Both the position numbers and the translations under genes were made by a program. The notes beneath the pieces were generated by a model that had not been told where the DNA came from, did no database searches, and saw only the letters and a list, made by a program, of their open reading frames with translations. From contig CAIJKY010000011.1 in assembly GCA_903821365.1 (NCBI GenBank), forward strand, positions 62,001 to 126,000: a stretch of 64,000 bases of DNA. Reading direction: 5' to 3'. Below, one piece after another: positions 1 to 64,000 of this stretch (within the stretch, counting starts at the first letter, position 1; each line of letters opens with the position of its first letter). This DNA comes from an uncultured bacterium (GTDB taxonomy: Bacteria > Patescibacteriota > Saccharimonadia > Saccharimonadales > Saccharimonadaceae).

Positions 1-123
1 TGCAACATGCTCTGGCGTCCATGGTTGTGGCGCGGGCGCTGGAGTAGACGCTTGCGACGGAGGCACTACGGGCTGCGGAGCAGGGGTAGGGTTTTGATTT
101 TGGGTGTTCGGATCAGGATTCAT
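1..123 (-). CDS. N-terminus of a Pro-rich protein, cut by the window edge
   Basis: The minus-strand frame opens with ATG at 123-121 and stays open to the window edge (41 codons). The visible peptide starts MNPDPNTQNQNP and consists almost only of Pro, Ala, Gln, Ser and Thr, so it is a low-complexity, probably disordered tail. AAGGA lies five bases before the ATG. Comparable tails in this window precede a single membrane helix (24333-25388) or end signalling proteins (42572-45690). The protein may therefore be membrane anchored, but its body lies outside the window and no function can be given. Confidence 0.55.
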   Translation of the reverse strand, partial: MNPDPNTQNQNPTPAPQPVVPPSQASTPAPAPQPWTPEHVA

Positions 124-183
124 GTTTTTCCTTACTACTAGTATGTAGCAAGTATATCATGTCTAGCTTAAGCACTATGTCAG

Positions 184-1281
184 TTACGCGCGTGAAGTCC
201 GTGAGTGAATTCGAGAGCGTAAACGGCTACGTAGTTGTAGGCCACGTAAAAATTGGAGCCGTTGGTTACGCGTTTTTGATGCACGGTAAAAAACTGGTTG
301 GTCACCAGAAGTTAAGGTACCTGCAGTTGCCAATGTGCGAATCAGAAAATCAACAAGCGCTTTTTGATGGGCTAGCCGACGATCAAGCCCTTGGCTTGCT
401 GCGTATTTTGCGACCTCATCGGCATACATGCGACCGACCCAGAGATCAACCACAAAAGCCTGAGCAGTACTCAAAATGCCACGCTCCTGAAGAATGGCAT
501 TGAATTCTCGTTGATGGAATGTCTGGCCGGCAACATCATTGATCACCACGAAATCTTCGAGATGATCATCACGAAGCTGTTTGATAACCGCTCCCGAAGC
601 CTCGAGCAACTGTAACGTTTTTACACCGGCAGCATCGACAAAGTAATGGTCTGCGTTATCAACCGCCGCTTGGTAGACGGCAAAAACGGCATCGATTGCC
701 TGGCGATAACTGGGTGCTTCGCTACCCAAAACGATAGCAAGCACTCGTTCGATATCTTCACGGAAAATAAGTGCATTATGAGTAATTTCAGGGTACTTAT
801 CGATAGCGCCGCACCCACAATTGTCACCCTTGGCATGATTATCAGTATGGCCACCGTGCGTGTAATGTAGCTTCTTCATTAACTGCGCAGTTGTTTCACG
901 GTCACCTAAAATCGTAGCATCAGCAAGCATATCACCCCACACGGCCGAACGCATCATGCTTGCGAATGCCACTAGTCCGCCACCAAATACCTTGGCTCGC
1001 AAAAGTGAGCGTTTGTGTGACACTTTTTGGCCGCCTTTAACGCTATAAATAACCTGCGCCTCGCGACCGTCACCGCAGCCATTATCACGAGCTTCACTAT
1101 CTACTTTTTTAAACACACGTGAGTCATTTTCGATGATTTCAGCACCAACGATTAGCGCACCATGGCCAATTGCACCGGCACCAAGCTGTTGAGCAACGGC
1201 AATCGAACCGCTCCCAAAGCCAAAGCCTTGAGGATATAGTAAAGAAACATTATTATGCGTCGAGAGAGTATTTTTACTCAT
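184..1281 (-). CDS. Putative cadmium/zinc-type carbonic anhydrase (CDCA-like)
   Basis: A 365-residue protein. Near residue 65 it has a CGDGR motif, the Cys-x-Asp-x-Arg dyad of beta-type and CDCA-type carbonic anhydrases. Near residue 150 it has a His-rich and Cys-rich motif (HTDNHAKGDNCGCG) that could supply the other two metal ligands. The family interconverts CO2 and bicarbonate. Proteins with this pair of motifs recur in Saccharibacteria, but I infer the activity from the motifs alone. ATG 1281 is chosen over an ATG 14 codons upstream because CAAGGGC sits just before it. The Arg-rich last 30 residues are of unknown role. The gene stands alone, facing the orphan gene at 1394. Confidence 0.6.
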   Translation of the reverse strand: MSKNTLSTHNNVSLLYPQGFGFGSGSIAVAQQLGAGAIGHGALIVGAEIIENDSRVFKKVDSEARDNGCGDGREAQVIYSVKGGQKVSHKRSLLRAKVFGGGLVAFASMMRSAVWGDMLADATILGDRETTAQLMKKLHYTHGGHTDNHAKGDNCGCGAIDKYPEITHNALIFREDIERVLAIVLGSEAPSYRQAIDAVFAVYQAAVDNADHYFVDAAGVKTLQLLEASGAVIKQLRDDHLEDFVVINDVAGQTFHQREFNAILQERGILSTAQAFVVDLWVGRMYADEVAKYAASQGLDRRLAHQKALVDFLIRTLATAGTLTSGDQPVFYRASKTRNQRLQFLRGLQLRSRLRSRIHSRTSRA

Positions 1282-1349
1282 AAGAGCCCTTGATTGAGGT
1301 AAATAACTCTGCTTATTGTACACATATAGAATAGTTGTGCAAGCGGATG

Positions 1350-1385
1350 CGGCACCCGGTGATCAACGCTGATCGCCGGGTGCCG
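1350..1385 (-). terminator. GC-rich hairpin ending the 1394-2203 gene
   Basis: The arms CGGCACCCGG and CCGGGTGCCG pair perfectly over 10 bp. Inside them GATCA pairs with TGATC around a four-base loop. It begins nine bases past the stop of the minus-strand gene 1394-2203. There is no T-tract, so it may be an RNA-stabilising 3' hairpin rather than a classical intrinsic terminator. Confidence 0.6.
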
Positions 1386-1393
1386 TCCACTCC

Positions 1394-2203
1394 TTACACG
1401 CTCGCCAGGCGGTCGATGCGGTCGATGTTGAGCACGAAGTCGTCACTCGACAGTTGTGCGCTCGCCACGACTGCGAGGCCGAATAGCCGCGCTACAAGCG
1501 CCGCGTGACGCGCCTTCGATTGGACATCCGTCATGCGGATTGCGTTCATGCCCGCCATCCACTCGTTGATGATCGGTGGCTGCCCACCAATCGCTTTTCC
1601 AAGCCAGTCGTGCGCCACGAAAATCCGTGGTAGCTGATTATACAGCACCATGCCCACGAGCGGGGCTCTGGTGGTCTGGTCGCAGTATAAGCCCTCGATG
1701 CAGTGCTCTTCTTCAAGCGGGCTGAAGTCGAGCGGCACGTAGTCGGATGGCATATGCCGAGCCCAGGTAGCGAGTGCTTGGCGTGACGCGACATCCAGTG
1801 GAAACACGGGGTGCAGGCGGTCGTAGAGCCGGTAGAGTGGCGCGTCGGGGTCGACCATCAGCTGCAAGGCCGATCGCCACTCGCGTAGCGCTACGCAGTC
1901 GTCATGCAGGTGCAGTTCGAAGCCGAGACTTGACAGCTCGTAGACTGCAGCGATGAAGTCGTCACAGCCGGTCACCGCGTTATGCATCAACGCCAACGTC
2001 AAGCAGCCGCCAGCGAGGCCGCCACCTGGACGAGACTCCATGCAGTAGGTGGGCATCCATGAACTCGACACCTGTTTCCAAGCTTTTTCCGGAAACAGTG
2101 CAGTTATTGCATCCAGAACGCGAACCGAGTCAAGCGGTAGGCGTATAGCACCACCAATTCCGGCCTCACCAATCGGATGCATCTCCATTGCCACGTCAAC
2201 CAT
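1394..2203 (-). CDS. Orphan GC-rich protein of unknown function
   Basis: A 269-residue soluble protein that I do not recognise. There is no signal peptide, membrane helix or known catalytic motif. It is rich in Leu, Ala, Asp and Trp, with acidic stretches and an HLHDDC motif near residue 100. GAGGTGA lies five bases before the ATG, a clear ribosome-binding site. Its base composition is visibly more GC-rich than the flanking carbonic anhydrase and atp genes, and a long GC-rich hairpin follows its stop. It belongs to the class of cassette-like orphan genes described under findings and is probably horizontally acquired. Confidence 0.7.
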   Translation of the reverse strand: MVDVAMEMHPIGEAGIGGAIRLPLDSVRVLDAITALFPEKAWKQVSSSWMPTYCMESRPGGGLAGGCLTLALMHNAVTGCDDFIAAVYELSSLGFELHLHDDCVALREWRSALQLMVDPDAPLYRLYDRLHPVFPLDVASRQALATWARHMPSDYVPLDFSPLEEEHCIEGLYCDQTTRAPLVGMVLYNQLPRIFVAHDWLGKAIGGQPPIINEWMAGMNAIRMTDVQSKARHAALVARLFGLAVVASAQLSSDDFVLNIDRIDRLASV

Positions 2204-2272
2204 TCACATCACCTCAGTGTCGTCGTAAGAAGTGGTCTCAGCTATAATACAATAAGTTAGCGAGGCAGCAAA

Positions 2273-2695
2273 TTAGCGACGTTTGTGACGGCGCAAACCA
2301 GCCACTTTGATGCGCACTGCGTAGCGATCAATCAGCATCTGGGCTTTTTCAATCTCAAGACTGTCACGAGCACGGGCCTTCATCTCTTCGGCTTTACGGA
2401 GCGCCTCGATAGCAATATCTTCAGCGATCTCGTCTGAATGTTCGGCCTCATCAATCAGAACCTTTACTGCCTCGGGCGTGACTTCGGCGACGCCGCCACT
2501 TGCTGCGAACACTTCAAGATCACTGTCGGCATCACCTTTTTTGCGTCGCACACTGATCACACCAGTTTTCATAAGTGTAATGAGTGGTTGATGCCCAGGA
2601 AAAACAGCAATTGGGCCAGACTGGGTTGGGAGCTGCACTTCATAGACTTCTTCGCTGAATTTATTACCAGCAAGCGTGATAAGATCAAGCTTCAT
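2273..2695 (-). CDS. atpC: ATP synthase F1 subunit epsilon
   Basis: The 140-residue epsilon subunit of the central stalk couples rotation to catalysis and can inhibit ATP hydrolysis. The N-terminal beta-barrel is recognisable (MKLDLITLAG, then GPIAVFPGHQPLITLMKTG and ASGGVAEV). The second half is the charged helical hairpin, with a basic end (LRRHKRR). I start at ATG 2695, four bases after the atpD stop and preceded by AAGGCG; an in-frame start ten codons upstream would overlap atpD. It is the last gene of the operon, and no obvious terminator is seen in the 69 bases before the next gene. Confidence 0.95.
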   Translation of the reverse strand: MKLDLITLAGNKFSEEVYEVQLPTQSGPIAVFPGHQPLITLMKTGVISVRRKKGDADSDLEVFAASGGVAEVTPEAVKVLIDEAEHSDEIAEDIAIEALRKAEEMKARARDSLEIEKAQMLIDRYAVRIKVAGLRRHKRR

Positions 2696-2699
2696 AGAC

Positions 2700-4502
<1,803 letters not shown>

Positions 4503-4506
<4 letters not shown>

Positions 4507-5369
4507 TTCATTGCCTCCGCGCCGCCGGTAATTTCAGCGAGCTCTTGTGTAATGTATGCTTGTCGTGCCTTATTCATCTCAAGCGTTAAATCACCAATAA
4601 GATCGTTAGCGTTGTCAGTTGCATTGTGCATTGCCATCATGCGCATCATATATTCTGATGCTTTTGCACTCAACATCGCTTGCAGTAACTGGCTTTCAAT
4701 CAAGCGGATAGTGATGGTGCTTAAGACTTCTTCGGCCGATGGCTCAAAGATTGCCGTCTGCAAAACATCCGGGGTTTCAATTGTTTCAAAGCCAGCAGGG
4801 AGGACACGGACTGATTCAGGCTTTTGGTTGACGGTTGAAACGTAGTTAGTATAGAGCACTTCAACAGCATCAATCTCACCGCTCAGGAAGCGCTTAATAG
4901 CGCCGGCGACAATTGGCTGTAAGTAATGTTGATCGGGCGCATCAGGAATTTCAGTGTAGGCACCGTCCACTTTTAAGCGACTAATGCGCGCAGCAAAACT
5001 CCCTGCTTGACGACCCATTGTAATAGCATGGCTGTCAATACCCTCATGCTTATCGCTAGCAAGCCGGGTCGTAAACAGCTTTAGTAGGTTGCTATTATAA
5101 GCGCCGGCGAGACCTTGGTCGCTCGATACAACGATATAGAGGCGGCTTTTGATCGGGCGCTCGATATATAAGGGCTGATCATCGGTATCACCAGTCGCTT
5201 TAAGATGTGCTAGCAACTCACGGGCGGTCGCAGCATACTCGCGACTCGCCGTTGCCGCTTCTTGGGCGCGCCGAAGATTACTCGCCGCCACAAGCTCCAT
5301 GGCTCGTGTAATCTGGCGAGTGTTCTTAACCGAGCCAATCCGGTCTTTAATGGCGCGCGTTGCAGGCAT
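4503..5369 (-). CDS. atpG: ATP synthase F1 subunit gamma
   Basis: The 288-residue gamma subunit is the rotating shaft. The N-terminal helix (RIGSVKNTRQITRAMELVAASNLRRAQ) and the C-terminal helix (ASEYMMRMMAMHNATDNANDL) carry the family signatures, and the central SDQGLAGAYNSN segment is typical. The gene ends in TGA and overlaps the next frame by four bases. Its ATG overlaps the atpA stop by one base (TAATG), so alpha and gamma are translationally coupled. Confidence 0.97.
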
Positions 5370-6898
5370 TAAGCTGCGAAGCCTTTCATGACTTTCTTGG
5401 CTGCATCAAGGATGGTCTTGGTCATTTCATCGCTTACCTTGTCACCAACACTAAGTGTACGCATAGCATCTTTGTGCTCGTGCCATAGCTCAGTCAAAAG
5501 AGCCGTTTTAGCATCTTGGATTTTTTCAACAGGGACTTCATCCATAGTGCCATTGTTTGCAGCAATCAGCATGGCGGTCATTTCCCAGACACCCATTGGC
5601 TGGTATTGTGGCTGCTTTAACAACTCGGTCAAGCGCTGGCCACGGTTCAGGCGCTGACGAGTCTCGGCATCAAGATCAGTTGCGAATTGCATAAAGGCAG
5701 CGAGTTCACGGAACTGCGCTAGGTCAAGCTTAAGGCCACCACCAGCTGATTTGACTGCTTTTGTTTGAGCGGCACCACCGACACGGCTGACCGACAAACC
5801 GACCGAAATAGCCGGGCGAATACCTTGGTAAAACAAGTTCGTTTCAAGGAAAATCTGGCCGTCAGTGATCGAAATAACGTTGGTTGGGATGTAGGCAGAG
5901 ATATCACCAGCCTGCGTCTCGATGATTGGCAAGGAGGTCAATGAACCAGCACCAAGCTCATCGTTCAGCTTGGCAGCGCGTTCAAGTAGACGCGAGTGCA
6001 AGAAGAAGACATCACCTGGGTATGCCTCGCGACCCGGTGGACGACGCAACAAGAGCGACATTTGACGGTAAGCCGTGGCATGCTTGGTGAGATCATCGTA
6101 AATGATTAATGCGTGTTGCTTGTGGTCGCGGAAGTATTCAGCCATCGAGCTACCAGCGTATGGCGCCAGGTAAAGCAGTGATGCTGGGTCAGCAGGACCG
6201 GTGGCGACGACAATAGAATTGTCCATCACACCTTCTTCTTTGAGGCGATCAACCAGCCGAGCAATTTTGCTGAGTTTTTGACCAACTGCAACGTAGACAT
6301 TAACCACGCCGGTTTTTTGACGGCCTTGGTTAATCATAGTGTCGAGAGCAATGGCGGTTTTACCGGTTTGACGGTCACCAATAATAAGTTCACGCTGACC
6401 ACGACCGATAGGGATGATCGCATCAATTGCCGTGATACCGCTCATCAACGGTTCGTGGACACTTTTGCGCGCCATAACGCCAGGAGCATCGCGCTCAACT
6501 GGATAGCGTAGCTTGGCATTAATCGGGCCTTTGCCATCAAGCGGTCGGCCAAGTGGGTCAACAACGCGGCCAAGTAATTCAGGGCCAACTGGCACATCGA
6601 GCACGTGACCGCTAAGACGAACGCTTGCACCAGCGCTTACTTCTTGGTCACTTCCGAGAAGTACAGCGCCGATTTCATCTTCGCCAAGGTTAAGAATAAA
6701 AGCTTCAACGGTGCCACCACTGGTCGTATCAATGGTGATAACTTCGTTGGCACCAGCCCCCGCAAGGCCGTAGATCCAAGCAACGCCGTCACCAATGCGG
6801 GTGACGATGCCGGTTTCAACGAGGCCCTCAGAAGCACGGAGGCCATCAATGGCAGCGCGGATGTCTTTGGATAATTCCTTTACTGAAATGTCTGTCAT
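5369..6898 (-). CDS. atpA: ATP synthase F1 subunit alpha
   Basis: The 509-residue regulatory nucleotide-binding subunit has the normal length. It shows the N-terminal barrel (GIVTRIGDGVAWIYGL), the Walker A motif GDRQTGKTAIA near residue 170, the arginine-finger region (SVGLSVSRVGGAAQTKA) and the helical C-terminal domain. AGGA lies nine bases upstream of ATG 6898. The 24-base gap to atpH contains no other signal. It acts with beta in the cytoplasmic head of the complex. Confidence 0.98.
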   Translation of the reverse strand: MTDISVKELSKDIRAAIDGLRASEGLVETGIVTRIGDGVAWIYGLAGAGANEVITIDTTSGGTVEAFILNLGEDEIGAVLLGSDQEVSAGASVRLSGHVLDVPVGPELLGRVVDPLGRPLDGKGPINAKLRYPVERDAPGVMARKSVHEPLMSGITAIDAIIPIGRGQRELIIGDRQTGKTAIALDTMINQGRQKTGVVNVYVAVGQKLSKIARLVDRLKEEGVMDNSIVVATGPADPASLLYLAPYAGSSMAEYFRDHKQHALIIYDDLTKHATAYRQMSLLLRRPPGREAYPGDVFFLHSRLLERAAKLNDELGAGSLTSLPIIETQAGDISAYIPTNVISITDGQIFLETNLFYQGIRPAISVGLSVSRVGGAAQTKAVKSAGGGLKLDLAQFRELAAFMQFATDLDAETRQRLNRGQRLTELLKQPQYQPMGVWEMTAMLIAANNGTMDEVPVEKIQDAKTALLTELWHEHKDAMRTLSVGDKVSDEMTKTILDAAKKVMKGFAA

Positions 6899-6922
6899 AA
6901 TATAATTCCTAATTCTTTGCCG

Positions 6923-7327
6923 TTAGTTTGCAGCCGACGTGGCTTTAAGTTGATTCAGTTGGCTGCGCACTGTGGTGTCAAGCTTGCGACCGTTAAAGCT
7001 AAGCTGGATACCACCGAGAAGTGAAGGATCGATTGCTTGCTCAAGCGTTACGTGCTTTGCGCCGCTCTGCTGACTTACTAGCTCTTTGAGAGCGGCAACC
7101 ACTTTCGTGTCTAAGTCATGAGCGCTGATAACTGTTGCTGTCGCTTGACCATGCATACTGAGCGCAGTTGTGATGTCTGCAAGGTAGGCGTCGAGTTGCT
7201 TTGTCTGCTTTGTTTCGATCAAATATGCAGCGAATGAACGAACAAGTGCATGTGTCGATGCCGGCTGACGTATCAACTGCTCGACCACAGCACGGACAAC
7301 GAGCCGACGACTCAGACGCTGTGCCAT
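6923..7327 (-). CDS. atpH: ATP synthase F1 subunit delta
   Basis: A 134-residue stator subunit linking the b stalk to the alpha subunits. It is shorter than the usual ~175 residues because the N-terminal helical domain is reduced, but the C-terminal region keeps the typical end (IDPSLLGGIQLSFNGRKLDTTVRSQLNQL). I start at ATG 7327, four bases after the atpF stop, with AAGGAA upstream. A TTG start 11 codons earlier would overlap atpF. Position between b and alpha supports the identity. Confidence 0.92.
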   Translation of the reverse strand: MAQRLSRRLVVRAVVEQLIRQPASTHALVRSFAAYLIETKQTKQLDAYLADITTALSMHGQATATVISAHDLDTKVVAALKELVSQQSGAKHVTLEQAIDPSLLGGIQLSFNGRKLDTTVRSQLNQLKATSAAN

Positions 7328-7331
7328 AATC

Positions 7332-7892
7332 TTACGCGTTTCCTTTTGGCTCTGAGGCAAGCGCTTTTTCTATCAAACTGTTATCTGCGCGAGCATCAAG
7401 CTTGCTTCCAATGATTTTTTCAGTCGCGTCAGCAACGAGCTGCTTCGTCTCTTGACGGAGCGCGGTACGTGCAGCGACGATATCACTTTCGATACCAGCC
7501 TTTGCCTCGGCAACAATGTGCTCGGCTTTTGAGGCTGCGCGCGCCTCAGCTGCAGCGACCATGTCGCCAGCCTCTTTGTGGGCAGTTGCGACGATAGCGT
7601 CGGCTTCTACCCGGGCTTGCTTGAGCTGAGCGGCAATACGCTGTTCGGCTTCGCTGGCTTGCTTTTGTGCGGCTTCTGAAGCTTTGGCGCCAGCATCAAG
7701 CTGTTCTTGACGCTTGTCAATCGATGCAATGATGATCGGATAAACATACTTGCCAAGCAAAAGAACCAAGATCAAGAAGGCGACTGCTTGCAGTATCAGC
7801 AGCTTCCAGTTAATACCGAGCGCCGTAAAGAGATCCGCCTTTTGGGTTGAAGCGGTCTCTGCGAAGCTAGTAAGTATTGATATGTGTGCCAA
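7332..7892 (-). CDS. atpF: ATP synthase Fo subunit b
   Basis: A 186-residue peripheral stalk subunit. One membrane helix (LLILQAVAFLILVLLLGKYVYP, residues about 30-52) is followed by a long Ala/Glu/Lys-rich coiled coil to the end, which dimerises and holds the stator. The start is a TTG at 7892, preceded nine bases upstream by GGAG; no ATG or GTG is available before the membrane helix. It lies 12 bases after atpE. Confidence 0.95.
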   Translation of the reverse strand: MAHISILTSFAETASTQKADLFTALGINWKLLILQAVAFLILVLLLGKYVYPIIIASIDKRQEQLDAGAKASEAAQKQASEAEQRIAAQLKQARVEADAIVATAHKEAGDMVAAAEARAASKAEHIVAEAKAGIESDIVAARTALRQETKQLVADATEKIIGSKLDARADNSLIEKALASEPKGNA

Positions 7893-7904
7893 GTCAGTAA
7901 GCTC

Positions 7905-8129
7905 CTAGAGGAATTTGGCGATAATAGCCACGATAATAGCGATGATAGCCAACGCGTCGACAAACGAGATGGCAAGAATCATCAAACCACGAATGTCACT
8001 AATTTTCTCTGGGTTACGGCCAGCAGCACCAACCGCTGCAGCACCAATCAAACCAGCACCAATGCCACAAAGGCCAGCAGCAATTGCGTAGGTCAAGCCA
8101 AAAGCGAGTTGTCCAATTGATTGTTCCAT
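7905..8129 (-). CDS. atpE: ATP synthase Fo subunit c
   Basis: A 74-residue proteolipid of two membrane helices joined by the polar loop GRNPEKISDIRG. The ion-binding carboxylate in helix 2 is Asp58 (ISFVDALAIIA), as in Escherichia coli, not the more common Glu. The Gln and Ser that mark sodium-type c subunits are absent, so a proton-driven ring is likely. A strong AAAGGAG site precedes the ATG, as expected for the subunit needed in most copies. Confidence 0.96.
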   Translation of the reverse strand: MEQSIGQLAFGLTYAIAAGLCGIGAGLIGAAAVGAAGRNPEKISDIRGLMILAISFVDALAIIAIIVAIIAKFL

Positions 8130-8183
8130 TATTATATTCTCCTTTGATTAATCAAATCAGTTATATTTACCATACCATTATTA

Positions 8184-9038
8184 TCAATCTGACGCAGCAG
8201 CAGGGCGGGCGCGCTTATCAGGAGGGGTATGCGAAGTAGGAAGTTGCTTGTCGGCGGCATGGTCGTCGTCCGAGCCATGTTGGGCAGTGCCGAGGGAAAT
8301 AAACACAATCGTGAGCATAAAGAAGACGTAGGCCTGAATTGTACCAATAAACAGTTCGAAAACCATAAAGAATGGCAGCGCCACCACTGCAAAGTAATTG
8401 GTCAAGAAGCCAACCATGACCAAAAGCACTTCGCCAGCGAATACGTTACCGAATAGACGCATGCTCAGCGCAACCAATCGAGAGAATTCGGCTATAAGCT
8501 CGAGAATACCCTCAAACGCGCCAGCAGGATCACGGAGCGGATTACGAAGATAACGCTTTGCGTTACCAAACACTCCATGGGTACGAATCGCATAAATCTG
8601 CACTGTTACCATGCTGATGATCGCAAGCGCAAAAGTGACGTTTAAGTCAGCGGCAAGTCCACGGAATAATGGCAGGCCGTTATAGGTGACCGGGCCAACA
8701 AAAGGCAAGATGCCCGTCCAGTAGTTGACGACGATAAAGAAAAAGAGCGTAATTGATAGTGGCGCAAGCGCGCGGGCTGCCTTGCGGTTATTAGTGACCT
8801 GCTCAATAGTGTTGAGCAGCCCTTCAAATAACCATAGCGTTGCGACGGCAAATCGATTACGGCTCCGCGTCTTAGCGGCTCGTGCCATGTAGGCGAAGAG
8901 CGCAATAACTAAAGCGTAGCCCAATACGCCGAGCAGCATTGAATTGGTAATAGGTATAGGCCCTATGTTGAAAAATGTGTCAGGCGCAAGACTAATATGC
9001 GGCGTTTCAGCGGCAAATGATGTGAGTGGCGAGAGCAT
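8184..9038 (-). CDS. atpB: ATP synthase Fo subunit a
   Basis: A 284-residue membrane subunit forming the proton half-channels. Five to six hydrophobic helices are visible. The essential stator arginine is Arg194 in the family motif SMRLFGNVFAGE. The C-terminal 35 residues after the last helix are polar (HGSDDDHAADKQ and a Pro/Arg/Ala end) and form an extension beyond the usual length. The ATG overlaps the stop of the preceding small gene by one base. Confidence 0.96.
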   Translation of the reverse strand: MLSPLTSFAAETPHISLAPDTFFNIGPIPITNSMLLGVLGYALVIALFAYMARAAKTRSRNRFAVATLWLFEGLLNTIEQVTNNRKAARALAPLSITLFFFIVVNYWTGILPFVGPVTYNGLPLFRGLAADLNVTFALAIISMVTVQIYAIRTHGVFGNAKRYLRNPLRDPAGAFEGILELIAEFSRLVALSMRLFGNVFAGEVLLVMVGFLTNYFAVVALPFFMVFELFIGTIQAYVFFMLTIVFISLGTAQHGSDDDHAADKQLPTSHTPPDKRARPAAASD

Positions 9039-9304
9039 TACAAGCTGCCCTTATCAGACTTTAGCTGTTGGCGCACTAATAAAACGGCGATAGCACTACC
9101 GACAAGTATGCCGATGAGCGTAAGCCAAGGCTTTGTCTTAAAGCTGTTGTCACCCCAGACGCCGAGTAAGGCGCCACCGATACTTGGAACAAAAAGGCGC
9201 CAAGTCGTGTCAGCCATAGTACTAAACACAAAAATCGCCGATTGTTTCGTCGGCATGGTTACGGCTTTGTTTTCAGCTGTCGGCTGTTTTTTTGAAGTCG
9301 GCAT
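9038..9304 (-). CDS. AtpZ/AtpI-like small membrane protein
   Basis: An 88-residue protein with a polar N-terminal half and two hydrophobic helices (FVPSIGGALLGVWGDN and LTLIGILVGSAIAVLLV). First genes of atp operons often encode such proteins (AtpI/AtpZ type), which help c-ring assembly or ion supply. Identity rests on position, size and helix pattern. It leads the operon. A TATACT box ends eight bases before the ATG, so the operon mRNA probably starts at or next to this ATG. Confidence 0.75.
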   Translation of the reverse strand: MPTSKKQPTAENKAVTMPTKQSAIFVFSTMADTTWRLFVPSIGGALLGVWGDNSFKTKPWLTLIGILVGSAIAVLLVRQQLKSDKGSL

Positions 9305-9312
9305 GTGACGCT

Positions 9313-9342
9313 AGTATAGCAGGGGTGGCCCCCTGTGGGCAA
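9313..9342 (-). promoter_or_regulatory. Promoter of the ATP synthase operon
   Basis: On the minus strand TTGCCC (9342-9337) and TATACT (9318-9313) are separated by 18 bases. Transcription should begin near 9306, one or two bases before the ATG at 9304, predicting a leaderless first gene. Confidence 0.65.
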
Positions 9343-9414
9343 GGGTTAGCACGGTCAATGCTATCTTCGCTGACGTGATTAGTGATAAACTAAGAACCGG
9401 GTATACTACAATGT

Positions 9415-9654
9415 ATGCCTCGACGTAATCAAAACGCAAGTCAATCAGGCGATAAGCCATCGCGGCGAACAATTAATACAGTTCAGTCCAGCAGCGCCGC
9501 CCAGTGTCAAGCAAAGGTTCGCTATGCAACTGCCGAAGATGCAGATGATGCACTCTACGACGCAACAATAGTACGCCCTGACACGCCACTCGCAACCTAT
9601 CAGTGCCTCCAATGTTTTGGCTGGCACCTCACAAGTCGAACACGAATAACGTAA
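9415..9654 (+). CDS. Small CxxC protein, unknown function
   Basis: A 79-residue protein with a basic, Ser/Gln-rich N-terminus and a C-terminal YQCLQCFGWHLTSR motif. A CxxC followed by GWHLT is typical of very small zinc-ribbon-like proteins of no known function. Two further Cys-free acidic turns (AEDADDALYDA) lie in the middle. TATACT at 9402-9407 ends seven bases before the ATG and there is no Shine-Dalgarno site, so it is probably leaderless. It precedes two thiol-redox genes in the same direction. Confidence 0.65.
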   Translation: MPRRNQNASQSGDKPSRRTINTVQSSSAAQCQAKVRYATAEDADDALYDATIVRPDTPLATYQCLQCFGWHLTSRTRIT

Positions 9655-9670
9655 TGAGAGGATAATCATA

Positions 9671-9982
9671 ATGGACAACACAACGCCCCCAACTTTTACA
9701 CAAGACCCAGCAACAGCTCAGACGCCAGCCGTCAACGCTGTCGAACGCAAGATCACCATTTACGGCGCTGAGTGGTGTGGCTACTGCCACCAAGCTATGG
9801 ATTACTTTGAAAAGAAAAATCTCAATTTTGGTTATCACGATATTGAAAAAGAACCAATGGCTGCCGAAGAGCTCACACAAAAACTTGGCGGACCAGTACA
9901 AGGTGTTCCAGTTATTGATGTCTACGGAGAAATAATCCTAGGCTATGACCTAGCAAAAATTAACGCCGCTCTCGCAAAATAA
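9671..9982 (+). CDS. Glutaredoxin-like protein
   Basis: A 103-residue protein. After about 25 disordered residues it has a glutaredoxin fold: the active site WCGYC near residue 37, the cis-Pro segment GVPVIDVYG and a C-terminal helix. It should reduce disulfides or mixed thiols in the cytoplasm. GAGAGGA precedes the ATG. Two bases separate it from the membrane-anchored thioredoxin-like gene downstream, so both are probably one operon for thiol redox control. Confidence 0.88.
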   Translation: MDNTTPPTFTQDPATAQTPAVNAVERKITIYGAEWCGYCHQAMDYFEKKNLNFGYHDIEKEPMAAEELTQKLGGPVQGVPVIDVYGEIILGYDLAKINAALAK

Positions 9983-9984
9983 TA

Positions 9985-10527
9985 ATGAAGAGTAGATCGG
10001 TCATTTTTACCGCTATTGGTGCGGTATTGGTCTGTTTTGTTGCGGCAGTGATTGTCTTTGCCTCAATGAGCATGAAAGAAAATGCCGATGTCGTAATGGT
10101 TCCTTTGTCATCGTCAGGTAATGGCGACTCTGGCGCAAACGAACGGTCTTCAAGCGTCCCGATGCCATCACCGAACACCGTTGCCGGCCCAGACAAGACA
10201 CTCGCAACTGCCAAACCCGGTACCTATCAAGATTACTCTGCAAATGCGCTCGCAAATGCTGGCACAAATACGCGTATTTTATTTTTCCATGCGCCGTGGT
10301 GTCCACAATGCCGAGCACTTGACGCTGACATTACTAAAATGGGCGTTCCAGACGGCCTTAGCATTTTTAAAGTTGACTACGACAGCAATACTGACTTGCG
10401 TAAACAATATGGCGTCACCCTTCAAACAACGGTCATTAAAGTGGATGCTTCTGGCGTTAAGCAGGCAATGTTCGTTCCGTACAGCGATCCAAGTCTTGCG
10501 AACATGCTAGCGGGGCTCAGTTTGTAA
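9985..10527 (+). CDS. Membrane-anchored thioredoxin-like protein
   Basis: A 180-residue protein with an N-terminal membrane helix or signal anchor (VIFTAIGAVLVCFVAAVIVFA), a Ser/Gly/Pro linker of about 60 residues and a thioredoxin domain with APWCPQCRALD as its active site (CPQC). The domain should lie outside the membrane and act as a thiol oxidoreductase on exported proteins. It directly follows the glutaredoxin-like gene by two bases. Confidence 0.88.
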   Translation: MKSRSVIFTAIGAVLVCFVAAVIVFASMSMKENADVVMVPLSSSGNGDSGANERSSSVPMPSPNTVAGPDKTLATAKPGTYQDYSANALANAGTNTRILFFHAPWCPQCRALDADITKMGVPDGLSIFKVDYDSNTDLRKQYGVTLQTTVIKVDASGVKQAMFVPYSDPSLANMLAGLSL

Positions 10528-10645
10528 TACAGCCATCTCCACTCGTGTGGTGCATTCCACTGCAGTAGATCACTAGCGCTCCTCCACTTCACGCGCTACA
10601 GTAGCAGAAGACAAGTGGTGGCGATAACAAAAAGGAGCGGCACGT

Positions 10646-11212
10646 ATGTTTGAAGACTTCAAGCAAAAAGACAGTATCGTCGTTGTCTACACAGGCGATA
10701 ATAAAGGTAAAACCAGTGCGAGCATTGGCCTAATGTGTCGTGCGCTTGGTCGCGGCTGGCGCGTCGCATACATCCAGTTCATCAAAAACTGGGAAGTTGG
10801 CGAACATAACTTCATTCATACGATTCAACCGCTATATGGCGACTCACTTTATTTTTACAAAGGTGGTCGTGGATTCTATGATGCGGCAGGCTTAAGCGCA
10901 AAAGATGTCAGCGCGGCAGATCACAAACAAGCCGCGAGCGAAACGCTAGATGAAGCCATCAAAGCAATAAACAGCGGCGATTTTGACTTAGTAATCTGCG
11001 ACGAAATTAATAATGCCTTGAGCGATGGGCTTATTACGAAAACTGCATTTAAAAGGCTTCTTACCGATCGACCGCCGACCGTAAGCCTATGCTTTACGGG
11101 ACGCAATTACCCAACCGATTTGCTGGGTTATGCCGATATTGCGACAGAGATGAAAAAGCTCAAGCATCATTTTGACGATAAATTTATTGCTAAAAAAGGC
11201 ATCGACTACTAG
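10646..11212 (+). CDS. Corrinoid adenosyltransferase, CobO/BtuR type
   Basis: A 188-residue P-loop enzyme. The family adenosylates cob(I)alamin or its precursors using ATP. The N-terminal GDNKGKTSAS is its characteristic P-loop, VAYIQFIK follows, and DLVICDEINNAL is the Walker-B-like strand. AAAAAGGAG lies before the ATG. No other cobalamin gene is visible in the window, and the host type rarely makes or needs the vitamin, so the true nucleotide acceptor is uncertain. It is followed three bases later by a nuclease gene. Confidence 0.85.
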   Translation: MFEDFKQKDSIVVVYTGDNKGKTSASIGLMCRALGRGWRVAYIQFIKNWEVGEHNFIHTIQPLYGDSLYFYKGGRGFYDAAGLSAKDVSAADHKQAASETLDEAIKAINSGDFDLVICDEINNALSDGLITKTAFKRLLTDRPPTVSLCFTGRNYPTDLLGYADIATEMKKLKHHFDDKFIAKKGIDY

Positions 11213-11215
11213 AGT

Positions 11216-11812
11216 ATGTCACGTCTCTCAAGTGATGCCGCCGTGCGGCGTCGGTTTAAACGGCTACTACAGACTTTGCTTATTGCAGCAGTTACAGCGT
11301 TTATCGGTTACGTCTCCCAGCTCCACCAGGGCATACCGGCCGCACAACAGTTACAGACACCAGCCGGGTCATACCAAGTGGTTGATACCGCCGACGGTGA
11401 TACCATCTATGTCAGCATGGACGGGATTAAAGAAAAAGTACGATTAGTCGGCGTTGATACGCCGGAGACGCACCATCCAACGAAGCCCGTACAATGTTAC
11501 GGCAAAGAAGCTAGCGCCTATACCGCCAGCTTAGTAAAGAATAAGGCCGTTACGCTCCGTAGTGACACAAAACAACCAAACCGCGATAAATATGGCCGCT
11601 TGTTACGCTATGTCTATTTGCAAGATGGACGTGAGCTTAATGAATTACTCGTCACTGGCGGCTACGCGTTTGTGACTAACTTTTCAACCGAAAAGAAAGC
11701 AGCATTACAGCAGCTTCAAGCAGTAGCAAAAGCAAATCGCATTGGCCTATGGGGCGCCTGTACGGTCATCACAAATGGGCCATACTTACAGACAAATAAC
11801 GTCGCCCAATAG
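11216..11812 (+). CDS. Staphylococcal-nuclease-like thermonuclease, membrane anchored
   Basis: A 198-residue protein with an N-terminal membrane helix (LLQTLLIAAVTAFIGYVS) and an SNase domain. DGDTIYV, VRLVGVDTPETHHP, RDKYGRLLRYVYL and ELLVTGGYAFV match the family, including the catalytic Arg/Asp/Glu positions. Such Ca-dependent nucleases degrade extracellular DNA and RNA, which could supply nucleotides to a host-dependent cell. It follows the corrinoid adenosyltransferase by three bases. Confidence 0.9.
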   Translation: MSRLSSDAAVRRRFKRLLQTLLIAAVTAFIGYVSQLHQGIPAAQQLQTPAGSYQVVDTADGDTIYVSMDGIKEKVRLVGVDTPETHHPTKPVQCYGKEASAYTASLVKNKAVTLRSDTKQPNRDKYGRLLRYVYLQDGRELNELLVTGGYAFVTNFSTEKKAALQQLQAVAKANRIGLWGACTVITNGPYLQTNNVAQ

Positions 11813-11816
11813 TGTC

Positions 11817-13049
11817 TTAGGTAACAGGCTCGGCGTCTTTGTAGATTGCAAGCATTCGCTTTGCAAGAACAGTAATGTCAAAGTCATGGCTTAGCTGACG
11901 AGAAGCAGCCGACATTTGCTTAATACGAGCAGGGTCCGCGAGCAGCTCGTCGAAAGCATCAGCAAAGCCTTCGGGGAGATGCGTCTTTGTTAATAATGCA
12001 TTATCTTCAGTGAGGCCTTCTTGCAGTCTATCGTCGCAGTAAACCACTGGTAAGCCGCTTGCAATGGCCTCAAGGATAACCATTGGTTGATTGTCGAAGC
12101 GATACGAAGCCAATGTAAAAATATCACTTTGATTTAAGATTTCAGCGACGACGTGTGGCGGCTGCTTGTCGGTAAAGACGACTTTGTCGGTCAAGCCAAG
12201 CGATACGACGAGCTCCTGTAATTTCTCGCGTTCCGGACCGTCACCAATAAGGAACAATTTTACTTTTTCAGCCTTTAGTAACGGCATTGATTCAATAAGC
12301 GTTTTTTGTCGCTTCTCACCACTGAGCCGGCCAACCGCTGTAATCCAACGTTCACCAGCAGGCTTGATAAATTCACCAGCAGGCTTTGTTGCTTTATATT
12401 TGTCCAAGCTAATGCCATTTGGCACAACATAGCAATTAGCGTTCAGGCCGTGCGCCGCCATAGTATTGAAAAGGTGTTGTGATGGCGCAATACAAGCTGA
12501 AGTGTGTTCGAAAAAAGTGTTCATCAACTTCCAGGTTTGTTTTTTGAACAAGTCACGGTTTGTCATGCTTAGCGCCTCAAGTGAACCAAATTCGAATGGC
12601 AAAATTGGGCGCGTCTTAAATGCGATTGGATAGCCGATCGAGACCGCGATAATACCCGATATGATAGCCGCCGGATAATCGTCAATAAGTTCCGAGAAAA
12701 GCGTGTGCATAGTTGAAATATGGGGGATACCTTTGCGCTTTGCCACCATACTTCCGAGTGTACCAAGCCAAAACTGTGTGTGTGAGTGACATATATCAAA
12801 GTCGTAATCATCGAATTTTTTAGCCATGCCAGGGTAGACGATTGAAATCGGCCGCTTGTCAAAGATATAGGAGTTAATCGAATTGAGCCGAATAACATGA
12901 TCGTCGTTGTCGTCATAGCCGGCACATTTTGGGGCAATAACATACACTTCGTGACCAAGCGCTTCATAGGCTGCACGTAAATTCTGAATAGAGGTAGTGA
13001 CGCCGTGGACATACGGCAGGTAATCGTCAGTAAAGAAGGCGATTTTCAT
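11817..13049 (-). CDS. Glycosyltransferase family 4
   Basis: A 410-residue GT-B enzyme. The N-terminus MKIAFFTDDYLPYVHGVTTSI and the HTLFSE segment are typical of lipid-type alpha-glycosyltransferases (GT4). In the C-terminal half AVGRLSGEKRQKTLIESMP, LIGDGPEREKL and the nucleotide-sugar motif EAIASGLPVV are clear. It probably glycosylates a diacylglycerol or polyprenyl acceptor at the membrane. It is transcribed divergently from a family 2 glycosyltransferase, and the two promoters share 58 bases. Confidence 0.9.
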   Translation of the reverse strand: MKIAFFTDDYLPYVHGVTTSIQNLRAAYEALGHEVYVIAPKCAGYDDNDDHVIRLNSINSYIFDKRPISIVYPGMAKKFDDYDFDICHSHTQFWLGTLGSMVAKRKGIPHISTMHTLFSELIDDYPAAIISGIIAVSIGYPIAFKTRPILPFEFGSLEALSMTNRDLFKKQTWKLMNTFFEHTSACIAPSQHLFNTMAAHGLNANCYVVPNGISLDKYKATKPAGEFIKPAGERWITAVGRLSGEKRQKTLIESMPLLKAEKVKLFLIGDGPEREKLQELVVSLGLTDKVVFTDKQPPHVVAEILNQSDIFTLASYRFDNQPMVILEAIASGLPVVYCDDRLQEGLTEDNALLTKTHLPEGFADAFDELLADPARIKQMSAASRQLSHDFDITVLAKRMLAIYKDAEPVT

Positions 13050-13107
13050 TTTTTTATTCCAAACATTGTATCTAGTATAACTTATTTTGATTTATACTAA
13101 TACTACA
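13050..13107. promoter_or_regulatory. Divergent promoter region between two glycosyltransferases
   Basis: The 58-base AT-rich gap holds a minus-strand TATACT (plus coordinates 13073-13078) for the GT4 gene and a plus-strand TATACT at 13093-13098, nine bases before the GT2 ATG. The plus-strand gene is expected to be leaderless. Confidence 0.55.
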
Positions 13108-13878
13108 ATGAATCATAGTACCTCGCCATTCTTATCTGTTATCATCCCGTGCCGTAATGAAGAAAACAACATTCCGCTCTTATTACAAGACCTTGTTTCG
13201 CAAACCACCCAAGATTTCGAGGTCATTGTTGCCGACTCGGCATCGAGCGACAACACGGCGCGTGAGGCAAAAAAGTTTGGCAATCAGCTCACATTACATA
13301 CAATTCGTGTCGATCAGCCAGGCGTCGCCTTGGCGCGCAACACGGCAGCAAGGCATGCACGTGGTGACTTTTTGCTATTCATTGACGCCGACATACGGCT
13401 TGAATCACCGTTTATTGCAGCTCTTGTATCAGCACTACGCGCGCGTAAGCTCGATGTCGCGGGCTTTCGCCAAAAACTAGTCACTCAAGCAGTTGGCCTT
13501 CGTTTGGGCGCAGCGTTTATGAATAGCTATGTTCAGCTTATGAGCCACACTCGGATTCCCATATTTTTCAGTTGTTTTGTGTGCCGTAGAAGTCTCCACG
13601 AAAGTATCGAGGGCTTTGATACGACCTTATACATCATGGAAGATTACGACTATGCCTTGCGCGCCAAACGAGCTGGCGGACGTTTCGGTATCATCAAAGA
13701 TGTGCCATTCCTTGCATCGGCTCGGCGTTATGAAAATAACGGTGGCGGAGCGGGTATTCTAAAAGGCGTTTACGGCGAACTCTATCGGTACACGCACGGT
13801 CTACGCGTTGAAAAGCCCATCTATACCTATACCATGGGCGGCAAATCAGCGAACAACGCTAAAAAACCAAGGAAATAG
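13108..13878 (+). CDS. Glycosyltransferase family 2
   Basis: A 256-residue GT-A enzyme. It shows SVIIPCRNEENNIPLLLQDL, the donor-binding VADSASSDNT, the DXD-like FIDADIRL near residue 95 and the acceptor-site EDYDYALRAKRAG. The last 20 residues are basic. ATG 13108 is chosen because the in-frame TTG at 13087 lies inside the promoter box. It probably builds cell-surface glycan together with the divergent GT4. Confidence 0.9.
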   Translation: MNHSTSPFLSVIIPCRNEENNIPLLLQDLVSQTTQDFEVIVADSASSDNTAREAKKFGNQLTLHTIRVDQPGVALARNTAARHARGDFLLFIDADIRLESPFIAALVSALRARKLDVAGFRQKLVTQAVGLRLGAAFMNSYVQLMSHTRIPIFFSCFVCRRSLHESIEGFDTTLYIMEDYDYALRAKRAGGRFGIIKDVPFLASARRYENNGGGAGILKGVYGELYRYTHGLRVEKPIYTYTMGGKSANNAKKPRK

Positions 13879-13891
13879 ATTTAATCCACCG

Positions 13892-14773
13892 TTACTGATG
13901 TTTGAGACGATCAAGCGCAATAGCAGCGCATTCTTCCCAGGCGTCAAAATGCAGAATATGCCCAACTCCAGGGATAATGCGACGATGCGCCTCGGGCAAA
14001 ACCCGCGCCATTGTTGCAAGCGTCGAACGAGTTGCGACGTTGTCGCGGTCGCCAACGATATAGGTTACGCGGTCTTGCAAGGCTAGCGACAACAGTGGCC
14101 CATGGAATGGATTTTGCATCTCAAGCAACGTCGACATGCTATTTGGCATGTTCGGATCAATAAATTGTCGTTTAAAGTATTCGGACTCTTCGAGCCAGCG
14201 TTTCGCTTCTGGTTTACCGCTCACATGGAGGTACAATACCCGCAAAAATATCACCAGATGCGAATTATATAGTTTGAGCGCAATACGAGCAGGTAATGCA
14301 CGGCCAGCATTACGAAGTACTCGTGAGGCAAGACTAATATCAGGGGTGGGGCAGCCCAAGATCAACTGCGCTTTAGCGGGCAAAAACCCTTGTTGGGCGT
14401 AATTATAACAAACAGCCGTACCAAAAGAGTTACCCATAACCAAGGCCGGTGAACGTCCTAAACTTTCAATGCAAGCATGAAACCAACGGCCAAAATCATC
14501 GAACGTCTTAGCCGTAATTGGCGCCGCGTTACCATGCCCAGGCAGATCGGGGGCATATACGGCGTAACCTTGGGCGGCAAGCTGTTGACCAACGAGCACC
14601 ATATCAAGTTTGTTACCCGTCACACCATGCAACAAAATAACTACTTTGTCGGCACGCTCATTGGCCGCAAGAAAATAAAACGTTTCACCGTCAAGACGGC
14701 GTTCCAAAGGTGTAAAAACCTGCTGTATTTGCTCTAAAGTCTGCTGTGCAATAGCCGGCTGTTGCTGTTTCAT
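13892..14773 (-). CDS. Alpha/beta hydrolase
   Basis: A 293-residue hydrolase. HGVTGNKLD forms the oxyanion loop, GNSFG near residue 125 is the nucleophile elbow, GDRDNVAT supplies the acid, and GVGHILHFDAWEE the catalytic His. It resembles monoglyceride-lipase-like enzymes; the substrate is unknown. ATG 14773 is chosen because GGAGG precedes it; a start 14 codons upstream would lie within the TATACT box. It is convergent with the GT2 gene and divergent from smpB. Confidence 0.85.
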   Translation of the reverse strand: MKQQQPAIAQQTLEQIQQVFTPLERRLDGETFYFLAANERADKVVILLHGVTGNKLDMVLVGQQLAAQGYAVYAPDLPGHGNAAPITAKTFDDFGRWFHACIESLGRSPALVMGNSFGTAVCYNYAQQGFLPAKAQLILGCPTPDISLASRVLRNAGRALPARIALKLYNSHLVIFLRVLYLHVSGKPEAKRWLEESEYFKRQFIDPNMPNSMSTLLEMQNPFHGPLLSLALQDRVTYIVGDRDNVATRSTLATMARVLPEAHRRIIPGVGHILHFDAWEECAAIALDRLKHQ

Positions 14774-14860
14774 AATATGTACGCCTCCAGTATAGCCCAT
14801 CAGCAAGCTGCGCATTGGTACTTTAAGCTATTTCACACGTTTTGCTTTATACTAGAACAG

Positions 14861-15334
14861 ATGAAACGCGCCAAAAAACCTGCTGCATCCGCCATTACGA
14901 ATCGTCGTGCTCATTTTGATTATGCACTTGGCGATGAATTTAAGGTTGGCATTAGTCTTAATGGCCGCGAAGTACGCGCTGCAAGAGATGGCCACATCCA
15001 GCTCAAAGGCGCGTTTGTTACCGTTAAAGACAATGAGCTTTGGCTGACAAACGCCAGCTTTACTCTCCGAAATAACGAGCCGCACTCACGCGAGGCACGC
15101 ACCGTCGACACATCTGCTCGTAAATTGCTAGCGCATCGCAAAGAGATTGATCGCATGCTTGAGGCGAAAAAAACCGGCATGACTATTGTACCGCTCAAAT
15201 TGCTCAATAAAGGCCGTTATATAAAAATTGTCATTGCACTTGGTAAAGGTAAGAAACAGTACGATAAACGTGAGACGCTCAAACGGCGTGATTTTGCGCG
15301 TGACGCCGCAGCACTACGTAAAACATTACGTTAA
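14861..15334 (+). CDS. smpB: SsrA-binding protein SmpB
   Basis: A 157-residue RNA-binding protein that delivers tmRNA to stalled ribosomes. It shows the N-terminal NRRAHFDYALGDEFKVGISLNGREV, the core LTNASFTLRNN and the C-terminal GLGKGKKQYDKRETLKRRD-like tail that enters the decoding centre (here ALGKGKKQYDKRETLKRRD). A TATACT at 14848-14853 ends seven bases before the ATG, so the mRNA is probably leaderless. Its presence implies a tmRNA gene elsewhere in the genome. Confidence 0.97.
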   Translation: MKRAKKPAASAITNRRAHFDYALGDEFKVGISLNGREVRAARDGHIQLKGAFVTVKDNELWLTNASFTLRNNEPHSREARTVDTSARKLLAHRKEIDRMLEAKKTGMTIVPLKLLNKGRYIKIVIALGKGKKQYDKRETLKRRDFARDAAALRKTLR

Positions 15335-15342
15335 AAACAATT

Positions 15343-15382
15343 GCCGGATGCACCACGCGCCAACAAGGCGGGTGCATCCGGC
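15343..15382 (-). terminator. GC-rich hairpin ending the 15408-15803 gene
   Basis: A perfect 12-bp stem (GCCGGATGCACC with GGTGCATCCGGC) has an inner GCGCC/GGCG pairing. On the minus strand it is followed by CAATTGTTTTTAAC, an interrupted T-tract, so it can terminate the orphan gene. On the plus strand it may also stop smpB transcripts. Confidence 0.75.
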
Positions 15383-15407
15383 GGCGAGTGCTGGCAAGCT
15401 CCATCTA

Positions 15408-15803
15408 TCACATCCCGCAAAGGCGTGCGATCTCAGGATCCTTGCCTATGTCATGCTCTTGTGGGGCGGGCAGATAGGCGACGAGCGTACCGTTATTCAC
15501 GATCTGTAGCTTCGGCACCGATTGCCCAGCAAGGAGCCACAACTTCCCGGTGCATGCACCAAGATCAGGCAAGGCAACCGGCAGCCGAACATCATAGCGT
15601 GTAGTGCCCGCTTCTGGCGAGCCTTGCACACCGTACCCATGAGTTGTCGCGAAATGAGACAACACTCCATACGTCTGCTGCTGTTCAGCCGTCAGCGGCT
15701 GCCATATCAGTAAGGCAAGCAAGCCACAGGCCAAGAGTGCAAGCACGCCGAGGCTGAACGGAAATCGGCGACGGCTTCCAGGACCAATTACGTGAATCGT
15801 CAT
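15408..15803 (-). CDS. Orphan membrane-anchored protein
   Basis: A 131-residue protein with a basic N-terminus, one membrane helix (FSLGVLALLACGLLALLIWQP, residues about 16-37) and a small exported domain. Two Cys (GACTGKL and LCGM) could form a disulfide. I recognise no family. ATG 15803 has AGAGG eight bases upstream; an in-frame GTG three codons earlier lies on that site. A TATAGT box lies about 55 bases upstream, giving a real 5' leader. GC-rich body plus 3' hairpin place it in the cassette class. Confidence 0.65.
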   Translation of the reverse strand: MTIHVIGPGSRRRFPFSLGVLALLACGLLALLIWQPLTAEQQQTYGVLSHFATTHGYGVQGSPEAGTTRYDVRLPVALPDLGACTGKLWLLAGQSVPKLQIVNNGTLVAYLPAPQEHDIGKDPEIARLCGM

Positions 15804-15874
15804 GATGAACACCTCTTGTTCAGAGATAGAAGGAGCGTGGCACTTCGCTTATTACTATACTATAGGAAATACCA

Positions 15875-16591
15875 CTACGTAATCAGCGTCCCGACCGATT
15901 TTCCTTCAGCCGCACCAAGAATATTGCCCTCAGTGTGTAAATCAAATACTAAAATTGCTTTTTGATGCTCCATAGCGAGCCCCATAGCAGCCTTGTCCAT
16001 AACAGCAATCTGTTCATTGCTGACCGCTTCTTGAAAACTTATTCGATCAAACTTTTTTGCGTCGCTATGCTTTGCCGGATCTTTATCATAGACGCCATCA
16101 ACTTTTGTTACCTTACAAACGAGGTCGCAGTTTAACTCTAGGGCAAGATTTACTGCTGCGGTATCAGTTGTAAGATACGGGCGGCCAATGCCACCGCCAA
16201 TAACAACCACACGACCCTTGGTTAAATGGCTCAGCGCTCGACGTGGCGTAAACTGGTCGGCGACTTGATCAGCCTTGATATTCGACAATAGTCGCGTCGG
16301 TACGTCTTGCGCGTTAAAAACATCAGTTACGGCGAGGCCATTCATCAACGTTCCAAGCATACCCATATAATCAGCATTGACTCGCGAGATGCCGTGGCCT
16401 GTCAGCTGCGCGCCACGCACAAAATTACCACCACCAACCATGATAGCGATTTCGGCACCGGCTTTGGTGGCTTTGCCGACTTCTTTTGCAATCCATTCGA
16501 TGACCTTGGCATCGACACCACCATCATAATTACCGGCGAGTTGTTCGCCTGAAAGTTTCAATAATAAGCGTTTGTGCTGTAGTTTTGTCAT
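15875..16591 (-). CDS. pyrH: UMP kinase
   Basis: A 238-residue amino-acid-kinase-fold enzyme making UDP from UMP and ATP. It shows RLLLKLSGEQLAG, AIMVGGGNFVRG, the GRPYLTTDTAAVNLALELNCDL segment and KVDGVYDKDPAK. ATG 16591 is used rather than an in-frame ATG 41 codons earlier, which would run through the xth promoter. TACTAT lies six bases before the ATG, so the gene is probably leaderless. It is divergent from xth with only 33 bases between the starts. Confidence 0.96.
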   Translation of the reverse strand: MTKLQHKRLLLKLSGEQLAGNYDGGVDAKVIEWIAKEVGKATKAGAEIAIMVGGGNFVRGAQLTGHGISRVNADYMGMLGTLMNGLAVTDVFNAQDVPTRLLSNIKADQVADQFTPRRALSHLTKGRVVVIGGGIGRPYLTTDTAAVNLALELNCDLVCKVTKVDGVYDKDPAKHSDAKKFDRISFQEAVSNEQIAVMDKAAMGLAMEHQKAILVFDLHTEGNILGAAEGKSVGTLIT

Positions 16592-16624
16592 AAAATCATA
16601 GTAGCAGACGTGTATACTAAATAC
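16592..16624. promoter_or_regulatory. 33-base divergent promoter between pyrH and xth
   Basis: The gap holds TACTAT on the minus strand (plus 16598-16603) six bases from the pyrH ATG, and TATACT on the plus strand (16613-16618) six bases from the xth ATG. There is no room for ribosome-binding sites on either side, so both messages should start at their ATG. Confidence 0.65.
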
Positions 16625-17452
16625 ATGCCAATAAAACTCTACTCCTGGAATGTCAACGGTATTCGAGCTGTCCTTAAAAAGGAATTGTTTATGCCGTTTA
16701 TAGAGAAACATCAACCCGATATTTTATGCTTGCAAGAAACAAAGGCTCAGCAAGGCCAGGCCGAAGTTGACTTGCCTGAATATCATGAGTACTGGAATTC
16801 AGCCGAAAAAAAAGGGTACTCAGGCACCGCTCTATTTAGTAAAGTGAAACCCCTGAGTGTACGCCATAATTTTATCGGTGATATTGCCGAAAAGCACGGC
16901 ATTACTCCTGACAGTTTTGGCGACCCAAGCAAAGAAGGGCGCATGATCACCGCCGAATTCACCGACTTTTATGTTGTGACTGTTTACACGCCGAATAGCA
17001 AAGGCGACTTAGAGAGGCTTGCATTACGGCACAAGCAATGGGATCCAGCCTTTTTAGCGCACTGCCAAGCACTTGAACAAGGCTTGTATGACGCCGTAGC
17101 GAAACCTGTACTATTCTGTGGCGACTTGAATGTTGCGTACAGTGAAGATGACTTAGCAAATCCAAAACCAAATGTTGGCAAACACGGTTTTACCGACGAA
17201 GAACGCCAAGGCTTTCAAAAATTCCTCGACGCCGGCTTCATCGACACCTTCCGCATGTTCACCAAAGGTAATGGCCACTACAGCTGGTGGACGCATTGGG
17301 CAAACGCTCGCGCTCGTAATGTCGGCTGGCGGATCGACTACTTCATGGCCTCTTCTCAGCTTAAAAAACGTATCATAAGCGCTACTATTCATGCCGACGT
17401 CCTAGGCAGCGACCACTGCCCAGTGAGCGTCGAGCTCGACGGCACATTGTAA
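16625..17452 (+). CDS. xth: Exodeoxyribonuclease III
   Basis: A 275-residue AP endonuclease/3'-5' exonuclease for base-excision repair. It shows KLYSWNVNGIRAVLKK, the metal ligand in LCLQETKAQ, the catalytic VYTPNSKGDLERL, GDLNVAYSEDDLANPK and the C-terminal DYFMAS plus LGSDHCPVSVEL. All active-site motifs are complete. It ends one base into the next gene (TAATGG), which couples it to the NAD(P)HX-dehydratase-like gene. Confidence 0.96.
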   Translation: MPIKLYSWNVNGIRAVLKKELFMPFIEKHQPDILCLQETKAQQGQAEVDLPEYHEYWNSAEKKGYSGTALFSKVKPLSVRHNFIGDIAEKHGITPDSFGDPSKEGRMITAEFTDFYVVTVYTPNSKGDLERLALRHKQWDPAFLAHCQALEQGLYDAVAKPVLFCGDLNVAYSEDDLANPKPNVGKHGFTDEERQGFQKFLDAGFIDTFRMFTKGNGHYSWWTHWANARARNVGWRIDYFMASSQLKKRIISATIHADVLGSDHCPVSVELDGTL

Positions 17453-18240
17453 TGGACTATGCCTATTGGTTGCGACCTAAACCCGGCGACAAACCGTTTA
17501 GCGAACTGGAATGGGAAAAACCTGAGCGGCGAGACCAACGGGGAAGACTAGCAATTATAGGTGGCACAAAATTAGGCTTTGCTGCCGTTGCCACTAGTTA
17601 CAGCGAAACCGTCGCTGCTGGTGCCGGTGAAATCCGCGCCGTTCTACCTGACGCGCTCCAGCCACTGCTTGGCCGTACCATCAGCGACGCTATTTTTACG
17701 AGCAGTAACAAAATTGGTGCTTTCGATGCTAAGGCCGAAAACGATATGCGTGCTATTTATGATTGGGCTGATATCGTACTGCTGCCTGGCGATGCTGGGC
17801 GCAACTCAGAAACGGCCATTTGTTTCGAGCATTTACTGACTAACAATGATACTCCTGTAGTTATTACTCGTGACACCATCGACTTGCTTCGCGCTAGCCC
17901 AGCACTGCTGTTAGAACGGCCACAGACCGCTTTGGTTATTTCATTCGCCCAACTACAAAAGTTGCTACAAAGTGTATATTTTCCTCGCGGTATTGTTTTT
18001 TCAATGCATCTTAGTCAGTTGGTTGAGACCCTGCATAAAGTAACGCTGAGTTACCCGGCACTTATTGTTACCTACCATAGTGAGCAGTTAATTATCGCTT
18101 ACGGTGGCAAGGTGGCGAGTTTTGCCTACGAAATGCCGATGCGCATCTGGCGCGGTAGCACTGCATCGAGCATTGCCGTTGCTTTAATGCAGCACCCGAG
18201 CAAATGGTTTGAAGCGGCAGTACAAGCAACCGCATACTAA
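17452..18240 (+). CDS. NAD(P)H-hydrate dehydratase-like protein
   Basis: A 262-residue ribokinase-like protein. RGRLAIIGGTKLGFAAVATSY followed by AGAGEIRAVLPDAL resembles the start of ADP-dependent NAD(P)HX dehydratase, an enzyme that repairs hydrated NADH. The later motifs are degenerate: LLPGDAGRNSET replaces the usual GPGLG and the C-terminal GTGD anion hole is not evident (IWRGSTASSIAV instead). Catalysis is therefore doubtful and it may be a diverged or regulatory relative. It overlaps xth by one base. Confidence 0.6.
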   Translation: MDYAYWLRPKPGDKPFSELEWEKPERRDQRGRLAIIGGTKLGFAAVATSYSETVAAGAGEIRAVLPDALQPLLGRTISDAIFTSSNKIGAFDAKAENDMRAIYDWADIVLLPGDAGRNSETAICFEHLLTNNDTPVVITRDTIDLLRASPALLLERPQTALVISFAQLQKLLQSVYFPRGIVFSMHLSQLVETLHKVTLSYPALIVTYHSEQLIIAYGGKVASFAYEMPMRIWRGSTASSIAVALMQHPSKWFEAAVQATAY

Positions 18241-18309
18241 TTAATATTATTTTAAGAATTAATAACTATACTTTTTTTTAAATCAGCCCGATAAGACAGG
18301 AGCACACCC

Positions 18310-18813
18310 ATGGAAGCAGAAGATAACAACGGACGAGGAAAACAAATAGCAATCAGTGCAGGCATTGTTGTTGTCATCGCACTTACCATTATTGGTGTCG
18401 TGGCATTTAGTAATAAGAAGAGTGACACCACAGCAAGCACAACGAGCACTAATCAGGCGGCAACGAGCACTGCGAGTGACAGCACGACGACGGCGACCAC
18501 GGCAACGACTGGCAGTTTCAAAGCAGGAACATACGAAGCAACTGGCAGCTACACTAATCCTGGTGGCAGTAGTGACATCAACATCAGTGTGACAATCGAC
18601 GGCACAGGTACAATCACCGCCACAGAAGCAACCGAGGGCACAAGCAATCGTGAGTCTCAAGAGTATCAGCAAAAGTTTATCAGTGGCTATAAATCACAGG
18701 TTGTTGGCAAAAAGATCACTGATGTTCAATTATCACGTGTATCTGGCTCATCTTTGACATCAAAGGGATTTAATGATGCGATTGCCCAAATCGAAAAGAA
18801 GGCACAGGCATAA
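18310..18813 (+). CDS. Membrane-anchored FMN-binding-domain protein
   Basis: A 167-residue protein with one N-terminal helix (IAISAGIVVVIALTIIGVVAF), a Thr/Ser/Ala-rich linker and an FMN-binding domain. The segment SRVSGSSLTSKGFNDAI matches the site where such domains carry covalent FMN, attached to Ser or Thr in an S-G-A-S/T-like motif. FMN attachment is done by ApbE, encoded next. It should sit outside the membrane as an electron acceptor from the RnfD-reductase fusion downstream. SD-like GACAGGAG precedes the ATG. Confidence 0.85.
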   Translation: MEAEDNNGRGKQIAISAGIVVVIALTIIGVVAFSNKKSDTTASTTSTNQAATSTASDSTTTATTATTGSFKAGTYEATGSYTNPGGSSDINISVTIDGTGTITATEATEGTSNRESQEYQQKFISGYKSQVVGKKITDVQLSRVSGSSLTSKGFNDAIAQIEKKAQA

Positions 18814-19688
18814 AACAAGCCTCCCACTTTCAGTTTGAGGCTCTTGGCACGCCTTGGGACATTACCATTGTCACACCATTAACTTCAATGCAATCCGAGG
18901 CGCTGCGTCGAGTAATACTAGAGCGGCTCTCAAAGTTTGAAGCGACATATTCACGGTTTCGACCAGACTCAACTGTGACTACCATGGCGACGAAGGCCGG
19001 GGATTACGCTCTACCTGCCGATGCGACAGCATTATTCGCGTTGTATCGCAAGCTCTACGATGTGACAGAAGGAGCAGTAACGCCATTGATCGGTGATAGT
19101 CTATCTGCTGCTGGCTATGACGCCAACTACAGCTTTACCCGTGACTCCACCAAGCCATTGCCGCAACCGCTCGCTTGGGACGAAGCGTTATCATTCACAC
19201 CACCGACACTAACGATAAAAAAACCGACCATGCTTGATTTTGGCGCAGCGGGCAAGGGCTATGCCGCCGATTTGGTCGCCAATGTGCTCTATGAGTCAGA
19301 GATTGATGATTTTTGCGTTGACGCGAGTGGTGATTTTGTTATCGATAGTGCAAAGCCTACAAGCATTGGGCTTGAACACCCCGCTCGGCCTGGTTACGTC
19401 ATCGGCACTGCCCGCATTACCCACGGGAGCCTATGTGGTTCGGCCGGCAACCGACGGGCTTGGGGCGATTATCACCATATTTTAGATCCACACAGCCTAG
19501 CATCACCCCACGACATAAGCGCTGTTTGGGCATATGCCAAAAGCGGCCTTTATGCCGACGGCCTAGCAACGGCGTTATTTTTCACACCCCCACAGACGCT
19601 GCATCAAGTATTTGAGTTTGAATATGTCATTGTACGCCAAGACATGTCGGCCGAGATATCGCCCGGTTTTCCTGGCGAACTATTTTAA
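18810..19688 (+). CDS. apbE: FAD:protein FMN transferase (ApbE)
   Basis: A 292-residue enzyme if read from the ATA at 18810. It covalently attaches FMN from FAD to target proteins. The family start FEALGTPWDITIV, FEATYSRFRPDS, the LDFGAAGKGYAADLV motif, DASGDFV and GSLCGSAGNRR are present. The first ATG (18888) would delete the conserved first strand, and the frame has no ATG, GTG or TTG upstream of it. The ATA overlaps the preceding stop as ATAA and has AAGAAGG seven bases before it, so a non-canonical AUA start is my best reading. It modifies the upstream FMN-binding protein. Confidence 0.85.
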   Translation: MKQASHFQFEALGTPWDITIVTPLTSMQSEALRRVILERLSKFEATYSRFRPDSTVTTMATKAGDYALPADATALFALYRKLYDVTEGAVTPLIGDSLSAAGYDANYSFTRDSTKPLPQPLAWDEALSFTPPTLTIKKPTMLDFGAAGKGYAADLVANVLYESEIDDFCVDASGDFVIDSAKPTSIGLEHPARPGYVIGTARITHGSLCGSAGNRRAWGDYHHILDPHSLASPHDISAVWAYAKSGLYADGLATALFFTPPQTLHQVFEFEYVIVRQDMSAEISPGFPGELF

Positions 19689-19720
19689 TTGATATGCGTA
19701 TAGTATTTATAAGGAGCATT

Positions 19721-21241
19721 ATGGAAAGTATCAAAAAAAATATCACCGTCTCGCTTGGCAAGATACCAATGTATAAACTGGTTGTCGCAGCACTGGTGGT
19801 AATGCTTGCAGCAGGGCTCGGCCTAAGCGCGACCGGCCAAACATCGTTCACGCCCATTCAGTTACTCCTTTCGCTTTTGATTATTTGTGGTGTGTCGTAT
19901 GGGAGTAATCGTCTATTTAGCTGGCTCTACAAGGCCCGGACTAATACCGAATCATCGCTCATAACAGCTCTTATACTTTGTGCTATTATCACACCACCCG
20001 ATAGCGTCAGCGGAGCGCTGATTGTTGCACTCATTGCACTCGTCGCGCAGGCTTCTAAGTATGTTGTTGCCTATAAGCAACGTCATATTTTCAACCCGGC
20101 GGCGTTTGGTGCGCTGGTTGTTGGGCTGTGTGGCCTGGGGCAGGCAAGCTGGTGGATCGGTAGTTCGGCATTATTACCACTGGTCGCCGTCATCGGTTTT
20201 GTTATCTTATTGCGCGTGCGGCGACTACAAATGTTCATCGTTTTTGCGCTGGTCGTAATGGCGGAGCTGGCTTTTTATGCTGCTCTCGATAAGCGCCCGA
20301 TTGTCGACGCGCTGATCGAAGCCTTTACTTCGTGGCCGCTGCTTTTCTTCGGTACCATAATGCTCACTGAGCCGTTCACCTCACCGAGCCGAAAGCGCTA
20401 TCTTTATCTATTCGCGACAATCGCTGGCGCCTTATTTGCAGCACGCTTTAGCTTTGGGCCAGTGTATGCTTCGCCGGCACTTGCACTGATTATTGCTAAT
20501 CTTTTTGCTTTCGCAGTCAATGCACATGGCAGCCACACATTGATATTAAAAACCATCAAGCGATACGGCAGTGACTGTTATGAGCTACTGTTTACGCCAC
20601 GGCGACGCTTCGCCTACAATGCGGGGCAATACATGGAATGGACATTGCCGCATAAGCACCAGGACATTAAGGGAACGCGCCGCTTTTTTACCATTGCTTC
20701 AGCGCCAAGCGAAGCAACTGTAGCCATCGGTATTCGTACAGGTGGCAAGGCAAGTAGCTATAAAAACGCACTTTTACAGTTACAGCCTGGTGACGTAGTA
20801 CAAGCAAGTAACCTTGGTGGTGAATTTGTATTGCCCTCGCGAACTAATAAGCCAATCGTGATGATTGCTGGCGGCATTGGTATCACGCCATTTCGCAGCA
20901 TGATTCAAGAGGCGATTATCGCCAAGCAGCACTACGACATCACCCTTATATATCTAGTCGCAAAAGCTGATGATGTTATGTACGAAGACGTATTTGCGAC
21001 TGCTAAAAAAGCTGGCGTTAAAATCGTCTATGTCATAACTGGCAAAGAAGCACCCGCACATTGGCGTGGCGAACACGGACGCATAAACACTGAATTACTC
21101 AAAAAATACGCTACAGACCCACAACAAAGCTTATTCTATGTATCAGGCCCGAGCGGCATGGTGCTGTACGCAAAGCAGCTGTTAATGCAGCTACAGGTGC
21201 GTCGCAAGCACATTAAGACTGATTATTTTTCAGGCTATTAA
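19721..21241 (+). CDS. RnfD/NqrB-like membrane domain fused to a ferredoxin-NADP reductase
   Basis: A 506-residue fusion. Residues about 1-270 form eight to nine membrane helices of the RnfD/NqrB/UnbV type, with FNPAAFGALVVGL and a GTIMLTEPFTSPS motif. Residues about 275-506 form a ferredoxin-NADP-reductase module: YNAGQYMEWTL and RRFFTIAS (flavin site), GIGITPFRSMI (NAD(P)H site) and FYVSGPSGMV. It should carry electrons from cytoplasmic NAD(P)H across the membrane, most simply to the FMN-binding protein at 18310. ATG 19721 has AAGGAG five bases upstream; an in-frame ATG nine codons earlier has none. Confidence 0.88.
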   Translation: MESIKKNITVSLGKIPMYKLVVAALVVMLAAGLGLSATGQTSFTPIQLLLSLLIICGVSYGSNRLFSWLYKARTNTESSLITALILCAIITPPDSVSGALIVALIALVAQASKYVVAYKQRHIFNPAAFGALVVGLCGLGQASWWIGSSALLPLVAVIGFVILLRVRRLQMFIVFALVVMAELAFYAALDKRPIVDALIEAFTSWPLLFFGTIMLTEPFTSPSRKRYLYLFATIAGALFAARFSFGPVYASPALALIIANLFAFAVNAHGSHTLILKTIKRYGSDCYELLFTPRRRFAYNAGQYMEWTLPHKHQDIKGTRRFFTIASAPSEATVAIGIRTGGKASSYKNALLQLQPGDVVQASNLGGEFVLPSRTNKPIVMIAGGIGITPFRSMIQEAIIAKQHYDITLIYLVAKADDVMYEDVFATAKKAGVKIVYVITGKEAPAHWRGEHGRINTELLKKYATDPQQSLFYVSGPSGMVLYAKQLLMQLQVRRKHIKTDYFSGY

Positions 21242-21265
21242 GCCATATCGCCCACTGCACACAAT

Positions 21266-21296
21266 AAAACACCCTCCTGAGAAAGAAGGGTGTTTT
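21266..21296. terminator. Bidirectional terminator
   Basis: AAAACACCCT pairs with AGGGTGTTTT around an 11-base loop, with T-rich flanks on both strands. It serves the reductase fusion from the left and the tRNA-Leu from the right. Confidence 0.85.
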
Positions 21297-21299
21297 ATA

Positions 21300-21387
21300 T
21301 GGTGGGCAGAGAGGGAATCGAACCCTCACTCCTTTAAAGGGAACTGGATTTTGAGTCCAGCGCGTCTACCAGTTCCGCCACCTGCCC
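21300..21387 (-). tRNA. tRNA-Leu (CAA)
   Basis: The minus strand folds into a class II tRNA: acceptor GGGCAGG pairs with TCTGCCC, the anticodon loop CTCAAAA gives anticodon CAA (codon UUG), a long variable arm follows, and the T arm is GAGGG-TTCGATT-CCCTC. The CCA end is encoded at 21302-21300. Confidence 0.96.
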
Positions 21388-21506
21388 GCATATACCGTGC
21401 GCCAACTCTGGTAGTGTGTATAAGTAGCTATGATTTTATGATAACCATAGCCTTTTTACTTCAGTCGACGGCGTAATCATTGTACAATAAAGAATAGTAT
21501 TTGCCT

Positions 21507-22709
21507 ATGAATCCATTGCTCGACCCAAACGAAGAACGAAATAGCTTTATCGTGCCACAACGCGATGCTTCTTCGCGCGGGCTTGCAAAACGCAGCACCA
21601 GTGTTGTACGCGCCGGCGATCCTAATCCCGAACTTGCCACAACGAACAATCAGCAGCTGGCAGCCGGTGTCGTGCGTACACAGCTTGATACAATTTACGA
21701 CACTAACCCGCCAAATCAAGTCAGTACACTCGATGCTGCATCCGTATACAACCGTGAGCACGGCGACCCAAGTAGCTATGACTGGAATCAGTACCACGCC
21801 GCTTGGCAACAATATTATCAACAGTATTACGCTCAATATTATAACGCCGAACTACAGCGTCAGCAGCTGACTGCGCCACAAGCACCAAGCGCTATCACCG
21901 GCGAGAGTACAAGCCAAACCAATCAGCGTCGAGCAGCCGCTGACGCTCTGCGCCAAGAATTAGCTCGTAAGGTCAAGTCACATGCCCGTCGAGTCCGCGC
22001 CAGTTCTCATTTTATGCCGATTTTGACCGCGTTACTTGTTGGTGGTGCATTCTTTTTCTTGCAGTACAACAAAGTGGTCGCGGCTGAGGTTAACTCATAC
22101 ATCAGCCCGAGTAGCACCGTTAGCGACAATGTCATCGTCGATCCAAGCGCCAATACGGCCGTCAGCGCTGATCCACGATTAATTATTCCAAAGATTAACG
22201 TCGATGTGCCAGTTGTCTACGGTTTGCAATCACTGGACAACAATGCCTCGCAAAAACTACTCGAAAACGGGGTGATACATTATCCAATCCCCGGTGCCAA
22301 TAGCGTTCCTGGCCAAACAGGCAACTCGGTCTTTTTGGGACACTCTAGCAACGACGTGCTGGCACCTGGCAATTACAAATTCGCCCTTGTGCTTTTAGAG
22401 CGCATGAAGCCTGGTGATTTGTTCTACATTCATTATCAAAGCAAGCGTTATATTTATCGCATTACAAGCACTGAAGTCATCAATCCGAATGAAGTCGAAA
22501 AGCTTATTTTACCTAATGATAAACCTGTCGCAACTTTAGTGACATGCGTACCGATTGGCACCTCAAAGCAACGCTTAATCGTCTTTGGTGATCAAATAAG
22601 TCCAGACCCAAGTGCGGCGACCAAGAACGAAGACGCAGGCAAGACGAACAACCAAGCTGACATTCCAGGCAACGAACCAAGCGTCTTCCAGCGTATCTTT
22701 GGACTGTAA
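21507..22709 (+). CDS. Class D/E-type sortase with long N-terminal cytoplasmic region
   Basis: A 400-residue transpeptidase. Residues 1-165 are disordered, with a Tyr/Gln-rich stretch (QQYYQQYYAQYY) near 100-112. One membrane helix spans about 170-187, and an exported sortase domain follows. The catalytic residues are His279 (FLGHSS), Cys347 (LVTCVPIG) and Arg356 (KQRLIVFG). Sortases attach surface proteins or join pilin subunits. ATG 21507 lies 20 bases after a TACAAT box. Substrates with LPXTG-like tails are not visible in the window. Confidence 0.88.
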   Translation: MNPLLDPNEERNSFIVPQRDASSRGLAKRSTSVVRAGDPNPELATTNNQQLAAGVVRTQLDTIYDTNPPNQVSTLDAASVYNREHGDPSSYDWNQYHAAWQQYYQQYYAQYYNAELQRQQLTAPQAPSAITGESTSQTNQRRAAADALRQELARKVKSHARRVRASSHFMPILTALLVGGAFFFLQYNKVVAAEVNSYISPSSTVSDNVIVDPSANTAVSADPRLIIPKINVDVPVVYGLQSLDNNASQKLLENGVIHYPIPGANSVPGQTGNSVFLGHSSNDVLAPGNYKFALVLLERMKPGDLFYIHYQSKRYIYRITSTEVINPNEVEKLILPNDKPVATLVTCVPIGTSKQRLIVFGDQISPDPSAATKNEDAGKTNNQADIPGNEPSVFQRIFGL

Positions 22710-22719
22710 ACGATCTGCT

Positions 22720-24174
22720 TTATTGGTCGGCTGGTGTTAGTAACGACGATGATTGCAGCTGAAGGTTTTGGCCAGTCGCATCTTTGCCGATACTAAGAAT
22801 AACGCGTCCCTGAGTGCCAATAAGCACGTCCTGTGACGTAGCGATCGAAGTAATCGCGTGCCCATTCGTGCCATCAAACTCTACTAAGCGCAGGCTGCCG
22901 TTACCGGTCAAGGCCAATCGGTGATCATCGGCCCATTGTAATGATGGTCGAGTTTCACCAGGAGAAGTAAAAGTATACAGCTGTGCGAGCTCAATGTCGT
23001 AGACAGCAATGCTTTCTCCATGCTGCAACATGATGAAACGATTACCAGGCGAGGCTTTTACGGCGCTCGGCGTAAAGCTGAGCGACATTTGCGATGTCTG
23101 CGTCTTACTACTGTTGAGCGGATCTTCGATGATACTCAGACTTCCTCCAAGCACTTGGGTAATGTACGTATGGCCATAGTATTCGTTGTAATAAAGTTGC
23201 AGGGGATCATCACTGTTGACCGCGCCGACTTTCGTGCGTTTATCGCCTTTTTGCCAAACGTAGATAGAGCGGCTCGTGTCTTTTTCGGTCGGTTTAATGG
23301 CGTAGGTGACAGTACTCTCGTTGAGCTCGTCAAAGGCGACAACCTTCGTCGCGATAGTCGTTGGCTTGTCAGCGGCACCATAATCGAGCCGATAGAGCGT
23401 TGCGTTCGCGTCGATGCCAATAAATATCGTATTGCTCCCTTCGGCAAAACGTAGCCCCGTAAGTGGTTTGCCAAACAAAGTCGTCAGATTTTCTGCACGG
23501 TCAGGTTGAGCAATTGGCATACGGATATATTCGATCGCATTGTCATTGTACGTATGCTTTATCAGTGCAAAATCACCATCACGGCTCAGCATAGCGATCT
23601 CGAATGTCGAAGGCTTGTCAGCTTGTGGTTCAGTATATGCGGCTTGTGGAAGTGCAAGAGTAGTTTCAACGGGCTTCACTTCATTACTGGCATTAACAAG
23701 GGTAAAGATAGGTGCATCCGGTGTCTCATGAAGCAGCATCGATTGACGATCAGCGGCAGTCATTGCTTGTTGTACATTTGCGACACCAGCGACCGAAGTC
23801 GTTGTGATTAGTGACGGAATCAATCGAGGATACTCAAGCCATAACACTTCGCCAGCATGTAAATTGACAGTTTTCTGCCATGACTCATAGCCTTCACGAT
23901 TATAGGCGACGGTATGTTGCCCAACGACACTATTGAGTTGCGACTGCGTTTGGCCAGTCTTAACACCGTCAAAGATTACCGTCGCAGCTTGTGGTCGAGA
24001 ATCGAACTTCACCAAACCACCTTGCTGCACTTGTAGTGAATTATTCAGCCGATACCCCAGCACAAAGTAAACACTCACAATAGCGAGTAAAACGGTCACA
24101 ATAGTCATAGCGCCGTAACCGAAGAAACGAAGACGATCTTGCTTACGACGTTTTTTAGGGTCTTGGTTGTACAT
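22720..24174 (-). CDS. Membrane-anchored PEGA-domain protein with beta-propeller-like region
   Basis: A 484-residue protein with a basic N-terminus (KKRRKQDRLR), one membrane helix (MTIVTVLLAIVSVYFVLGY), a PEGA-like domain at about 50-115 (SRPQAATVIFDGVKTGQT, YNREGYESWQKTVNL) and a long beta-rich region that looks like WD/YncE-type propeller blades. The external part probably binds a surface polymer; no enzyme motif is seen. It is a structural cousin of 40586-42454. A TATAAT box lies 13 bases upstream of the ATG. Confidence 0.75.
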   Translation of the reverse strand: MYNQDPKKRRKQDRLRFFGYGAMTIVTVLLAIVSVYFVLGYRLNNSLQVQQGGLVKFDSRPQAATVIFDGVKTGQTQSQLNSVVGQHTVAYNREGYESWQKTVNLHAGEVLWLEYPRLIPSLITTTSVAGVANVQQAMTAADRQSMLLHETPDAPIFTLVNASNEVKPVETTLALPQAAYTEPQADKPSTFEIAMLSRDGDFALIKHTYNDNAIEYIRMPIAQPDRAENLTTLFGKPLTGLRFAEGSNTIFIGIDANATLYRLDYGAADKPTTIATKVVAFDELNESTVTYAIKPTEKDTSRSIYVWQKGDKRTKVGAVNSDDPLQLYYNEYYGHTYITQVLGGSLSIIEDPLNSSKTQTSQMSLSFTPSAVKASPGNRFIMLQHGESIAVYDIELAQLYTFTSPGETRPSLQWADDHRLALTGNGSLRLVEFDGTNGHAITSIATSQDVLIGTQGRVILSIGKDATGQNLQLQSSSLLTPADQ

Positions 24175-24332
24175 AAATGTTACATGTATTATAGCAAACG
24201 TCTCTGTTTAAAGCACTTGCATAATGCGTCTGAAACTTCTATCATATAACTACTGACTAAAAACATAACCGCCATGCAACTTGCGAATACCACGCGAGCG
24301 CGGCAAACGGCGGAGGGCACGAACACATAGGC

Positions 24333-25388
24333 ATGAGGGGATCTAACACAATTACTATCAAGGGCCGACCATACGACGCGATCACAGGAATGCCACACGC
24401 ACGGCCACAACAATCTCCAGCCGCTGCGCAGCCCTCAACATCTGCCGCACAACAACCAGTCCGCCGCCTCGGTGGAGATATTCAACCTGCGCGCAGCATG
24501 CACGCCCAACCACAAAAATCAAAGACCCTGATGCGCTCGGTGCTCAAGTCACCGCAGCCTATCGCACACCCAGCGCAGCCAGTTAAACGCTCGCCACAGA
24601 TCCAACGCTTTTCAAAGATTGAGCCCTCACAGTATCACGCGCCAAAGCCGGCAGCAGTAGCACCACTACAGCATGTAACTGCGCACACGCCAGTTCACTC
24701 AGGCCACTCGCAAGCAGCACCAGCGCATCGCGCGCCTGTTCGCCACCCTGAACCTGTCGCGCCAATCGTCTCACAAGTGCCAGCGCCACTTCGCGGGACA
24801 CACTTAAAAGAAGCCCTTATCAATGAGCAACTCGCAGGTATCTTGCCAAAGACCGCGCAGCAACACAAAAATGACGAGCACGCCGTCGACGACGACCGTC
24901 CTCGTTCAAAGTTCAGCGCCATGCGTGGCCGTCACCCCAGGATAGCCTCAGCAGTTGCCGGTATCGCGGCGCTGGTTATACTTGGTGGCTACTTAACATA
25001 TTTGAATCTTCCAAGCCTTTCAATCAAAGTCGCAGCTTCACAGGCTGGTTTCTCGGCGACTTATCCATCGTACCAACCTGCGGGTTACAGCTTTAACGGC
25101 CCAGTCGCATTTAGTCCAGGCGAGGTAAAAGTTCATTTTAAATCAAATACTAATGACTATGCATACACACTTGTTCAACAGGCATCAGGCTGGGACAGCC
25201 AAGCAGTGCTCGACAACTTTGTCGTCAAACAAAGCCAAGAATACGCGACTTTACAAGAACGCGGCCTAACGATCTACCTTTATGACAATAAGGCCACCTG
25301 GGTTAACGGCGGCGTCCTTTATACTATCGATGGCAACGCTCCACTCTCGAGTGAGCAAATTCAGAAGATTGCTTCAAGCACCCTGTAG
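24333..25388 (+). CDS. Single-pass membrane protein with long Pro/Gln/His-rich cytoplasmic tail
   Basis: A 351-residue protein. The first 205 residues are low complexity (Pro, Ala, Gln, His, Arg). A membrane helix (ASAVAGIAALVILGGYLTYL) spans about 210-230. The exported domain (KVAASQAGFSATYPSYQPAGYSF, WDSQAVLDNFVV) resembles DUF4367/RsiW-like domains that often belong to outer parts of envelope sensors. I infer an envelope role only. An upstream in-frame stop (TAG at 24328) fixes the start. The Shine-Dalgarno-like GGAGGG is far upstream (about 18 bases). Confidence 0.65.
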   Translation: MRGSNTITIKGRPYDAITGMPHARPQQSPAAAQPSTSAAQQPVRRLGGDIQPARSMHAQPQKSKTLMRSVLKSPQPIAHPAQPVKRSPQIQRFSKIEPSQYHAPKPAAVAPLQHVTAHTPVHSGHSQAAPAHRAPVRHPEPVAPIVSQVPAPLRGTHLKEALINEQLAGILPKTAQQHKNDEHAVDDDRPRSKFSAMRGRHPRIASAVAGIAALVILGGYLTYLNLPSLSIKVAASQAGFSATYPSYQPAGYSFNGPVAFSPGEVKVHFKSNTNDYAYTLVQQASGWDSQAVLDNFVVKQSQEYATLQERGLTIYLYDNKATWVNGGVLYTIDGNAPLSSEQIQKIASSTL

Positions 25389-25405
25389 CCTATATACTAG
25401 GGTGA

Positions 25406-26851
25406 ATGACTACGCCTAAATCTTCTTCTATTCGAACGCGCTTTGCGCCCAGCCCAACCGGCGCTCTTCATGGCGGCACCATCCGTACAACAGTTTTTGC
25501 CTGGTTAATCGCCAAGCAAGGGCAGGGCAAATTTTTACTTCGCATTGAAGACACCGACCAAAAGCGCGAAGTCGCCGGTGCCGTACAAAATATTATGGAT
25601 AGCCTACGCTGGCTTGGCCTTGGCTGGGACGAAGGCCCGGACAAAGGCGGAGAATACGCTCCATACACGCAATCGGAACGGCTCGACATCTACAAACAGT
25701 GGGCGCAAAAACTCTATGAAAGCGGCAAAGCCTACGCCGATCCATACTCGACCGAAGAGCTTCAAACACTACGCGAGACCGCCCAAGCCGCAAAAAAGCC
25801 ATTTCTCTATCGTGATTACCGGCCCGAGAACCCACCAGCTTGGGATGGGAGCCAGCCACTGCGCATTCGGCTCGAACCAAAAAGCTACACATGGCATGAC
25901 GGCGTCATGGGTGACATCACTATGGGCCCAGAAATGATCGATGATTTTATCATTATCAAGAGTGACGGTTTTCCGACCTACAACTTCTGCCATATTATTG
26001 ATGACTACCTCATGAAAATTAGCCATGTCACACGGAGTCAAGAATTTTTATCGAGCATTCCCAAGTTTTTGGCCGCCCACGAAGTCATGGGCATTCCATC
26101 GCCGATCAATTTAACTGTGCCGCCCGTACTTGACGAAACAGGTAAGCGCAAATTGAGCAAACGGCTTGGCGCGAAACCGATTTTGGCCTATCGCGAACTT
26201 GGCTACCTACCAAGCGCAATGCTCAACTTCCTCGCGACCATCGGCTGGAATGACGGTACGGAACAAGAGATTTTTAGTATCGATGAACTAATTGAGAAGT
26301 TCAAGATCGAGCGCATTCAAAAAAGTGGTGGCATCTTTGATGAGCAGCGCCTGCTTTGGCTCAATGGCGCTCATATCCGTCGTTTACCGCTGGATGAGCT
26401 TTATGCACACGTCGGCGATTTTTGGCCAGCTGAGGCAAATGGTGCTAATGACGATTATAAAAAACAAGTCCTATCGCTCGTTCATGAACGGTTAAAATTC
26501 TTTGCCGAACTACCCGATCTAACACGTTTCTTTTTCGCCGAACCAACCGTTCAGAACATTGTTGAAAACATTGGCGCCAACAAGCAGCTTCGCAAACTCG
26601 ATGTAGCAGAGCGCGATCGGCTGATGAGCGCCACACAAACAACGCTCGCCGATAGCGACTTTAGCCAAGCTGATCTAGAACTAAAGCTGCGCGCACTCGT
26701 TGACGCGCTTGAGGTTAAGCCGGGCGTTCTCTTTAGCCTTATCCGTGTTGTTATTACTGGCAGCAATGTTGCACCTGGTTTGTTTGAGACGCTGGCAACG
26801 CTTGGTAAAGAGACAAGCCTTAAGCGCCTAAGCGTTACCCTCGCAGAATAA
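25406..26851 (+). CDS. gltX: Glutamyl-tRNA synthetase
   Basis: A 481-residue class I synthetase charging tRNA-Glu. The HIGH motif reads LHGGTIRT (usually LHxGN/GART), so the middle residue is Gly. The KMSKS motif is KLSKRLGA. The rest (FLLRIEDTDQKR, DGFPTYNFCHIIDD, MLNFLATIGWNDG) is standard. TATACT at 25393-25398 ends seven bases before the ATG with no Shine-Dalgarno site, predicting a leaderless mRNA. A tRNA-Glu gene lies 2.5 kb downstream. Confidence 0.96.
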   Translation: MTTPKSSSIRTRFAPSPTGALHGGTIRTTVFAWLIAKQGQGKFLLRIEDTDQKREVAGAVQNIMDSLRWLGLGWDEGPDKGGEYAPYTQSERLDIYKQWAQKLYESGKAYADPYSTEELQTLRETAQAAKKPFLYRDYRPENPPAWDGSQPLRIRLEPKSYTWHDGVMGDITMGPEMIDDFIIIKSDGFPTYNFCHIIDDYLMKISHVTRSQEFLSSIPKFLAAHEVMGIPSPINLTVPPVLDETGKRKLSKRLGAKPILAYRELGYLPSAMLNFLATIGWNDGTEQEIFSIDELIEKFKIERIQKSGGIFDEQRLLWLNGAHIRRLPLDELYAHVGDFWPAEANGANDDYKKQVLSLVHERLKFFAELPDLTRFFFAEPTVQNIVENIGANKQLRKLDVAERDRLMSATQTTLADSDFSQADLELKLRALVDALEVKPGVLFSLIRVVITGSNVAPGLFETLATLGKETSLKRLSVTLAE

Positions 26852-26865
26852 GTGGTAAGCAAAAA

Positions 26866-26912
26866 CCCGCCCCTCCCAGGCGAGCATTGCTTCGAGCCTT
26901 GGAGGTGGCGGG
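26866..26912 (-). terminator. Intrinsic terminator of the 26931-27482 gene
   Basis: CCCGCC, CCTCC and AGGC pair with GCCT, GGAGG and GGCGGG with two single mismatched bases. On the minus strand TTTTTGC follows directly. It begins 19 bases after the minus-strand stop. Confidence 0.85.
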
Positions 26913-26930
26913 CAACAGGGCGCCAGGCGT

Positions 26931-27482
26931 TTACTGAAAAAGTATATTCAAGGCGTCCATCGTGTCCTTGCTGAGCGCAGGTGGCACACGGTAGATCACG
27001 AGATCTTCGCGTTTGATGCTACGCCCTTCTACAACAGCCGCTTTCGCCACCGCAACTTCCAGCGCTTCACGCGTCGGCGCAACTGCGACGTACCAGACCA
27101 TCGGTATCAGTGATCTACCGTGCAGCGCATTGATACCACCAGCCGACCTTTGGCCAGCGAACCACAGCAGCGCATCGTACTCACTGCGGTTCCATGGCTC
27201 GAGCCGTAGCGTGAAACTCATTGGCTCACTGCGCGTGAATCGGCGCTCGTAGTGCCAAATCACCAGCCCGGTTCCATCGTCTTCGCAGCGAGTCACCGAC
27301 ATCGCTGCCATCGCCAGCGCCTGCTTGACCTTGCTTGCGACATCAGCTGTGCGTGCCACCAGCGTATGAGTTGCGGGCTGATAGTCATGCGCACCTGACT
27401 GCACATACCGAGCAAGCAGCAAATCAAGCGCCCGGTAAAAACTTTCGGGATCCGCCTTGCACTCACCACATGGTGTGAACAT
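26931..27482 (-). CDS. Orphan GC-rich protein of unknown function
   Basis: A 183-residue soluble protein that I cannot assign. The N-terminus MFTPCGECKADPE contains a CxxC pair. The body is alternating helix and strand, with several Trp (WHYERRF, EPWNRSEYDALLWF). GAGAGGA lies just upstream of the ATG, so it is SD-led, unlike its leaderless neighbours gltX and 27564. GC-rich body, its own leader and an intrinsic terminator make it a typical member of the cassette class. Confidence 0.7.
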   Translation of the reverse strand: MFTPCGECKADPESFYRALDLLLARYVQSGAHDYQPATHTLVARTADVASKVKQALAMAAMSVTRCEDDGTGLVIWHYERRFTRSEPMSFTLRLEPWNRSEYDALLWFAGQRSAGGINALHGRSLIPMVWYVAVAPTREALEVAVAKAAVVEGRSIKREDLVIYRVPPALSKDTMDALNILFQ

Positions 27483-27563
27483 GGTCGTCCTCTCGTCTAA
27501 GGTATGGACAATAAAAACTATAAACTCTTTAATAGCAAAAGCAATGCTTTATAATAGTTACAA

Positions 27564-28649
27564 ATGGAACAAAAACAAACACCTAAACACCAGCACTTTG
27601 CTTGGTTTCATCGACACCGTACGCGTTACATTGCAATTTTCGCAGTTATTATCGTCGTCATCGCTGCAGCTGGTGCATGGTATATTTTGTATGCTCAGCA
27701 CAAGCCAGTCTCGATGGATATTCCCAAGCCAAAAGTCGCCCCCAAGCCGACGCCGCCCGCCAAGATATATTCGCCACTCACCGGTATGGAAGTACCCGAT
27801 CTCGCCACTACCAAACGCGAAGTAACCGCTATCATGATCGAAAACAGCCCCGACGCCCGCCCACAGTCTGGCATTAAAGACGCCGGTATTGTCTACGAGG
27901 CCATCGCCGAAGGTGGCATTACACGATTCGTCTGCTTGTATCAAGAAGCGCGACCTGGCCTCATTGGCCCCGTACGGAGCGTGCGTCCTTATTACATTGA
28001 GTGGACGGCTTCATATAATCCTGCGTACGCCCACGTTGGCGGTAGTCGCCGCGCGCTCGAAACGGTAAGGAATGGCGAGTACAAAGACCTCGATCAGTTT
28101 TTTAACGCCAACGCCTATTACCGCAGCGACGACCGCTACGCCCCACACAACGTCTACACCACCTTCGATAGACTCGACGCGCTCAATAAAAGTAAGGGCT
28201 TCAACGAAAGTAGCTTTACCGGTCTGCCACGCAAAGATGATAGGCCCATTGCTACGCCAAACGCCAGTAGCATTAATGTTGATATCAGCGGCGAGCTTTA
28301 CAATTCAGCCTACACCTACGACAAACCCTCGAACAGCTACGCCCGTCAGCAAGATGGTGCGCCACACCTCGACCGTGAAGCTGGCCAAATCGCACCAAAA
28401 GTCGTTGCCGTTATAAAAGTACCGATCGCCATTGGTGAAGAAGATGGCTACCGCGAACAAATCGATACCAATGGCAGCGGTCCGGCCGATATCTTTCAGG
28501 ATGGTACGGTTACTGAAGGCAAGTGGGTCAAAGATGGCGCTAAAGGTCAGCTCAGCTTTACCGATAGCGCTGGCAAACCGCTAGCACTTAACCGTGGCCA
28601 ATTGTGGGTGACGGCCATTGGCACCGACCATGACGTTACCTGGAAATAA
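27564..28649 (+). CDS. DUF3048 membrane-anchored protein (YerB-like)
   Basis: A 361-residue protein with one membrane helix (YIAIFAVIIVVIAAAGAWYILY), a Lys/Pro-rich linker and two DUF3048 lobes: SPLTGMEVPD, AIMIENSPDARPQSGIKDAGIVYEAIAEGGITRF and the later QIAPKVVAVIKVP / GQLWVTAIG. The family is exported and of unknown biochemical role, often near wall or envelope genes. TATAAT at 27550-27555 ends eight bases before the ATG and no ribosome-binding site is present. Confidence 0.88.
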   Translation: MEQKQTPKHQHFAWFHRHRTRYIAIFAVIIVVIAAAGAWYILYAQHKPVSMDIPKPKVAPKPTPPAKIYSPLTGMEVPDLATTKREVTAIMIENSPDARPQSGIKDAGIVYEAIAEGGITRFVCLYQEARPGLIGPVRSVRPYYIEWTASYNPAYAHVGGSRRALETVRNGEYKDLDQFFNANAYYRSDDRYAPHNVYTTFDRLDALNKSKGFNESSFTGLPRKDDRPIATPNASSINVDISGELYNSAYTYDKPSNSYARQQDGAPHLDREAGQIAPKVVAVIKVPIAIGEEDGYREQIDTNGSGPADIFQDGTVTEGKWVKDGAKGQLSFTDSAGKPLALNRGQLWVTAIGTDHDVTWK

Positions 28650-28685
28650 CACCCCATCTTGACATATGTGTTATAATATGTATTT

Positions 28686-29231
28686 ATGAACACTGCAGAG
28701 AACGCGCCACCCGAACCAACAAGCGCGGAATTATATCCCGTTAATAGCATTACCGAAGAGGAGCTCGTTTACCGAGGCGATGAAGCCTTCGGCGGCGAGC
28801 GGCATTTTTTGTTTGGGGCCAATAAATTTACACCGAGCATGGTTGGATCGCTTGCGCTACAATTAAATGCAGACTTCAGTGATGAATGGCTTGCTGCGCA
28901 CGTTGAGAAGATTGAAGCAGATATGCCAACTATTCCTGATATCACCCGTACGCGTATGAATTCAATGTTCGCGTTTGCTCGGCGCCGCTGGGCAGAAAAA
29001 GAGGGTATCCGCGATGAAGATGCCATTGCAACATGTGTCATTGATGATCCACTCCCCACGAGTCCGTCCGTTGTGCAGTACGCCACCGCTTATCGTGTAG
29101 GCCGAGAAACTCGTCGTGAGCGCCGCGAGCGCGAAGAGCAGGAGTGTACTAGCCCAAAAGTTTCGCTTTCAACTATTTTAGGGCGGCTTGCGGCCGATGC
29201 AGCGCGCCACAGCAACAAACCAAAAAGTTAG
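28686..29231 (+). CDS. Conserved-looking hypothetical protein
   Basis: A 181-residue soluble protein. No family is recognised. The middle is alpha-helical and amphipathic (EEWLAAHVEKIEADMPTIPD-like), and it ends in an Arg/Glu helix (RETRRERREREEQE) that could be a coiled coil or nucleic-acid contact. TATAAT at 28672-28677 lies eight bases before the ATG, so it is likely leaderless and transcribed on its own between the DUF3048 gene and tRNA-Glu. Confidence 0.65.
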   Translation: MNTAENAPPEPTSAELYPVNSITEEELVYRGDEAFGGERHFLFGANKFTPSMVGSLALQLNADFSDEWLAAHVEKIEADMPTIPDITRTRMNSMFAFARRRWAEKEGIRDEDAIATCVIDDPLPTSPSVVQYATAYRVGRETRRERREREEQECTSPKVSLSTILGRLAADAARHSNKPKS

Positions 29232-29265
29232 CCGCTACCAGCCATAGCCTCATCTGTTATTAACT

Positions 29266-29293
29266 TGTTAGCACGCTAAACTAATGCTATACT
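29266..29293 (+). promoter_or_regulatory. Promoter of tRNA-Glu
   Basis: TTGTTA (29266-29271) and TATACT (29288-29293) are 16 bases apart, with the tRNA starting 14 bases downstream. Confidence 0.65.
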
Positions 29294-29306
29294 AAGCGCT
29301 GATCAC

Positions 29307-29383
29307 GGCCCCTTCGTCTAGTGGTCCAGGACATCAGGTTCTCATCCTGAAGATCGCGGGTTCGAACCCCGCAGGGGTCACCA
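29307..29383 (+). tRNA. tRNA-Glu (CTC)
   Basis: Acceptor GGCCCCT pairs with AGGGGTC, the anticodon loop TTCTCAT gives CTC, and the T arm is GCGGG-TTCGAAC-CCCGC. The CCA end is encoded. Confidence 0.97.
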
Positions 29384-29409
29384 AATAGATTATATTGGTG
29401 CAGTATATA

Positions 29410-29438
29410 AAAAGTTCCATGAAATATGGAACTTTTTT
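29410..29438 (+). terminator. Intrinsic terminator of tRNA-Glu
   Basis: AAAAGTTCCAT pairs with ATGGAACTTTT around GAAAT, followed by TTG. The rest of 29439-29640 is AT-rich; I see only the promoter-like stretch of the next gene there. Confidence 0.9.
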
Positions 29439-29640
29439 GTTTACATAACACTAAACTATATTCTTTCTTCAATTTATACGTTTAAAGACTGTGTGCTATA
29501 CCTTTTTAATAATGTATCTACACTAAGCTGTTATATTTAATCTGTTATAGCCAAAATTAGATATATTGTTAGTTATATATTTTAATTTTTCAACCAATAG
29601 TGCTACAATTTAGACCAGAAAGCCGAATAGGAGAAAATCT

Positions 29641-30462
29641 ATGGAAGATAAAAAAAAGATTGAACGTAGCACTTCTTACCCATCTATGAATGTCGAGGAA
29701 GCGCTGACTCGCCTTGTTCGATTGAAAGATAGTATGGGTTTGAATGGTGATTATAAGCGGGAAACTGTCGCAAAAGGCATTGGCTACAATACGATCACGG
29801 GCACATCAGCCAGGTCGGTTGCAGCGCTCGTACATTATGGACTTCTAATCCGTAGTGGAGACACTTACAGTATTTCTGCTAATGGAAAGCGGTTTCTCAT
29901 GCCTGTTAACGATACCGATAAATCATCTGCGATTTATGAAGCGGCATTGAGTCCAAAACTATTTGAACAGCTTTTGTCTGAGTTTGGCGGTCAAGTACTG
30001 CCTAAGCTTATTGCTAATATTCTAACAAGTAAGTATGGAGTGCAAGAAAAGGTAGCCTCTACGGTTGTGAAAATTTTCGAGTCGTCAATGTCATATGCTG
30101 GACTCTTAAGCTCTAGCGGATTGTTAGTAAGCAAGGAAAAAACTACAAATGAAAATGATGCACCTAGCGAAGCCATCGATGCACATTCAGAAGTTGAGCC
30201 TTCACTGTTCACAGATAAGCCTAGCTCGGTAGCGCTTCCGTTAACTTCTGGACATAATGACAAGCAGAGAATTACTACTAGCTCATTCTTAAACGAACAA
30301 GGCACTAGTCATTCGGGCTACGGATGGTCGCTCGCGGTGTCCTTAAAAACGTCCTACCGACTCGACCAAGCTGCCCGCGATAAAGTTCGACTCATACTCG
30401 ACACGGCAGACAGCCTGGCTGATGACCTTTACTTATTAGATGAGAAAGGCAGGTTGTCTTAA
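29641..30462 (+). CDS. Winged-helix-type protein, partner of an NYN nuclease
   Basis: A 273-residue protein of unknown function. The first 90 residues look like a winged-helix DNA-binding domain (EEALTRLVRLKDS, then ETVAKGIGYNTITGTSARSVAALVHYGLLIRSGDTYSISANGKRFL). A helical middle and a Ser/Thr/Asp-rich linker follow, then a C-terminal segment (AARDKVRLILDTADSLADDLYLLDEKG). TAGGAG precedes the ATG. It is visibly AT-richer than its surroundings. One base separates its stop from the NYN-domain gene, so the two work together; a regulatory or defence-type pair is possible. Confidence 0.7.
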   Translation: MEDKKKIERSTSYPSMNVEEALTRLVRLKDSMGLNGDYKRETVAKGIGYNTITGTSARSVAALVHYGLLIRSGDTYSISANGKRFLMPVNDTDKSSAIYEAALSPKLFEQLLSEFGGQVLPKLIANILTSKYGVQEKVASTVVKIFESSMSYAGLLSSSGLLVSKEKTTNENDAPSEAIDAHSEVEPSLFTDKPSSVALPLTSGHNDKQRITTSSFLNEQGTSHSGYGWSLAVSLKTSYRLDQAARDKVRLILDTADSLADDLYLLDEKGRLS

Positions 30463-30463
30463 T

Positions 30464-30979
30464 ATGGGCAAGGTTTATGCATTTATCGATAGCCAAAATC
30501 TTAACCTTGGCGTCCGATCTTCGGGCTGGAAAATTGATTATAAAAAATTTCGCCTCTATTTAACTAATAAGTACGGCGTTGAGCGTGCATATATGTTCAT
30601 CGGTCTAATTGGAAATAATCAAAAACTATATACAAAATTACAGATGGCCGGTTTTATACTTATTTTTAAGCCAACAGTAAAATATTTTGAAAATGGCAAA
30701 CAAACCGTTAAGGGTAATGTAGATGCTGAGCTAGTATTGCATGCGGCGGCAATCGAATACCAAAACTATGATAAAGCGATAATTGTTAGTGGCGACGGAG
30801 ACTTTGCTTGCTTGGCGGACTTTTTAAAAGAAAACGAAAAACTATTGCACATTTTTGCCCCTAACAATAAATACTCAAAACTTTTAAAACCGTTCTCTCA
30901 ATATGTAGTACTCGTTGGCCAGTTTAGAAAATCAGTAGAGTACAAAAAGACCGGCATCGGCGTTCGGTCGAAACCTTAG
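30464..30979 (+). CDS. NYN-domain (LabA/DUF88-like) PIN-fold nuclease
   Basis: A 171-residue PIN-like protein. The acidic metal site is visible as AFIDSQNLNLG near the N-terminus, NVDAELVLHAAAIEY in the middle and VSGDGDFACLADFLKE near residue 110, as in LabA/NYN RNases. It starts one base after the stop of the winged-helix gene and shares its AT-rich composition. The pair lies directly after tRNA-Glu, a common site for gene gain. The RNA target is unknown. About 120 AT-rich bases with no signal follow. Confidence 0.85.
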   Translation: MGKVYAFIDSQNLNLGVRSSGWKIDYKKFRLYLTNKYGVERAYMFIGLIGNNQKLYTKLQMAGFILIFKPTVKYFENGKQTVKGNVDAELVLHAAAIEYQNYDKAIIVSGDGDFACLADFLKENEKLLHIFAPNNKYSKLLKPFSQYVVLVGQFRKSVEYKKTGIGVRSKP

Positions 30980-31100
30980 GCCTATCCGGTCATGATGATG
31001 TCAATATTATAGCAAACCAATTGAAGTATTGTCAATATTTAAAGTATATTTCATAATATAAACTACACTTTAAATAAAAATAATTGCATATGAGCCGCCA

Positions 31101-32576
31101 TTAATCATCCAGCCACTCCCGCGCAATTTGCTCAAGCCGCCCCTTCTTCTCATCGCTCAGCCGTTCATACAATTTCACTACCATCGCCGATCGATAGTTT
31201 TTTTCTAATAGCTCGCGGTGGTCGGCAACAAATTGCCAATATAGCGCGTCCCACACCTCAGCCCAATCGCCTTTAGTGTAATCACTCATTTTAATAATGT
31301 AGTTACTGCCGCTAATGTATGGCTTTGTCGTTATCAAGTCGCCCGCAGCAAACTGGCTCATGGCGTAAACATTTGGCACCATAACCCAGTCGTAGGCGTC
31401 GATAAATAAGCTCATAAACCACTCGTACACGTCGTCGGGTTTTATTCTGAGCAGCACCATGCTATTGCCAAGAATCATTAGTCGTTCTATATGATGCGCA
31501 TGGCTCGTTTCAAGCGTACGCTTAATAACGGTGTCAATTGGCTCAATGCCGACCGTGCCGTTCCACCAAGACTTTGGCAGAGTACGCGCGAATCTAAGGT
31601 GATTGCTGGTTCGCATTTTCACACCGTAACGAACGTACGTTGCACGCATATATTCACGCCAGCCAATCACTTGGCGAACAAAGCCTTCGAGACTTTCTAT
31701 TGGCACATGATGGTTATGGTCGTATTGTAGAACCGCATCAACAACCTCGTGCGGCGTCAGTAATCCAACGTTAAGTAACGGGCTTAAGAGTGAGTGGAAA
31801 ATCTCGGCTTCGTTTTTGCTTATAGCATCTTCATACGGGCCAAAACTCTCTAGGCGTTCGCCAACAAACGCTTGCAGCCAACTGCGCGCACCGGCGTGGG
31901 TAACCGGGTAGCGAAACGATTCAGCATTACCCGGATTATCTTTAAAATTTTTCTCTACCCACGTTTTTGCCTGCGTGGCTTCGTCGGACTTAGTGATAGT
32001 GTAACGTGGCGGCAACTGTATGTTTTTCGGTAATTTCTTGCGGTTCGCCTGGTCAAAGCTCCACTTTCCACCAGCCGGCTTGTTGCCATCCATCATGATG
32101 TTCAAGCGTTTACGCTGCCATTCGTAAAAGCTTTGCATGCGATTTGGATGATGATCAAAAAAGTCGTCAACTTGGCCACGGGTCGTCAAAAAGCCAGGTG
32201 AATTATACCGCTTTTTGGTAATAGATAATGAATCAAGCACTCGGACGAGCCGTTTCTCGAGCCAATCATCTACTACATCATAAAAAGAGACATCGGTTAC
32301 ATGGTGTTGCTGCAAGCACTTTTTTAAGGCGTCCATGCTTTTTTCATGCGCTGAAGTTTCGATATAATCAACCGTATACTCTTGCGCTTCGAGTCGCTTT
32401 TTGAAGTGTTGCATCGAAGCTCGGTGCAACAGTAGTTTTTGCTTATGAAAAGGGAACTGCCGAAATAGTAAATCATCTTCAACTAAAATAAACACTGTTG
32501 CCGCATTGGCGTGGAAGTGCTCTTCAAACAGCTGATGAGAAAATATAAGCCGGGCAGAAACTACAGTATGCGCCAT
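31101..32576 (-). CDS. Photolyase/cryptochrome of the FeS-BCP (PhrB) family lacking cluster cysteines
   Basis: A 491-residue flavoprotein of the DPRP/PhrB branch, which repairs (6-4) or CPD lesions with light. GGKWSFDQANRKKLP, YPVTHAGARSWLQAFVGERLESFGPYEDAI and SLFIDAYDWVMVPNVYAMSQFAAGDL match that branch. The [4Fe-4S] region, normally SDYCxxCxY with another Cys before ALYW, reads MSDYTKGDWAEVWDALYW here. The protein has only one Cys (KKCLQQ), so it cannot bind the cluster. ATG 32576 follows TATGAT by six bases; earlier ATGs in the frame precede that promoter. Confidence 0.9.
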   Translation of the reverse strand: MAHTVVSARLIFSHQLFEEHFHANAATVFILVEDDLLFRQFPFHKQKLLLHRASMQHFKKRLEAQEYTVDYIETSAHEKSMDALKKCLQQHHVTDVSFYDVVDDWLEKRLVRVLDSLSITKKRYNSPGFLTTRGQVDDFFDHHPNRMQSFYEWQRKRLNIMMDGNKPAGGKWSFDQANRKKLPKNIQLPPRYTITKSDEATQAKTWVEKNFKDNPGNAESFRYPVTHAGARSWLQAFVGERLESFGPYEDAISKNEAEIFHSLLSPLLNVGLLTPHEVVDAVLQYDHNHHVPIESLEGFVRQVIGWREYMRATYVRYGVKMRTSNHLRFARTLPKSWWNGTVGIEPIDTVIKRTLETSHAHHIERLMILGNSMVLLRIKPDDVYEWFMSLFIDAYDWVMVPNVYAMSQFAAGDLITTKPYISGSNYIIKMSDYTKGDWAEVWDALYWQFVADHRELLEKNYRSAMVVKLYERLSDEKKGRLEQIAREWLDD

Positions 32577-32730
32577 AATCCCATCATACCTGATCAGGTC
32601 GATTATTTGACTCATGATCTTTGTCATATAATTGCCAATATTACAATAAAGTAATAAAATACTTTCGTACGATCGGGCGCGACCGCGCAGCACCACACGA
32701 ATGTTTGCCATACATGATGGGAGCATTATC

Positions 32731-33147
32731 ATGCCACTGATCAACATCACGCTGAAGCCGGGATTCGTTCTCGAAGGGAGCGTAGGGTTTGAGGCAACAA
32801 GACGTTTCATCCGGAAGGTGTACGGGAGGGAGCTGCCGGCGCTGATCATCGCGAACATCGTGCCGCTCGGGCTGTCGCCGGAGACTCCGGAGGCGGGCGT
32901 GCAGGTCCAGCACCACGACTACGACGAAGACGATGTCAATGTTGCCGATGTGTGGGTGACCATGCAGCTGTCGGGGCTCGAGGGCGATGCCGAGACGTCG
33001 ACCGACACCCGAGACCAGTTCTTGTTACTGGCGACCGGCCTCTTCGTCACGCACGACATGGAGCCGCCGCTGAACCTGATGACGGAAGTCTTCTGGGTGC
33101 CAAGCCAAGGTGCCGGCACGGTGAACGGCGAGTACATCGAATGGTGA
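32731..33147 (+). CDS. Orphan GC-rich protein of unknown function
   Basis: A 138-residue soluble, acidic protein with alternating strands (INITLKPGFVLEGSVGFEATRRFIRKVYG, DVWVTMQLSGLEG, EVFWVPSQGAG). I do not recognise it. GGGAG lies nine bases before ATG 32731; an in-frame ATG at 32701 lacks such a site. It is transcribed away from the photolyase. The body is very GC-rich beside the AT-rich promoter region, and a hairpin follows, as in other cassettes. Confidence 0.65.
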   Translation: MPLINITLKPGFVLEGSVGFEATRRFIRKVYGRELPALIIANIVPLGLSPETPEAGVQVQHHDYDEDDVNVADVWVTMQLSGLEGDAETSTDTRDQFLLLATGLFVTHDMEPPLNLMTEVFWVPSQGAGTVNGEYIEW

Positions 33148-33178
33148 CAGCAACCTAGCCGTCACACACCACCAATCA

Positions 33179-33231
33179 CACCCTCCCGAAAGGAGCCGCG
33201 CTCAGCGATGAGAGCCCCTCGACGGAGGGTG
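33179..33231 (+). terminator. Hairpin after the 32731-33147 gene
   Basis: CACCCTCC (33179-33186) pairs with GGAGGGTG (33224-33231), enclosing smaller GC-rich pairings, and CTTTC follows on the plus strand. Confidence 0.6.
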
Positions 33232-33261
33232 CTTTCATGTTTACATTAGTTGAACAAAATT

Positions 33262-33306
33262 AACTCAGCGCCGAGCCCCACCAGGTGGTGAGGCTCGGCG
33301 CTGTTG
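33262..33306 (-). terminator. Hairpin terminator of the 33309-33614 gene
   Basis: AGCGCCGAGCC pairs with GGCTCGGCGCT over 11 bp, extended by an inner CACC/GGTG. On the minus strand GAGTTAATTTTG follows. It starts immediately after the stop codon. Confidence 0.8.
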
Positions 33307-33308
33307 AG

Positions 33309-33614
33309 TCAGTCGCCTGGAGTGTGGGGCTCGCCATCGGCGTCGAAGCCTTCGGGCTTGCTGAGTGCTGTGACAAGCGCAGCGGCGAGCTGTTCGATCA
33401 CCTCGGCGGTGAGCTTGTCGACGTCTTCTGCTGCGGCGCGGTACTCGGCGAGCAACGCGTCGAAGCTGCGCCGGTACTCGCTGTACAACTGCTCGCGCTG
33501 GTCGGGGGTGAGACCGAGATTGGTGATCAGCTCAACCCAGTACGCCTTCAAGGCGTCGGATCGGTAGATTTCGAGCTGCTTGAGCAGCTGCACGAGAAGC
33601 GAGTCGTTCGCCAT
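33309..33614 (-). CDS. Small acidic helical orphan protein
   Basis: A 101-residue, nearly all-helical acidic protein (LLVQLLKQLEIYRSDALKAYWV, TPDQREQLYSEYRRSFDALLAEYRAAAEDVDKLTAEVIEQLAAAL). The helices could form a bundle or coiled coil. No family is recognised. ATG 33614 follows GTGGAGAAACTG, which is also the leader sequence of the orphan gene at 48033. A TATAGT/TATAAT box lies 35-45 bases upstream. It shares size, style and terminator flank with the next gene. Confidence 0.65.
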   Translation of the reverse strand: MANDSLLVQLLKQLEIYRSDALKAYWVELITNLGLTPDQREQLYSEYRRSFDALLAEYRAAAEDVDKLTAEVIEQLAAALVTALSKPEGFDADGEPHTPGD

Positions 33615-33692
33615 CAGTTTCTCCACATCGTTCGTGCGACAGTGACTATACTATTATAGCACATTTCTGTAAAAAAGCTACTAAATTAACTC

Positions 33693-33728
33693 AGCCCCGA
33701 GACCTACACATTGGTAGATCTCGGGGCT
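33693..33728 (-). terminator. Hairpin terminator of the 33736-34026 gene
   Basis: AGCCCCGAGA pairs perfectly with TCTCGGGGCT, extended inward by CTAC/GTAG. GAGTTAATTTAG follows on the minus strand, the same flank as in the neighbouring cassette terminator. Confidence 0.8.
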
Positions 33729-33735
33729 GTGGATG

Positions 33736-34026
33736 TCAGCTACTCGCAGGCGCGAGCTCTCGTGTGGATCTAACAACGCTGACGTTGCCCTTGCGACACA
33801 GGCTCTCGAGCGACTCGAGCATGCTGATGGCCGCGACGGTCTCGTCCGCCCCTTGACGGACGTTGTACTCAAACTCAATGCGAACGATGCGTACCGCCCA
33901 CTTGAAAAGCTCGAGAATCTCGATGAGCTCTTCGGTCAACCCCGATTCCTCGAAATCGCTGTGTAGCTGCTCTACAGCGGCAACACATCGACTCCTGAAG
34001 TCGGCAACAACCTGAACAGCCTTCAC
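33736..34026 (-). CDS. Small acidic helical orphan protein
   Basis: A 96-residue helical protein (VADFRSRCVAAVEQLHSDFEESGLTEELIEILELFKWAV) with no recognised family. The start is GTG at 34026 with AAGGAG eight bases upstream, and TATAAT lies about 40 bases further. Size, acidity, leader and terminator resemble 33309-33614, so the two may be very distant paralogs or simply two cassettes inserted side by side. The IS1595-type transposon begins 79 bases upstream. Confidence 0.6.
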   Translation of the reverse strand: MKAVQVVADFRSRCVAAVEQLHSDFEESGLTEELIEILELFKWAVRIVRIEFEYNVRQGADETVAAISMLESLESLCRKGNVSVVRSTRELAPASS

Positions 34027-34105
34027 GGCCGTCTCCTTACACGTGCGGTGATTTTGACTTTATTATTATAACATAAATAATAATACATGTAAATACTATC
34101 TTCAT

Positions 34106-34129
34106 GGTAACTATCCCCTCAAGACACGC
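34106..34129 (+). repeat. Left terminal inverted repeat of the transposon
   Basis: Twenty-four bases starting GGTAACTATCCCCTCAAG are exactly repeated in reverse at 37586-37609; similarity stops directly after. Confidence 0.96.
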
Positions 34130-34149
34130 AGCCCTTTTATCGCACCTCT

Positions 34150-34515
34150 TTAACTAATACGCGACTGTATAAGCTGACGTAAGCGCTCGGGGCGGTCAAC
34201 GCCTTTAAACGTAATCTTCTGTGTGTCGTTGCCAGTAAGAATTGTAATGTTACCGTAGCCTTTGGCTTTACCGACTGGGCCAATCTCAAGGTCAATGTTA
34301 TTAATGCGGTTGAATGGTATATGTTGGTTGCGCTTTACGAATACACCAGTGGTGAACGTCACACCGGTGCTATCAACTGTCAGTGCGGTAGTTTTATAGA
34401 TAATAATGACAAGAATTAAGTACGGTATGCCGATAATTAACATTGACCATAGAATGCCAGCTATAAGCATCATTTTAAAGTAGCTTTTATTGATCCTGAA
34501 TGTTTCGCTTTGCAT
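34150..34515 (-). CDS. bPH2-type PH-domain membrane protein
   Basis: A 121-residue protein. Two adjacent membrane segments (MMLIAGILWSMLIIGIPYLILVIII) are followed by a bacterial PH domain (TALTVDSTGVTFTTGVFVKRNQHIPFNRINNIDLEIG...YGNITILTG). This arrangement is the YdbT/DUF304 type, usually of unknown function and often a membrane-side adaptor. It is the leftmost passenger gene of the transposon, 21 bases inside the left repeat, and reads out toward the end. The RNA element at 34553 lies just upstream on the same strand. Confidence 0.85.
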   Translation of the reverse strand: MQSETFRINKSYFKMMLIAGILWSMLIIGIPYLILVIIIYKTTALTVDSTGVTFTTGVFVKRNQHIPFNRINNIDLEIGPVGKAKGYGNITILTGNDTQKITFKGVDRPERLRQLIQSRIS

Positions 34516-34552
34516 GCGCGACTCCGTATTAGCGGCCGCCTAAAATTAAAAG

Positions 34553-34675
34553 GACAGCCATTGATTGGCTGTCTACACCCACAACGAGCGTTACCCGTAG
34601 TGTTTACAATGGCTGCCCATTTAAACAGGTAACGACACGCATGTTGGTGCGTGCTAATTGTGGATGTAGACTCTA
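34553..34675 (-). ncRNA. Structured RNA carried by the transposon
   Basis: On the minus strand CTACATCCACAA pairs with TTGTGGGTGTAG (closing helix, plus 34573-34584 and 34658-34669). Inside are a hairpin CACGCA/TGCGTG and a longer arm: CGTTACC/GGTAACG topped by TGTTTA/TAAACA and ATGG/CCAT. Together they make a three-way junction. The hairpin GACAGCCA/TGGCTGTC (34553-34573) followed by CTTTTAATTTT ends it like a terminator. One closing pair is G.U on the minus strand but C.A on the plus, favouring a minus-strand RNA. CATAAT lies just upstream near 34686. I cannot assign a family. Confidence 0.6.
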
Positions 34676-34732
34676 CTATTATGTCATAGCTATAGCCTAA
34701 TGCTACAATGAATGGAATAACTTTTGAAAATT

Positions 34733-35638
34733 ATGAGTAATAGAAAAAAACCAGGCAGCAGGGGACCTAAATTAAATAATGCAAAGCAGCAATTAGACGC
34801 TGGCGCTATTCCAAGCGAGAAGCGTGCAAAATCTTTTAAAAATTTTCAAGCTGTTGCAGAGTATGCAAAAAGTTTAGTTTATTTTTTGATTAGGCTAAGG
34901 CCTCAAGACAATGGAGTGCAGTATCTCAACTTGGGAACTGCCTTTTTAGCAGGTAAAAACCGCGTGCTTACGTGTGCACATTGCATTAATGCTAGGGAGC
35001 CTCATGGCGACCCGATTCAATACCATCAAGCAGGTGACAGCTACCTATTTGTGCAGCGAGATGAGTTTGGTAACTGGCACAGATATAGTCAAGCGTTGAC
35101 ACTTGATGAAAGTTTATTTCTTTATCCTGAAATAGACACCGCAGTTTTATATATAAATGATGATTTCTATCATTCAAATGGCGAATACTATCGCATGCCT
35201 GGTATGTATTTAGAGCTTGATAGAAACATTGCAAGTATAGGCACAGATATTGGAATTCTTGGTTATCCGTTTGCGGAGATTAGCTTCGATCTAAGTGGCA
35301 TTCCCGATCTAGAGGCGGTTGTTATTAGAGGCGATAAAGGTGTTGTTAACACGCGGCGCGTGTTTCCTGATGTGATACGCTACGAAACAACTACATCCTT
35401 TAACCCAGGAAACAGTGGTGGCCCAATATTCAACATACGCACAGGTGCTATAATCGGTATTGTATCTGGGTATAATCCACTGCCAATGCATTGGATGAAG
35501 GACACTGTTCAACAAGGCGAGTTAAACCATCAGACAGACACAGATTATTACCACAGGTTACGCTGCATCTATTCTTATGGCGTGTCTTCTGAATCAATAT
35601 TGCCTATTGCAGATCAGCATGCTCTAGGCAGATTCTAA
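34733..35638 (+). CDS. Trypsin-like serine protease, transposon passenger
   Basis: A 301-residue S1-type protease with a full triad: His83 (LTCAHC), Asp135 (EIDTAVL) and Ser228 (NPGNSGGPIF). The N-terminal 45 residues are basic and polar (RKKPGSRGPKLNNAKQ). No signal peptide or clear membrane helix is seen, so it is probably cytoplasmic, unlike DegP-type enzymes. No PDZ domain is present. ATG 34733 is used; a TTG three codons earlier is possible. Base composition is AT-rich. Cytoplasmic trypsin-like proteases of this kind are common effectors in bacterial conflict systems. Confidence 0.88.
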   Translation: MSNRKKPGSRGPKLNNAKQQLDAGAIPSEKRAKSFKNFQAVAEYAKSLVYFLIRLRPQDNGVQYLNLGTAFLAGKNRVLTCAHCINAREPHGDPIQYHQAGDSYLFVQRDEFGNWHRYSQALTLDESLFLYPEIDTAVLYINDDFYHSNGEYYRMPGMYLELDRNIASIGTDIGILGYPFAEISFDLSGIPDLEAVVIRGDKGVVNTRRVFPDVIRYETTTSFNPGNSGGPIFNIRTGAIIGIVSGYNPLPMHWMKDTVQQGELNHQTDTDYYHRLRCIYSYGVSSESILPIADQHALGRF

Positions 35639-35639
35639 A

Positions 35640-35744
35640 TTATCCTTTTTTTACTTCGTAAATTACTGTTCCTTTAGGCTTTTCCAAAGCTTTTTTGATA
35701 ACTTTAATATCGGTATTTGTTTTTTGAGGCTTATTGGTAGGCAT
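35640..35744 (-). CDS. Possible 34-residue basic small protein
   Basis: An ATG at 35744 opens 34 codons ending TAA at 35640: MPTNKPQKTNTDIKV, then IKKALEKPKGTVIYEVKKG. It is Lys-rich and has a plausible fold (helix then strand). It fills most of the gap between the protease and transposase genes in the transposon and converges on the protease gene. No clear ribosome-binding site is present. I rate it as possible rather than shown. Confidence 0.35.
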   Translation of the reverse strand: MPTNKPQKTNTDIKVIKKALEKPKGTVIYEVKKG

Positions 35745-35844
35745 AGTACCATAAATAGTTTCCATGCCTCTATGTTATCAAAAAAATGCATTTAAATATA
35801 GTGTTCGATTCAAACTTATGTCTCTTTGTCAAATCTTTATAAAG

Positions 35845-36723
35845 CTAGTGCTTGTTAGGTGCTCTTTGGCACTGCATTACTGCGCTACGCCACAGCAGTG
35901 GGTAAAGCTGCTGCCCGCGATTGTTATATCGCCAAGCAAACTCATCAACGTACAACTGCAAATGCTGTTTTGAGACCGACCGATACGTGCCATCAAGCGA
36001 CGGCTTCAATATTCCCCAAAATCCCTCTAGCGTATTCGTATAAATGCTGTCGCGCACGTAGTCACCTTTGCTATGGTTGACGGTGGTGTGCGAGAAGTCT
36101 TGCTTTGCTCTGAAGTAGATACGGCTTTCGTCGGTAATGAGCGTAACGTTTTTAGCGATTGCACCACGCAGAAATGGCAACGCCGTTGTGGCGCTCGCAC
36201 TGTCGGTTACTAGCACGCGAACGCGACCATTGCGCTGCACGACACCAAGTAGCGGTGTCTTGTTACTGAAGCGGTTACTGCTGCGCCGTCGACCGCCGAT
36301 GTATGCTTCGTCGGCTTCGACAACACCGCGCAGTTTACGCGGATCTTGTTTCATGGTTGAGCGAATCTGTTTGCACATGCGCCACGCCGTCTTGTACGTA
36401 ACGCCAATATGTCGCTGCAGCTCAAGTGCCGACACACCATTGCGACTTGTCGAAAATAAGTAAATGGCGAAGAACCAGCTTGTTAGTGGTGTCGTTGTTT
36501 TGTGGTAAATTGTGCCAGCGGTCGGGTAAATCTGGTGACGGCAATGAACGCATGCAAAAGAACGCCTGTTTTTAACGCGATAGAAACGTGCGCCAACAAC
36601 ACCACACTTTGCACAGTGCGGCACAGCAGCGCGATACTCGTCAAATAGCGCGTTTAAACAAGCGTCTTCATTTGGATATGCAGCGATGAACTGCGCCATA
36701 GTGAAGCGTGCTTTTGTGACCAT
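35845..36723 (-). CDS. IS1595-family transposase
   Basis: A 292-residue DDE transposase. The N-terminal zinc ribbon has Cys37, Cys40, Cys58 and Cys61 (CAKC and CVHC). A helix-turn-helix region (GVSALELQRHIGVTYKTAWRMCKQI) follows. The catalytic residues are Asp138 (VEADEAYIGG), Asp198 (TLITDES) and Glu233 (NTLEGFWG), followed by the family end HLQLYVDEFAWRYNNR. All are intact, so it should be active. It lies in the middle of the element, on the minus strand. Confidence 0.95.
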   Translation of the reverse strand: MVTKARFTMAQFIAAYPNEDACLNALFDEYRAAVPHCAKCGVVGARFYRVKNRRSFACVHCRHQIYPTAGTIYHKTTTPLTSWFFAIYLFSTSRNGVSALELQRHIGVTYKTAWRMCKQIRSTMKQDPRKLRGVVEADEAYIGGRRRSSNRFSNKTPLLGVVQRNGRVRVLVTDSASATTALPFLRGAIAKNVTLITDESRIYFRAKQDFSHTTVNHSKGDYVRDSIYTNTLEGFWGILKPSLDGTYRSVSKQHLQLYVDEFAWRYNNRGQQLYPLLWRSAVMQCQRAPNKH

Positions 36724-36786
36724 AACATGAGTGTTGTTCTCCAGAGGTCATGTCAAAAGCATGTACGTATCGACGGATACTAAAAA

Positions 36787-36856
36787 AGTTCGTAGCTTAG
36801 ACGGCGTAGCGATGATAAACATCTTTGGCGAAACTACGCCATCTAAAATACGAACT
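36787..36856 (-). terminator. Long hairpin after the Ntn hydrolase gene
   Basis: AGTTCGTA, TTAGA and GGCGTAG pair with CTACGCC, TCTAA and TACGAACT, with small mismatches and an inner GATG/CATC. On the minus strand TTTTTTAG follows. It lies between 36933 and the transposase start and can end the Ntn transcript. Confidence 0.75.
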
Positions 36857-36932
36857 AATTTAAGTTTATCATCTGCTCGCCAAAGCAAAATAATAGTACT
36901 ATTCTATTGACTTATTTGCAAGCTTAAGCATT

Positions 36933-37532
36933 TTATTTTTTAGGAGGTCTTAAAACTTTTGTCTGCACAGAGCCACCCACTAAATCGGGAAAATCTATAA
37001 TAGATTGAGTGACGATATCTTGCACAGTCTGCCTGAGGTCACTTGTTCTAACGCCTGCATTAAATTTAGCCAACTTTAGTAATTCGCCAGCTTGCTTCAC
37101 GGGATCTTCGTAGCCAATAGCATGATATTCGTTACTCATTGGTGCTATGTTTAGCAGCTTTTGAGCGTCTATATGTAGTGAATAAAGTATTGGCTGTTGG
37201 TCATCGTAGCCAGCGACTAATAAACGCAACCGATCATCAGCTTCTAATTTAAGAGTATGCTGAGCTTCGCCGCCAAGTGCCTGGAATATGTGTTCGGCAC
37301 CGTAATTACCTAATCTCGCACGATAAGTAAAATTACGCAGAAATGAATCGACGGCACTGTAGTCAAAGACGCCCGACATAGCTATCAGAGAATGCTTATC
37401 AATTGGATAAATTTTCTCAGCATTAAAGCTTTTGCCTTCGTACTCGCCGGTCTCTAAATTACTTAAGATGGCCATGCTGTCACAAGCAACAATTATGTCT
37501 CTATCATTATGGGCTGCAAGCACGAGCGTCAT
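36933..37532 (-). CDS. Proteasome-like Ntn hydrolase, transposon passenger
   Basis: A 199-residue Ntn-fold protein. Removal of Met exposes Thr1 in TLVLAAHNDRDIIVACDSMA. Asp17 (CDS) and Lys33 fall at the positions of the proteasome beta-subunit catalytic residues; another candidate Lys lies in AEKIYPID, followed by IAMSGVFDY like the usual AxxG motif. It resembles stand-alone 20S/HslV-like subunits. ATG 37532 is chosen because Thr then follows Met; the 11 codons before it have no support. CATAAT ends nine bases before the ATG. It is the rightmost passenger gene. Confidence 0.8.
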   Translation of the reverse strand: MTLVLAAHNDRDIIVACDSMAILSNLETGEYEGKSFNAEKIYPIDKHSLIAMSGVFDYSAVDSFLRNFTYRARLGNYGAEHIFQALGGEAQHTLKLEADDRLRLLVAGYDDQQPILYSLHIDAQKLLNIAPMSNEYHAIGYEDPVKQAGELLKLAKFNAGVRTSDLRQTVQDIVTQSIIDFPDLVGGSVQTKVLRPPKK

Positions 37533-37585
37533 ATGATGTCTATTATGGTTGATTCTTAGTCGCATGTCACGATATCACGCGTGCA

Positions 37586-37609
37586 GCGTGTCTTGAGGGG
37601 ATAGTTACC
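37586..37609 (-). repeat. Right terminal inverted repeat of the transposon
   Basis: Exact reverse complement of 34106-34129, directly followed by the target repeat ATCTTCAT. Confidence 0.96.
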
Positions 37610-37624
37610 ATCTTCATTGCAACT

Positions 37625-37656
37625 AAAAAAGCCGACACATGCCGGCTATTTTTTAG
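37625..37656. terminator. Bidirectional terminator at the transposon border
   Basis: AGCCG pairs with CGGCT around a short loop, with runs of A before and T after on both strands. It ends the small membrane gene 37669-37812. The transposon's right target repeat ends eight bases away. Confidence 0.85.
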
Positions 37657-37668
37657 TTCACAATGACT

Positions 37669-37812
37669 TTACTTCTTACGCCCGCGCAAAAAGTGGAAGA
37701 CCGCAACGATAAGTGCGACGACCAAAACAAAGTGAATAATTGCTCCACCGATGTGCGCAATGACACCGATGAGCCATAGGGCGACTAAAATTCCGACAAT
37801 TGTTAATAACAT
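37669..37812 (-). CDS. Lmo0937-type small membrane protein (DUF5670)
   Basis: A 47-residue protein of two membrane helices (MLLTIVGILVALWLIGVIAHIGG and FVLVVALIVAVFHFL) ending in RGRKK, matching the lmo0937/DUF5670 family, whose role is unknown though members are often stress-induced. ATG 37812 follows TATAAT (plus 37820-37825) by seven bases. A longer frame from 37917 would run through that promoter. Confidence 0.85.
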   Translation of the reverse strand: MLLTIVGILVALWLIGVIAHIGGAIIHFVLVVALIVAVFHFLRGRKK

Positions 37813-37849
37813 GATGTATATTATACCATACTCGTCAATAGTATGCGAG

Positions 37850-38605
37850 TTAACCTTTAAACGCTGCCTTGAGCTTGTCGGCAGCAGTCTTGGCGCTTGC
37901 CGCGAAGGCTGCATCATTAGCTTTTATTGCCGCATCCCGAGTGGCCGCCAATGCTTTTACTTGATCAGCGCTTGTCTTATCGGCCTTGCGAGCAATAGAG
38001 AAGCTCTGGCGCGCGCTCTTAAGCGTTAATTGGTAGTTTGCGCGTAGTGATGCACCGCTTCCAGGCATTACCTGGCACCCAGTGCGCGCACCGGCTTCGG
38101 CGGTTGCGATCGAACTTTTAAACGTACTGACCTCACCATCAATGGTGCTCCGCTGTGAAGCGAGTGCAGCATCGACCGCTTGACGGTAGCTATTCCGCGC
38201 CGCATCGTTGGCCGAACGTCGCGTTGCAATAGCTGCTGTGAGATCTGCTTGGTATGTTTTAACCGCAGCTTTTTGGGCATCGGTTTTTGCTTTGGCCGTA
38301 AGCGTTGCAAATTCCATGTCGCGTTTGGCATCCCATTTAGTGCGGCTGGCTGCGATATCTTGCTCCCATTTTGTCCGGTTAGCGGCTATGGTTTGGTCAC
38401 GGCTGGCACGAGTGATATCGAGTTTGGTGATAAGCGTTGTCATATTACCCGTCACTTTATCGGTAAGCGAGCTGAGATTAGTACAGAAAGCACTTTCTTC
38501 GTTAGCTGAGATCGCATGAACCGTTATGCTCGGTAAAGCAGAAGCCGCGACTACCAAAAAGGTCAGCAGGCCACCAATGCGTGAAATATTAGAATGACGA
38601 CTCAT
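37850..38605 (-). CDS. Secreted Ala/Lys-rich helical protein
   Basis: A 251-residue protein with a signal peptide (IGGLLTFLVVAASALPSITVHA) and a mature part that is nearly all charged helix (repeated Ala/Lys/Arg/Thr, with KWEQDIAASRTKWDAKRD-like repeats). Two Cys (AFCTNL and TGCQV) probably form one disulfide. It looks like a periplasmic or surface coiled coil. ATG 38605 follows AAGGGG; a longer frame upstream is less likely. It overlaps the pilin-like gene by 17 bases and the two form one operon. Confidence 0.75.
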   Translation of the reverse strand: MSRHSNISRIGGLLTFLVVAASALPSITVHAISANEESAFCTNLSSLTDKVTGNMTTLITKLDITRASRDQTIAANRTKWEQDIAASRTKWDAKRDMEFATLTAKAKTDAQKAAVKTYQADLTAAIATRRSANDAARNSYRQAVDAALASQRSTIDGEVSTFKSSIATAEAGARTGCQVMPGSGASLRANYQLTLKSARQSFSIARKADKTSADQVKALAATRDAAIKANDAAFAASAKTAADKLKAAFKG

Positions 38606-38891
38606 CGTATGCCCCTTGTATCTTACTTGCGGCATCATCACCATCCTGGGCGGCGGCTTGGTCGCTTGCACTGGCCGACTTGTCGATAGCAGCTTCACTT
38701 TGCGCGTCTTGAGTGGTTATGGCGTCAATACTATCAGTTGGACTAGCCTGAGCTGACTGGTTTGCAGTATTGGCATTTGCTTGCCCGGTAAGGTGTCGGT
38801 AGCCGATGTAGCCAAGGGTGCCCACGAGCGCCACAACGACCAGCACGATCACGCCTTCAACGGCGCTAAATCCTAACGATTGCTTTTTCAT
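38589..38891 (-). CDS. Type IV pilin-like protein
   Basis: A 100-residue prepilin. The N-terminus MKKQSLG|FSAVEGVIVLVVVALVGTLGYIGY has the prepilin peptidase site (Gly then Phe) with Glu5 and the long hydrophobic helix of type IV pilins. The rest is a short Ala/Ser/Asp/Gln-rich tail with no globular domain. It may be a minor pilin or pseudopilin. ATG 38891 begins the typical basic leader. It is cotranscribed with the secreted helical protein and divergent from the reductase gene. Confidence 0.85.
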   Translation of the reverse strand: MKKQSLGFSAVEGVIVLVVVALVGTLGYIGYRHLTGQANANTANQSAQASPTDSIDAITTQDAQSEAAIDKSASASDQAAAQDGDDAASKIQGAYDESSF

Positions 38892-38965
38892 AGGTAGTAC
38901 TTTTTTGTTTTTTAATGGTTTATGTAGTGCAGTATACAACCTATAGGCCGCTGTTGTACAGATTA

Positions 38966-39673
38966 ATGATTACCGTTTGCTATAGTACAGATATCGCGCA
39001 CGCACTCACCACCACCATTACTGGCAAACGGACGCTCACTTCAAGCGTTATTGAACTTGCGCTGACATCGCCCGTGCCGCTGCATTACTTGCCGGGGCAG
39101 TTTGTTCAGCTACGGCTTGCGGGCGAATGGCGAGCATATACGGTTGCATCGATGCCTGATGATTTTACAGTCATTATCGTAATCCAACTGATTGACGGCG
39201 GACGAGCCTCTAAGATTCTTGCCACCTGTAAAGTTGGCGATGACTTTCAAATGCTGCCACCAAATGGCTGGTTCGGCTGCCGGGGCGGCGAGGCGGCTTG
39301 CATGGTCGGCACGAGCACGGGCATTATTCCACTTTACGCAATGCTGCGCGCAACGCTCGAGGCAGGCGAGACCAAAGCCTTAACCTTGCTATTCGGCGCG
39401 CGATCGCAGCAACATTTGTTTTACGTGGATGAGCTAACTGCGCTTGAAAAGCGTTACAAAAATCTGACTGTTATTTACTGCCTGAGCAAACCAACCGCTG
39501 GCTGGGCAGGCTATGAAGGCCGCGTTAGTGATTACCTCCGAAAACATTTTAGCGAACTGAAAAACCGCACTTTTTATGTTTCGGCCTGGCACGAGACAGT
39601 CGAGACGTTAGAGACCCAATTGTTACGGCTCGGCGTGGCGCGGGGTGATTTGATTAGTGAGTATTATGATTAA
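38966..39673 (+). CDS. Ferredoxin-NADP-reductase-like flavoprotein
   Basis: A 235-residue two-domain oxidoreductase. YLPGQFVQLRL and the RAYTVAS flavin motif occupy the first 80 residues, GTSTGIIPLYAML binds NAD(P)H, and the C-terminus is SEYYD. It is a cytoplasmic relative of the reductase module in 19721-21241 but lacks the membrane part. The N-terminal start is uncertain: ATG 38966 gives a sensible beginning, but a TATAGT box lies inside the first codons. Confidence 0.82.
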   Translation: MITVCYSTDIAHALTTTITGKRTLTSSVIELALTSPVPLHYLPGQFVQLRLAGEWRAYTVASMPDDFTVIIVIQLIDGGRASKILATCKVGDDFQMLPPNGWFGCRGGEAACMVGTSTGIIPLYAMLRATLEAGETKALTLLFGARSQQHLFYVDELTALEKRYKNLTVIYCLSKPTAGWAGYEGRVSDYLRKHFSELKNRTFYVSAWHETVETLETQLLRLGVARGDLISEYYD

Positions 39674-39682
39674 AGGAATAGT

Positions 39683-40531
39683 ATGATTATATTGCTAACC
39701 GGAAAACCTGGTATTGGAAAAACAACATTGTTAGCGCGCGCCCTCGAGTCACCTGTGATTACTGACGTTGTTCGATGAGTAGTGACGAAAGAAATTCGAA
39801 ACGAAAAAGGACGTCAAGGATTTAAAGCACAAGATTACCGCGGGCGAGAGATGATTATCTCGCACAAAACCGACATTGTCTCAGCATACCGGGTTGGCCA
39901 AAACTATGTCGATCTTAAGGCGGTTGAGACAATGTTCGCGACTATTCTTCCGTCCAATAATCAAGATGAGTCAGACACCCAAGCCGACGCTATTTTTATT
40001 GATGAGATTGGGCCGATTCAAATGCTCTCGCTATCATTCCGGAAACAGCTTGAACGCCTTTTTAGCGATGCGTATCCAACAACTGTAATCGCCACAATTC
40101 ATCAGTCTGAGCCGACATTAAATGTCTATCGTGACTCAGATAAGGTGATACTTTTGACCGTCACCGAGGCCAACCGCACATTACTCGCTGATAACTTATA
40201 TTTGTTTGTCAACAACGGCTCGGCTTACGATAAACTTTCAACGACAGCCCGACAACGCTGCGCCACATTGGCACGAGACTATGTTAGTGAGAATAAAACA
40301 TTGCAATTAGAAAAACTGCTTGATAATGCTATCTACTATGCCAGCGATGGACAAGCGTTGCAGCACAGTCCTAATCAATGGCGGGTCTATGGTAGGCATG
40401 GGGTATACAACGTCATAGAATACGGCGATGATATCTACAGTTGTATTTGCGATTTATATATCGGACGCGGACTCTACGCAAAAAATCAAGGCGAGTGCTC
40501 ACACATACAAGCAGTAAAGCTCGTTAAGTAA
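39683..40531 (+). pseudogene. P-loop NTPase (THEP1-like) interrupted by an in-frame TGA
   Basis: From ATG 39683 the frame encodes MIILLTGKPGIGKTTLLARA, a P-loop, then stops at TGA 39776-39778. The same frame continues with VVTKEIRNEKGRQGFKAQD and the Walker-B-like AIFIDEIGPIQ to 40531. THEP1 NTPases normally have Gly at the stop position (RGxxTxEIR-like), so a single GGA to TGA change explains it. AAAGGA precedes the ATG. The C-terminal ~100 residues are an unknown extension. A downstream GTG at 39779 could restart, but without the P-loop. Confidence 0.75.
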
Positions 40532-40585
40532 CGTTTACAGCATCCCCTAAACCATTTATGCTTAAGGCAGTAATTTAGGAACAAA

Positions 40586-42454
40586 ATGAGCAAATTAGAA
40601 TCTGACACAAATGAGACAACACCAGCTTCAGATGACATTGTGGCCGAGCAAAATGAAACTCCGACTTTAGAACCAAAAACCGAAAATCCTGTCAAACCCG
40701 AGGCGCCGGTAACTCCACCGATAAGTGATGCCGAAGTCACTTCAGAGCCTGTAAAACCGAAAAATCCACTACAGCGTTTTGGTAGCTGGGTGAAACATCA
40801 CAAAAAGCTATCTATTCCGCTCGCTATCTTAATTATTCTTGCGGCTTTGTACGCTGTGCCGCAATCACGGTATGGTATTGCTAGTTTGTTCATCAATCGT
40901 CAGGTGAACGTCGTGCTGACCGACCAGCAATCGGGCAAGCCGCTCAGTTCGGCCTTGGTTTCAGTTGACGGCAAGCAAGCAACAACCGACCAATCAGGTA
41001 AAGCCACCGTGAGCGGCGTAACGGCTGGATTTCATAAGGTGACCATTACTAAGAACTATTACACGAGCGTTGATCAATCGATTGAGATACCCGTGTATAG
41101 CGATGTTTCGCTCAACAGCTCTATTAAGGCCACTGGAAGACAGGTGCCCGTTGCAGTCATTAATGCCATCACTGGCGCAGCGCTTGAAGGCAGTAAAATT
41201 AGTTTCGAGAAGGGCAGCGAGAGCCTCACCAACGCTAAAGGCGAAGCTATTGTTGTCATTCCATCTGATAATAATGATGTCAAGATAACAGTCACAAGCA
41301 AAGACTACAACCAAGCGAGCGCAACACTCAAAGCGACTGGCGACGCCAAAGCCAACACCGTTAAGCTGGTGCCAGCTGGCAAGATTATGTTCTTATCAAA
41401 AGCAAGCGGTAAAGTTGATGTTGTGTCATCAAATCTTGACGGCAGCGAGCGTAAAACCGTGCTTGCAGGTACCGGTCTCGAGGAAGACGGCTTTGGTAGT
41501 CAAGCGACATCGTTACTCGCCTCGCGTGACTGGAAATACGCGACCTTATTTGCCAAGCGGCAGCAAGACCAAGAAGCAGGTTTATACTTGATTAACGCAG
41601 CTGATGGCACCGTCGTGCCAATCGAAGAGGGCAACATACCGTTAACTCCTATTGGCTGGCTTAACGGTAACTTCATTTACATAAAATCAGATACTAATGG
41701 TGTTGCTCCAAGCTGGCAAGCGAAACGTTTTGCACTTAAAAGCTACGATGCTGCAGCCAAGAAAACAATCACTCTTGACGAAAGTGATGCGGTTGGCGAC
41801 AAATTATCAAATGGCGCATACCAGTCAATTGCTAATGCATACATAGTTGAGAGCCAAGTGGTGTACAGCAAGGTCTGGCAGCAATCTCAATATCGCGGCT
41901 ACTCGACTGAAAACATCGGCAACCTTACGAGTACAATCACGACAATCTCGGCTAATGGACAGAATAAGAAAGATGTCAAAACCATGCCAGCACCAGATAT
42001 CTCTTATCTCAGTGCACAGCCGGAAAACGCTCAAGAGATATACTACCAGCTGCAAGGTTGGGATAACAGCAGCACATACTTCACTTATACAGCAGGCACT
42101 ATGAAGAATATCGATGCTACCGAAGGGGCACAAACCTTCAATAAGCCGTACGCCACTTATCTCGTGTCGCCAAACGGGCAAAATTCATTCTGGTCAGACG
42201 AGCGTGATGGCAAGTTCGCTTTGCTAGTGGGTGACAAAGCGGGCGAAAACAGTAAAACTATCGCTACAGCCAGTGAGTATAAGGCCTACGGCTGGTATAC
42301 CGACAAATACTTGCTTGTGACAAAAGATAATAGTGAATTGTTTGTCATTCCCGCTTCAGGGATACCAGAGGGCAGTCAAGCATTCAAAATCAGCGATTAC
42401 CACAAGCCTCGTAGTACCTATAACGGCTACGGATATGGCTACGGCGGCCAGTAG
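40586..42454 (+). CDS. Membrane-anchored protein with carboxypeptidase-regulatory/PEGA-like and propeller regions
   Basis: A 622-residue protein. A Glu/Pro/Thr-rich cytoplasmic tail (about 70 residues) precedes one membrane helix (SIPLAILIILAALYAVP). Two beta-sandwich repeats follow (VNVVLTDQQSGKPLSSALVSVDGKQATTDQSGKATV and VPVAVINAITGAALEGSKISFEKG), then a long beta-rich part like a propeller (ADGTVVPIEEGNIPLTPIGWLNGNFIYI). It ends in Gly/Tyr repeats (YNGYGYGYGG). A surface-binding role is likely. AGGA lies before the ATG. It is organised like 22720-24174. Confidence 0.72.
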   Translation: MSKLESDTNETTPASDDIVAEQNETPTLEPKTENPVKPEAPVTPPISDAEVTSEPVKPKNPLQRFGSWVKHHKKLSIPLAILIILAALYAVPQSRYGIASLFINRQVNVVLTDQQSGKPLSSALVSVDGKQATTDQSGKATVSGVTAGFHKVTITKNYYTSVDQSIEIPVYSDVSLNSSIKATGRQVPVAVINAITGAALEGSKISFEKGSESLTNAKGEAIVVIPSDNNDVKITVTSKDYNQASATLKATGDAKANTVKLVPAGKIMFLSKASGKVDVVSSNLDGSERKTVLAGTGLEEDGFGSQATSLLASRDWKYATLFAKRQQDQEAGLYLINAADGTVVPIEEGNIPLTPIGWLNGNFIYIKSDTNGVAPSWQAKRFALKSYDAAAKKTITLDESDAVGDKLSNGAYQSIANAYIVESQVVYSKVWQQSQYRGYSTENIGNLTSTITTISANGQNKKDVKTMPAPDISYLSAQPENAQEIYYQLQGWDNSSTYFTYTAGTMKNIDATEGAQTFNKPYATYLVSPNGQNSFWSDERDGKFALLVGDKAGENSKTIATASEYKAYGWYTDKYLLVTKDNSELFVIPASGIPEGSQAFKISDYHKPRSTYNGYGYGYGGQ

Positions 42455-42571
42455 TAGGCGCGCCCACCGCCGTCTGTTATACTTTAGTTAAAGACATTAG
42501 CGGAATAAAACAGGGAACAAGCGGAGCGTGAAGGGATATTCGCAGATACAACCAGTGAGGTGTATACGGCT

Positions 42572-44563
42572 ATGAGTCTCATAGAGCGTATTACTGCCGG
42601 TGCTCACTGGTATAAGCGTCTCAACTATGCTGAGATTCTTGTTGGTGGCGGACTTTTGGTTTTGTTCGCGATATCGTCGAGTGGTGTCACGCTCGACAAT
42701 AGCCTTCGCGTCTCGATATACGTTGCCGGATTATCACTCACGACGATTATCGTGGCGCTCGTCGGTTTATTTAAGCAGAATGCCCAAGAACATCCATCGA
42801 TGCTCGACATGGCAGGTTACGCGCTCCTAACCGCCACTTCAGCACTGTTAATATATCAATCCGGCGGCATTGCCTCGCCGTTCCTCCCATTATGGCTCGG
42901 TCTCGCAAGTCTCGCTGGATTGTTCGGACTTATTGGCATTGGTGCACTTGCAGTTATCAGTAACGGTTTTATCGGTTGGGAGCTCGTAAGCGTTGGTAGT
43001 GACCACGCAATCGAACGACTAATCCTGGCATTGCTTGTCGCTGAACTGCCGCTTGCCGTCAGCTACATTATTTGGCACAAACATTTCACCATCGAAGCCG
43101 TGACACACAAAGCGACCCAGGCGCTCGAAGCTAAACTTACCGAAACATCATCGCAAGCAGAAATCGTCATTAACTCGATTGCCGACGGCGTAGTAGCGAT
43201 CGATCGACAGGGAAGTATCCAGCTGATTAATCCCGCCGCTCAAGCGTTGCTTGGGTGGAAAATTAATGATGCCATGGGACTCAACTACGAGCTCGTTTTG
43301 AAATTAGTTGATCATCGCGAGCAAGCGTTAACGGCTGGCAAGAATCCAGTCGAGCAAGTGCGCGTTACCAAGCAACCGATCATCAACAATGAGCTGACTT
43401 TGGTTGCGCCAGGTGAGCGCAAAATTTTAGTGTCTTTAGTTGTGTCACCAGTGCTCAATAACCAGAATGATGTCGATGCGGTCATCATCGTTATGCGTGA
43501 TATTACCGCTGAAAAAGCCCAAGAGCGTGCCCAGGCTGATTTTGTGAGCACTGCTAGCCATGAGATGCGCACGCCGGTTGCCGCTATCGAGGGCTATGTC
43601 GGTTTGGCGCTCAACCCAGCGACGGCTACCATCGACGAAAAGGCTCGTGCCTATCTTGGGAAGGCTCAAGATTCCGTGCAACACTTAGGGCATTTATTTC
43701 AAGATCTTCTGTCGGTCAGCCGGGCTGACGATAACCGGCTTGAGCAACATCCAAAAGTGACCGATCTTGTGGCTTATGCCCGCGATATTACCGAAAGCCT
43801 TGCTCCCAAAGCTCAAGAGAAGCAGTTAACACTTGACTACGTACCTGATGGCGTCCATTCCGAAGCGGCACGAACCCTTGCCCCTATCTTTTACGCCAAT
43901 ATCGATCGCGACCATTTTCGCGAAGTACTTGCCAACCTCATTGAGAATGCCATCAAATACACGCCAGCCGGCACAGTTAAAGTTGACGTGACTGCAGATG
44001 AACGTCATATCACGGTGAGCATTACTGATAGTGGTATTGGCATTCCAAGCCAGGATATCCCTCATTTGTTCCAAAAATTTTATCGCGTCGACAATTCGGC
44101 AACTCGCGAGATTGGCGGCACAGGGCTTGGGCTATATCTTTGCCGAAAACTGATCGAATCAATGGGTGGCAAAATTTGGCTTGATAGTGAATTAAGCAAA
44201 GGCAGTACTTTTTACATCTCTTTGCAGAGACTTTCGAGCATGGATATAAAACAGATCAAAGACTCCGAAGCTATTCAGGCGTTTTACGATCCACAAAAGG
44301 CAGCCGAACAAGCTGCCCAGACACCGGCGACACCACCCTCCCCAGCGCCACAAGCTGTACCCGTCTTTACTGCTGACGTGGCGGCACCGACTCCTGTTGC
44401 TGCGACACCACCAATTGCGCCAGTGCCGTTGTCGGCATTGCAACCAAACGTTGGCTTACCGATCAGCGATGTTTTACAAAGCAGCGTAGGCGTACCGCCA
44501 ACCCAATCGCGAACGCCGGTGCAAGCACCGCTCGTAGTGCCGGCGCGGCAGGGGAAATTATGA
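42572..44563 (+). CDS. Sensor histidine kinase with Pro-rich C-terminal tail
   Basis: A 663-residue kinase. Five to six membrane helices occupy residues 1-175. A PAS domain follows (IVINSIADGVVAIDRQGSIQLINPAAQALLGW), then HisKA with the phospho-acceptor His in FVSTASHEMRTPVAAIEGY and HATPase_c (NLIENAIKYTP, DSGIGIPSQDI, GGTGLGLYLC). About 110 Pro/Ala-rich residues trail behind. The tail carries an AVPVFTADVAAP-like low-complexity pattern. ATG 42572 is preferred to an in-frame GTG at 42560. It ends TGA and precedes the response regulator by 68 bases. Confidence 0.92.
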   Translation: MSLIERITAGAHWYKRLNYAEILVGGGLLVLFAISSSGVTLDNSLRVSIYVAGLSLTTIIVALVGLFKQNAQEHPSMLDMAGYALLTATSALLIYQSGGIASPFLPLWLGLASLAGLFGLIGIGALAVISNGFIGWELVSVGSDHAIERLILALLVAELPLAVSYIIWHKHFTIEAVTHKATQALEAKLTETSSQAEIVINSIADGVVAIDRQGSIQLINPAAQALLGWKINDAMGLNYELVLKLVDHREQALTAGKNPVEQVRVTKQPIINNELTLVAPGERKILVSLVVSPVLNNQNDVDAVIIVMRDITAEKAQERAQADFVSTASHEMRTPVAAIEGYVGLALNPATATIDEKARAYLGKAQDSVQHLGHLFQDLLSVSRADDNRLEQHPKVTDLVAYARDITESLAPKAQEKQLTLDYVPDGVHSEAARTLAPIFYANIDRDHFREVLANLIENAIKYTPAGTVKVDVTADERHITVSITDSGIGIPSQDIPHLFQKFYRVDNSATREIGGTGLGLYLCRKLIESMGGKIWLDSELSKGSTFYISLQRLSSMDIKQIKDSEAIQAFYDPQKAAEQAAQTPATPPSPAPQAVPVFTADVAAPTPVAATPPIAPVPLSALQPNVGLPISDVLQSSVGVPPTQSRTPVQAPLVVPARQGKL

Positions 44564-44631
44564 TGAAAAGATGTTTTTAATGGTAATGCTTATGGCTTTT
44601 TTATTAAATAGTTCGTACAATAGGGGATAAT

Positions 44632-45690
44632 ATGACAAAAATAATGCTTGTAGAAGATGACAAAAGCCTACGTGAAATTTACGGTGTACGGCTATTAGCT
44701 GAGGGTTACGACATTGTTTCCGCTCAAGACGGTGAAGAGGCGCTAGCCATGGCAATCAAAGAGCGTCCAACGCTTATCATCAGTGATGTTATGATGCCAA
44801 AGATCAGCGGTTTCGATATGCTTGATATTTTGCGTTCTACCACAGAGACACGCAACGTTAAAGTTATTATGATGACCGCTCTTAGCTCGGACGAGCAACG
44901 TGCTCGCGGCGAACAACTTGGCGCTGATCGCTATCTTGTTAAATCTCAAGTTGGTATTGAAGACGTTGTACATGTTGTGCATGAAGTACTCAGCGATGCC
45001 AATCAACCAGCTCCGACTCCTGCACCACAGCCCGCAGTTGCTCAGCCGCAAGCCCCTGCGCCGCAGCCTGTTGCGCCACCCGTACCACAAGCTACCGCTC
45101 CTGCGCCAGGCCTCCCAACCGACCCACACCAGCCAACACCAGCCATCGCAACCCCACCCGCACCACAGGCCGACGCCACAGCAGCCAGTGCATTTGGCGG
45201 TGATCCATCGACACGCAACCGAACGATCGCACCAATCAACGACCCCTTTGCGAGCAAGGTTAATATCGGCGAACTACTCGATAAAGAGCTGGCTAAAGAA
45301 GCTGGCGTTAATCAAAACGAGCGTCCGCCAGTACTCCCAACCGAAGCCGAAAAAAGTATGGTGAACACACAGATACAACAGTTTTCTGATCAGCCAGCGT
45401 CAAGCCCTGACGTACCCGCACCTGCGCCCGCTGCGCCAACTCCAGCACCACAAGCGCCGGCTCCTGCCGTGCAGCCGCAAACAATCGCACCACCACCAGT
45501 TCCAGCGCCAGCACCGCAACCAAGCGTGCCACCACGTTCAGCAGCACCAACCATGCCGGCTCCAGCACGTAGCGATACACCCCAGCCCACTGGCCCTCCA
45601 TTGCCTCCTGGACATGCGCCAACTGCGCCAGCTCCGTCTGCAACTCCACAGCCAACTGCGCCACCACCGCAGCCACCACACCTCGGCTAA
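44632..45690 (+). CDS. Response regulator with long Pro/Ala/Gln-rich tail
   Basis: A 352-residue protein. Residues 1-120 form a complete receiver domain: KIMLVEDDKSLRE, the phosphorylated Asp in LIISDVMMPKISG, and the conserved Thr and Lys in MMTALSS and YLVKSQ. There is no DNA-binding or enzymatic output domain. The remaining 230 residues are Pro/Ala/Gln repeats broken by one conserved-looking island (INDPFASKVNIGELLDKELAKEAGVNQNERPPVLPTEAE). Output is probably by protein binding through the tail. A GGGGAT site precedes the ATG. Confidence 0.9.
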   Translation: MTKIMLVEDDKSLREIYGVRLLAEGYDIVSAQDGEEALAMAIKERPTLIISDVMMPKISGFDMLDILRSTTETRNVKVIMMTALSSDEQRARGEQLGADRYLVKSQVGIEDVVHVVHEVLSDANQPAPTPAPQPAVAQPQAPAPQPVAPPVPQATAPAPGLPTDPHQPTPAIATPPAPQADATAASAFGGDPSTRNRTIAPINDPFASKVNIGELLDKELAKEAGVNQNERPPVLPTEAEKSMVNTQIQQFSDQPASSPDVPAPAPAAPTPAPQAPAPAVQPQTIAPPPVPAPAPQPSVPPRSAAPTMPAPARSDTPQPTGPPLPPGHAPTAPAPSATPQPTAPPPQPPHLG

Positions 45691-45696
45691 CACCTT

Positions 45697-45736
45697 CAAA
45701 AGAGCTTTGTATCATCTCGATCACAAAGCTCTTTTG
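45697..45736 (+). terminator. Intrinsic terminator of the two-component operon
   Basis: CAAAAGAGCTTTGT pairs perfectly with ACAAAGCTCTTTTG (14 bp) six bases after the response regulator stop. Confidence 0.85.
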
Positions 45737-45763
45737 GTATAACCTGCTATACTGCAATTACTT

Positions 45764-46471
45764 ATGGACACCTCTCAACCACATAACGATGGAATACGAC
45801 TCAATAAGCTACTCGCTGAAGCGCTTGGTATTTCGCGACGCGAAGCAGACGAGGCGATTGAGCATGGCCTTGTCACCATCAATGGTGAGCTCGCTCGGCT
45901 TGGAAGTCGCGTCCAGCGTGCAGATGACATGGTATGTTACAAAGATGCACCCGTAGGCATCGAGAGCCATGCGTACCGTTACATAGTGCTTCACAAGCCA
46001 GTTGGCTATGTCTGCTCTCGCAAGCAGCAAGGTGACGCACCAACTATCTACAGTCTCTTGCCGAGTGAAATGGCATCGTTGAAGCCTGTCGGGCGTCTTG
46101 ATAAAGATAGTTCTGGCATCATACTGCTCACTGACGATGGCGATTTCGCGCACCTCATGACCCACCCACGATATGCCAAGGTTAAACGCTATGAGGTGAC
46201 ACTTAATACACCATTGCAGCCACTGCACCAGCAAATGATTAGCGATAACGGCGTCTTGCTCCCCGATGGTCCAAGCAAATTCAGCGTTAGTTCTATCGAA
46301 GGCCAAGACGTTACGTACGAAGTGATTCTGCGCGAAGGACGAAATCGCCAGATTCGCCGCACCTTCGCAGCACTGGGCTATGAAGTAGCTGCTTTGCACC
46401 GCACAAGCTTTGGCCCATATGAGCTCAATGATTTAGCAGTTGGCAAACAGCAATCTACTAGACGATTGTAA
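45764..46471 (+). CDS. RsuA/RluB-family pseudouridine synthase
   Basis: A 235-residue rRNA modification enzyme. An S4 RNA-binding domain (IRLNKLLAEALGISRREADEAIEHGLVTINGE) precedes the synthase domain with the catalytic Asp in PVGRLDKDSSGIILLT. REGRNRQIRRTFAALG is the usual C-terminal signature. TATACT at 45748-45753 lies ten bases before the ATG without a Shine-Dalgarno site. It is followed 25 bases later by der, a sensible pairing of ribosome-maturation genes. Confidence 0.93.
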   Translation: MDTSQPHNDGIRLNKLLAEALGISRREADEAIEHGLVTINGELARLGSRVQRADDMVCYKDAPVGIESHAYRYIVLHKPVGYVCSRKQQGDAPTIYSLLPSEMASLKPVGRLDKDSSGIILLTDDGDFAHLMTHPRYAKVKRYEVTLNTPLQPLHQQMISDNGVLLPDGPSKFSVSSIEGQDVTYEVILREGRNRQIRRTFAALGYEVAALHRTSFGPYELNDLAVGKQQSTRRL

Positions 46472-46496
46472 AATTTAGTGTTATAATTTATATCTT

Positions 46497-47951
46497 ATGA
46501 GCGCTCATCCTCTTCCTACTGTTGCGATTGTCGGCCAAACTAATGTTGGCAAGAGTTCGCTATTCAATCGCCTTGTTGGCGAACAGCGTGCAATCGTCGC
46601 CCGCGAGCCTGGCACGACGCGTGACAATGTTGTCGACAAGGTTACTTACCAGTTTGATGGCGAGCGCGATGAGCATGGCCACAAAGCTCCGCGAAGCCAG
46701 CGTGAAGCTGCGTTTTGGTTGGTTGATACTGCCGGTCTTAAAATGGCTGAAGATGAGTTTGAAGCCTCAATCCAGGACCAGATTAGTGAAGCTGCCGATG
46801 TCGCTGATGTTATTTTAGTCGTTGTCGACTCAACACAGTATTTGTCAGAGCAAGATCGCATCGTCGCCAAAAAAGCTTTGAAAAGTAAAAAGCCTGTTAT
46901 CTTAATCCTGAATAAGTGCGATCTCAAAGGCAGCCTGCCGAACGACGAATATATCCGTCTTGGTATTAAAACTGTTGTACGAACGAGCGCCGAACACGGC
47001 CAGGGCATGGATGATATCCTTGCCAGCATCGTCCAGCACATTCCAGAACGCCAAAACACTGCCGACGATAATATCTTGCGCATTGCACTTATCGGTCGCC
47101 CAAATGTCGGTAAAAGCAATTTATTTAATAGCTTAGCGGGCAAACAGCAGGCAATCGTTGCCAATATTGCTGGTACAACTCGCGACGTTAACAAAGTTCG
47201 TGTACGTTACGAAAAGCGTGATGTTGAACTGCTCGACACTGCCGGTATTCGCCGCAGTGGCAAAATTGAGCATGGGCCCGAAAAGTTCAGCGTACTGCGC
47301 AGTCTTCAGGCTATCGAACAGGCTGATGTTTGTTTACTACTGATCGACGCCGGTGAACTACACGTTGCACTTGACCAAAAATTAGCTGGATTGATCAGCG
47401 AAGCGGGCAAGGGCTTGGTGTTGGTTGTCAGCAAGTGGGACGCCTACGAAAAAGATGCTTACTCACGCGATGCCATGGCACCACGTATCGGCCGCGACTT
47501 CGACTTCGTCCCATGGACACCGCTTATCTTCACCAGTGCCGTTACTGGCCAAAATGTCACCAAGATATTTGAATTAGCAGTGCAAATCGATGCTCGTCGC
47601 AAGCAAGAAGTCCAGACCGCAAAGCTCAACCGTTTGCTCGCTAAAATTGTCGCCAAACACCCACCAGCCGGATTGCGCAACAAGCATCCAAAGTTACGTT
47701 ACCTTGTTCAAAGCGACAACTCACCACCGTGGTTTATCTTATTCGGAAGCGATCTTCGTTATCTCCACTGGAGCTATAAGCGTTACTTAGAACGCGCATT
47801 ACGAGAAACCTTCGACTTTGCTGGTACCTCAATAAAAATCAGCTACCGTGATGAAAAAGTCATGAAACGCAACCGAGAACTCGGCATTGATCATGTCCAG
47901 CAAAAGCTGAACCGCGAGAACAAAACCTCCGGTAAATCAGTAGGCAACTAG
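46497..47951 (+). CDS. der: Ribosome-assembly GTPase Der (EngA)
   Basis: A 484-residue protein with two tandem GTPase domains: GQTNVGKSS with EPGTTRDN and DTAG in the first, GRPNVGKSN with IAGTTRD and DTAG in the second. A C-terminal KH-like domain (NKHPKLRYLVQSDNSPPWFILFG) ends with a basic tail. The NKCD and SKWD specificity motifs are intact. It acts in 50S assembly. TATAAT at 46482-46487 lies nine bases before the ATG. Confidence 0.97.
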   Translation: MSAHPLPTVAIVGQTNVGKSSLFNRLVGEQRAIVAREPGTTRDNVVDKVTYQFDGERDEHGHKAPRSQREAAFWLVDTAGLKMAEDEFEASIQDQISEAADVADVILVVVDSTQYLSEQDRIVAKKALKSKKPVILILNKCDLKGSLPNDEYIRLGIKTVVRTSAEHGQGMDDILASIVQHIPERQNTADDNILRIALIGRPNVGKSNLFNSLAGKQQAIVANIAGTTRDVNKVRVRYEKRDVELLDTAGIRRSGKIEHGPEKFSVLRSLQAIEQADVCLLLIDAGELHVALDQKLAGLISEAGKGLVLVVSKWDAYEKDAYSRDAMAPRIGRDFDFVPWTPLIFTSAVTGQNVTKIFELAVQIDARRKQEVQTAKLNRLLAKIVAKHPPAGLRNKHPKLRYLVQSDNSPPWFILFGSDLRYLHWSYKRYLERALRETFDFAGTSIKISYRDEKVMKRNRELGIDHVQQKLNRENKTSGKSVGN

Positions 47952-47966
47952 CCTCAAGACGTCAGA

Positions 47967-48006
47967 ACAGCCCGACACGTCCCACGAATGGGCGCGTGTC
48001 GGGCTG
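47967..48006 (-). terminator. GC-rich hairpin ending the 48033-48431 gene
   Basis: ACAGCCCGACACG pairs perfectly with CGTGTCGGGCTGT (13 bp) with an inner CCCA/TGGG. It lies between the convergent der and orphan genes; only TTC follows on the minus strand. Confidence 0.65.
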
Positions 48007-48032
48007 TTGAAGTGGTACTGACGCAGGTCGCG

Positions 48033-48431
48033 TCAGCAGGCGCGGCGTGAAGCCCGGTAGGGCTTCGCAGACTGCAGCGGGACGACGGGTCCACCAGGGT
48101 CGTCACCCTCGTCGCCGTAGTTGGCGAGGGGGTGGGTGAGTTCGAGCCCCAGGCCGAGCTGCTCGCGGACACCCAGGTCGCCGTACTCCATCACCACCAG
48201 CTGCTGGTGGGGCGGGAGCGGCGCGAGCATACCGGCGCGGTTGCCGGTACGCAGGGTGTTCTGCGCGACGATCTCGCGCGCGAGACGCCGGCAGAGCGCG
48301 GCCTTGATGGTGCGACGAGCGGGCTTGGTCGCGCGCACGAACACGAGCGAGATGACCGACAGAGCGAATCGCTTGAGCTGCCCGGTGAAACCGGGCGACG
48401 CCAGACGATCCGAGATATCGTTGACCTGCAT
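48033..48431 (-). CDS. Orphan GC-rich basic protein
   Basis: A 132-residue protein with a basic helical first half (RFALSVISLVFVRATKPARRTIKAALCRRLAREIVAQNTLRTGNRAG) and a Pro/Gly-rich second half. I recognise no family. It is among the most GC-rich stretches of the window. GTGGAGAAAATCTG precedes ATG 48431, nearly the same leader as in 33309-33614. Another open frame (48103-48450) overlaps, but lacks the leader. A TTGACA promoter lies at 48513-48518. Confidence 0.6.
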   Translation of the reverse strand: MQVNDISDRLASPGFTGQLKRFALSVISLVFVRATKPARRTIKAALCRRLAREIVAQNTLRTGNRAGMLAPLPPHQQLVVMEYGDLGVREQLGLGLELTHPLANYGDEGDDPGGPVVPLQSAKPYRASRRAC

Positions 48432-48489
48432 CAGATTTTCTCCACTTCATACGGCTCCACCGAACGACTTCGGCGAAGTACTGCTTTCA

Positions 48490-48518
48490 TTTGTATCATA
48501 TTTGTAGTAAAATGTCAA
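48490..48518 (-). promoter_or_regulatory. Promoter of the 48033-48431 gene
   Basis: On the minus strand TTGACA (48518-48513) and TACAAA (48495-48490) are 17 bases apart, giving a leader of about 50 bases. The pth start lies only five bases beyond the -35 box on the other strand. Confidence 0.65.
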
Positions 48519-48522
48519 TATA

Positions 48523-49092
48523 ATGCAATGTATCATTGGCCTTGGCAACCCTGGCGAAGCTTATCAAAATACCCGCCATAACACCGGTTACGGGCTCGTT
48601 GGCTCATTGGCTCACGCTGTAAATGCGCAATTTAGCTTTAAAAGCAAGTTCAAAGCCAATATTGCCGAAATGGAGCACGCCGATCAAAAAGTGTTGCTTG
48701 TAAAACCTACAACATTTTATAATATGAGTGGTGAATCTGTGCGCTCAATCATTGACTTTTATAAAATTGATCTCAACGATATATTAGTGATTCACGATGA
48801 ATTAGCACTACCGTTCGGCACCATCCGTGCCCGTTTTGGCGGCAGTGACGCCGGTAACAATGGTATCAAATCACTTAATCAACACCTCGGCGTCGATTAC
48901 GCGCGACTCCGTGTCGGCATCGCAAATGACCTATTGCCACGCATTGGAGCCCACGATTTTGTGCTTGCGAGGTTCAGCCAAGAAGAGACCGCCGCCTTGC
49001 ACGCCAAGCTATTTGAGATCACTCAGCAATATGTCGAGGAATTCCTCGATGGTCGCCTCGAAAGCCATACCACCGTCGCGGCCACTCCCTAG
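48523..49092 (+). CDS. pth: Peptidyl-tRNA hydrolase
   Basis: A 189-residue enzyme releasing tRNA from stalled peptidyl-tRNA. It shows CIIGLGNPGEAYQNTRHNTGY with the catalytic His, LLVKPTTFYNMSGESV, VIHDELALPFGTIRARFGGSDAGNNGIKS and FVLARFS. The ATG has no ribosome-binding site. A TATAAT overlaps the ATG itself and cannot serve it, so its promoter is uncertain. It ends four bases inside the convergent GNAT gene. Confidence 0.96.
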   Translation: MQCIIGLGNPGEAYQNTRHNTGYGLVGSLAHAVNAQFSFKSKFKANIAEMEHADQKVLLVKPTTFYNMSGESVRSIIDFYKIDLNDILVIHDELALPFGTIRARFGGSDAGNNGIKSLNQHLGVDYARLRVGIANDLLPRIGAHDFVLARFSQEETAALHAKLFEITQQYVEEFLDGRLESHTTVAATP

Positions 49093-49613
49093 AGTGCACG
49101 ATCCATATGTACTGTTCGAGCCTCGTCATTATCTTCTTGAAATAACGTAAACCCATGCGTTTTACCAAAATGAATTGCCACAGGATTTTTGCGTGATGCA
49201 TGGAGATAAAGCGTTTCGTAATTGAGTTGTCGCGCCGCAGCAATACGCAGCACTTTTATGACCGTCCCTAGTCCTTGCCCACGATATTCCGTCTCAACAT
49301 ATGCCCGCCATAAGCCACCAACGGCGTGCGGATCCGGGTAGCGATCACTCAGCGAAGCAGCGAGTTGCGGCCGCGTTGCAAGATCACGCAGGCCACCACA
49401 GGCAATCACGGCACCGTTATCGCCAATTACTAGCACGAATGCACCGCGCATTGGCGTATCATAAACGTTTTCTTTTTTACCCATCGCATCAAGATCTTGG
49501 TGCCAGTCAGGGTTATAGTCGATATCGTAGACCTCTTTAATAAGTTTTCGGCAAAATACGCTTGCTGCTTGCCAATCTTTGGCATTCATATCGTGATTGG
49601 TTTTGATGATCAT
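49089..49613 (-). CDS. GNAT-family acetyltransferase
   Basis: A 174-residue N-acetyltransferase. The acetyl-CoA motif is WRAYVETEYRGQGLGTVIKVLRIAAARQLNYETLYLHASRKNPVAIHFGKTHGF. AAAAAGG lies eight bases before the ATG. It is 18 bases downstream of the nicotianamine-synthase-like gene and almost certainly cotranscribed, so its substrate may be the product of that enzyme. Its 3' end overlaps pth by four bases. Confidence 0.88.
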   Translation of the reverse strand: MIIKTNHDMNAKDWQAASVFCRKLIKEVYDIDYNPDWHQDLDAMGKKENVYDTPMRGAFVLVIGDNGAVIACGGLRDLATRPQLAASLSDRYPDPHAVGGLWRAYVETEYRGQGLGTVIKVLRIAAARQLNYETLYLHASRKNPVAIHFGKTHGFTLFQEDNDEARTVHMDRAL

Positions 49614-49631
49614 ACTGTTACCTTTTTCATA

Positions 49632-50465
49632 TTAATATTTTTCTAATACATCAATGGCGTTAAAGAATTGCTGGTCAGGCTGGATACTTGCAGCAGGGCG
49701 CATCGACATCTGTGCAAGCAAGGCATCATCAAGCTGACAGGCCGGGTAGAGCAATCGTCGATTACCAATACCATGCCGAAAACTAAGCCGAGCACCAGGT
49801 CGCAGCTGCGCCGAGATATTGCTAATAATGGCAATTTTTTGCGCTTGATCCTCGCCGGCCAAAGCCGCCACAATAACCGCATCGACATCCTCAGGTACGA
49901 TGAGTTCAGCGCCATCTGCACAAATAAATTGCTGATTTGGTACTGCCGCACGTTCCATAAAAGCCTTGCCGAGTGCCAACGCCGTCTCGTCATTATCAAC
50001 ATTCGTCACTCGACATCCTTGTCCATGCTCCCATTCACCAAACATCATTGATGTCAGCGGCAAGGGACCTGCACCAACCATTAGTAAGTGCGGCGTTGGG
50101 TCGCCAACCGCACGCGGCTGCACTGTTTCTGCTAGTAGTGCAACGTCCGCGCGTAAAAAGTTTTGGTAAAAAGGGAAGAGTTCATAGTTTGCTACCGCTG
50201 CACGAAGATCATCCTGGCCTAAAAAATCATTAGCACTTCGAGCCTCGTTATAACATTCATATTCAGCCCACGCGCGGCGAACATCTGCCATGGTTTGATC
50301 GTCTGGAAGATCACTATATGCGCCGTCCATAATCGCGGTACGCAAATCTTTAAAGCGTTGTCGTGCTTGCTCAAAATCGTCAAGCGGCCGCGCCATACGT
50401 GCCGCCTCAAGAGTGAAGCGATGATACGCTTCTCGTTGCTCAGGGGAATCAATTGTCGAATACAT
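49632..50465 (-). CDS. Nicotianamine-synthase-like enzyme
   Basis: A 277-residue SAM-dependent enzyme of the nicotianamine synthase fold. VANYELFPFYQNFLRADVALL precedes the family motif VGAGPLPLTSMMF near residue 135. VTNVDNDETALALGKAF and QFICADGAEL follow as in class I methyltransferase folds, and LSFRHGIGNRRLLYP is at the C-terminal part. The family transfers aminobutyrate from SAM and builds metal chelators (nicotianamine, or opine metallophores with CntL). It is divergent from a Fur-family gene, which supports a role in metal uptake. Confidence 0.8.
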   Translation of the reverse strand: MYSTIDSPEQREAYHRFTLEAARMARPLDDFEQARQRFKDLRTAIMDGAYSDLPDDQTMADVRRAWAEYECYNEARSANDFLGQDDLRAAVANYELFPFYQNFLRADVALLAETVQPRAVGDPTPHLLMVGAGPLPLTSMMFGEWEHGQGCRVTNVDNDETALALGKAFMERAAVPNQQFICADGAELIVPEDVDAVIVAALAGEDQAQKIAIISNISAQLRPGARLSFRHGIGNRRLLYPACQLDDALLAQMSMRPAASIQPDQQFFNAIDVLEKY

Positions 50466-50476
50466 GCCTGATAGCG

Positions 50477-50488
50477 TAACGCGCGTTA
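50477..50488. promoter_or_regulatory. Palindrome between the nicotianamine-synthase-like and Fur-family genes
   Basis: TAACGCGCGTTA is a perfect 12-base palindrome ending 11 bases from the start of 50465 and 31 bases before the TATACT of the Fur-family gene. It is a candidate operator, but does not match the classical Fur box. Confidence 0.35.
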
Positions 50489-50531
50489 TTATTTATTGCA
50501 AAATTGTCGCATTAAGTGGTATACTTGCAGC

Positions 50532-50972
50532 ATGAATGCTCTTGAGCAACGCCTCACCAATCTGTTTACCGACAACCAGTTGCGCATGACTGCACCGCGA
50601 ATGGCAGTGTTTCGGGTACTTGCGAACGCCGAAGACGCGTTGCCGCTTGCCGACATTGCAAGCGCCATCAAAGGTGATCGCGCCACCATCTACCGGACGC
50701 TTGACCTGTTTATTTCACTTGGCGTAGTACAGCGCGTCGTTACTGGTTTTAAGCATCGTTATGAACTGGCCGCGCCGTTCCACAGTCATCACCACCATAT
50801 TCACTGCGAGGTTTGCGATAAGGTGATTAGCTTTGACTCACGGTCACTTGAAGCCTTGATTCAAAGGATTGCCGAACAAAAAGGCGTCCATCTGCACACC
50901 CACACACTCGAGCTTGCTGGCTGTTGTGACGATTGTCAAAACAGAGGTAATATTGACAAAATTAAACATTAG
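50532..50972 (+). CDS. Fur-family metal-responsive repressor
   Basis: A 146-residue regulator. A winged helix (MTAPRMAVFRVLANAEDALPLADIASAIKGDRATIYRTLDLFISLGVV) is followed by the metal-binding half: HSHHHHIHCEVCDKVISFD and LAGCCDDC. Two CxxC pairs supply a structural zinc site and the His cluster the sensing site, as in Fur/Zur/PerR. ATG 50532 follows TATACT (50520-50525) by six bases; the longer frame from 50496 precedes the promoter. It likely controls the divergent gene 50465. Confidence 0.92.
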   Translation: MNALEQRLTNLFTDNQLRMTAPRMAVFRVLANAEDALPLADIASAIKGDRATIYRTLDLFISLGVVQRVVTGFKHRYELAAPFHSHHHHIHCEVCDKVISFDSRSLEALIQRIAEQKGVHLHTHTLELAGCCDDCQNRGNIDKIKH

Positions 50973-50981
50973 TAGTATAAT
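50953..50981 (+). promoter_or_regulatory. Consensus promoter of the 51064-51384 gene
   Basis: TTGACA (50953-50958) and TATAAT (50976-50981) are exactly 17 bases apart, a perfect sigma-70-type promoter. It overlaps the 3' end of the Fur-family gene and gives a leader of about 75 bases. Confidence 0.85.
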
Positions 50982-51063
50982 TATAAATAAGCGCTCTTTT
51001 TTCTTTGCGCGCCCACGGCCGACCAGATCGGTCGTCGCAGCACCTACTAGTTTGGAGATGCAA

Positions 51064-51384
51064 ATGGCGGAGATCAAGACCGAGGCCGCACCCGAGTTCA
51101 CCAACCGCTACGGCGGCGCGTCGACCGAGTCGGAAGTTTCATCTTCGGCGTTCGCGTGGGGAGTGGTCGTCGGTGCCGTGGTGATGCTGATTGCCGCTCT
51201 GGTGACAGCCTACCAGACCGAGCTTCTGGCCGCCGGCCACAACCTGGCCGAGTGGATCTCCACGCAGATCGGCTATTTCATCGGGGGTGTCAATCTGCCC
51301 CAGAGCACTCCGGACTTCAATGGTCCGATGGGCAACGAGTGGGCAGGCAACTACGTCTGCCCGGATCCGCGCACAACAAGCTAA
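51064..51384 (+). CDS. Orphan single-pass membrane protein
   Basis: A 106-residue protein. A polar N-terminus (TEAAPEFTNRYGGASTESEVSS) leads to one membrane helix (AFAWGVVVGAVVMLIAALVTAY) and a small domain ending in NEWAGNYVCPDPRTTS. No family is recognised. GGAG lies six bases before ATG 51064. The earlier ATG at 51058 sits on that site. GC-rich body, consensus promoter, leader and strong terminator make it a clear cassette. Confidence 0.65.
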   Translation: MAEIKTEAAPEFTNRYGGASTESEVSSSAFAWGVVVGAVVMLIAALVTAYQTELLAAGHNLAEWISTQIGYFIGGVNLPQSTPDFNGPMGNEWAGNYVCPDPRTTS

Positions 51385-51395
51385 CGTGCTGCGAA

Positions 51396-51427
51396 GACGC
51401 AGAACCGCATCCCCGCGGTTCTGCGTC
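51396..51427 (+). terminator. GC-rich hairpin after the 51064-51384 gene
   Basis: GACGCAGAACCGC pairs perfectly with GCGGTTCTGCGTC (13 bp, six-base loop) 12 bases after the stop. Confidence 0.8.
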
Positions 51428-51446
51428 AAACGCACAACGCCGCATT

Positions 51447-51466
51447 CACCCGTACGGGTGTTTTTT
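51447..51466 (+). terminator. Second intrinsic terminator
   Basis: CACCCG pairs with CGGGTG and TTTTTT follows directly. It backs up the hairpin at 51396-51427. Confidence 0.85.
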
Positions 51467-51599
51467 AATGCTTTGACAATCTATTGTTTTTATTATTTCG
51501 AAAGTGTATACTGCGGCGTGGACACCCCTTATAGACAGGGGTATCTGCATGCTAGACCTATCCGCTACTGCAAGCGCAGCAGCACGACAGAGGAGCGAC

Positions 51600-52181
51600 A
51601 TGACCGTATCTAAAGATGAAGCAACCCAGCCCGGAGTTCCAGTCGATATGACCGAGGAGGAGGGCGCCGCGCGCGACTTGCGTGGCGCCTTGGAGCTCGA
51701 CGCACTGCTCAGCGAAGCTGTCGAACGACACACCGCCACGCAGCGTGCCGAAATCCAGGCACTTCGTGAATCAATCGTCGAGATCCAGGCGGGTTACGAC
51801 GCTTCGGAGCGACGAGTGGGCGAGCTCGAACGAACCCTCAGGGGCATCGGCTTCCGCACTGCCTACGACGATGTAGCGCCGTCGGCCTTTGCGCCGATGG
51901 TCATCGGAATGGTGATCGGCGCTCTGATCGGAATGGTGATCGCACTGCTCGTGGGCGGCGGCGATGTCGTCTTCCGCCACCCCGACACGAACGACAGCCT
52001 GACGATTTACAGCGTCTACAGCGCACCGTACGGCCAGTTCCTGATCGTCATCACTCTGGCGATCATCGGACTGGTCTGCGGCCTGGTCGTCAACAGTTTC
52101 CGGCGGCCGAACAAGCGGGCAAGCACCACGCGAGTGGACGCCTTCAGCCTGTTGGTGCAGCCAAGCCGACCCAGCCGTTAA
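51600..52181 (+). CDS. Orphan coiled-coil protein with two membrane helices
   Basis: A 193-residue protein. Residues about 25-85 are an acidic coiled coil (LSEAVERHTATQRAEIQALRESIVEIQAGYDASERRVGELERTL). Two membrane helices follow (FAPMVIGMVIGALIGMVIALLV and FLIVITLAIIGLVCGLVV) separated by a short exported loop. Function is unknown. GAGGAG lies six bases before ATG 51600. TTGTTT and TATACT about 85 bases upstream, 17 apart, are a likely promoter. It pairs with 52211 in a two-gene unit. Confidence 0.68.
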   Translation: MTVSKDEATQPGVPVDMTEEEGAARDLRGALELDALLSEAVERHTATQRAEIQALRESIVEIQAGYDASERRVGELERTLRGIGFRTAYDDVAPSAFAPMVIGMVIGALIGMVIALLVGGGDVVFRHPDTNDSLTIYSVYSAPYGQFLIVITLAIIGLVCGLVVNSFRRPNKRASTTRVDAFSLLVQPSRPSR

Positions 52182-52210
52182 CACGCAACTTTCGTGAGAA
52201 GGGAGAAGGC

Positions 52211-52966
52211 GTGAATCGACAAAGAGGACCAGCGCTCGCACTGCTCACAGTGTTACTGCTGGCAATCGGCCTGCTTGCGGTGCCATACGTGTCCTTCACC
52301 CAACCCCGGCAATCAACATCGCCAGGGTTGCAGCAAGACGGCAACACTACCGACCGTGCAGTACGCCAGCCCGACGACTGCCTGTCGCCTGGGCCAGCAG
52401 TCTACTGGGCAGACTTTCCGGTGGCAGCAGCGTCCGCTCAGGAAGACCAGAACCACAAGGTCTCGGCCTTCGCACAGGGGCCACCGCTCTTGAGCAAAGC
52501 CGAGCTGCAGCTGTCGAACGAAAAGCGTACCCAGCTTCTCATCGACCGGCTGAAGCGGCGTTTGTGCGGTGTTGCGGCACTTGGGGGCGACCCCAAGTTG
52601 TTCACGGCACTGCAGGCGCAAGCCGATCCTCGGCCCGCCACCATCGACCCAAACCGATCGCTGTCGCCGACCGAACACCGCGCACAACTGGCAGAGTTCA
52701 CGCGCCACGCGCTCTGGAACATGGTGCGGATCGTCGATGACTTCCCGCCACGCACCGACATGCTCACTACACGAATGGTGGGACATGGTGCGGACATCCG
52801 GATCGAAGCAGTGACACCAACTCAAGGGCCGCAAGCCGTCGCCTACCTCCCGGTGGAAGTGGGACCTGACTACCGGCGGACGCGCATCATCGTGCTCCAG
52901 CTCGCCTGTGGTGGACAGACACTGAGCATGGCAAGCAGTTTCTACCCCGGAATGCGAAGAAGCTAG
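52211..52966 (+). CDS. Orphan secreted or membrane-anchored protein
   Basis: A 251-residue protein with an N-terminal signal or anchor helix (ALALLTVLLLAIGLLAVPYVSF) and an exported domain with few landmarks: four Cys (DDCLSPG, RRLCGV, QLACGG and one near the start are visible as possible pairs), RHALWNMVRIVDDFPPR and RRTRIIVLQLACGGQTL. No family is recognised. GTG 52211 follows GGGAGAAGG. It lies 29 bases after 51600-52181 and ends in a 17-bp hairpin, so the two genes form one cassette. Confidence 0.62.
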   Translation: MNRQRGPALALLTVLLLAIGLLAVPYVSFTQPRQSTSPGLQQDGNTTDRAVRQPDDCLSPGPAVYWADFPVAAASAQEDQNHKVSAFAQGPPLLSKAELQLSNEKRTQLLIDRLKRRLCGVAALGGDPKLFTALQAQADPRPATIDPNRSLSPTEHRAQLAEFTRHALWNMVRIVDDFPPRTDMLTTRMVGHGADIRIEAVTPTQGPQAVAYLPVEVGPDYRRTRIIVLQLACGGQTLSMASSFYPGMRRS

Positions 52967-52985
52967 CAATTCGCGCTCCATCCCG

Positions 52986-53024
52986 GTGGGGCGGCGCAGA
53001 ACAACGATGTTCGCGTCGCTCCAC
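52986..53024 (+). terminator. Long hairpin ending the 51600-52966 unit
   Basis: A 17-bp stem with one bulged base joins GTGGGGCGGCGC-AGAACA to TGTTCGCGTCGCTCCAC around ACGA. Two G.U pairs exist only on the plus strand, supporting plus-strand RNA. AAAACTTTCTT follows after six bases. Confidence 0.75.
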
Positions 53025-53104
53025 TGGAGCAAAACTTTCTTAGATTTTCACATGATTCACATTTATTTAACATCTGGTTGCTATAACTATTTCTAGAAAG
53101 GAGT

Positions 53105-53485
53105 ATCAAAAAAGACCATCTTCGCGATGATCTTTCGTGCAACTATATAATCAACAGCCGCTCTATGCTGCGGCGCTTTCATTACCCCTAAAAACCAAAA
53201 GGCGCTAGGTAAGGGTGGGCATCACCTAGCGCCATTTGGCCCTTCAACCCACCCGTATAGGGCAGAGATACTGGCTGGGCCAGCCTCAAGCGTGACCCAC
53301 CTCACAAAACATTGAGCGGTCCGCCGGTTAAAGGGATTAGATTACACACCACGTGTACAAAGTACTATCTGAACAGTGGAGGGTCAAAAACTGTCCAGAC
53401 CGTGAGCGTGCAACCTAACAGTAAACTGTTAATAGGGGGTATAAGGTGCATGTAGCTACTACGCGAGGGATGCGTAGCAACTTAC
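53105..53485 (-). ncRNA. Large structured RNA, family not recognised
   Basis: This stretch has no gene but has RNA signals on the minus strand. TTGACA (53522-53517) and TACTAT (53499-53494) are 17 bases apart. The end is an intrinsic terminator: AAAGATCATC pairs with GATGGTCTTT and TTT follows (53107-53135). In between are several helices: GCTACGC/GCGTAG, TCTGGACAGT/ACTGTTCAGA, TACAC/GTGTA, and GGCGCTAGGT/ACCTAGCGCC, whose loop CCCACCC matches an upstream GGGTGGG as a pseudoknot. Wobble pairs occur only on the minus strand. I could not match tmRNA, RNase P, SRP or 6S RNA. Confidence 0.65.
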
Positions 53486-53540
53486 CGTGGATTATAGTAG
53501 CACGCAGAAACATAAATGTCAATACTTATTTACATAATAC

Positions 53541-54437
53541 ATGCATAAAAGCAATACCATTATCCCAGAGGAGCATGCTTTCTTACAGATGAGCATAAGC
53601 ATTGACCCGATAGTAAAAGAGTTGCATTATAGTGGAACTTTACCAGAATCACGAAAACCAAGCGTCGCTATCGTCGGAGCACGGCGGCCGAGCGGCTATG
53701 GAACAGAGGTGGCATACAGTTTATCGTATGAGCTTGCAGCTGCAGGCGTTGTCATTATCAGCGGCCTGGCTTTGGGGATCGATGGCATTGCCCACCAAGC
53801 GGCACTTGATGCTCATGGCACAACACTTGCTATATTGGGCGGCGGGCTTGATGCTATCTATCCAAGCCGCCACCGGCACTTAGCGGCACGGATTGTCGCA
53901 GCAAACGGAGCACTTCTTAGCGAATACCCTGATGGCGCACCGGCACTCAATTACCATTTCCTGGAGCGCAATCGGATTATAAGCGGGCTAGCCGATGTCG
54001 TGGTCGTCGTTGAAGCCGCGCAGCGAAGCGGCACCTTATCGACCGCCAGCTGGGGATTGCAACAAGGCAAAACAGTCATGGCAGTACCTGGCAACATTAC
54101 CAGCCCGCTCTCCGAAGGGTGTAATCAATTGCTTAGGAGTGGAGCGAGCGTCGTTACCGAAACGAGTGATGTGCTGCAGGCGCTTGGACTTAATGATACA
54201 GCCAAGCAAACAAGCCTGCTTAACAGCGACAACCCAGCCGAATCGGCAATTATAGCACTGCTGCTCGAAGGCCTGCGCGACGGCGATATACTGCAACAAA
54301 AAAGCAGTCTGTCGACTGCGATATTTCAACAAGCGATGACGATGCTTGAGCTAACGGGTACTATACGAGCCTTAGGCGCGAATCAATGGTCATTGGCACG
54401 AACGAACAAAGGCTCACAGATGATGAGGGGAGGGTAA
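53541..54437 (+). CDS. dprA: DNA processing protein DprA
   Basis: A 298-residue Rossmann-fold protein that loads RecA onto incoming single-stranded DNA during natural transformation. It shows VAIVGARRPSGYG, GLALGIDGIAHQAAL, TLAILGGGLDAIYPSRH, SEYPDGAPALNYHFLERNRIISGLADVVVVVEAAQRSGTLSTA and a C-terminal winged-helix-like end. The start is uncertain: ATG 53541 has no ribosome-binding site and ATG 53589 is also in frame. It is divergent from the structured RNA. Confidence 0.95.
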   Translation: MHKSNTIIPEEHAFLQMSISIDPIVKELHYSGTLPESRKPSVAIVGARRPSGYGTEVAYSLSYELAAAGVVIISGLALGIDGIAHQAALDAHGTTLAILGGGLDAIYPSRHRHLAARIVAANGALLSEYPDGAPALNYHFLERNRIISGLADVVVVVEAAQRSGTLSTASWGLQQGKTVMAVPGNITSPLSEGCNQLLRSGASVVTETSDVLQALGLNDTAKQTSLLNSDNPAESAIIALLLEGLRDGDILQQKSSLSTAIFQQAMTMLELTGTIRALGANQWSLARTNKGSQMMRGG

Positions 54438-54453
54438 CAAATATTGAGGAGAC

Positions 54454-54506
54454 CAGCCCCCACGCCAACGCGCGCACTCGTGATGCGGCGCAGAGGGCGT
54501 GGGAGC
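54454..54506 (-). terminator. GC-rich hairpin ending the 54526-54909 gene
   Basis: On the minus strand CCCACGCC pairs with GGCGTGGG, with an inner GCGC..GCA/TGC..GCGC stem. No T-tract follows immediately. It lies between the convergent dprA and orphan genes. Confidence 0.6.
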
Positions 54507-54525
54507 TGAACTCACAGAACTACGC

Positions 54526-54909
54526 TCAAGCAGCGTTGGCCGATTCGTAGTCGACCTTCGTGTACTTGGCGATGATCAGCTTGCCGTCCACCAGCTTGAA
54601 GCGGAAGCCGGCGATGCCAGCCAGCGCAGCCCGAAGCGGGTAGAGGGCGTTGGTGACGTCACGGCTGCCGAGGCGACCGCAGACATCGTTGCCCGCAGCC
54701 AGAGCGCCAGCCAGCGCGCCGTACTTCCTGTCCCAGGCGATCTGGTCGTTGGGACTTGCGAACACCAGCTCACGCCATCTTCCGCGAACGGTGATGGCAT
54801 CGAAATCCTCTTCGAGGATCACTTCGTCGGGGAGCGCCTTACGCAGGGCGTCAACATATCCCTGCCAGGTGTCGTACACCACAGCAACAGACGTTCTCGT
54901 TACAGGCAT
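54526..54909 (-). CDS. Orphan GC-rich protein of unknown function
   Basis: A 127-residue soluble protein, mixed helix and strand (TRTSVAVVYDTWQGYVDALRKALPDEVILEEDFDAITVRG, IAGFRFKLVDGKLIIAKYTK). No family is recognised. ATG 54909 follows GGAAAG by eight bases and lies about 60 bases after its promoter; a longer frame to 54999 would start on the -35 box. GC-rich body and hairpin end place it with the cassettes. Confidence 0.65.
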   Translation of the reverse strand: MPVTRTSVAVVYDTWQGYVDALRKALPDEVILEEDFDAITVRGRWRELVFASPNDQIAWDRKYGALAGALAAGNDVCGRLGSRDVTNALYPLRAALAGIAGFRFKLVDGKLIIAKYTKVDYESANAA

Positions 54910-54970
54910 TGCTAATCTTTCCGTGAGTTGGACCGCTGTGGCAGTGATGCCGGTGCGGATGCCGTGTAAG

Positions 54971-54999
54971 AGCGTACCGTATTCTATCACCCCTGTCAA
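54971..54999 (-). promoter_or_regulatory. Promoter of the 54526-54909 gene
   Basis: TTGACA (54999-54994) and TACGCT (54976-54971) are 17 bases apart on the minus strand. Confidence 0.65.
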
Positions 55000-55106
55000 T
55001 ACCGCACCGATTGCTGATAATTACATTAACCATAAACAAAATTGACTTTCCTGCGCCAAGCGCTCAAACTAGACTATGATAAACCAAAAAATAAACATGA
55101 AACATA

Positions 55107-56144
55107 ATGCTCACTCTCCCTCGCAAAAGGAATCGTAGCGTCGCTATCGGTACGTTAACGGCCGTATGTCTGTTTAGTCTTGGCGTATATACGGTAACAA
55201 CCCTTGCCGAACCAGTGCCGACAAACAAAGTTAACCAAACCGTCGGATCAACGCCTTCGAATAGCGCTGCTAGCGAGACGCCCGTTTACACTCCGGCACG
55301 ACCAACATGGCCGCTAAAAGGGCAGGCACTGTTCAACGACGGAAAATTGATTGCACAGAAGCGGCCAGCGGCCATAGCCAACCAGCCGACCGCTCACTGG
55401 ATCGGCGACTGGAATCCAGCACCGGCCCAGGAGGTGCATGATCTCGTAACGGCCGCTGCAGCTGTGCGTGCCTTGCCAACAATTGTCCTCTATAACATCC
55501 CGGAGCGCGACTGTGGCCAATACTCTGCCGGTGGCGCAAAAGACTCAGCCAGTTATCGCGCTTGGATACAAGCAGTTGCCGATGGGCTTGCGCAGCAGCC
55601 AGCAATTATCGTGCTGGAGCCCGACGCTTTGCCTCATATGAGCTGCCTGACGAAAACGCAACAAAAAGTGCGCCTCGCTGATATACGTTATGCCGTAAAA
55701 TTGCTGGCAGGCACAACGCGCGCCAGTATCTATCTTGATGCAGGCAATAGCAATTGGAAATCAGCTGACGAGACAGTCGCCATGCTCAAACAAGCATCAA
55801 TCAGTGATGCGGCGGGTTTTTCGCTCAATGTGGCGGGCTTTGCTGCACTGCCTGCAGTGACGGCGTATGGCAACGCGATTGCAGCAAAGCTTGGTGGCGT
55901 CCATTATATTGTTGATACCAGCCGCAATGGGCGCGGTGCAGCTAGCGACAATGCTTGGTGCAACCCGGGCGGCCGAGGGCTCGGCGAGAAACCAACAACC
56001 ACACCCGCGAATAGCACCTATATTGACGCCTACTTATGGATTAAAACACCTGGTGAATCTGATGGCACCTGCAACGGTGGGCCTACGGCCGGGCAGTGGT
56101 TTGAATCCTATGCCCAAAGCTTGATTACAAACGCGGCTCAGTAG
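55107..56144 (+). CDS. Secreted glycoside hydrolase family 6 (cellulase)
   Basis: A 345-residue enzyme with a signal or anchor helix (VAIGTLTAVCLFSLGVYTVTTLA), a Thr/Ser/Pro linker and a GH6 catalytic domain. LYNIPERDCGQYSAGG contains the catalytic acid Asp, IVLEPDALP the second Asp, and YLDAGNSNW, VDTSRNGRG, CNPGGRGLG and WIKTPGESDG complete the family. GH6 enzymes hydrolyse beta-1,4-glucan (cellulose). No carbohydrate-binding module is attached. It stands between dprA and rarA, and its end overlaps rarA by 20 bases. Confidence 0.93.
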   Translation: MLTLPRKRNRSVAIGTLTAVCLFSLGVYTVTTLAEPVPTNKVNQTVGSTPSNSAASETPVYTPARPTWPLKGQALFNDGKLIAQKRPAAIANQPTAHWIGDWNPAPAQEVHDLVTAAAAVRALPTIVLYNIPERDCGQYSAGGAKDSASYRAWIQAVADGLAQQPAIIVLEPDALPHMSCLTKTQQKVRLADIRYAVKLLAGTTRASIYLDAGNSNWKSADETVAMLKQASISDAAGFSLNVAGFAALPAVTAYGNAIAAKLGGVHYIVDTSRNGRGAASDNAWCNPGGRGLGEKPTTTPANSTYIDAYLWIKTPGESDGTCNGGPTAGQWFESYAQSLITNAAQ

Positions 56145-57408
56145 CAAAAAAATCAGCATCGCCAAGTTCAGGGGGCAAAAAGCCTTCTGCAGGCCGAAAC
56201 CCTGCTTGCCATTCATAATCTTTGTTATAGCCAAGATCTTTCATAAGATCGGTTGGTGCATTGCGTAATTGCAGGGGTACTTGTACATCTGGGTACTGTT
56301 TGGCAGCCGACTGTGCTGCGTGCATGGCGTCGGTTGTTGCACGCGATTTTGCAGCCGTGGCGAGTACCGTTGCTGCGTGATAAAGCACGTAATTTGCCTC
56401 AGGCATGCCAATGCGCTCAACCGCTAAAAAGGCCGAGACGGCAACATTGAGCGCACCTGGTGTTGCAAGCCCAATATCTTCTGATGCAAAGATGATCATC
56501 CTTCGAGCGATAAATTTTGGATCCTCGCCGGCCTGCAGCATACGCGCAAGGTAGTATAACGTTGCCGTTGCATCGCTGCCACGCATGCTTTTGATAAACG
56601 CCGAGACGATATTGTAATGTTGCTCGCCATTTTTGTCGTATCCTGGCAAATGACTCTGAGCGGCCATTTCAATGATTGCCGGCGTAATCGGCCGTGTTGC
56701 CGCAAGATTGATCGCAAGTTCAAGGTTGCCCAAAGCCACTCGAGCATCGCCACCCGAGAGTTCAGCAAGCATGTCGAGACTTCGATCTGGCAACTGTTTT
56801 TCGTCTAACTGCTCGGATGCAGCGGCGCGTTTCACGATTGCGATAATGTCATGTTTCGTCAACGGTTCAAGCACCAAAACGCGTGAACGACTTAGTAACG
56901 GTGTGATGACTTCGAAGCTAGGATTCTCTGTTGTTGCGCCGATCAAGATAATCGTGCCGTCTTCAACAACCGGCAGAAAAGCATCTTGCTGCGCTTTATT
57001 AAAGCGATGAATTTCATCAACGAACAGCACGGTTCGGCGTGGTGCAGTCGGCTTTTTCGCATCAGGCTGAGGAGTATCAAATAAGCTTGGCTTGCTGGCA
57101 GTACCATGAGGGTTGCCATCGGCATTCGCATACAAGCGCTCTCTTGCTTCTTCGATGATGCGCTTCACGTCAGCCTTGCCTGCAGTGACGGCACTCAACT
57201 CGACAAAGTCAGCGCCTGTGTCTCGTGCGATGATCCGCGCCAAAGTTGTTTTGCCGCTCCCAGGCGGCCCCCACAACAAAAGACTGGTTGGTTGCTTGGC
57301 GGTGATAATTTCATTAATAATTTTACCCGCACCGACCAAATGACGTTGGCCAACAATCGCCTCGAGGTTTTGAGGACGCATACGTTCGGCGAGTGGCATA
57401 TGTTTCAT
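56125..57408 (-). CDS. rarA: Replication-associated recombination protein A (RarA/MgsA)
   Basis: A 427-residue AAA+ ATPase acting at stalled replication forks. It shows LLLWGPPGSGKTTLARIIA, the Walker B LFVDEIHRFNKAQQDAFLP, GATTENPSFEV and SRSRVLVLEPL, plus the tetramerisation C-terminal domain (SMRGSDATATLYYLARML, IIFASEDIGLA). A Pro/Lys insertion lies near residue 110. TATACT (plus 57415-57420) lies six bases before the ATG, so it is probably leaderless. It converges on and overlaps the GH6 gene. Confidence 0.96.
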   Translation of the reverse strand: MKHMPLAERMRPQNLEAIVGQRHLVGAGKIINEIITAKQPTSLLLWGPPGSGKTTLARIIARDTGADFVELSAVTAGKADVKRIIEEARERLYANADGNPHGTASKPSLFDTPQPDAKKPTAPRRTVLFVDEIHRFNKAQQDAFLPVVEDGTIILIGATTENPSFEVITPLLSRSRVLVLEPLTKHDIIAIVKRAAASEQLDEKQLPDRSLDMLAELSGGDARVALGNLELAINLAATRPITPAIIEMAAQSHLPGYDKNGEQHYNIVSAFIKSMRGSDATATLYYLARMLQAGEDPKFIARRMIIFASEDIGLATPGALNVAVSAFLAVERIGMPEANYVLYHAATVLATAAKSRATTDAMHAAQSAAKQYPDVQVPLQLRNAPTDLMKDLGYNKDYEWQAGFRPAEGFLPPELGDADFFATEPRL

Positions 57409-57435
57409 AGTTCTAGTATACCTTTAAATGGAAAC

Positions 57436-57501
57436 GCCCTGCATCGATGCAGGAGGATCATCACAGGTTGGTGATAATACGCTTCCTGATCGTGGCAGGG
57501 C
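57436..57501 (-). terminator. Branched hairpin ending the 57507-57818 gene
   Basis: GCCCTGC pairs with GCAGGGC and encloses smaller stems (TGCATCGATGCA palindrome, ATCATCAC/GTGAT). It begins five bases after the minus-strand stop, without a T-tract. Confidence 0.55.
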
Positions 57502-57506
57502 ACAAC

Positions 57507-57818
57507 CTACACCCAGAACCAATTGGACACAACCGCAAGTATGCCGATGGCCAGCAGCAACATCGAAAGAATTGCCATGGCCACACGAAACCCTACCGGT
57601 GTGTCGTTCTCGGGATTCGAACGCAACGCGAATGTAGCAAACACAATTGCCACCCCCGTACAGAACAACAATACCCCGACTGCCTGCCATGCGCCCAGCG
57701 TGTCTGCCATATTTTCTTCGCCAGACACTCCCAAGACAAAACCGGCGCCAACCATGCCGGCGGCAATAAAAAAAGCACGGTTGGCAAACCGTCCTCGTCT
57801 CTCCCAGTCTGTACTCAC
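57507..57818 (-). CDS. Orphan small membrane protein
   Basis: A 103-residue protein with three membrane helices (FFIAAGMVGAGFVLGV, AVGVLLFCTGVAIVFATFAL and AMAILSMLLLAIGILAVVSNWF) and a charged N-terminus. No family is recognised. The start is GTG 57818 with only a weak purine stretch before it. TTTACT and TACAAT (plus 57871-57876 and 57849-57854), 16 bases apart, form a promoter and give a leader of about 25 bases. Its hairpin end places it with the cassettes. Confidence 0.6.
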   Translation of the reverse strand: MSTDWERRGRFANRAFFIAAGMVGAGFVLGVSGEENMADTLGAWQAVGVLLFCTGVAIVFATFALRSNPENDTPVGFRVAMAILSMLLLAIGILAVVSNWFWV

Positions 57819-57951
57819 GCCCGCTCGATTCTCTCGTAGGTGGTTTGTATTGTACGACTTTCAGAGAATAAGTAAAGTACTTTTATGAATTTTTAGAGGC
57901 GCTGTATTTACTACCGTGTTCCACCCCATAAAACCGGGTATACTAATAGGC

Positions 57952-59229
57952 ATGAACAGCGTCACCTGTACCAATTGCGGCACAACCATCGAGGTTGATA
58001 AAGCACTTGAAGGACAAATTGAAGCACGCGTCCTTGCCGCCGAACAACATAAACATCAGCAAGAGCTGGAGCGCGTGCGTAACGAGCAAGCCGACATTCT
58101 TGCAAAAGAACGTGCTGCCGCCGAAAGTCTCGCCAAAAAGCAGCTAGAAGGTGAGAAAGCCTTGCTGCAACGGCAAGCTGAAGCCGACCTCGCACTGCTT
58201 AAAAAAAGCCTTGAGCAAGAAGCGGCGAGCAGCAACAAAAAAGCCGAAGCCGAACAAGCGGCATTGATCCGCACGCTTACTGAAGATGCCGAACATAGCA
58301 AAAAAGAGTCAACCGCCTTCCGCGAGCAATTAACCGAACTAACAAAAGCCCTCCGCGAAGAACGCACCGCGAAAGAAAATGCCGAATTTGAAGCCCAAAA
58401 GAAAATGGCTGCCGAAGAATCAAAAATCCGCGAAGAGGTACAAAAAGTCGCCGACGAACGTCATCGTTTCAATCTCGCTGAACGTGAAAAAACAATTACT
58501 GATTTGCAAAAAGCTCTCGATGAAGCCCAACGCAAAGCGGCGCAAGGCAGCCAACAATTACAGGGTGAAATTATGGAGCTTGATCTTGAGGCGGCACTTG
58601 AACACAACTTTCGCGACGATGATATCCGGCCGGTTGCCAAGGGCACGCGTGGCGGTGACATTTTGCAAATCGTCAAGAGTCCGCGCGGCACAGAGTGTGG
58701 CAGTATGCTGTGGGAAATTAAGCGCACCAAAAACTGGGTTGATGGCTGGGTGCCAAAACTAAAAGAAGACGTTCGCAGTGCGCGGGCAAGTATTGCCATC
58801 ATAGTGACTGAAGTTATGCCAAAGCACATCACCGAAGATATCGGCCAACTGAGCGGTGTTTGGATATGCAAGCCGCAGCTTGCTTTAATGGTAAGCGCTC
58901 TACTACGCAAAAGCCTGCTTGATGCGGGCATGCAAAAGGCAATCGCTGAAAATCGTGGCGATAAAGCCGAGGCATTGTATAATTTCGTGACTGGCCATGA
59001 GTTTATTCAGCAAGTTGAAAGCATGGTCGAAACCTATCAAGAAATGACGCACCAAGTGCAAAAAGAGCGTGTTGCCTATGAGAAATTATGGGCAGCCCGC
59101 GAAAAACAAGCCCAGAAATTATTCATGGGTACCGCTAACATTATCGGCAGCATGCAAGGCCATGTCGGACAAGCAGGCATGCTGCGTATTAAAGGGCTCG
59201 AACTTGACGACGGGCTAGGAGAGGATTAA
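57952..59229 (+). CDS. DUF2130 coiled-coil protein
   Basis: A 425-residue protein. A short zinc-ribbon-like start (CTNCGTTIEVDKAL) leads into a long coiled coil (residues about 25-215, Ala/Glu/Lys/Gln-rich). A DUF2130 domain follows with MELDLEAALEHNFRDDDIRPV, GGDILQ and GSMLWEIKRTKNW, a nuclease-like core that resembles PD-(D/E)XK folds of RmuC-type proteins. The cellular role is unknown. TATACT at 57939-57944 lies seven bases before ATG 57952; the longer frame starts upstream of the promoter. Confidence 0.85.
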   Translation: MNSVTCTNCGTTIEVDKALEGQIEARVLAAEQHKHQQELERVRNEQADILAKERAAAESLAKKQLEGEKALLQRQAEADLALLKKSLEQEAASSNKKAEAEQAALIRTLTEDAEHSKKESTAFREQLTELTKALREERTAKENAEFEAQKKMAAEESKIREEVQKVADERHRFNLAEREKTITDLQKALDEAQRKAAQGSQQLQGEIMELDLEAALEHNFRDDDIRPVAKGTRGGDILQIVKSPRGTECGSMLWEIKRTKNWVDGWVPKLKEDVRSARASIAIIVTEVMPKHITEDIGQLSGVWICKPQLALMVSALLRKSLLDAGMQKAIAENRGDKAEALYNFVTGHEFIQQVESMVETYQEMTHQVQKERVAYEKLWAAREKQAQKLFMGTANIIGSMQGHVGQAGMLRIKGLELDDGLGED

Positions 59230-59238
59230 GGTAATTTC

Positions 59239-59979
59239 ATGAATTCATCACTTATCGAAATCAAAGACTTTACTATGCGATTTGGTAGCACTACCGTCAT
59301 AGACAAGTTATCATTCGACGTAAAGCGCGGCGAAACATTTGGTCTACTCGGCTCAAATGGTTCAGGCAAGACAACCACCATACGGGCGCTGCTCGGCATC
59401 TATCAGCCGACGAGCGGCTCGCTAACAATCGACGGCGCTCCTTACCGAGTTGACGGCGGAGTCAAGCTTGGCTACCTTCCTGAAGAGCGTGGACTATACA
59501 AAAAAGAGTCAGTCATTGACGTAATGGTGTACTTTGGGCAGCTAAAAGGCCTGAGTCGTGTCGAAGCACATGATTGGTCATTAAAGTACTTGCGTCGTGT
59601 CGAGCTTGAAGACAAAGCTACGACGAGACTCGATAAGCTGTCGGGTGGTCAACAGCAAAAAGTGCAATTAGGCATCACTATTATGAACGATCCCGAGCTT
59701 CTGATCCTCGATGAACCAACCAAAGGTTTCGACCCCGTGAATCGCAGGCTGCTGATGACGATTATTGAAGAGCACCAAAAAGCCGGTGCAACTGTTATTT
59801 TTGTCACTCATCAGATGGAAGAAGTTGAGCGGCTGTGTGACCGCATTATTCTACTTAAAGATGGGAATGCACGCGCTTACGGCACTATCAAAGCGGTGCG
59901 CAAAGAATTTAATGGTGCCAGCCTTGATGATATCTTCATTAAAGTCTACGGCCAGCATCAACAAGAGGAGATCGCGTAA
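59239..59979 (+). CDS. ABC transporter ATP-binding protein (NatA-like)
   Basis: A 246-residue ATPase. It has Walker A GSNGSGKTTT, signature LSGGQQQKVQLG, Walker B LLILDEPTKGFDP and the switch His in FVTHQMEEVE. It resembles NatA-type subunits of ABC-2 exporters. AAGG lies before the ATG. The stop overlaps the permease ATG by one base, so they form one exporter, for an unknown substrate. Confidence 0.93.
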   Translation: MNSSLIEIKDFTMRFGSTTVIDKLSFDVKRGETFGLLGSNGSGKTTTIRALLGIYQPTSGSLTIDGAPYRVDGGVKLGYLPEERGLYKKESVIDVMVYFGQLKGLSRVEAHDWSLKYLRRVELEDKATTRLDKLSGGQQQKVQLGITIMNDPELLILDEPTKGFDPVNRRLLMTIIEEHQKAGATVIFVTHQMEEVERLCDRIILLKDGNARAYGTIKAVRKEFNGASLDDIFIKVYGQHQQEEIA

Positions 59980-61190
59980 TGCATAACTTAGGCACTGTAT
60001 TTCGTTTTGAAGTTGTTCGCACGTTAAAGAAAAAGAGTTTTTGGATTGCCGCTTTGGCATTTCCAATTGCTATTTCAGCTATTTTTGCGATCATTTATCT
60101 TTCAAATAAAACGACCGATGAAGCTGCGAACAACACCAAGAATCAACAGTTTTCTCTAGCCGTCACCGATGAGTCAGGCATTATCAAACCAGGTGTGCTG
60201 AAACAGTTCAAAGCAACCGCAGTAACCGATAAACAAGCCAATATCGATAACGTCACCAACGGCCAACTCGATGCATATTTTTACTATCCAAAAGACCTCA
60301 GTAAAGATCGTGTTGAGGTGTACAGCAAAGATGTCGGCTTGTTCAATAATGGGCGATACCAAGGGGTGAGTGAGGCAATTCTTCAAGCATCAATTGCGGG
60401 CACTGTCAGTCCAACAACGACAGCAATATTGAAAAATGAAGTTAAATACAACAGTGTCAGCTATAAAGACGGCCAGCAATATGATGGCTTCAAGCAGTTG
60501 ATCGCACCGGGTATATTCTTGGTATTGTTCTACATCCTGATGGCCTTTTTCGGTAACCAAATGCTCACAAGCACTACCGAAGAAAAAGAAAACCGCGTGA
60601 TCGAAATGATCCTCACTACCATCGAAGCTCGTACCTTAGTGATTGGCAAAATATTATCGCTGATTGTACTTGCCGGTGTGCAGATTGTCACGATTTTAGT
60701 GCCTATCGTCGCGGCCTATCTCCTGTTTGGCTCAAAACTTGATTTACCAAATATCGACTTAACGAATATTCCACTCGACGGCGTCCGTATTGGTATCGGT
60801 GCGCTCATATTTGTGGCAAGCTTTATGCTGTTTACAGGATTGCTAGTTGCGATTGGCGCAGCAACCCCAACCGCCAAAGAGGCAGGTGGCTTCTTTGGTA
60901 TCGTTATGACGCTCATCTTTGGGCCGCTCTACGCCGTCACCTTGTTTGTGTCGGCTCCAGATAGCACCTTGGTTCGCTTCTTGTCACTGTTCCCGTTTAC
61001 AGCACCAATCCCTTTAATGCTTCGTAATGCTGTCGGTAACCTCACTCCTTGGGAAACGATTACGGGTATTGTATTGCTTAGCGTTAGTGCCGTGATTGTT
61101 CTCGCGATTGCCGTCCGCTTGTTCCGCTTTGGAGCGCTTGAATACAGTCGTCGTTTGAGCGTTCGTGAAATCTTTAGCCGTAGGACATAA
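59979..61190 (+). CDS. ABC-2 type permease (NatB-like)
   Basis: A 403-residue membrane protein. One N-terminal helix precedes an external domain of about 150 residues (AVTDESGIIKPGVLKQFKATAV), then five to six helices in the second half (IAPGIFLVLFYILMAFFG, LIVLAGVQIVTILVPIVAAYLLFG). EEKENRVIEMILTTIEARTLVIGKIL between helices is the ABC-2 coupling signature. It works with the ATPase at 59239 and may export ions or lipophilic compounds. Confidence 0.92.
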   Translation: MHNLGTVFRFEVVRTLKKKSFWIAALAFPIAISAIFAIIYLSNKTTDEAANNTKNQQFSLAVTDESGIIKPGVLKQFKATAVTDKQANIDNVTNGQLDAYFYYPKDLSKDRVEVYSKDVGLFNNGRYQGVSEAILQASIAGTVSPTTTAILKNEVKYNSVSYKDGQQYDGFKQLIAPGIFLVLFYILMAFFGNQMLTSTTEEKENRVIEMILTTIEARTLVIGKILSLIVLAGVQIVTILVPIVAAYLLFGSKLDLPNIDLTNIPLDGVRIGIGALIFVASFMLFTGLLVAIGAATPTAKEAGGFFGIVMTLIFGPLYAVTLFVSAPDSTLVRFLSLFPFTAPIPLMLRNAVGNLTPWETITGIVLLSVSAVIVLAIAVRLFRFGALEYSRRLSVREIFSRRT

Positions 61191-61205
61191 GAAAATAAAT
61201 GGCAT

Positions 61206-61234
61206 AAAAAAAGCGGGGCAGGCCCGCTTTTTTT
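61206..61234. terminator. Bidirectional intrinsic terminator
   Basis: AAAAAAAGCGGG pairs with CCCGCTTTTTTT, serving the ABC operon on the plus strand and the FKBP gene on the minus strand. Confidence 0.92.
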
Positions 61235-61248
61235 ATATAGCTGCGTTA

Positions 61249-61623
61249 CTAACGAACGTCGGTCAATTCAATATCGAATACTAAGTCCGAGTTGGCTGGA
61301 ATGTTTGGCGCAGGTGACGCGGCACCATATGCCATTGCAGCAGGAATAACAAGCCGTCGTTTACCACCAACTTTCATGCCGGGGACGCCTTGCTGCCATC
61401 CAGCAATAACGCCGCTGAGTGGAAAAGTGATTGGCTGACCCATATCATGCGAGCTTTGAAAAATAACGCCAGTTGCCGTAATGGCGCCCGTGTAATGTGC
61501 AGTCACGGTAGCACCTTTTGGCGCCTCAGCACCCTCGCCGATAACCGTATCAATAATCTGTAGTTCTGGCACTGTGCTGGTAGCGGTAAAATTCTCTAAT
61601 AGTGAGCCTTCGAGTTTGGCCAT
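61249..61623 (-). CDS. FKBP-type peptidyl-prolyl isomerase
   Basis: A 124-residue cytoplasmic FKBP. It shows VTAHYTGAITATGVIFQSSHD, PITFPLSGVIAGWQQGVPGMKVGGKRRLVIPAAMAYGAA and the C-terminal DLVFDIELTDV. No signal peptide is present. GGGAG lies ten bases before the ATG. It assists folding by proline isomerisation. Confidence 0.93.
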   Translation of the reverse strand: MAKLEGSLLENFTATSTVPELQIIDTVIGEGAEAPKGATVTAHYTGAITATGVIFQSSHDMGQPITFPLSGVIAGWQQGVPGMKVGGKRRLVIPAAMAYGAASPAPNIPANSDLVFDIELTDVR

Positions 61624-61708
61624 GTTGTCGTGTCTCCCTTGTATCTAAGTCAATATTTTCTCTGGTTACTATACCATCATGCTCTGCAAAAAAGCGTATA
61701 CTAACACT

Positions 61709-62194
61709 ATGAAACGAACTTCTTCAAGCAGAACAAAGCAGATAATCGCCTTCGTGATTGCGCTACTGGTTCCATTAGCTGTTGGCGGCATTGGCTCGCT
61801 CGTTACAATTAGCGAGATACCAAATTGGTACACAACAATCGCGAAGCCAAACCTTAACCCTCCTAATTGGCTATTTGGGCCCGTCTGGACGCTTTTATAC
61901 GTTTTGATGGGTATTAGCTTGTTTTTAATCTGGAGGCAGCATAGAGCGCGCCACAAAGCCTACATAGTATTTGCAGTTCAGCTACTGCTTAACCTTGCGT
62001 GGAGCGTAGTGTTTTTTGGATTTCATCAACTTTGGCTCGCTTTTATTGTCATCGTAGCTTTGGCACTCGCTATTGTTGTCACTATAAAAGCTTTTTTGCC
62101 ACTTTCTCGCGCTGCCGCTTTACTACTCGCACCTTATTTGGCCTGGGTGATATTTGCATCTTCGCTGAACTTAAGCATTGCGATTCTTAATTAA
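61709..62194 (+). CDS. tspO: TspO/MBR family membrane protein
   Basis: A 161-residue protein with five membrane helices and the family motifs PNWYTTIAKPNLNPPNWLFGPVWTLLYVLMGISL and LNLAWSVVFFGFHQLW. TspO proteins bind porphyrins and act in oxidative or light stress. TATACT at 61697-61702 lies six bases before ATG 61709, so the mRNA is probably leaderless; the longer frame from 61679 overlaps the promoter. A photolyase elsewhere in the window also points to a lit habitat. Confidence 0.93.
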   Translation: MKRTSSSRTKQIIAFVIALLVPLAVGGIGSLVTISEIPNWYTTIAKPNLNPPNWLFGPVWTLLYVLMGISLFLIWRQHRARHKAYIVFAVQLLLNLAWSVVFFGFHQLWLAFIVIVALALAIVVTIKAFLPLSRAAALLLAPYLAWVIFASSLNLSIAILN

Positions 62195-62207
62195 CATATC
62201 AAAGAAA

Positions 62208-62235
62208 TACAGCGCCACGGATATATGGCGCTGTA
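62208..62235. terminator. Hairpin between tspO and the glycosyltransferase gene
   Basis: TACAGCGCCA pairs perfectly with TGGCGCTGTA, an inverted repeat usable from both convergent genes. T-tracts are weak. Confidence 0.6.
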
Positions 62236-62283
62236 TAACAAGCTGAGAGCGATCGGTTCGCTGTTGTATTGACGGTTAACTGA

Positions 62284-63858
62284 CTATTTTTGTATGCCAT
62301 TGTCGACGCGCATAATGACAATCTTTTGCGCATCTTTGCCGAACGTTGCCACAACTTTGGCATGATCCTTCGCTTCGAAAACCGTGGGGAATTCTGCACG
62401 CGAGCTCTCATTTAAAGTCGGACCGTTCAACACAATGTAATCAATACCTCGCCATCCACTGATGGTTGCAGCAACTTCAGGGTCAGTCTCTGTTTTGTAG
62501 AGCCAGACTGGCTGTGGCTTGTTAAAGCCCTTATCCTGAAGATCAGTCCATAATGCCGATTCAACGACAATGCGATTCTCACGCGATACATTCTGGTTAA
62601 TCCAGACGACTGCTTGGCGACTTGACTGATCAAGGTCGGCAGTCAGACTTGCGTGAATGCGAGGCTGCCAAACCGGGATCACGACTGCAACAAAGGCGAA
62701 GACTAATGCTAACGCTGCCGCACCGGCGCTGTATTTACGAAGGCGAGCCATCGTTGTTTGCGCGGTTGATGCTAATGGCATGGCGACAAAGCGTTGAAGC
62801 GCAGCAGCAATTACGATCGCGCTCAGTGGCAGAAGGGCAATGATGTACGGATATGGCAGGTAGCCATTACGGAACATTGCTACGACGCCGATTAACAGGG
62901 CAAGCGCAAATGGACGAGCAGCTTTATGGAACCAAGCGAATGGCAATGCCACCATACTTGTCCAGAACAACCAGCCATCAATACCCATCCAGTAGTTAAA
63001 CAGATTACGAGCGTCGCTTGTCGCGCTCAAGACGCTGCCACTTCCGGCACGGCCGAATAACTGCCATAAAAGGGTTCCGATAAGCGACACGTGACCAGTG
63101 CCGGGGAACAACTCGTTTTTAAGGACGGCATAGAGCAAGTAGAAGCCAGTAATTGTCAGGAATATAATCGCGAAGGACGAGAGCAGGAAGCGGCGATTAC
63201 GAACATCACTGTTGCGCCATAATGCATACACTAACGCTGGCAAGAAGAGCAGGAATGTTTCTTTGCTGAGTACGGCGATAGCCATACAGACGGCGCTCAT
63301 CACAATTGGAATTAAGTGCTTGCGCGGTGTCAATGCTAAGAAGAAAGCACCAAGTAGCCAAGGGAGGGCGATATTATCGAGCAGTACATAGCGACTGAAC
63401 TCAAGTGATAATGGACTGAAGCTAAATAGCACACCGGCGACTGTTGCAAGCCAGGCATTAAGCCCAAGTCTGCGACAAATTGCATACACCAAGACAACTG
63501 ACAAAACATGCAAGACCACCATAAACTCACGCCCAGCAGTGATAGATGATTCGTAGCGTTCAAAAGCGCCAGTGGCGGTCGTGTAAGCAGCGAGCTGGAT
63601 CCAAGCAAGCGGTGGGTGGTCATACCAATAGGTGTAGTGGGTGATATGACCTTTATACTCTACAGCCCAGGCCTGTGAGACATAGGTTCCTTCATCTTCG
63701 AAACGCTGTGGCGAGCCTGCCATGTTAATGGCACTGACTGTGCCTGCGGCAAGCACTAGCAACGATGTCAGCAAGACGTCGAGGCGATGCGCCCGCAGCC
63801 AGTTCGCCAAGCGTTGCATTGGCGAAAGTGGCTGGGTGGTTTTTTTAGCTTTACTCAT
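62284..63858 (-). CDS. ArnT/PMT-type membrane glycosyltransferase
   Basis: A 524-residue GT-C enzyme with about eleven membrane helices. The first external loop has FEDEGTYVSQAWAV and YWYDHPPLAW, the acidic motif and HPP motif of GT39/GT83-like polyprenyl-sugar transferases. A soluble C-terminal domain (NQNVSRENRIVVESALWTDL) follows. It transfers a sugar from a lipid carrier to an external acceptor. AAGGA precedes the ATG. It starts 11 bases after the stop of the cut gene 63870-64000. Confidence 0.88.
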   Translation of the reverse strand: MSKAKKTTQPLSPMQRLANWLRAHRLDVLLTSLLVLAAGTVSAINMAGSPQRFEDEGTYVSQAWAVEYKGHITHYTYWYDHPPLAWIQLAAYTTATGAFERYESSITAGREFMVVLHVLSVVLVYAICRRLGLNAWLATVAGVLFSFSPLSLEFSRYVLLDNIALPWLLGAFFLALTPRKHLIPIVMSAVCMAIAVLSKETFLLFLPALVYALWRNSDVRNRRFLLSSFAIIFLTITGFYLLYAVLKNELFPGTGHVSLIGTLLWQLFGRAGSGSVLSATSDARNLFNYWMGIDGWLFWTSMVALPFAWFHKAARPFALALLIGVVAMFRNGYLPYPYIIALLPLSAIVIAAALQRFVAMPLASTAQTTMARLRKYSAGAAALALVFAFVAVVIPVWQPRIHASLTADLDQSSRQAVVWINQNVSRENRIVVESALWTDLQDKGFNKPQPVWLYKTETDPEVAATISGWRGIDYIVLNGPTLNESSRAEFPTVFEAKDHAKVVATFGKDAQKIVIMRVDNGIQK

Positions 63859-63869
63859 GTGTTTATTCC

Positions 63870-64000
63870 TTATGCTTTTTCAATCAGCAGTGTTGGGGCA
63901 GCTGGTGCAGCCGTATCGGTGTCACGGTGACGACCGCTGTGAGCAGTTTTGTGCCACGTTGTGTCGCCTCGCAGCTCACGAACCATAGACCATAAGCCAG
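63870..64000 (-). CDS. C-terminus of a protein cut by the window edge
   Basis: The minus-strand frame runs from the window edge to TAA at 63872-63870 (42 residues visible). The end reads SMVRELRGDTTWHKTAHSGRH, then an Ala/Pro/Thr-rich tail. An LRG-x-TxWHKTxxxGR pattern occurs at the end of membrane-bound family 2 glycosyltransferases, which would suit its operon partner at 62284, but so little is visible that this is only a suggestion. Confidence 0.5.
   Translation of the reverse strand, partial: GLWSMVRELRGDTTWHKTAHSGRHRDTDTAAPAAPTLLIEKA

Follow-up and report, generated by a model that had tools for sequence, protein, structure and literature searches.

An intact IS1595-family transposon in a Saccharibacteria-type bacterium and a putative attenuator RNA among its passengers

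The window analyzed here, a stretch of 64,000 nucleotides, holds an apparent transposon at positions 34098-37617, with genes for two possible proteases and a PH-domain protein and a structured RNA between its ends. Is this a genuine mobile element, and what might its passengers do? Our analysis shows an intact IS1595-family element of a Saccharibacteria-type dwarf bacterium. In addition, its RNA and the membrane-protein gene behind it probably belong to a new family of Saccharimonadales leaders, which we infer from sequence to be transcription attenuators.

The element is bounded by 24-bp terminal inverted repeats, GGTAACTATCCCCTCAAGACACGC (left, 34106-34129, plus strand; right, 37586-37609, minus strand), identical between the two ends at 24 of 24 positions. 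They are flanked by two copies of an 8-bp target-site duplication, ATCTTCAT, at 34098-34105 and 37610-37617 (8/8 identical). Inverted ends starting with GG, together with an 8-bp duplication, are characteristic of the IS1595 family. A 292-aa transposase is encoded intact on the minus strand (35845-36723). It matched PF12762 (1.3e-34), PF12760 (2.6e-7) and NF033547 (5.4e-58; 196 bits against a cut-off of 75), exceeding the curated cut-offs, and it contains the ISXO2-like DDE domain with zinc ribbon typical of the family. Thus, the preliminary description, which had reported perfect repeats, a duplication and an intact transposase and had called the locus an IS1595 transposon with passengers, was correct. 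The IS1595 family, described by Siguier and colleagues (2009, as cited in PMC12561309), comprises insertion sequences and also transposons that carry passenger genes. The present element shares with it the DDE transposase and zinc ribbon, the GG-starting ends, the 8-bp duplication and the presence of passengers, but its passenger set (protease, Ntn-like protein, bPH protein and leader RNA) was not seen elsewhere in the genomes searched. Repeats of 8 bp are also reported for ISApl4 (PMC12561309).

No second copy of the end sequence was detected in the 1.03-Mb assembly with up to 3 mismatches, indicating a single-copy element. The flanks were not found in 10 relatives (the query was inexact over its first ~23 letters, which did not affect the result); therefore these relatives offered no empty site for comparison. 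Among viral contigs, a 17-base end sequence occurred once, inside a gene resembling a terminase on the contig of an unrelated phage, and was attributed to chance.

Two of the protein passengers announced by the preliminary description were clearly recovered. The first is a small membrane protein of 121 aa with a bPH_2 domain (34150-34515, minus strand; PF03703, 1.5e-13). The second is a trypsin-like protease of 301 aa (34733-35638, plus strand; Trypsin_2, 7.5e-12), with no evident signal peptide by eye. No protease relatives were found among 246 other genomes of the order. The phylum sample contained a single full-length relative, which has the His/Asp/Ser motifs in common with the protease, lacks the Ntn gene, the PH gene and the RNA, and adjoins RE_ApaLI, a DNA methylase and DUF6602. 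This neighborhood, an ApaLI-type restriction-modification locus, is a mild hint of defence.

The third protein, presented as an Ntn hydrolase with an N-terminal threonine, was less clear. If translation begins at 37532, the 199-aa product (36933-37532, minus strand) has a Met-Thr start, and the T1/D17 spacing fits by eye; a promoter-like site at 37570-37542 places the predicted transcript start almost at this ATG. A possible Lys33 before an IYPID-like strand was also noted by eye. The candidate may resemble 20S proteasome and HslV-type hydrolases in its possible Thr1, Asp17 and Lys. It differs from them in that the element encodes no partner ATPase, relatives were not detected, and the PF00227 match is weak (E=0.0021), its 18.2 bits lying below the 22.4-bit Pfam cut-off. 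Searches of 150 genomes of the family, 286 of the phylum, viral contigs and plasmids, and a scan of an 84,980-species collection limited to close relatives, found no relative of the Ntn gene. One phylum match (E=8e-4) proved to be a prolyl-tRNA synthetase-like protein and no true relative. The single-sequence AF2 model of the candidate (pLDDT 35) was too low in confidence for use. Downstream of the gene, a long hairpin that runs into T6 on the minus strand (36780-36863, z = -5.3) is likely its terminator and would shield the transposase.

The preliminary description suggested that the cargo might be a mobile defence or addiction module, and named a failure of the cargo genes to co-occur elsewhere as grounds for refuting this. 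That was the outcome in the genomes searched: the protease and Ntn genes were never found together elsewhere, so a conserved three-protein module is unsupported, and the protease cargo is a one-off within those genomes. A general conflict or addiction flavour of the cargo is plausible: sister elements of the IS1595 family that share this RNA encode a PemK/MazF toxin, a SocA/Panacea antitoxin or an aspartyl protease, and the protease relative has the restriction-modification neighbors named above. The suggestion of the preliminary description, that the trypsin-like protease, with the PH protein and the Ntn hydrolase, makes up a mobile anti-phage or toxin-antitoxin unit, is favored by the PemK and SocA/Panacea genes of these sister elements, by the ApaLI-type neighbors of the protease relative, and by the resemblance of the protease domain to the RT-Protease (1.6e-9) and LmuA protease (0.0015) domains of PADLOC models. 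Furthermore, pairs of a nuclease with a trypsin-like protease are known to act in anti-phage systems (PMC12799240). The present protease has in common with the proteases of such systems a Trypsin_2 domain with the GNSGGP motif, and its best PADLOC matches are fusions of this kind, but it is free-standing, with neither a fused sensor nor a neighboring MBL nuclease. Against the proposal, the element encodes neither a nuclease nor an NTPase nor any other partner that could act as a sensor, PADLOC gave domain-level matches and no complete system, and the protease and Ntn genes co-occur nowhere in the genomes searched. We consider a mobile defence or addiction unit rather doubtful. This reading and the leader-RNA reading are compatible with each other. 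A retron, suggested by an RNA lying close to a retron-like protease, was rejected: the element has no reverse transcriptase, and the RNA occurs elsewhere without the protease.

The structured RNA was confirmed. Compared with dinucleotide-shuffled sequences, its minus-strand fold had z-scores between -6.0 and -6.5 (-6.5 for 34546-34671). The preliminary description had assigned it no role; it is the recurrent part of the cargo. The leader RNA (34546-34671, minus strand; 86.9 bits with the covariance model) consists of a rod, an apical loop and a terminator. It is preceded by a -10 box, CATAAT (34678-34683, minus strand), which places the predicted transcript start at 34671. The loop reads GGGCAGCC, and its segment GGGCAGCCATTG (34607-34618, minus strand) can pair with the 3' arm of the intrinsic terminator, a GACAGCC/GGCTGTC hairpin with a T-run after it (34553-34573, minus strand). 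The bPH_2 ATG lies 30 nt past the RNA.

These elements recur in a family analyzed at 59 loci. In 58 of them, a -10 box occupies either of two neighboring positions, which would place the transcript start at the first base of the rod; 18% of random windows have such a box anywhere. The rod pairs show strong covariation. In the MAFFT alignment A2, pairing was 97.3% and covariation 0.318, while sliding the alignment gave no more than 0.073. Over 57 distinct sequences, pairing was 96.7% and covariation 0.572 (at most 0.098 in the control), with two-sided changes in 19 of the 22 pairs. The first members had been collected by means of a pattern that fixed GGCAGCC/GACAGCC/GGCTGT, so that the invariance of these motifs in A2 is partly due to ascertainment; members found with the covariance model are free of this pattern, and alignments A3 and A4 are model-fitted. 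The family terminator ends at a U-run, and a start codon with a Shine-Dalgarno (SD) sequence follows 13-60 nt downstream in 55/59 loci. The RNA thus combines a conserved, covarying structure with a leader position 5' of an SD and an ORF, as expected for an attenuator or riboswitch. The downstream products are mostly small membrane or exported proteins: a TM-like segment was present in 48 of 58, against 32% of control ORFs, and about 10 of the 58 genes encode no clear membrane protein.

The loop also appears to be linked to the terminator. Pairing between the apical loop and the terminator 3' arm reached 10.79 of 11 positions, against 9.12 after shuffling (0/10000). Complementarity was kept in 46/46 relatives through compensatory exchanges (G-C/C-G/U-A, A-U/G-C and G-C/A-U/C-G). 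The loop and the terminator 5' arm are therefore both complementary to the same 3' arm, with covariation, and at the pairing level the terminator and the alternative helix would be mutually exclusive. In the proposed mechanism, transcription from the fixed-distance promoter would yield in turn the rod hairpin, the apical loop, the intrinsic terminator, the U-run, the SD and the start codon. The stretch just 5' of the U-run would have two alternative partners, the apical loop and the 5' arm of the local terminator; a signal or folding kinetics would choose between them and so decide read-through into the envelope gene. Since the loop-arm helix also abuts the U-run, it could itself terminate, and the switch might thus work in either sense. 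With the rod closed, this helix would have to form as a long-range pseudoknot, whose geometry is uncertain. The leader resembles riboswitch-type attenuators in its 5' position, the exclusive pairing of a terminator arm, the U-run and the downstream SD and ORF. It differs from them in that the alternative partner is an apical loop whose helix abuts the U-run, and in having no Rfam family, heterogeneous envelope targets and near confinement to Saccharimonadales.

Two other roles of the RNA were weighed against attenuation. A stand-alone small RNA that merely precedes genes and acts in trans, its conserved GGGCArCC-type loop targeting other mRNAs, would account for the separate promoter and terminator. 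However, a same-strand start codon with SD lies within 60 nt in 55/59 loci, mostly for membrane proteins, and loop changes are matched by changes in the terminator arm of the same RNA, which a trans target would not need. This makes a trans-acting RNA unlikely. Type III toxin-antitoxin loci have the layout promoter-RNA-terminator-toxin. The gene order observed here fits it, and among the downstream products are several membrane peptides of 51-61 aa encoded within transposons, as might be expected if the RNA were a type I- or III-like antitoxin controlling the small peptide behind it. Against this, the downstream genes belong to unrelated families (pilin-like, DUF4190-like, nuclease-like, recombinase) with proteins of up to 495 aa, and the RNA has no repeats of the type III kind; an antitoxin is thus very improbable.

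The attenuator-like leader is apparently an undescribed and widespread family of switch-like RNAs, as judged from sequence. The covariance model matched 51 of 198 Saccharimonadales genomes and, outside this order, 2 genomes of the phylum sample. One family copy is in the single-cell genome TM7 HOT-352. In Rfam 15, neither the RNA of the window (up to E = 5) nor its counterparts in 8 relatives (up to E = 1) had a match, and no gathering threshold was reached; matches to mir-486 and MIR6224 were chance hairpins far under the cut-off. RNA matches in a G127 coding region, in G240 and in Acidobacteriales were treated as chance, and the matches listed when viral contigs were scanned with a loose RNA pattern included unspecific ones. 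Five family members, each in a different genome, sit within complete IS1595 elements (RNA, inverted repeats and duplication), and some of them adjoin toxin-antitoxin or protease genes. IS1595 elements account for just about 8 of 58 loci, so that the RNA as such is no component of the transposon. That the ends arose by chance or are decayed remnants around chromosomal cargo is practically negligible: no point in its favor was found, and it is contradicted by the 24/24 ends, the 8/8 duplication, the intact transposase and four more elements combining repeats, duplication and the same RNA family.

Cultivated members of the Saccharibacteria inhabit the cell surface of other bacteria, and their cell-state switching mechanisms have been described as completely unknown, in a review that also calls for inducible expression (PMC11665869). 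A leader RNA present in roughly one in four genomes of the order and tied to small membrane or exported proteins is a concrete, testable candidate for a regulatory switch, and possibly a native tool for inducible expression. We tentatively suggest, as a possibility held at somewhat less than even weight, that these RNAs form a new class of riboswitch, or respond to some other cellular or host-contact signal, and switch small envelope-protein genes on and off in these epibionts, and that IS1595 transposons repeatedly captured and spread such RNA-controlled envelope cassettes with toxin-antitoxin or protease genes. The findings also show IS1595 transposons as carriers of putatively regulated cassettes in these reduced genomes.

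The structure proposed for the IS1595-family transposon in the preliminary description was confirmed. An 8-bp target-site duplication (ATCTTCAT, positions 34098-34105 and 37610-37617) encloses perfect 24-bp terminal inverted repeats (34106-34129 and 37586-37609) and an intact IS1595-family transposase. The source assembly (G000) comprises 1.03 Mb in 17 contigs, with the window on contig C11, and no other copy of the end sequence was found across it with up to 3 mismatches allowed. Beyond the window, this contig encodes two further diverged IS1595-family transposases (38-40% identical; C11:38091-38939 and C11:50476-51279). IS1595 elements that carry passenger genes have been described before (PMC12561309). 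The element was thus classified as an ordinary IS1595 transposon whose passengers are unusual.

The cargo includes a bPH_2 membrane protein (34150-34515, minus strand) and a Trypsin_2 protease (34733-35638, plus strand). The His, Asp and Ser (GNSGGP) motifs of the protease are recognisable, and all are kept in its sole full-length relative, which is 30% identical. A candidate Ntn hydrolase (36933-37532, minus strand) gave a sub-threshold proteasome match. Read from its second ATG, its product would start with Met-Thr, and a promoter-like site (37570-37542) would place the transcript start a few bases from that ATG; together, these features make an N-terminal Thr nucleophile possible. The Ntn and transposase genes are separated by a long hairpin with T6 after it on the minus strand (36780-36863, z about -5), most simply explained as a terminator. 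Finally, the minus strand at 34546-34671 specifies a predicted RNA whose fold is far more stable than that of shuffled sequences (z about -6), with an intrinsic terminator at its end.

The protease, Ntn and PH genes had been proposed to form a mobile module. Relatives of the Ntn protein were absent from 150 family genomes, from viral contigs and plasmids, and from genome contigs scanned for close relatives. None was found in 286 phylum genomes either, where the better of two weak matches was rejected as a prolyl-tRNA synthetase-like protein and the other as 68 residues with internal stops. The protease had no relative in 246 genomes of the order and one full-length relative in a phylum sample (L183; L numbers denote extracted loci), with no Ntn, PH or leader RNA nearby. 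The preliminary description had named a lack of co-occurrence elsewhere as grounds for refutation; since the protease and Ntn genes did not occur together in any collection searched, the three-gene module is unsupported. PADLOC gave domain-level matches only, to proteases of anti-phage systems. The L183 protease comes after genes for RE_ApaLI (an ApaLI-type restriction endonuclease), an N6/N4 DNA methylase and DUF6602, in a defence-type neighbourhood. This single run (L183:1216-4566, contig C16 of genome G412) may be a defence locus of a different CPR lineage in which a protease is linked to restriction.

A DNA search within the order recovered a conserved fragment of the RNA in one other genome. 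Pattern searches matched 12 of 295 order genomes, one being a chance coding-region match, and the reversed-pattern control gave zero matches. Among 84,980 species, the pattern was present in 17 contigs, labelled as Saccharibacteria, termite-type 'Nomurabacteria' MAGs or an unassigned MAG, with the exception of one Acidobacteriales match. A covariance model (R1), built from 19 pattern-found sequences (MAFFT alignment A2), matched 51 of 198 order genomes; among phylum-sample genomes outside the order, only G387 (5.8e-7) and G446 (0.0099) matched. The G387 copy (L245) displays the full architecture by eye, which indicates that Saccharimonadales are not the strict limit of the family. This convincing copy in a Patescibacteria genome beyond the order would reflect horizontal transfer or an older origin. 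Rfam 15 gave no match at the window RNA (E up to 5) or in 8 relatives (E up to 1), and a literature search covering few subscription papers returned no account of RNAs of this type from Saccharibacteria or CPR. Therefore we filed the RNA as a new family within a known kind, the cis-acting attenuator leaders.

In A2, 97.3% of cells pair, with a covariation of 0.318 against at most 0.073 with slid partners. In a model-fitted alignment of 57 distinct sequences (A4), 96.7% are paired, covariation reaches 0.572 against at most 0.098, and two-sided changes occur in 19 of 22 pairs; the genome sequences found by the model (A3) behaved in the same way. Two counts do not depend on how pairs are aligned. 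In 58 of 59 members, a -10-like hexamer begins about 12-13 nt 5' of the first rod G, at one or other of two neighbouring positions (18% of random windows contain one anywhere), and a start codon preceded by a Shine-Dalgarno (SD) sequence lies 13-60 nt 3' of the RNA in 55 of 59. By these sequence features, the RNA is a predicted structured leader. In A4 (columns 61-117), conserved letters flanking the apical loop (AAAU before GGGCA; AAA..UAGG after) may mark a site where a ligand or protein binds.

The proteins encoded directly after the RNA are short, with a median length of 140 aa; a transmembrane-like segment occurs in 48 of 58, compared with 32% of other ORFs at the same loci. They are heterogeneous, including bPH_2, DUF4190-like (weak), pilin-like and secreted surface proteins, short peptides, and a few soluble proteins such as a nuclease-like protein and a serine recombinase. 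Among them are 51-61-aa peptides with SPNHYWHT-like ends; a membrane peptide of this length ending in NHYWHA or NHYWHT, matching no Pfam family, recurs behind the RNA at L203, L204, L205, L194 and L198. At L286 (6942-7051), the RNA lies immediately 5' of a gene for a serine recombinase, which raises the possibility that enzymes of mobile elements also come under the leader's control.

The 12 nt preceding the U-run are complementary both to the local terminator 5' arm (GACAGCC-type) and to the apical loop (GGGCAGCC-type). Over the first 11 positions, each loop-arm pair is kept in 44-46 of 46 members. Loop sequences differ among members (GGGCAGCC, GGGCAACC, GGGCGACU, GGGCAUCC, GGGCACCC, CGGCAACC, UGGCAGCC), and these differences are matched by changes in the arm: on average 10.79 of 11 positions pair, and shuffling the arms between distinct sequences lowers the mean to 9.12 (0 of 10000). 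The loop-arm duplex has a median energy of -19.9 kcal/mol, and the local hairpin one of -12.4. For the arm bordering the U-run, the terminator 5' arm and the apical loop would be mutually exclusive partners; placed directly 5' of the SD, this arrangement matches the layout of a transcription attenuator. Because the loop-arm helix likewise extends to the U-run, the switch may work in the opposite sense to a classical antiterminator. The GAC at the start of the terminator 5' arm is complementary to the first three rod bases as well, so that closing the rod would also compete with forming the complete terminator stem.

Five RNA copies, from five different genomes, lie within complete elements with terminal inverted repeats and 8-bp duplications: the window element (ATCTTCAT), L203 (ACACCTTA; SocA/Panacea antitoxin and a 183-aa gene), L205 (ATACGAGT; PemK/MazF toxin and small genes), L248 (TTAAGCCT) and L287 (TATATTGT; retropepsin-like aspartyl protease, DUF5678). 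In L213 (Ca. Microsaccharimonas sossegonensis), both inverted repeats occur without a duplication, and at L198 and L193 a transposase adjoins the RNA. Another saccharibacterial IS1595-type element (L007:311-2794), in which the leader RNA was not found, carries a P63C-domain protein and a small membrane protein as passengers. The RNA occurs at IS1595 elements in 8 of about 58 loci, a count that includes the window copy, itself ascertained through its transposon. As only 17 IS1595 transposase matches were detected in 61 genomes, we estimate the probability of chance proximity at well below 1%. The majority of RNA copies lie outside transposons, and the RNA therefore looks like a resident regulatory element captured along with its gene.

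Follow-up and report, generated by a model that had tools for sequence, protein, structure and literature searches.

The locus and its putative RNA gene

The stretch of DNA analysed here (the window, 64,000 nucleotides) carries a conserved RNA gene of about 295 nt on its minus strand (53192-53487), delimited by the models R1 and R2 and by alignments; its ends are predicted, not mapped. The promoter (53494-53522, minus strand) comprises a -35 box TTGACA (53522-53517), a 17-bp spacer and a TG-extended -10 box TACTAT (53499-53494), and is conserved in relatives. All 57 distinct family promoters recovered by pattern search have the dinucleotide TG directly 5' of the -10 box. From the promoter position, transcription is predicted to start at about 53487 on the minus strand.

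The conserved 3' end coincides with a terminator hairpin (53190-53233, minus strand), located about 295 nt 3' of the promoter. Its covarying stem is formed by GGCGCUAGGU/ACCUAGCGCC (53233-53224 and 53210-53201), its loop is GAUGCCCACCCUU, and a T-rich tail follows at 53200-53190. Further downstream, a second terminator-like hairpin (about 53134-53114, minus strand) with a run of six T (53113-53108) may serve as a read-through end. This hairpin is not part of the conserved block, displays a weak match to isrD, and the match of a same-genus relative begins after it. An earlier, sequence-only reading of this region had proposed a promoter with 17-bp spacing, an intrinsic terminator and an RNA of about 380 nt. 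The promoter is confirmed, and a terminator is present, in fact as two terminator-like hairpins, but the end chosen in that reading is the second hairpin; the conserved 3' end lies about 85 nt before it, so the conserved RNA is shorter than proposed.

The fold energy of the plus strand in this region (z = -4.4) does not decide the strand. The RNA is assigned to the minus strand because it carries the promoter and the T-runs of relatives (e.g. GGCGCTTTTTT) and because the G-U wobble pairs are workable on this strand only; strand-specific wobbles were also listed in the sequence-only reading. The plus-strand interpretation of the first alignments was dropped on the same grounds.

The divergent neighbour, outside the RNA gene, is the DNA-uptake gene dprA, next to which nearly all sampled Saccharibacteria (TM7) keep the RNA (53541-54437, plus strand; Pfam PF02481, E 2.4e-67). 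The other flank of the RNA region (53105-53522) is occupied by a plus-strand ORF (52211-52966) without Pfam match. Downstream of dprA, the window further encodes a member of Glycosyl hydrolase family 6 (55107-56144, plus strand; PF01341, E 3.1e-61), a cellulase family, in this small Saccharibacteria genome. Four neighbours of the RNA recur across about 80 named loci, namely dprA (62), topA (59), pth (57) and der (42), the names of the latter three being assigned by reading of sequences. They are arranged as der-pth-RNA-dprA-topA, the RNA being encoded on the opposite strand. Nine loci lack dprA and retain topA and the RNA; the adjacency therefore represents an old arrangement without strict dependence, and a role serving dprA alone is weakened. 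A TTGAC-N4-6-GTCAA inverted repeat spans the -35 box in 27 of the 57 distinct family promoters (e.g. L004, L009, L013), as though placed back-to-back with a dprA promoter; it is absent from the window.

Secondary structure and covariation

Read 5' to 3' on the minus strand, the predicted RNA starts with a hairpin GUAAGUUGCUACGC...GCGUAGUAGCUAC (53452-53485), recognised from the sequence and replaced in relatives by a 5' hairpin of different sequence. It is followed by an unpaired block GCACCUUAUACCCCCUAUU (53431-53449), almost invariant in the family and most of the order, and by P2 (53415-53430), which consists of the hairpin AACAG/CUGUU and the segment GUUAG (53419-53415). The latter may alternatively pair with CUAAU at 53340-53336. 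The long helix P3 (53341-53414) encloses the hairpin P4 and falls within the R2 match (53449-53325); the P4 loop, ACCCUCC (53378-53384), is almost invariant class-wide. Both strands of P5, CCCUUUAACC (53326-53335) and GGUUGAAGGG (53240-53249), display compensatory changes. The G-rich segment GGGUGGG (53248-53254) overlaps the end of P5 and likely pairs, as a pseudoknot, with the CCCACCC loop of the terminator hairpin (53213-53219), which is invariant in the family alignment.

Many compensatory changes are present in the helices P3, P4, P5, P6 and in the terminator stem, in agreement with the multiple helices proposed earlier. Among the 26 pairs of the 3' domain 16 changed on both sides, with 98% of cells paired; this result lies far above slid controls and was equalled by none of 500 shuffles. 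The 5' domain possesses compensatory changes in 14 of 22 pairs, including all 12 pairs of P3, with the P4 signal partly blurred in the alignment by differing loop lengths. Unguided RNAalifold on 15 loci from other orders recovered P3, P4, P5 and the extra hairpin P6 (17/26 pairs compensatory). Several variant RNAs (L010, L011, L017, L019, L025, L026, L030) contain a larger inserted domain within P5 and no GAGGUGGGUCAC element. At order-level loci (e.g. L098, L106) the P3 strands GUUUUAGAGC/GCUCUAAAAC resemble the beginning of a Cas9 CRISPR repeat, a likeness regarded as coincidence since this helix shows free covariation in other families.

The segment GUUAG can pair either with upstream CUAAC, forming P2, or with CUAAC/U after P3, and RNAalifold favours the latter in the family alignment. 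A CCCUU segment in f38 and f42 likewise has a possible partner on either side, as judged by eye. These alternative pairings suggest, without proving it, a conformational switch.

Of 164 distinct RNAs, 120 carry a partner for CCCACCC of the sequence GGUGG or longer immediately ahead of the P5 3' strand, versus 17 expected with shuffled flanks. In a second count, GAGGUGGG was present in the P5 domain of 29 of the 38 RNAs without a GGUGG partner, and the GGUGG partner in 99 of the 108 RNAs without GAGGUGGG. These partner counts are inflated by the kinship of the genomes. The window RNA possesses both G-rich partners. Probably, then, a G-rich strand pairs with the terminator loop as a pseudoknot. 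The GGGTGGG/CCCACCC pseudoknot of the sequence-only reading is possible in the window (53254-53248 with 53219-53213), but since relatives offer two alternative G-rich segments, and the partner is exchanged or weak in part of the RNAs, a single fixed pair common to all RNAs is rejected. Some other orders (f38, f42) have a different terminator loop, so the pairing is not class-wide.

Distribution among Saccharibacteria

Of 61 genomes examined with a plain DNA search, 31 yielded the RNA; all 31 belong to the family of the window. The model R1 (3' domain, training set including the window) matched 140 of 151 family genomes, including all but two of the 105 good ones (103), with one match in each matched genome except for two matches in a genome with 8% contamination. 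By the R1 and R2 counts, 103 of 105 good family genomes carry a single copy. Within the order sample, R1 matched 134 of 198 genomes, spread over most of the families represented. Twenty order-level loci share the same promoter, most of the blocks UACCUUAUACCCC, UUACCCUCCACUU and CUAACCCCUUUAAC, and the terminator loop GUGCCCACCCCC.

The model R2 (5' domain) was built without the window sequence; its matches to members of the family and the order have E values of 1e-5 to 1e-20. Its only match in the genome of the window (1,025,469 bases) is the present locus (E 3.4e-11). Outside the window's order R2 yielded no match at E 1e-3; weak matches (E 0.02 to 0.6) were obtained in f38, from another order, whose loci share the promoter, the divergent dprA, P3, the CACCCUCC loop and P5. 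In other orders of the class, all 15 dprA loci, representing 11 families, carry ACCCTCC next to this gene and downstream of a divergently oriented promoter; the promoter pattern was found automatically in 12 of them. The same architecture with ACCCTCC occurs in none of 11 dprA loci from other classes. R3 misses the family f39 and detects order-level RNAs weakly. Class-wide presence consequently rests mainly on position, promoter, motifs and consensus structure, R2 and R3 being insensitive across orders.

Among the matches listed in a pattern scan of named genomes, the organisms are Saccharibacteria/Saccharimonadia, some labelled only 'bacterium' or 'Patescibacteria'. One further match among those listed is a contig of a 'Chloroflexi' MAG (L153), with the RNA next to a dprA that belongs to the same cluster; it is probably misbinned Saccharibacteria. 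As far as sequence comparison can tell, the RNA gene is a single-copy noncoding gene characteristic of Saccharibacteria (class Saccharimonadia), and a more distant form in other classes of the phylum is not excluded.

Comparison with known RNA families

A scan of the whole window against Rfam at gathering score returned two tRNAs only. With permissive thresholds the locus gave weak matches only, the best (E 0.04) on the second terminator; isrD at that position, MIR474 and other low-scoring candidates are considered chance or terminator-shape matches. Applied to 20 diverged relatives (62.6 kb), permissive thresholds returned nothing at the RNA.

tmRNA (RF00023) and RNase P RNA (RF00010) resemble the new RNA in length and in being present once per genome, but differ in possessing genes of their own on contig 1, both above the Rfam cut-off: tmRNA at C1:41350-41760, with ARAGORN finding none at the RNA locus, and RNase P RNA at C1:37034-37444 (253 bits). 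6S RNA (RF00013) has no match in the window's own genome, the locus or the 20 relatives. SRP RNA (RF00169) is a housekeeping RNA without a found copy here, and like 6S RNA has no match in the own genome; no apical-domain signature was noticed at the new RNA. A motif search of all 1,025,469 bases in six frames detected no Ffh/FtsY SRP GTPase motif (genome about 95% complete), and this genome may lack a signal recognition particle. The locus had been judged to lack the hallmarks of tmRNA, RNase P, SRP and 6S RNA and to encode an RNA that could be new or a highly diverged member of a housekeeping family. The absence of any family match at the locus and in the relatives, and the location of the tmRNA and RNase P RNA genes, are in line with this judgement; conservation, covariation and the near-universal single copy support a new, independent family, with transcription untested.

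A close analogy is offered by raiA/ModT RNA, which is clade-wide, structured, separately transcribed from a consensus promoter, pseudoknotted and unexplained in its biochemical role (PMC11706538, PMC11751092), all features shown or predicted for the new RNA as well. The raiA RNA has a complex fold and unknown biochemistry, and often adjoins the DNA-uptake gene comFC (PMC11706538). It differs from the new RNA in lacking any sequence or model match to it, in its gene neighbours and in its occurrence in other phyla. raiA RNA has two pseudoknots (pk-1, pk-2) around a central junction; one likely pseudoknot was found in the new RNA, located elsewhere, at the terminator loop, which does not decide the comparison. 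RF03072 matched none of 61 genomes, a search in which the control genomes were silent too, and gave no match in the permissive scans of the locus and the 20 relatives.

No description of such a noncoding RNA of Saccharibacteria was found in the open-access literature. The complete genome of Nanosynbacter HMT352 lists only two noncoding RNAs, annotated by the NCBI pipeline (PMC8830319), from which we infer that standard annotation probably misses the new gene.

Possible functions

We are almost certain that the locus belongs to a genuine, separately encoded family of structured RNAs, a statement derived from sequences and not from transcripts. The notion that it is no RNA gene, merely a conserved DNA element or a chance structure, could draw on the lack of expression data, but is scarcely credible given compensatory changes that keep pairs across families, including one-strand G-U pairs, and a promoter and a terminator likewise located on that strand.

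As the best explanation overall, held with no more than even confidence, we regard the RNA as a constitutive, trans-acting RNA of housekeeping type, characteristic of its clade, its function being inferred. It would be made constitutively, be stable and act in trans, as suggested in the absence of expression data by the strong conserved promoter, the terminator, the single copy and the near-universal retention in small genomes. Most likely it would be the central RNA of a ribonucleoprotein particle or of a regulator, and its C-rich loops would contact a fixed protein or RNA partner. Such fixed partners are inferred from the almost invariant ACCCUCC and CCCACCC loops; no partner is identified and no binding data exist. 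The likely pseudoknot and the alternative GUUAG pairing would hold or switch the fold. That this mechanism is correct in outline is a tentative proposition, less likely than not.

Part of the preference for a particle or regulator stems from the lack of support for general pairing with ribosome-binding sites. Exposed C-rich loops are known from regulatory RNAs of Firmicutes. Those of the new RNA, ACCCUCC and GCCCACCC, resemble the anti-Shine-Dalgarno loops of known regulatory RNAs and could cover ribosome-binding sites of mRNAs if the molecule were a base-pairing small RNA. A few starts in the genome indeed have GGAGGGT just before ATG. However, GGAGGGT precedes only 1 and GGAGGG only 3 of 349 starts, which leaves no broad target set, and the conserved structure of about 300 nt is far larger than in those RNAs and exceeds the need of pairing. 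The missing enrichment of complementary sites at the 349 starts leaves a general anti-Shine-Dalgarno action without support, and bears on that alone; a small set of pairing targets is not excluded by the evidence, and base pairing as the main function appears unlikely.

The complex fold, the likely pseudoknot and the almost invariant unpaired bases would suit an RNA that resembles a ribozyme or raiA/ModT RNA and folds an active or binding site of its own, and raiA itself provides a similarly folded precedent. No catalytic motif was recognised, however, and with RF03072 unmatched (subject to the silent controls mentioned above) we consider this possibility rather improbable.

No 6S RNA was found in the genome, so its role is vacant, and universal single-copy retention and a strong promoter would fit a 6S RNA that has diverged strongly and would act by binding and regulating RNA polymerase. 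6S RNA forms one rod with a large central bubble. The consensus of the new RNA is instead a multi-domain fold with almost invariant C-rich loops, and RF00013 does not match; what the two have in common is a single-copy gene of housekeeping type. We consider this identity quite improbable.

Action in cis on the neighbours, through the promoter region shared with the divergent dprA or against the convergent pth, has the old dprA adjacency across the class and the inverted repeat of 27 family promoters in its favour. Against it stand the nine loci that keep the RNA without dprA, the RNA's own terminator and varying 3' neighbour, and the lack of the repeat in the window and about half of the family. 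A cis role cannot be excluded, yet its prospects are poor.

Returning to the housekeeping-type RNA acting in trans, the single copy in nearly every sampled genome, the strong structural conservation and the lack of a match to known families make it a probable basic component of the saccharibacterial cell, as yet unexplained. RNAs that are near-universal, single-copy and structurally constrained are rare, and most of those known belong to core machinery; an RNA that an entire class of genome-reduced epibiotic bacteria has retained, and that Rfam lacks, thus likely has a basic function. Saccharibacteria are naturally competent and genetically tractable, and some are cultivable and transformable (PMC10633639), which makes deletion, tagging and probing feasible. 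It is conceivable, though we advance this with reservation, that the RNA is near-universal, probably essential and unrelated to known RNAs, and represents a new RNA-protein machine, a ribozyme or a stand-in for a missing housekeeping RNA in a lineage for which the present genome revealed neither 6S RNA nor a signal recognition particle.
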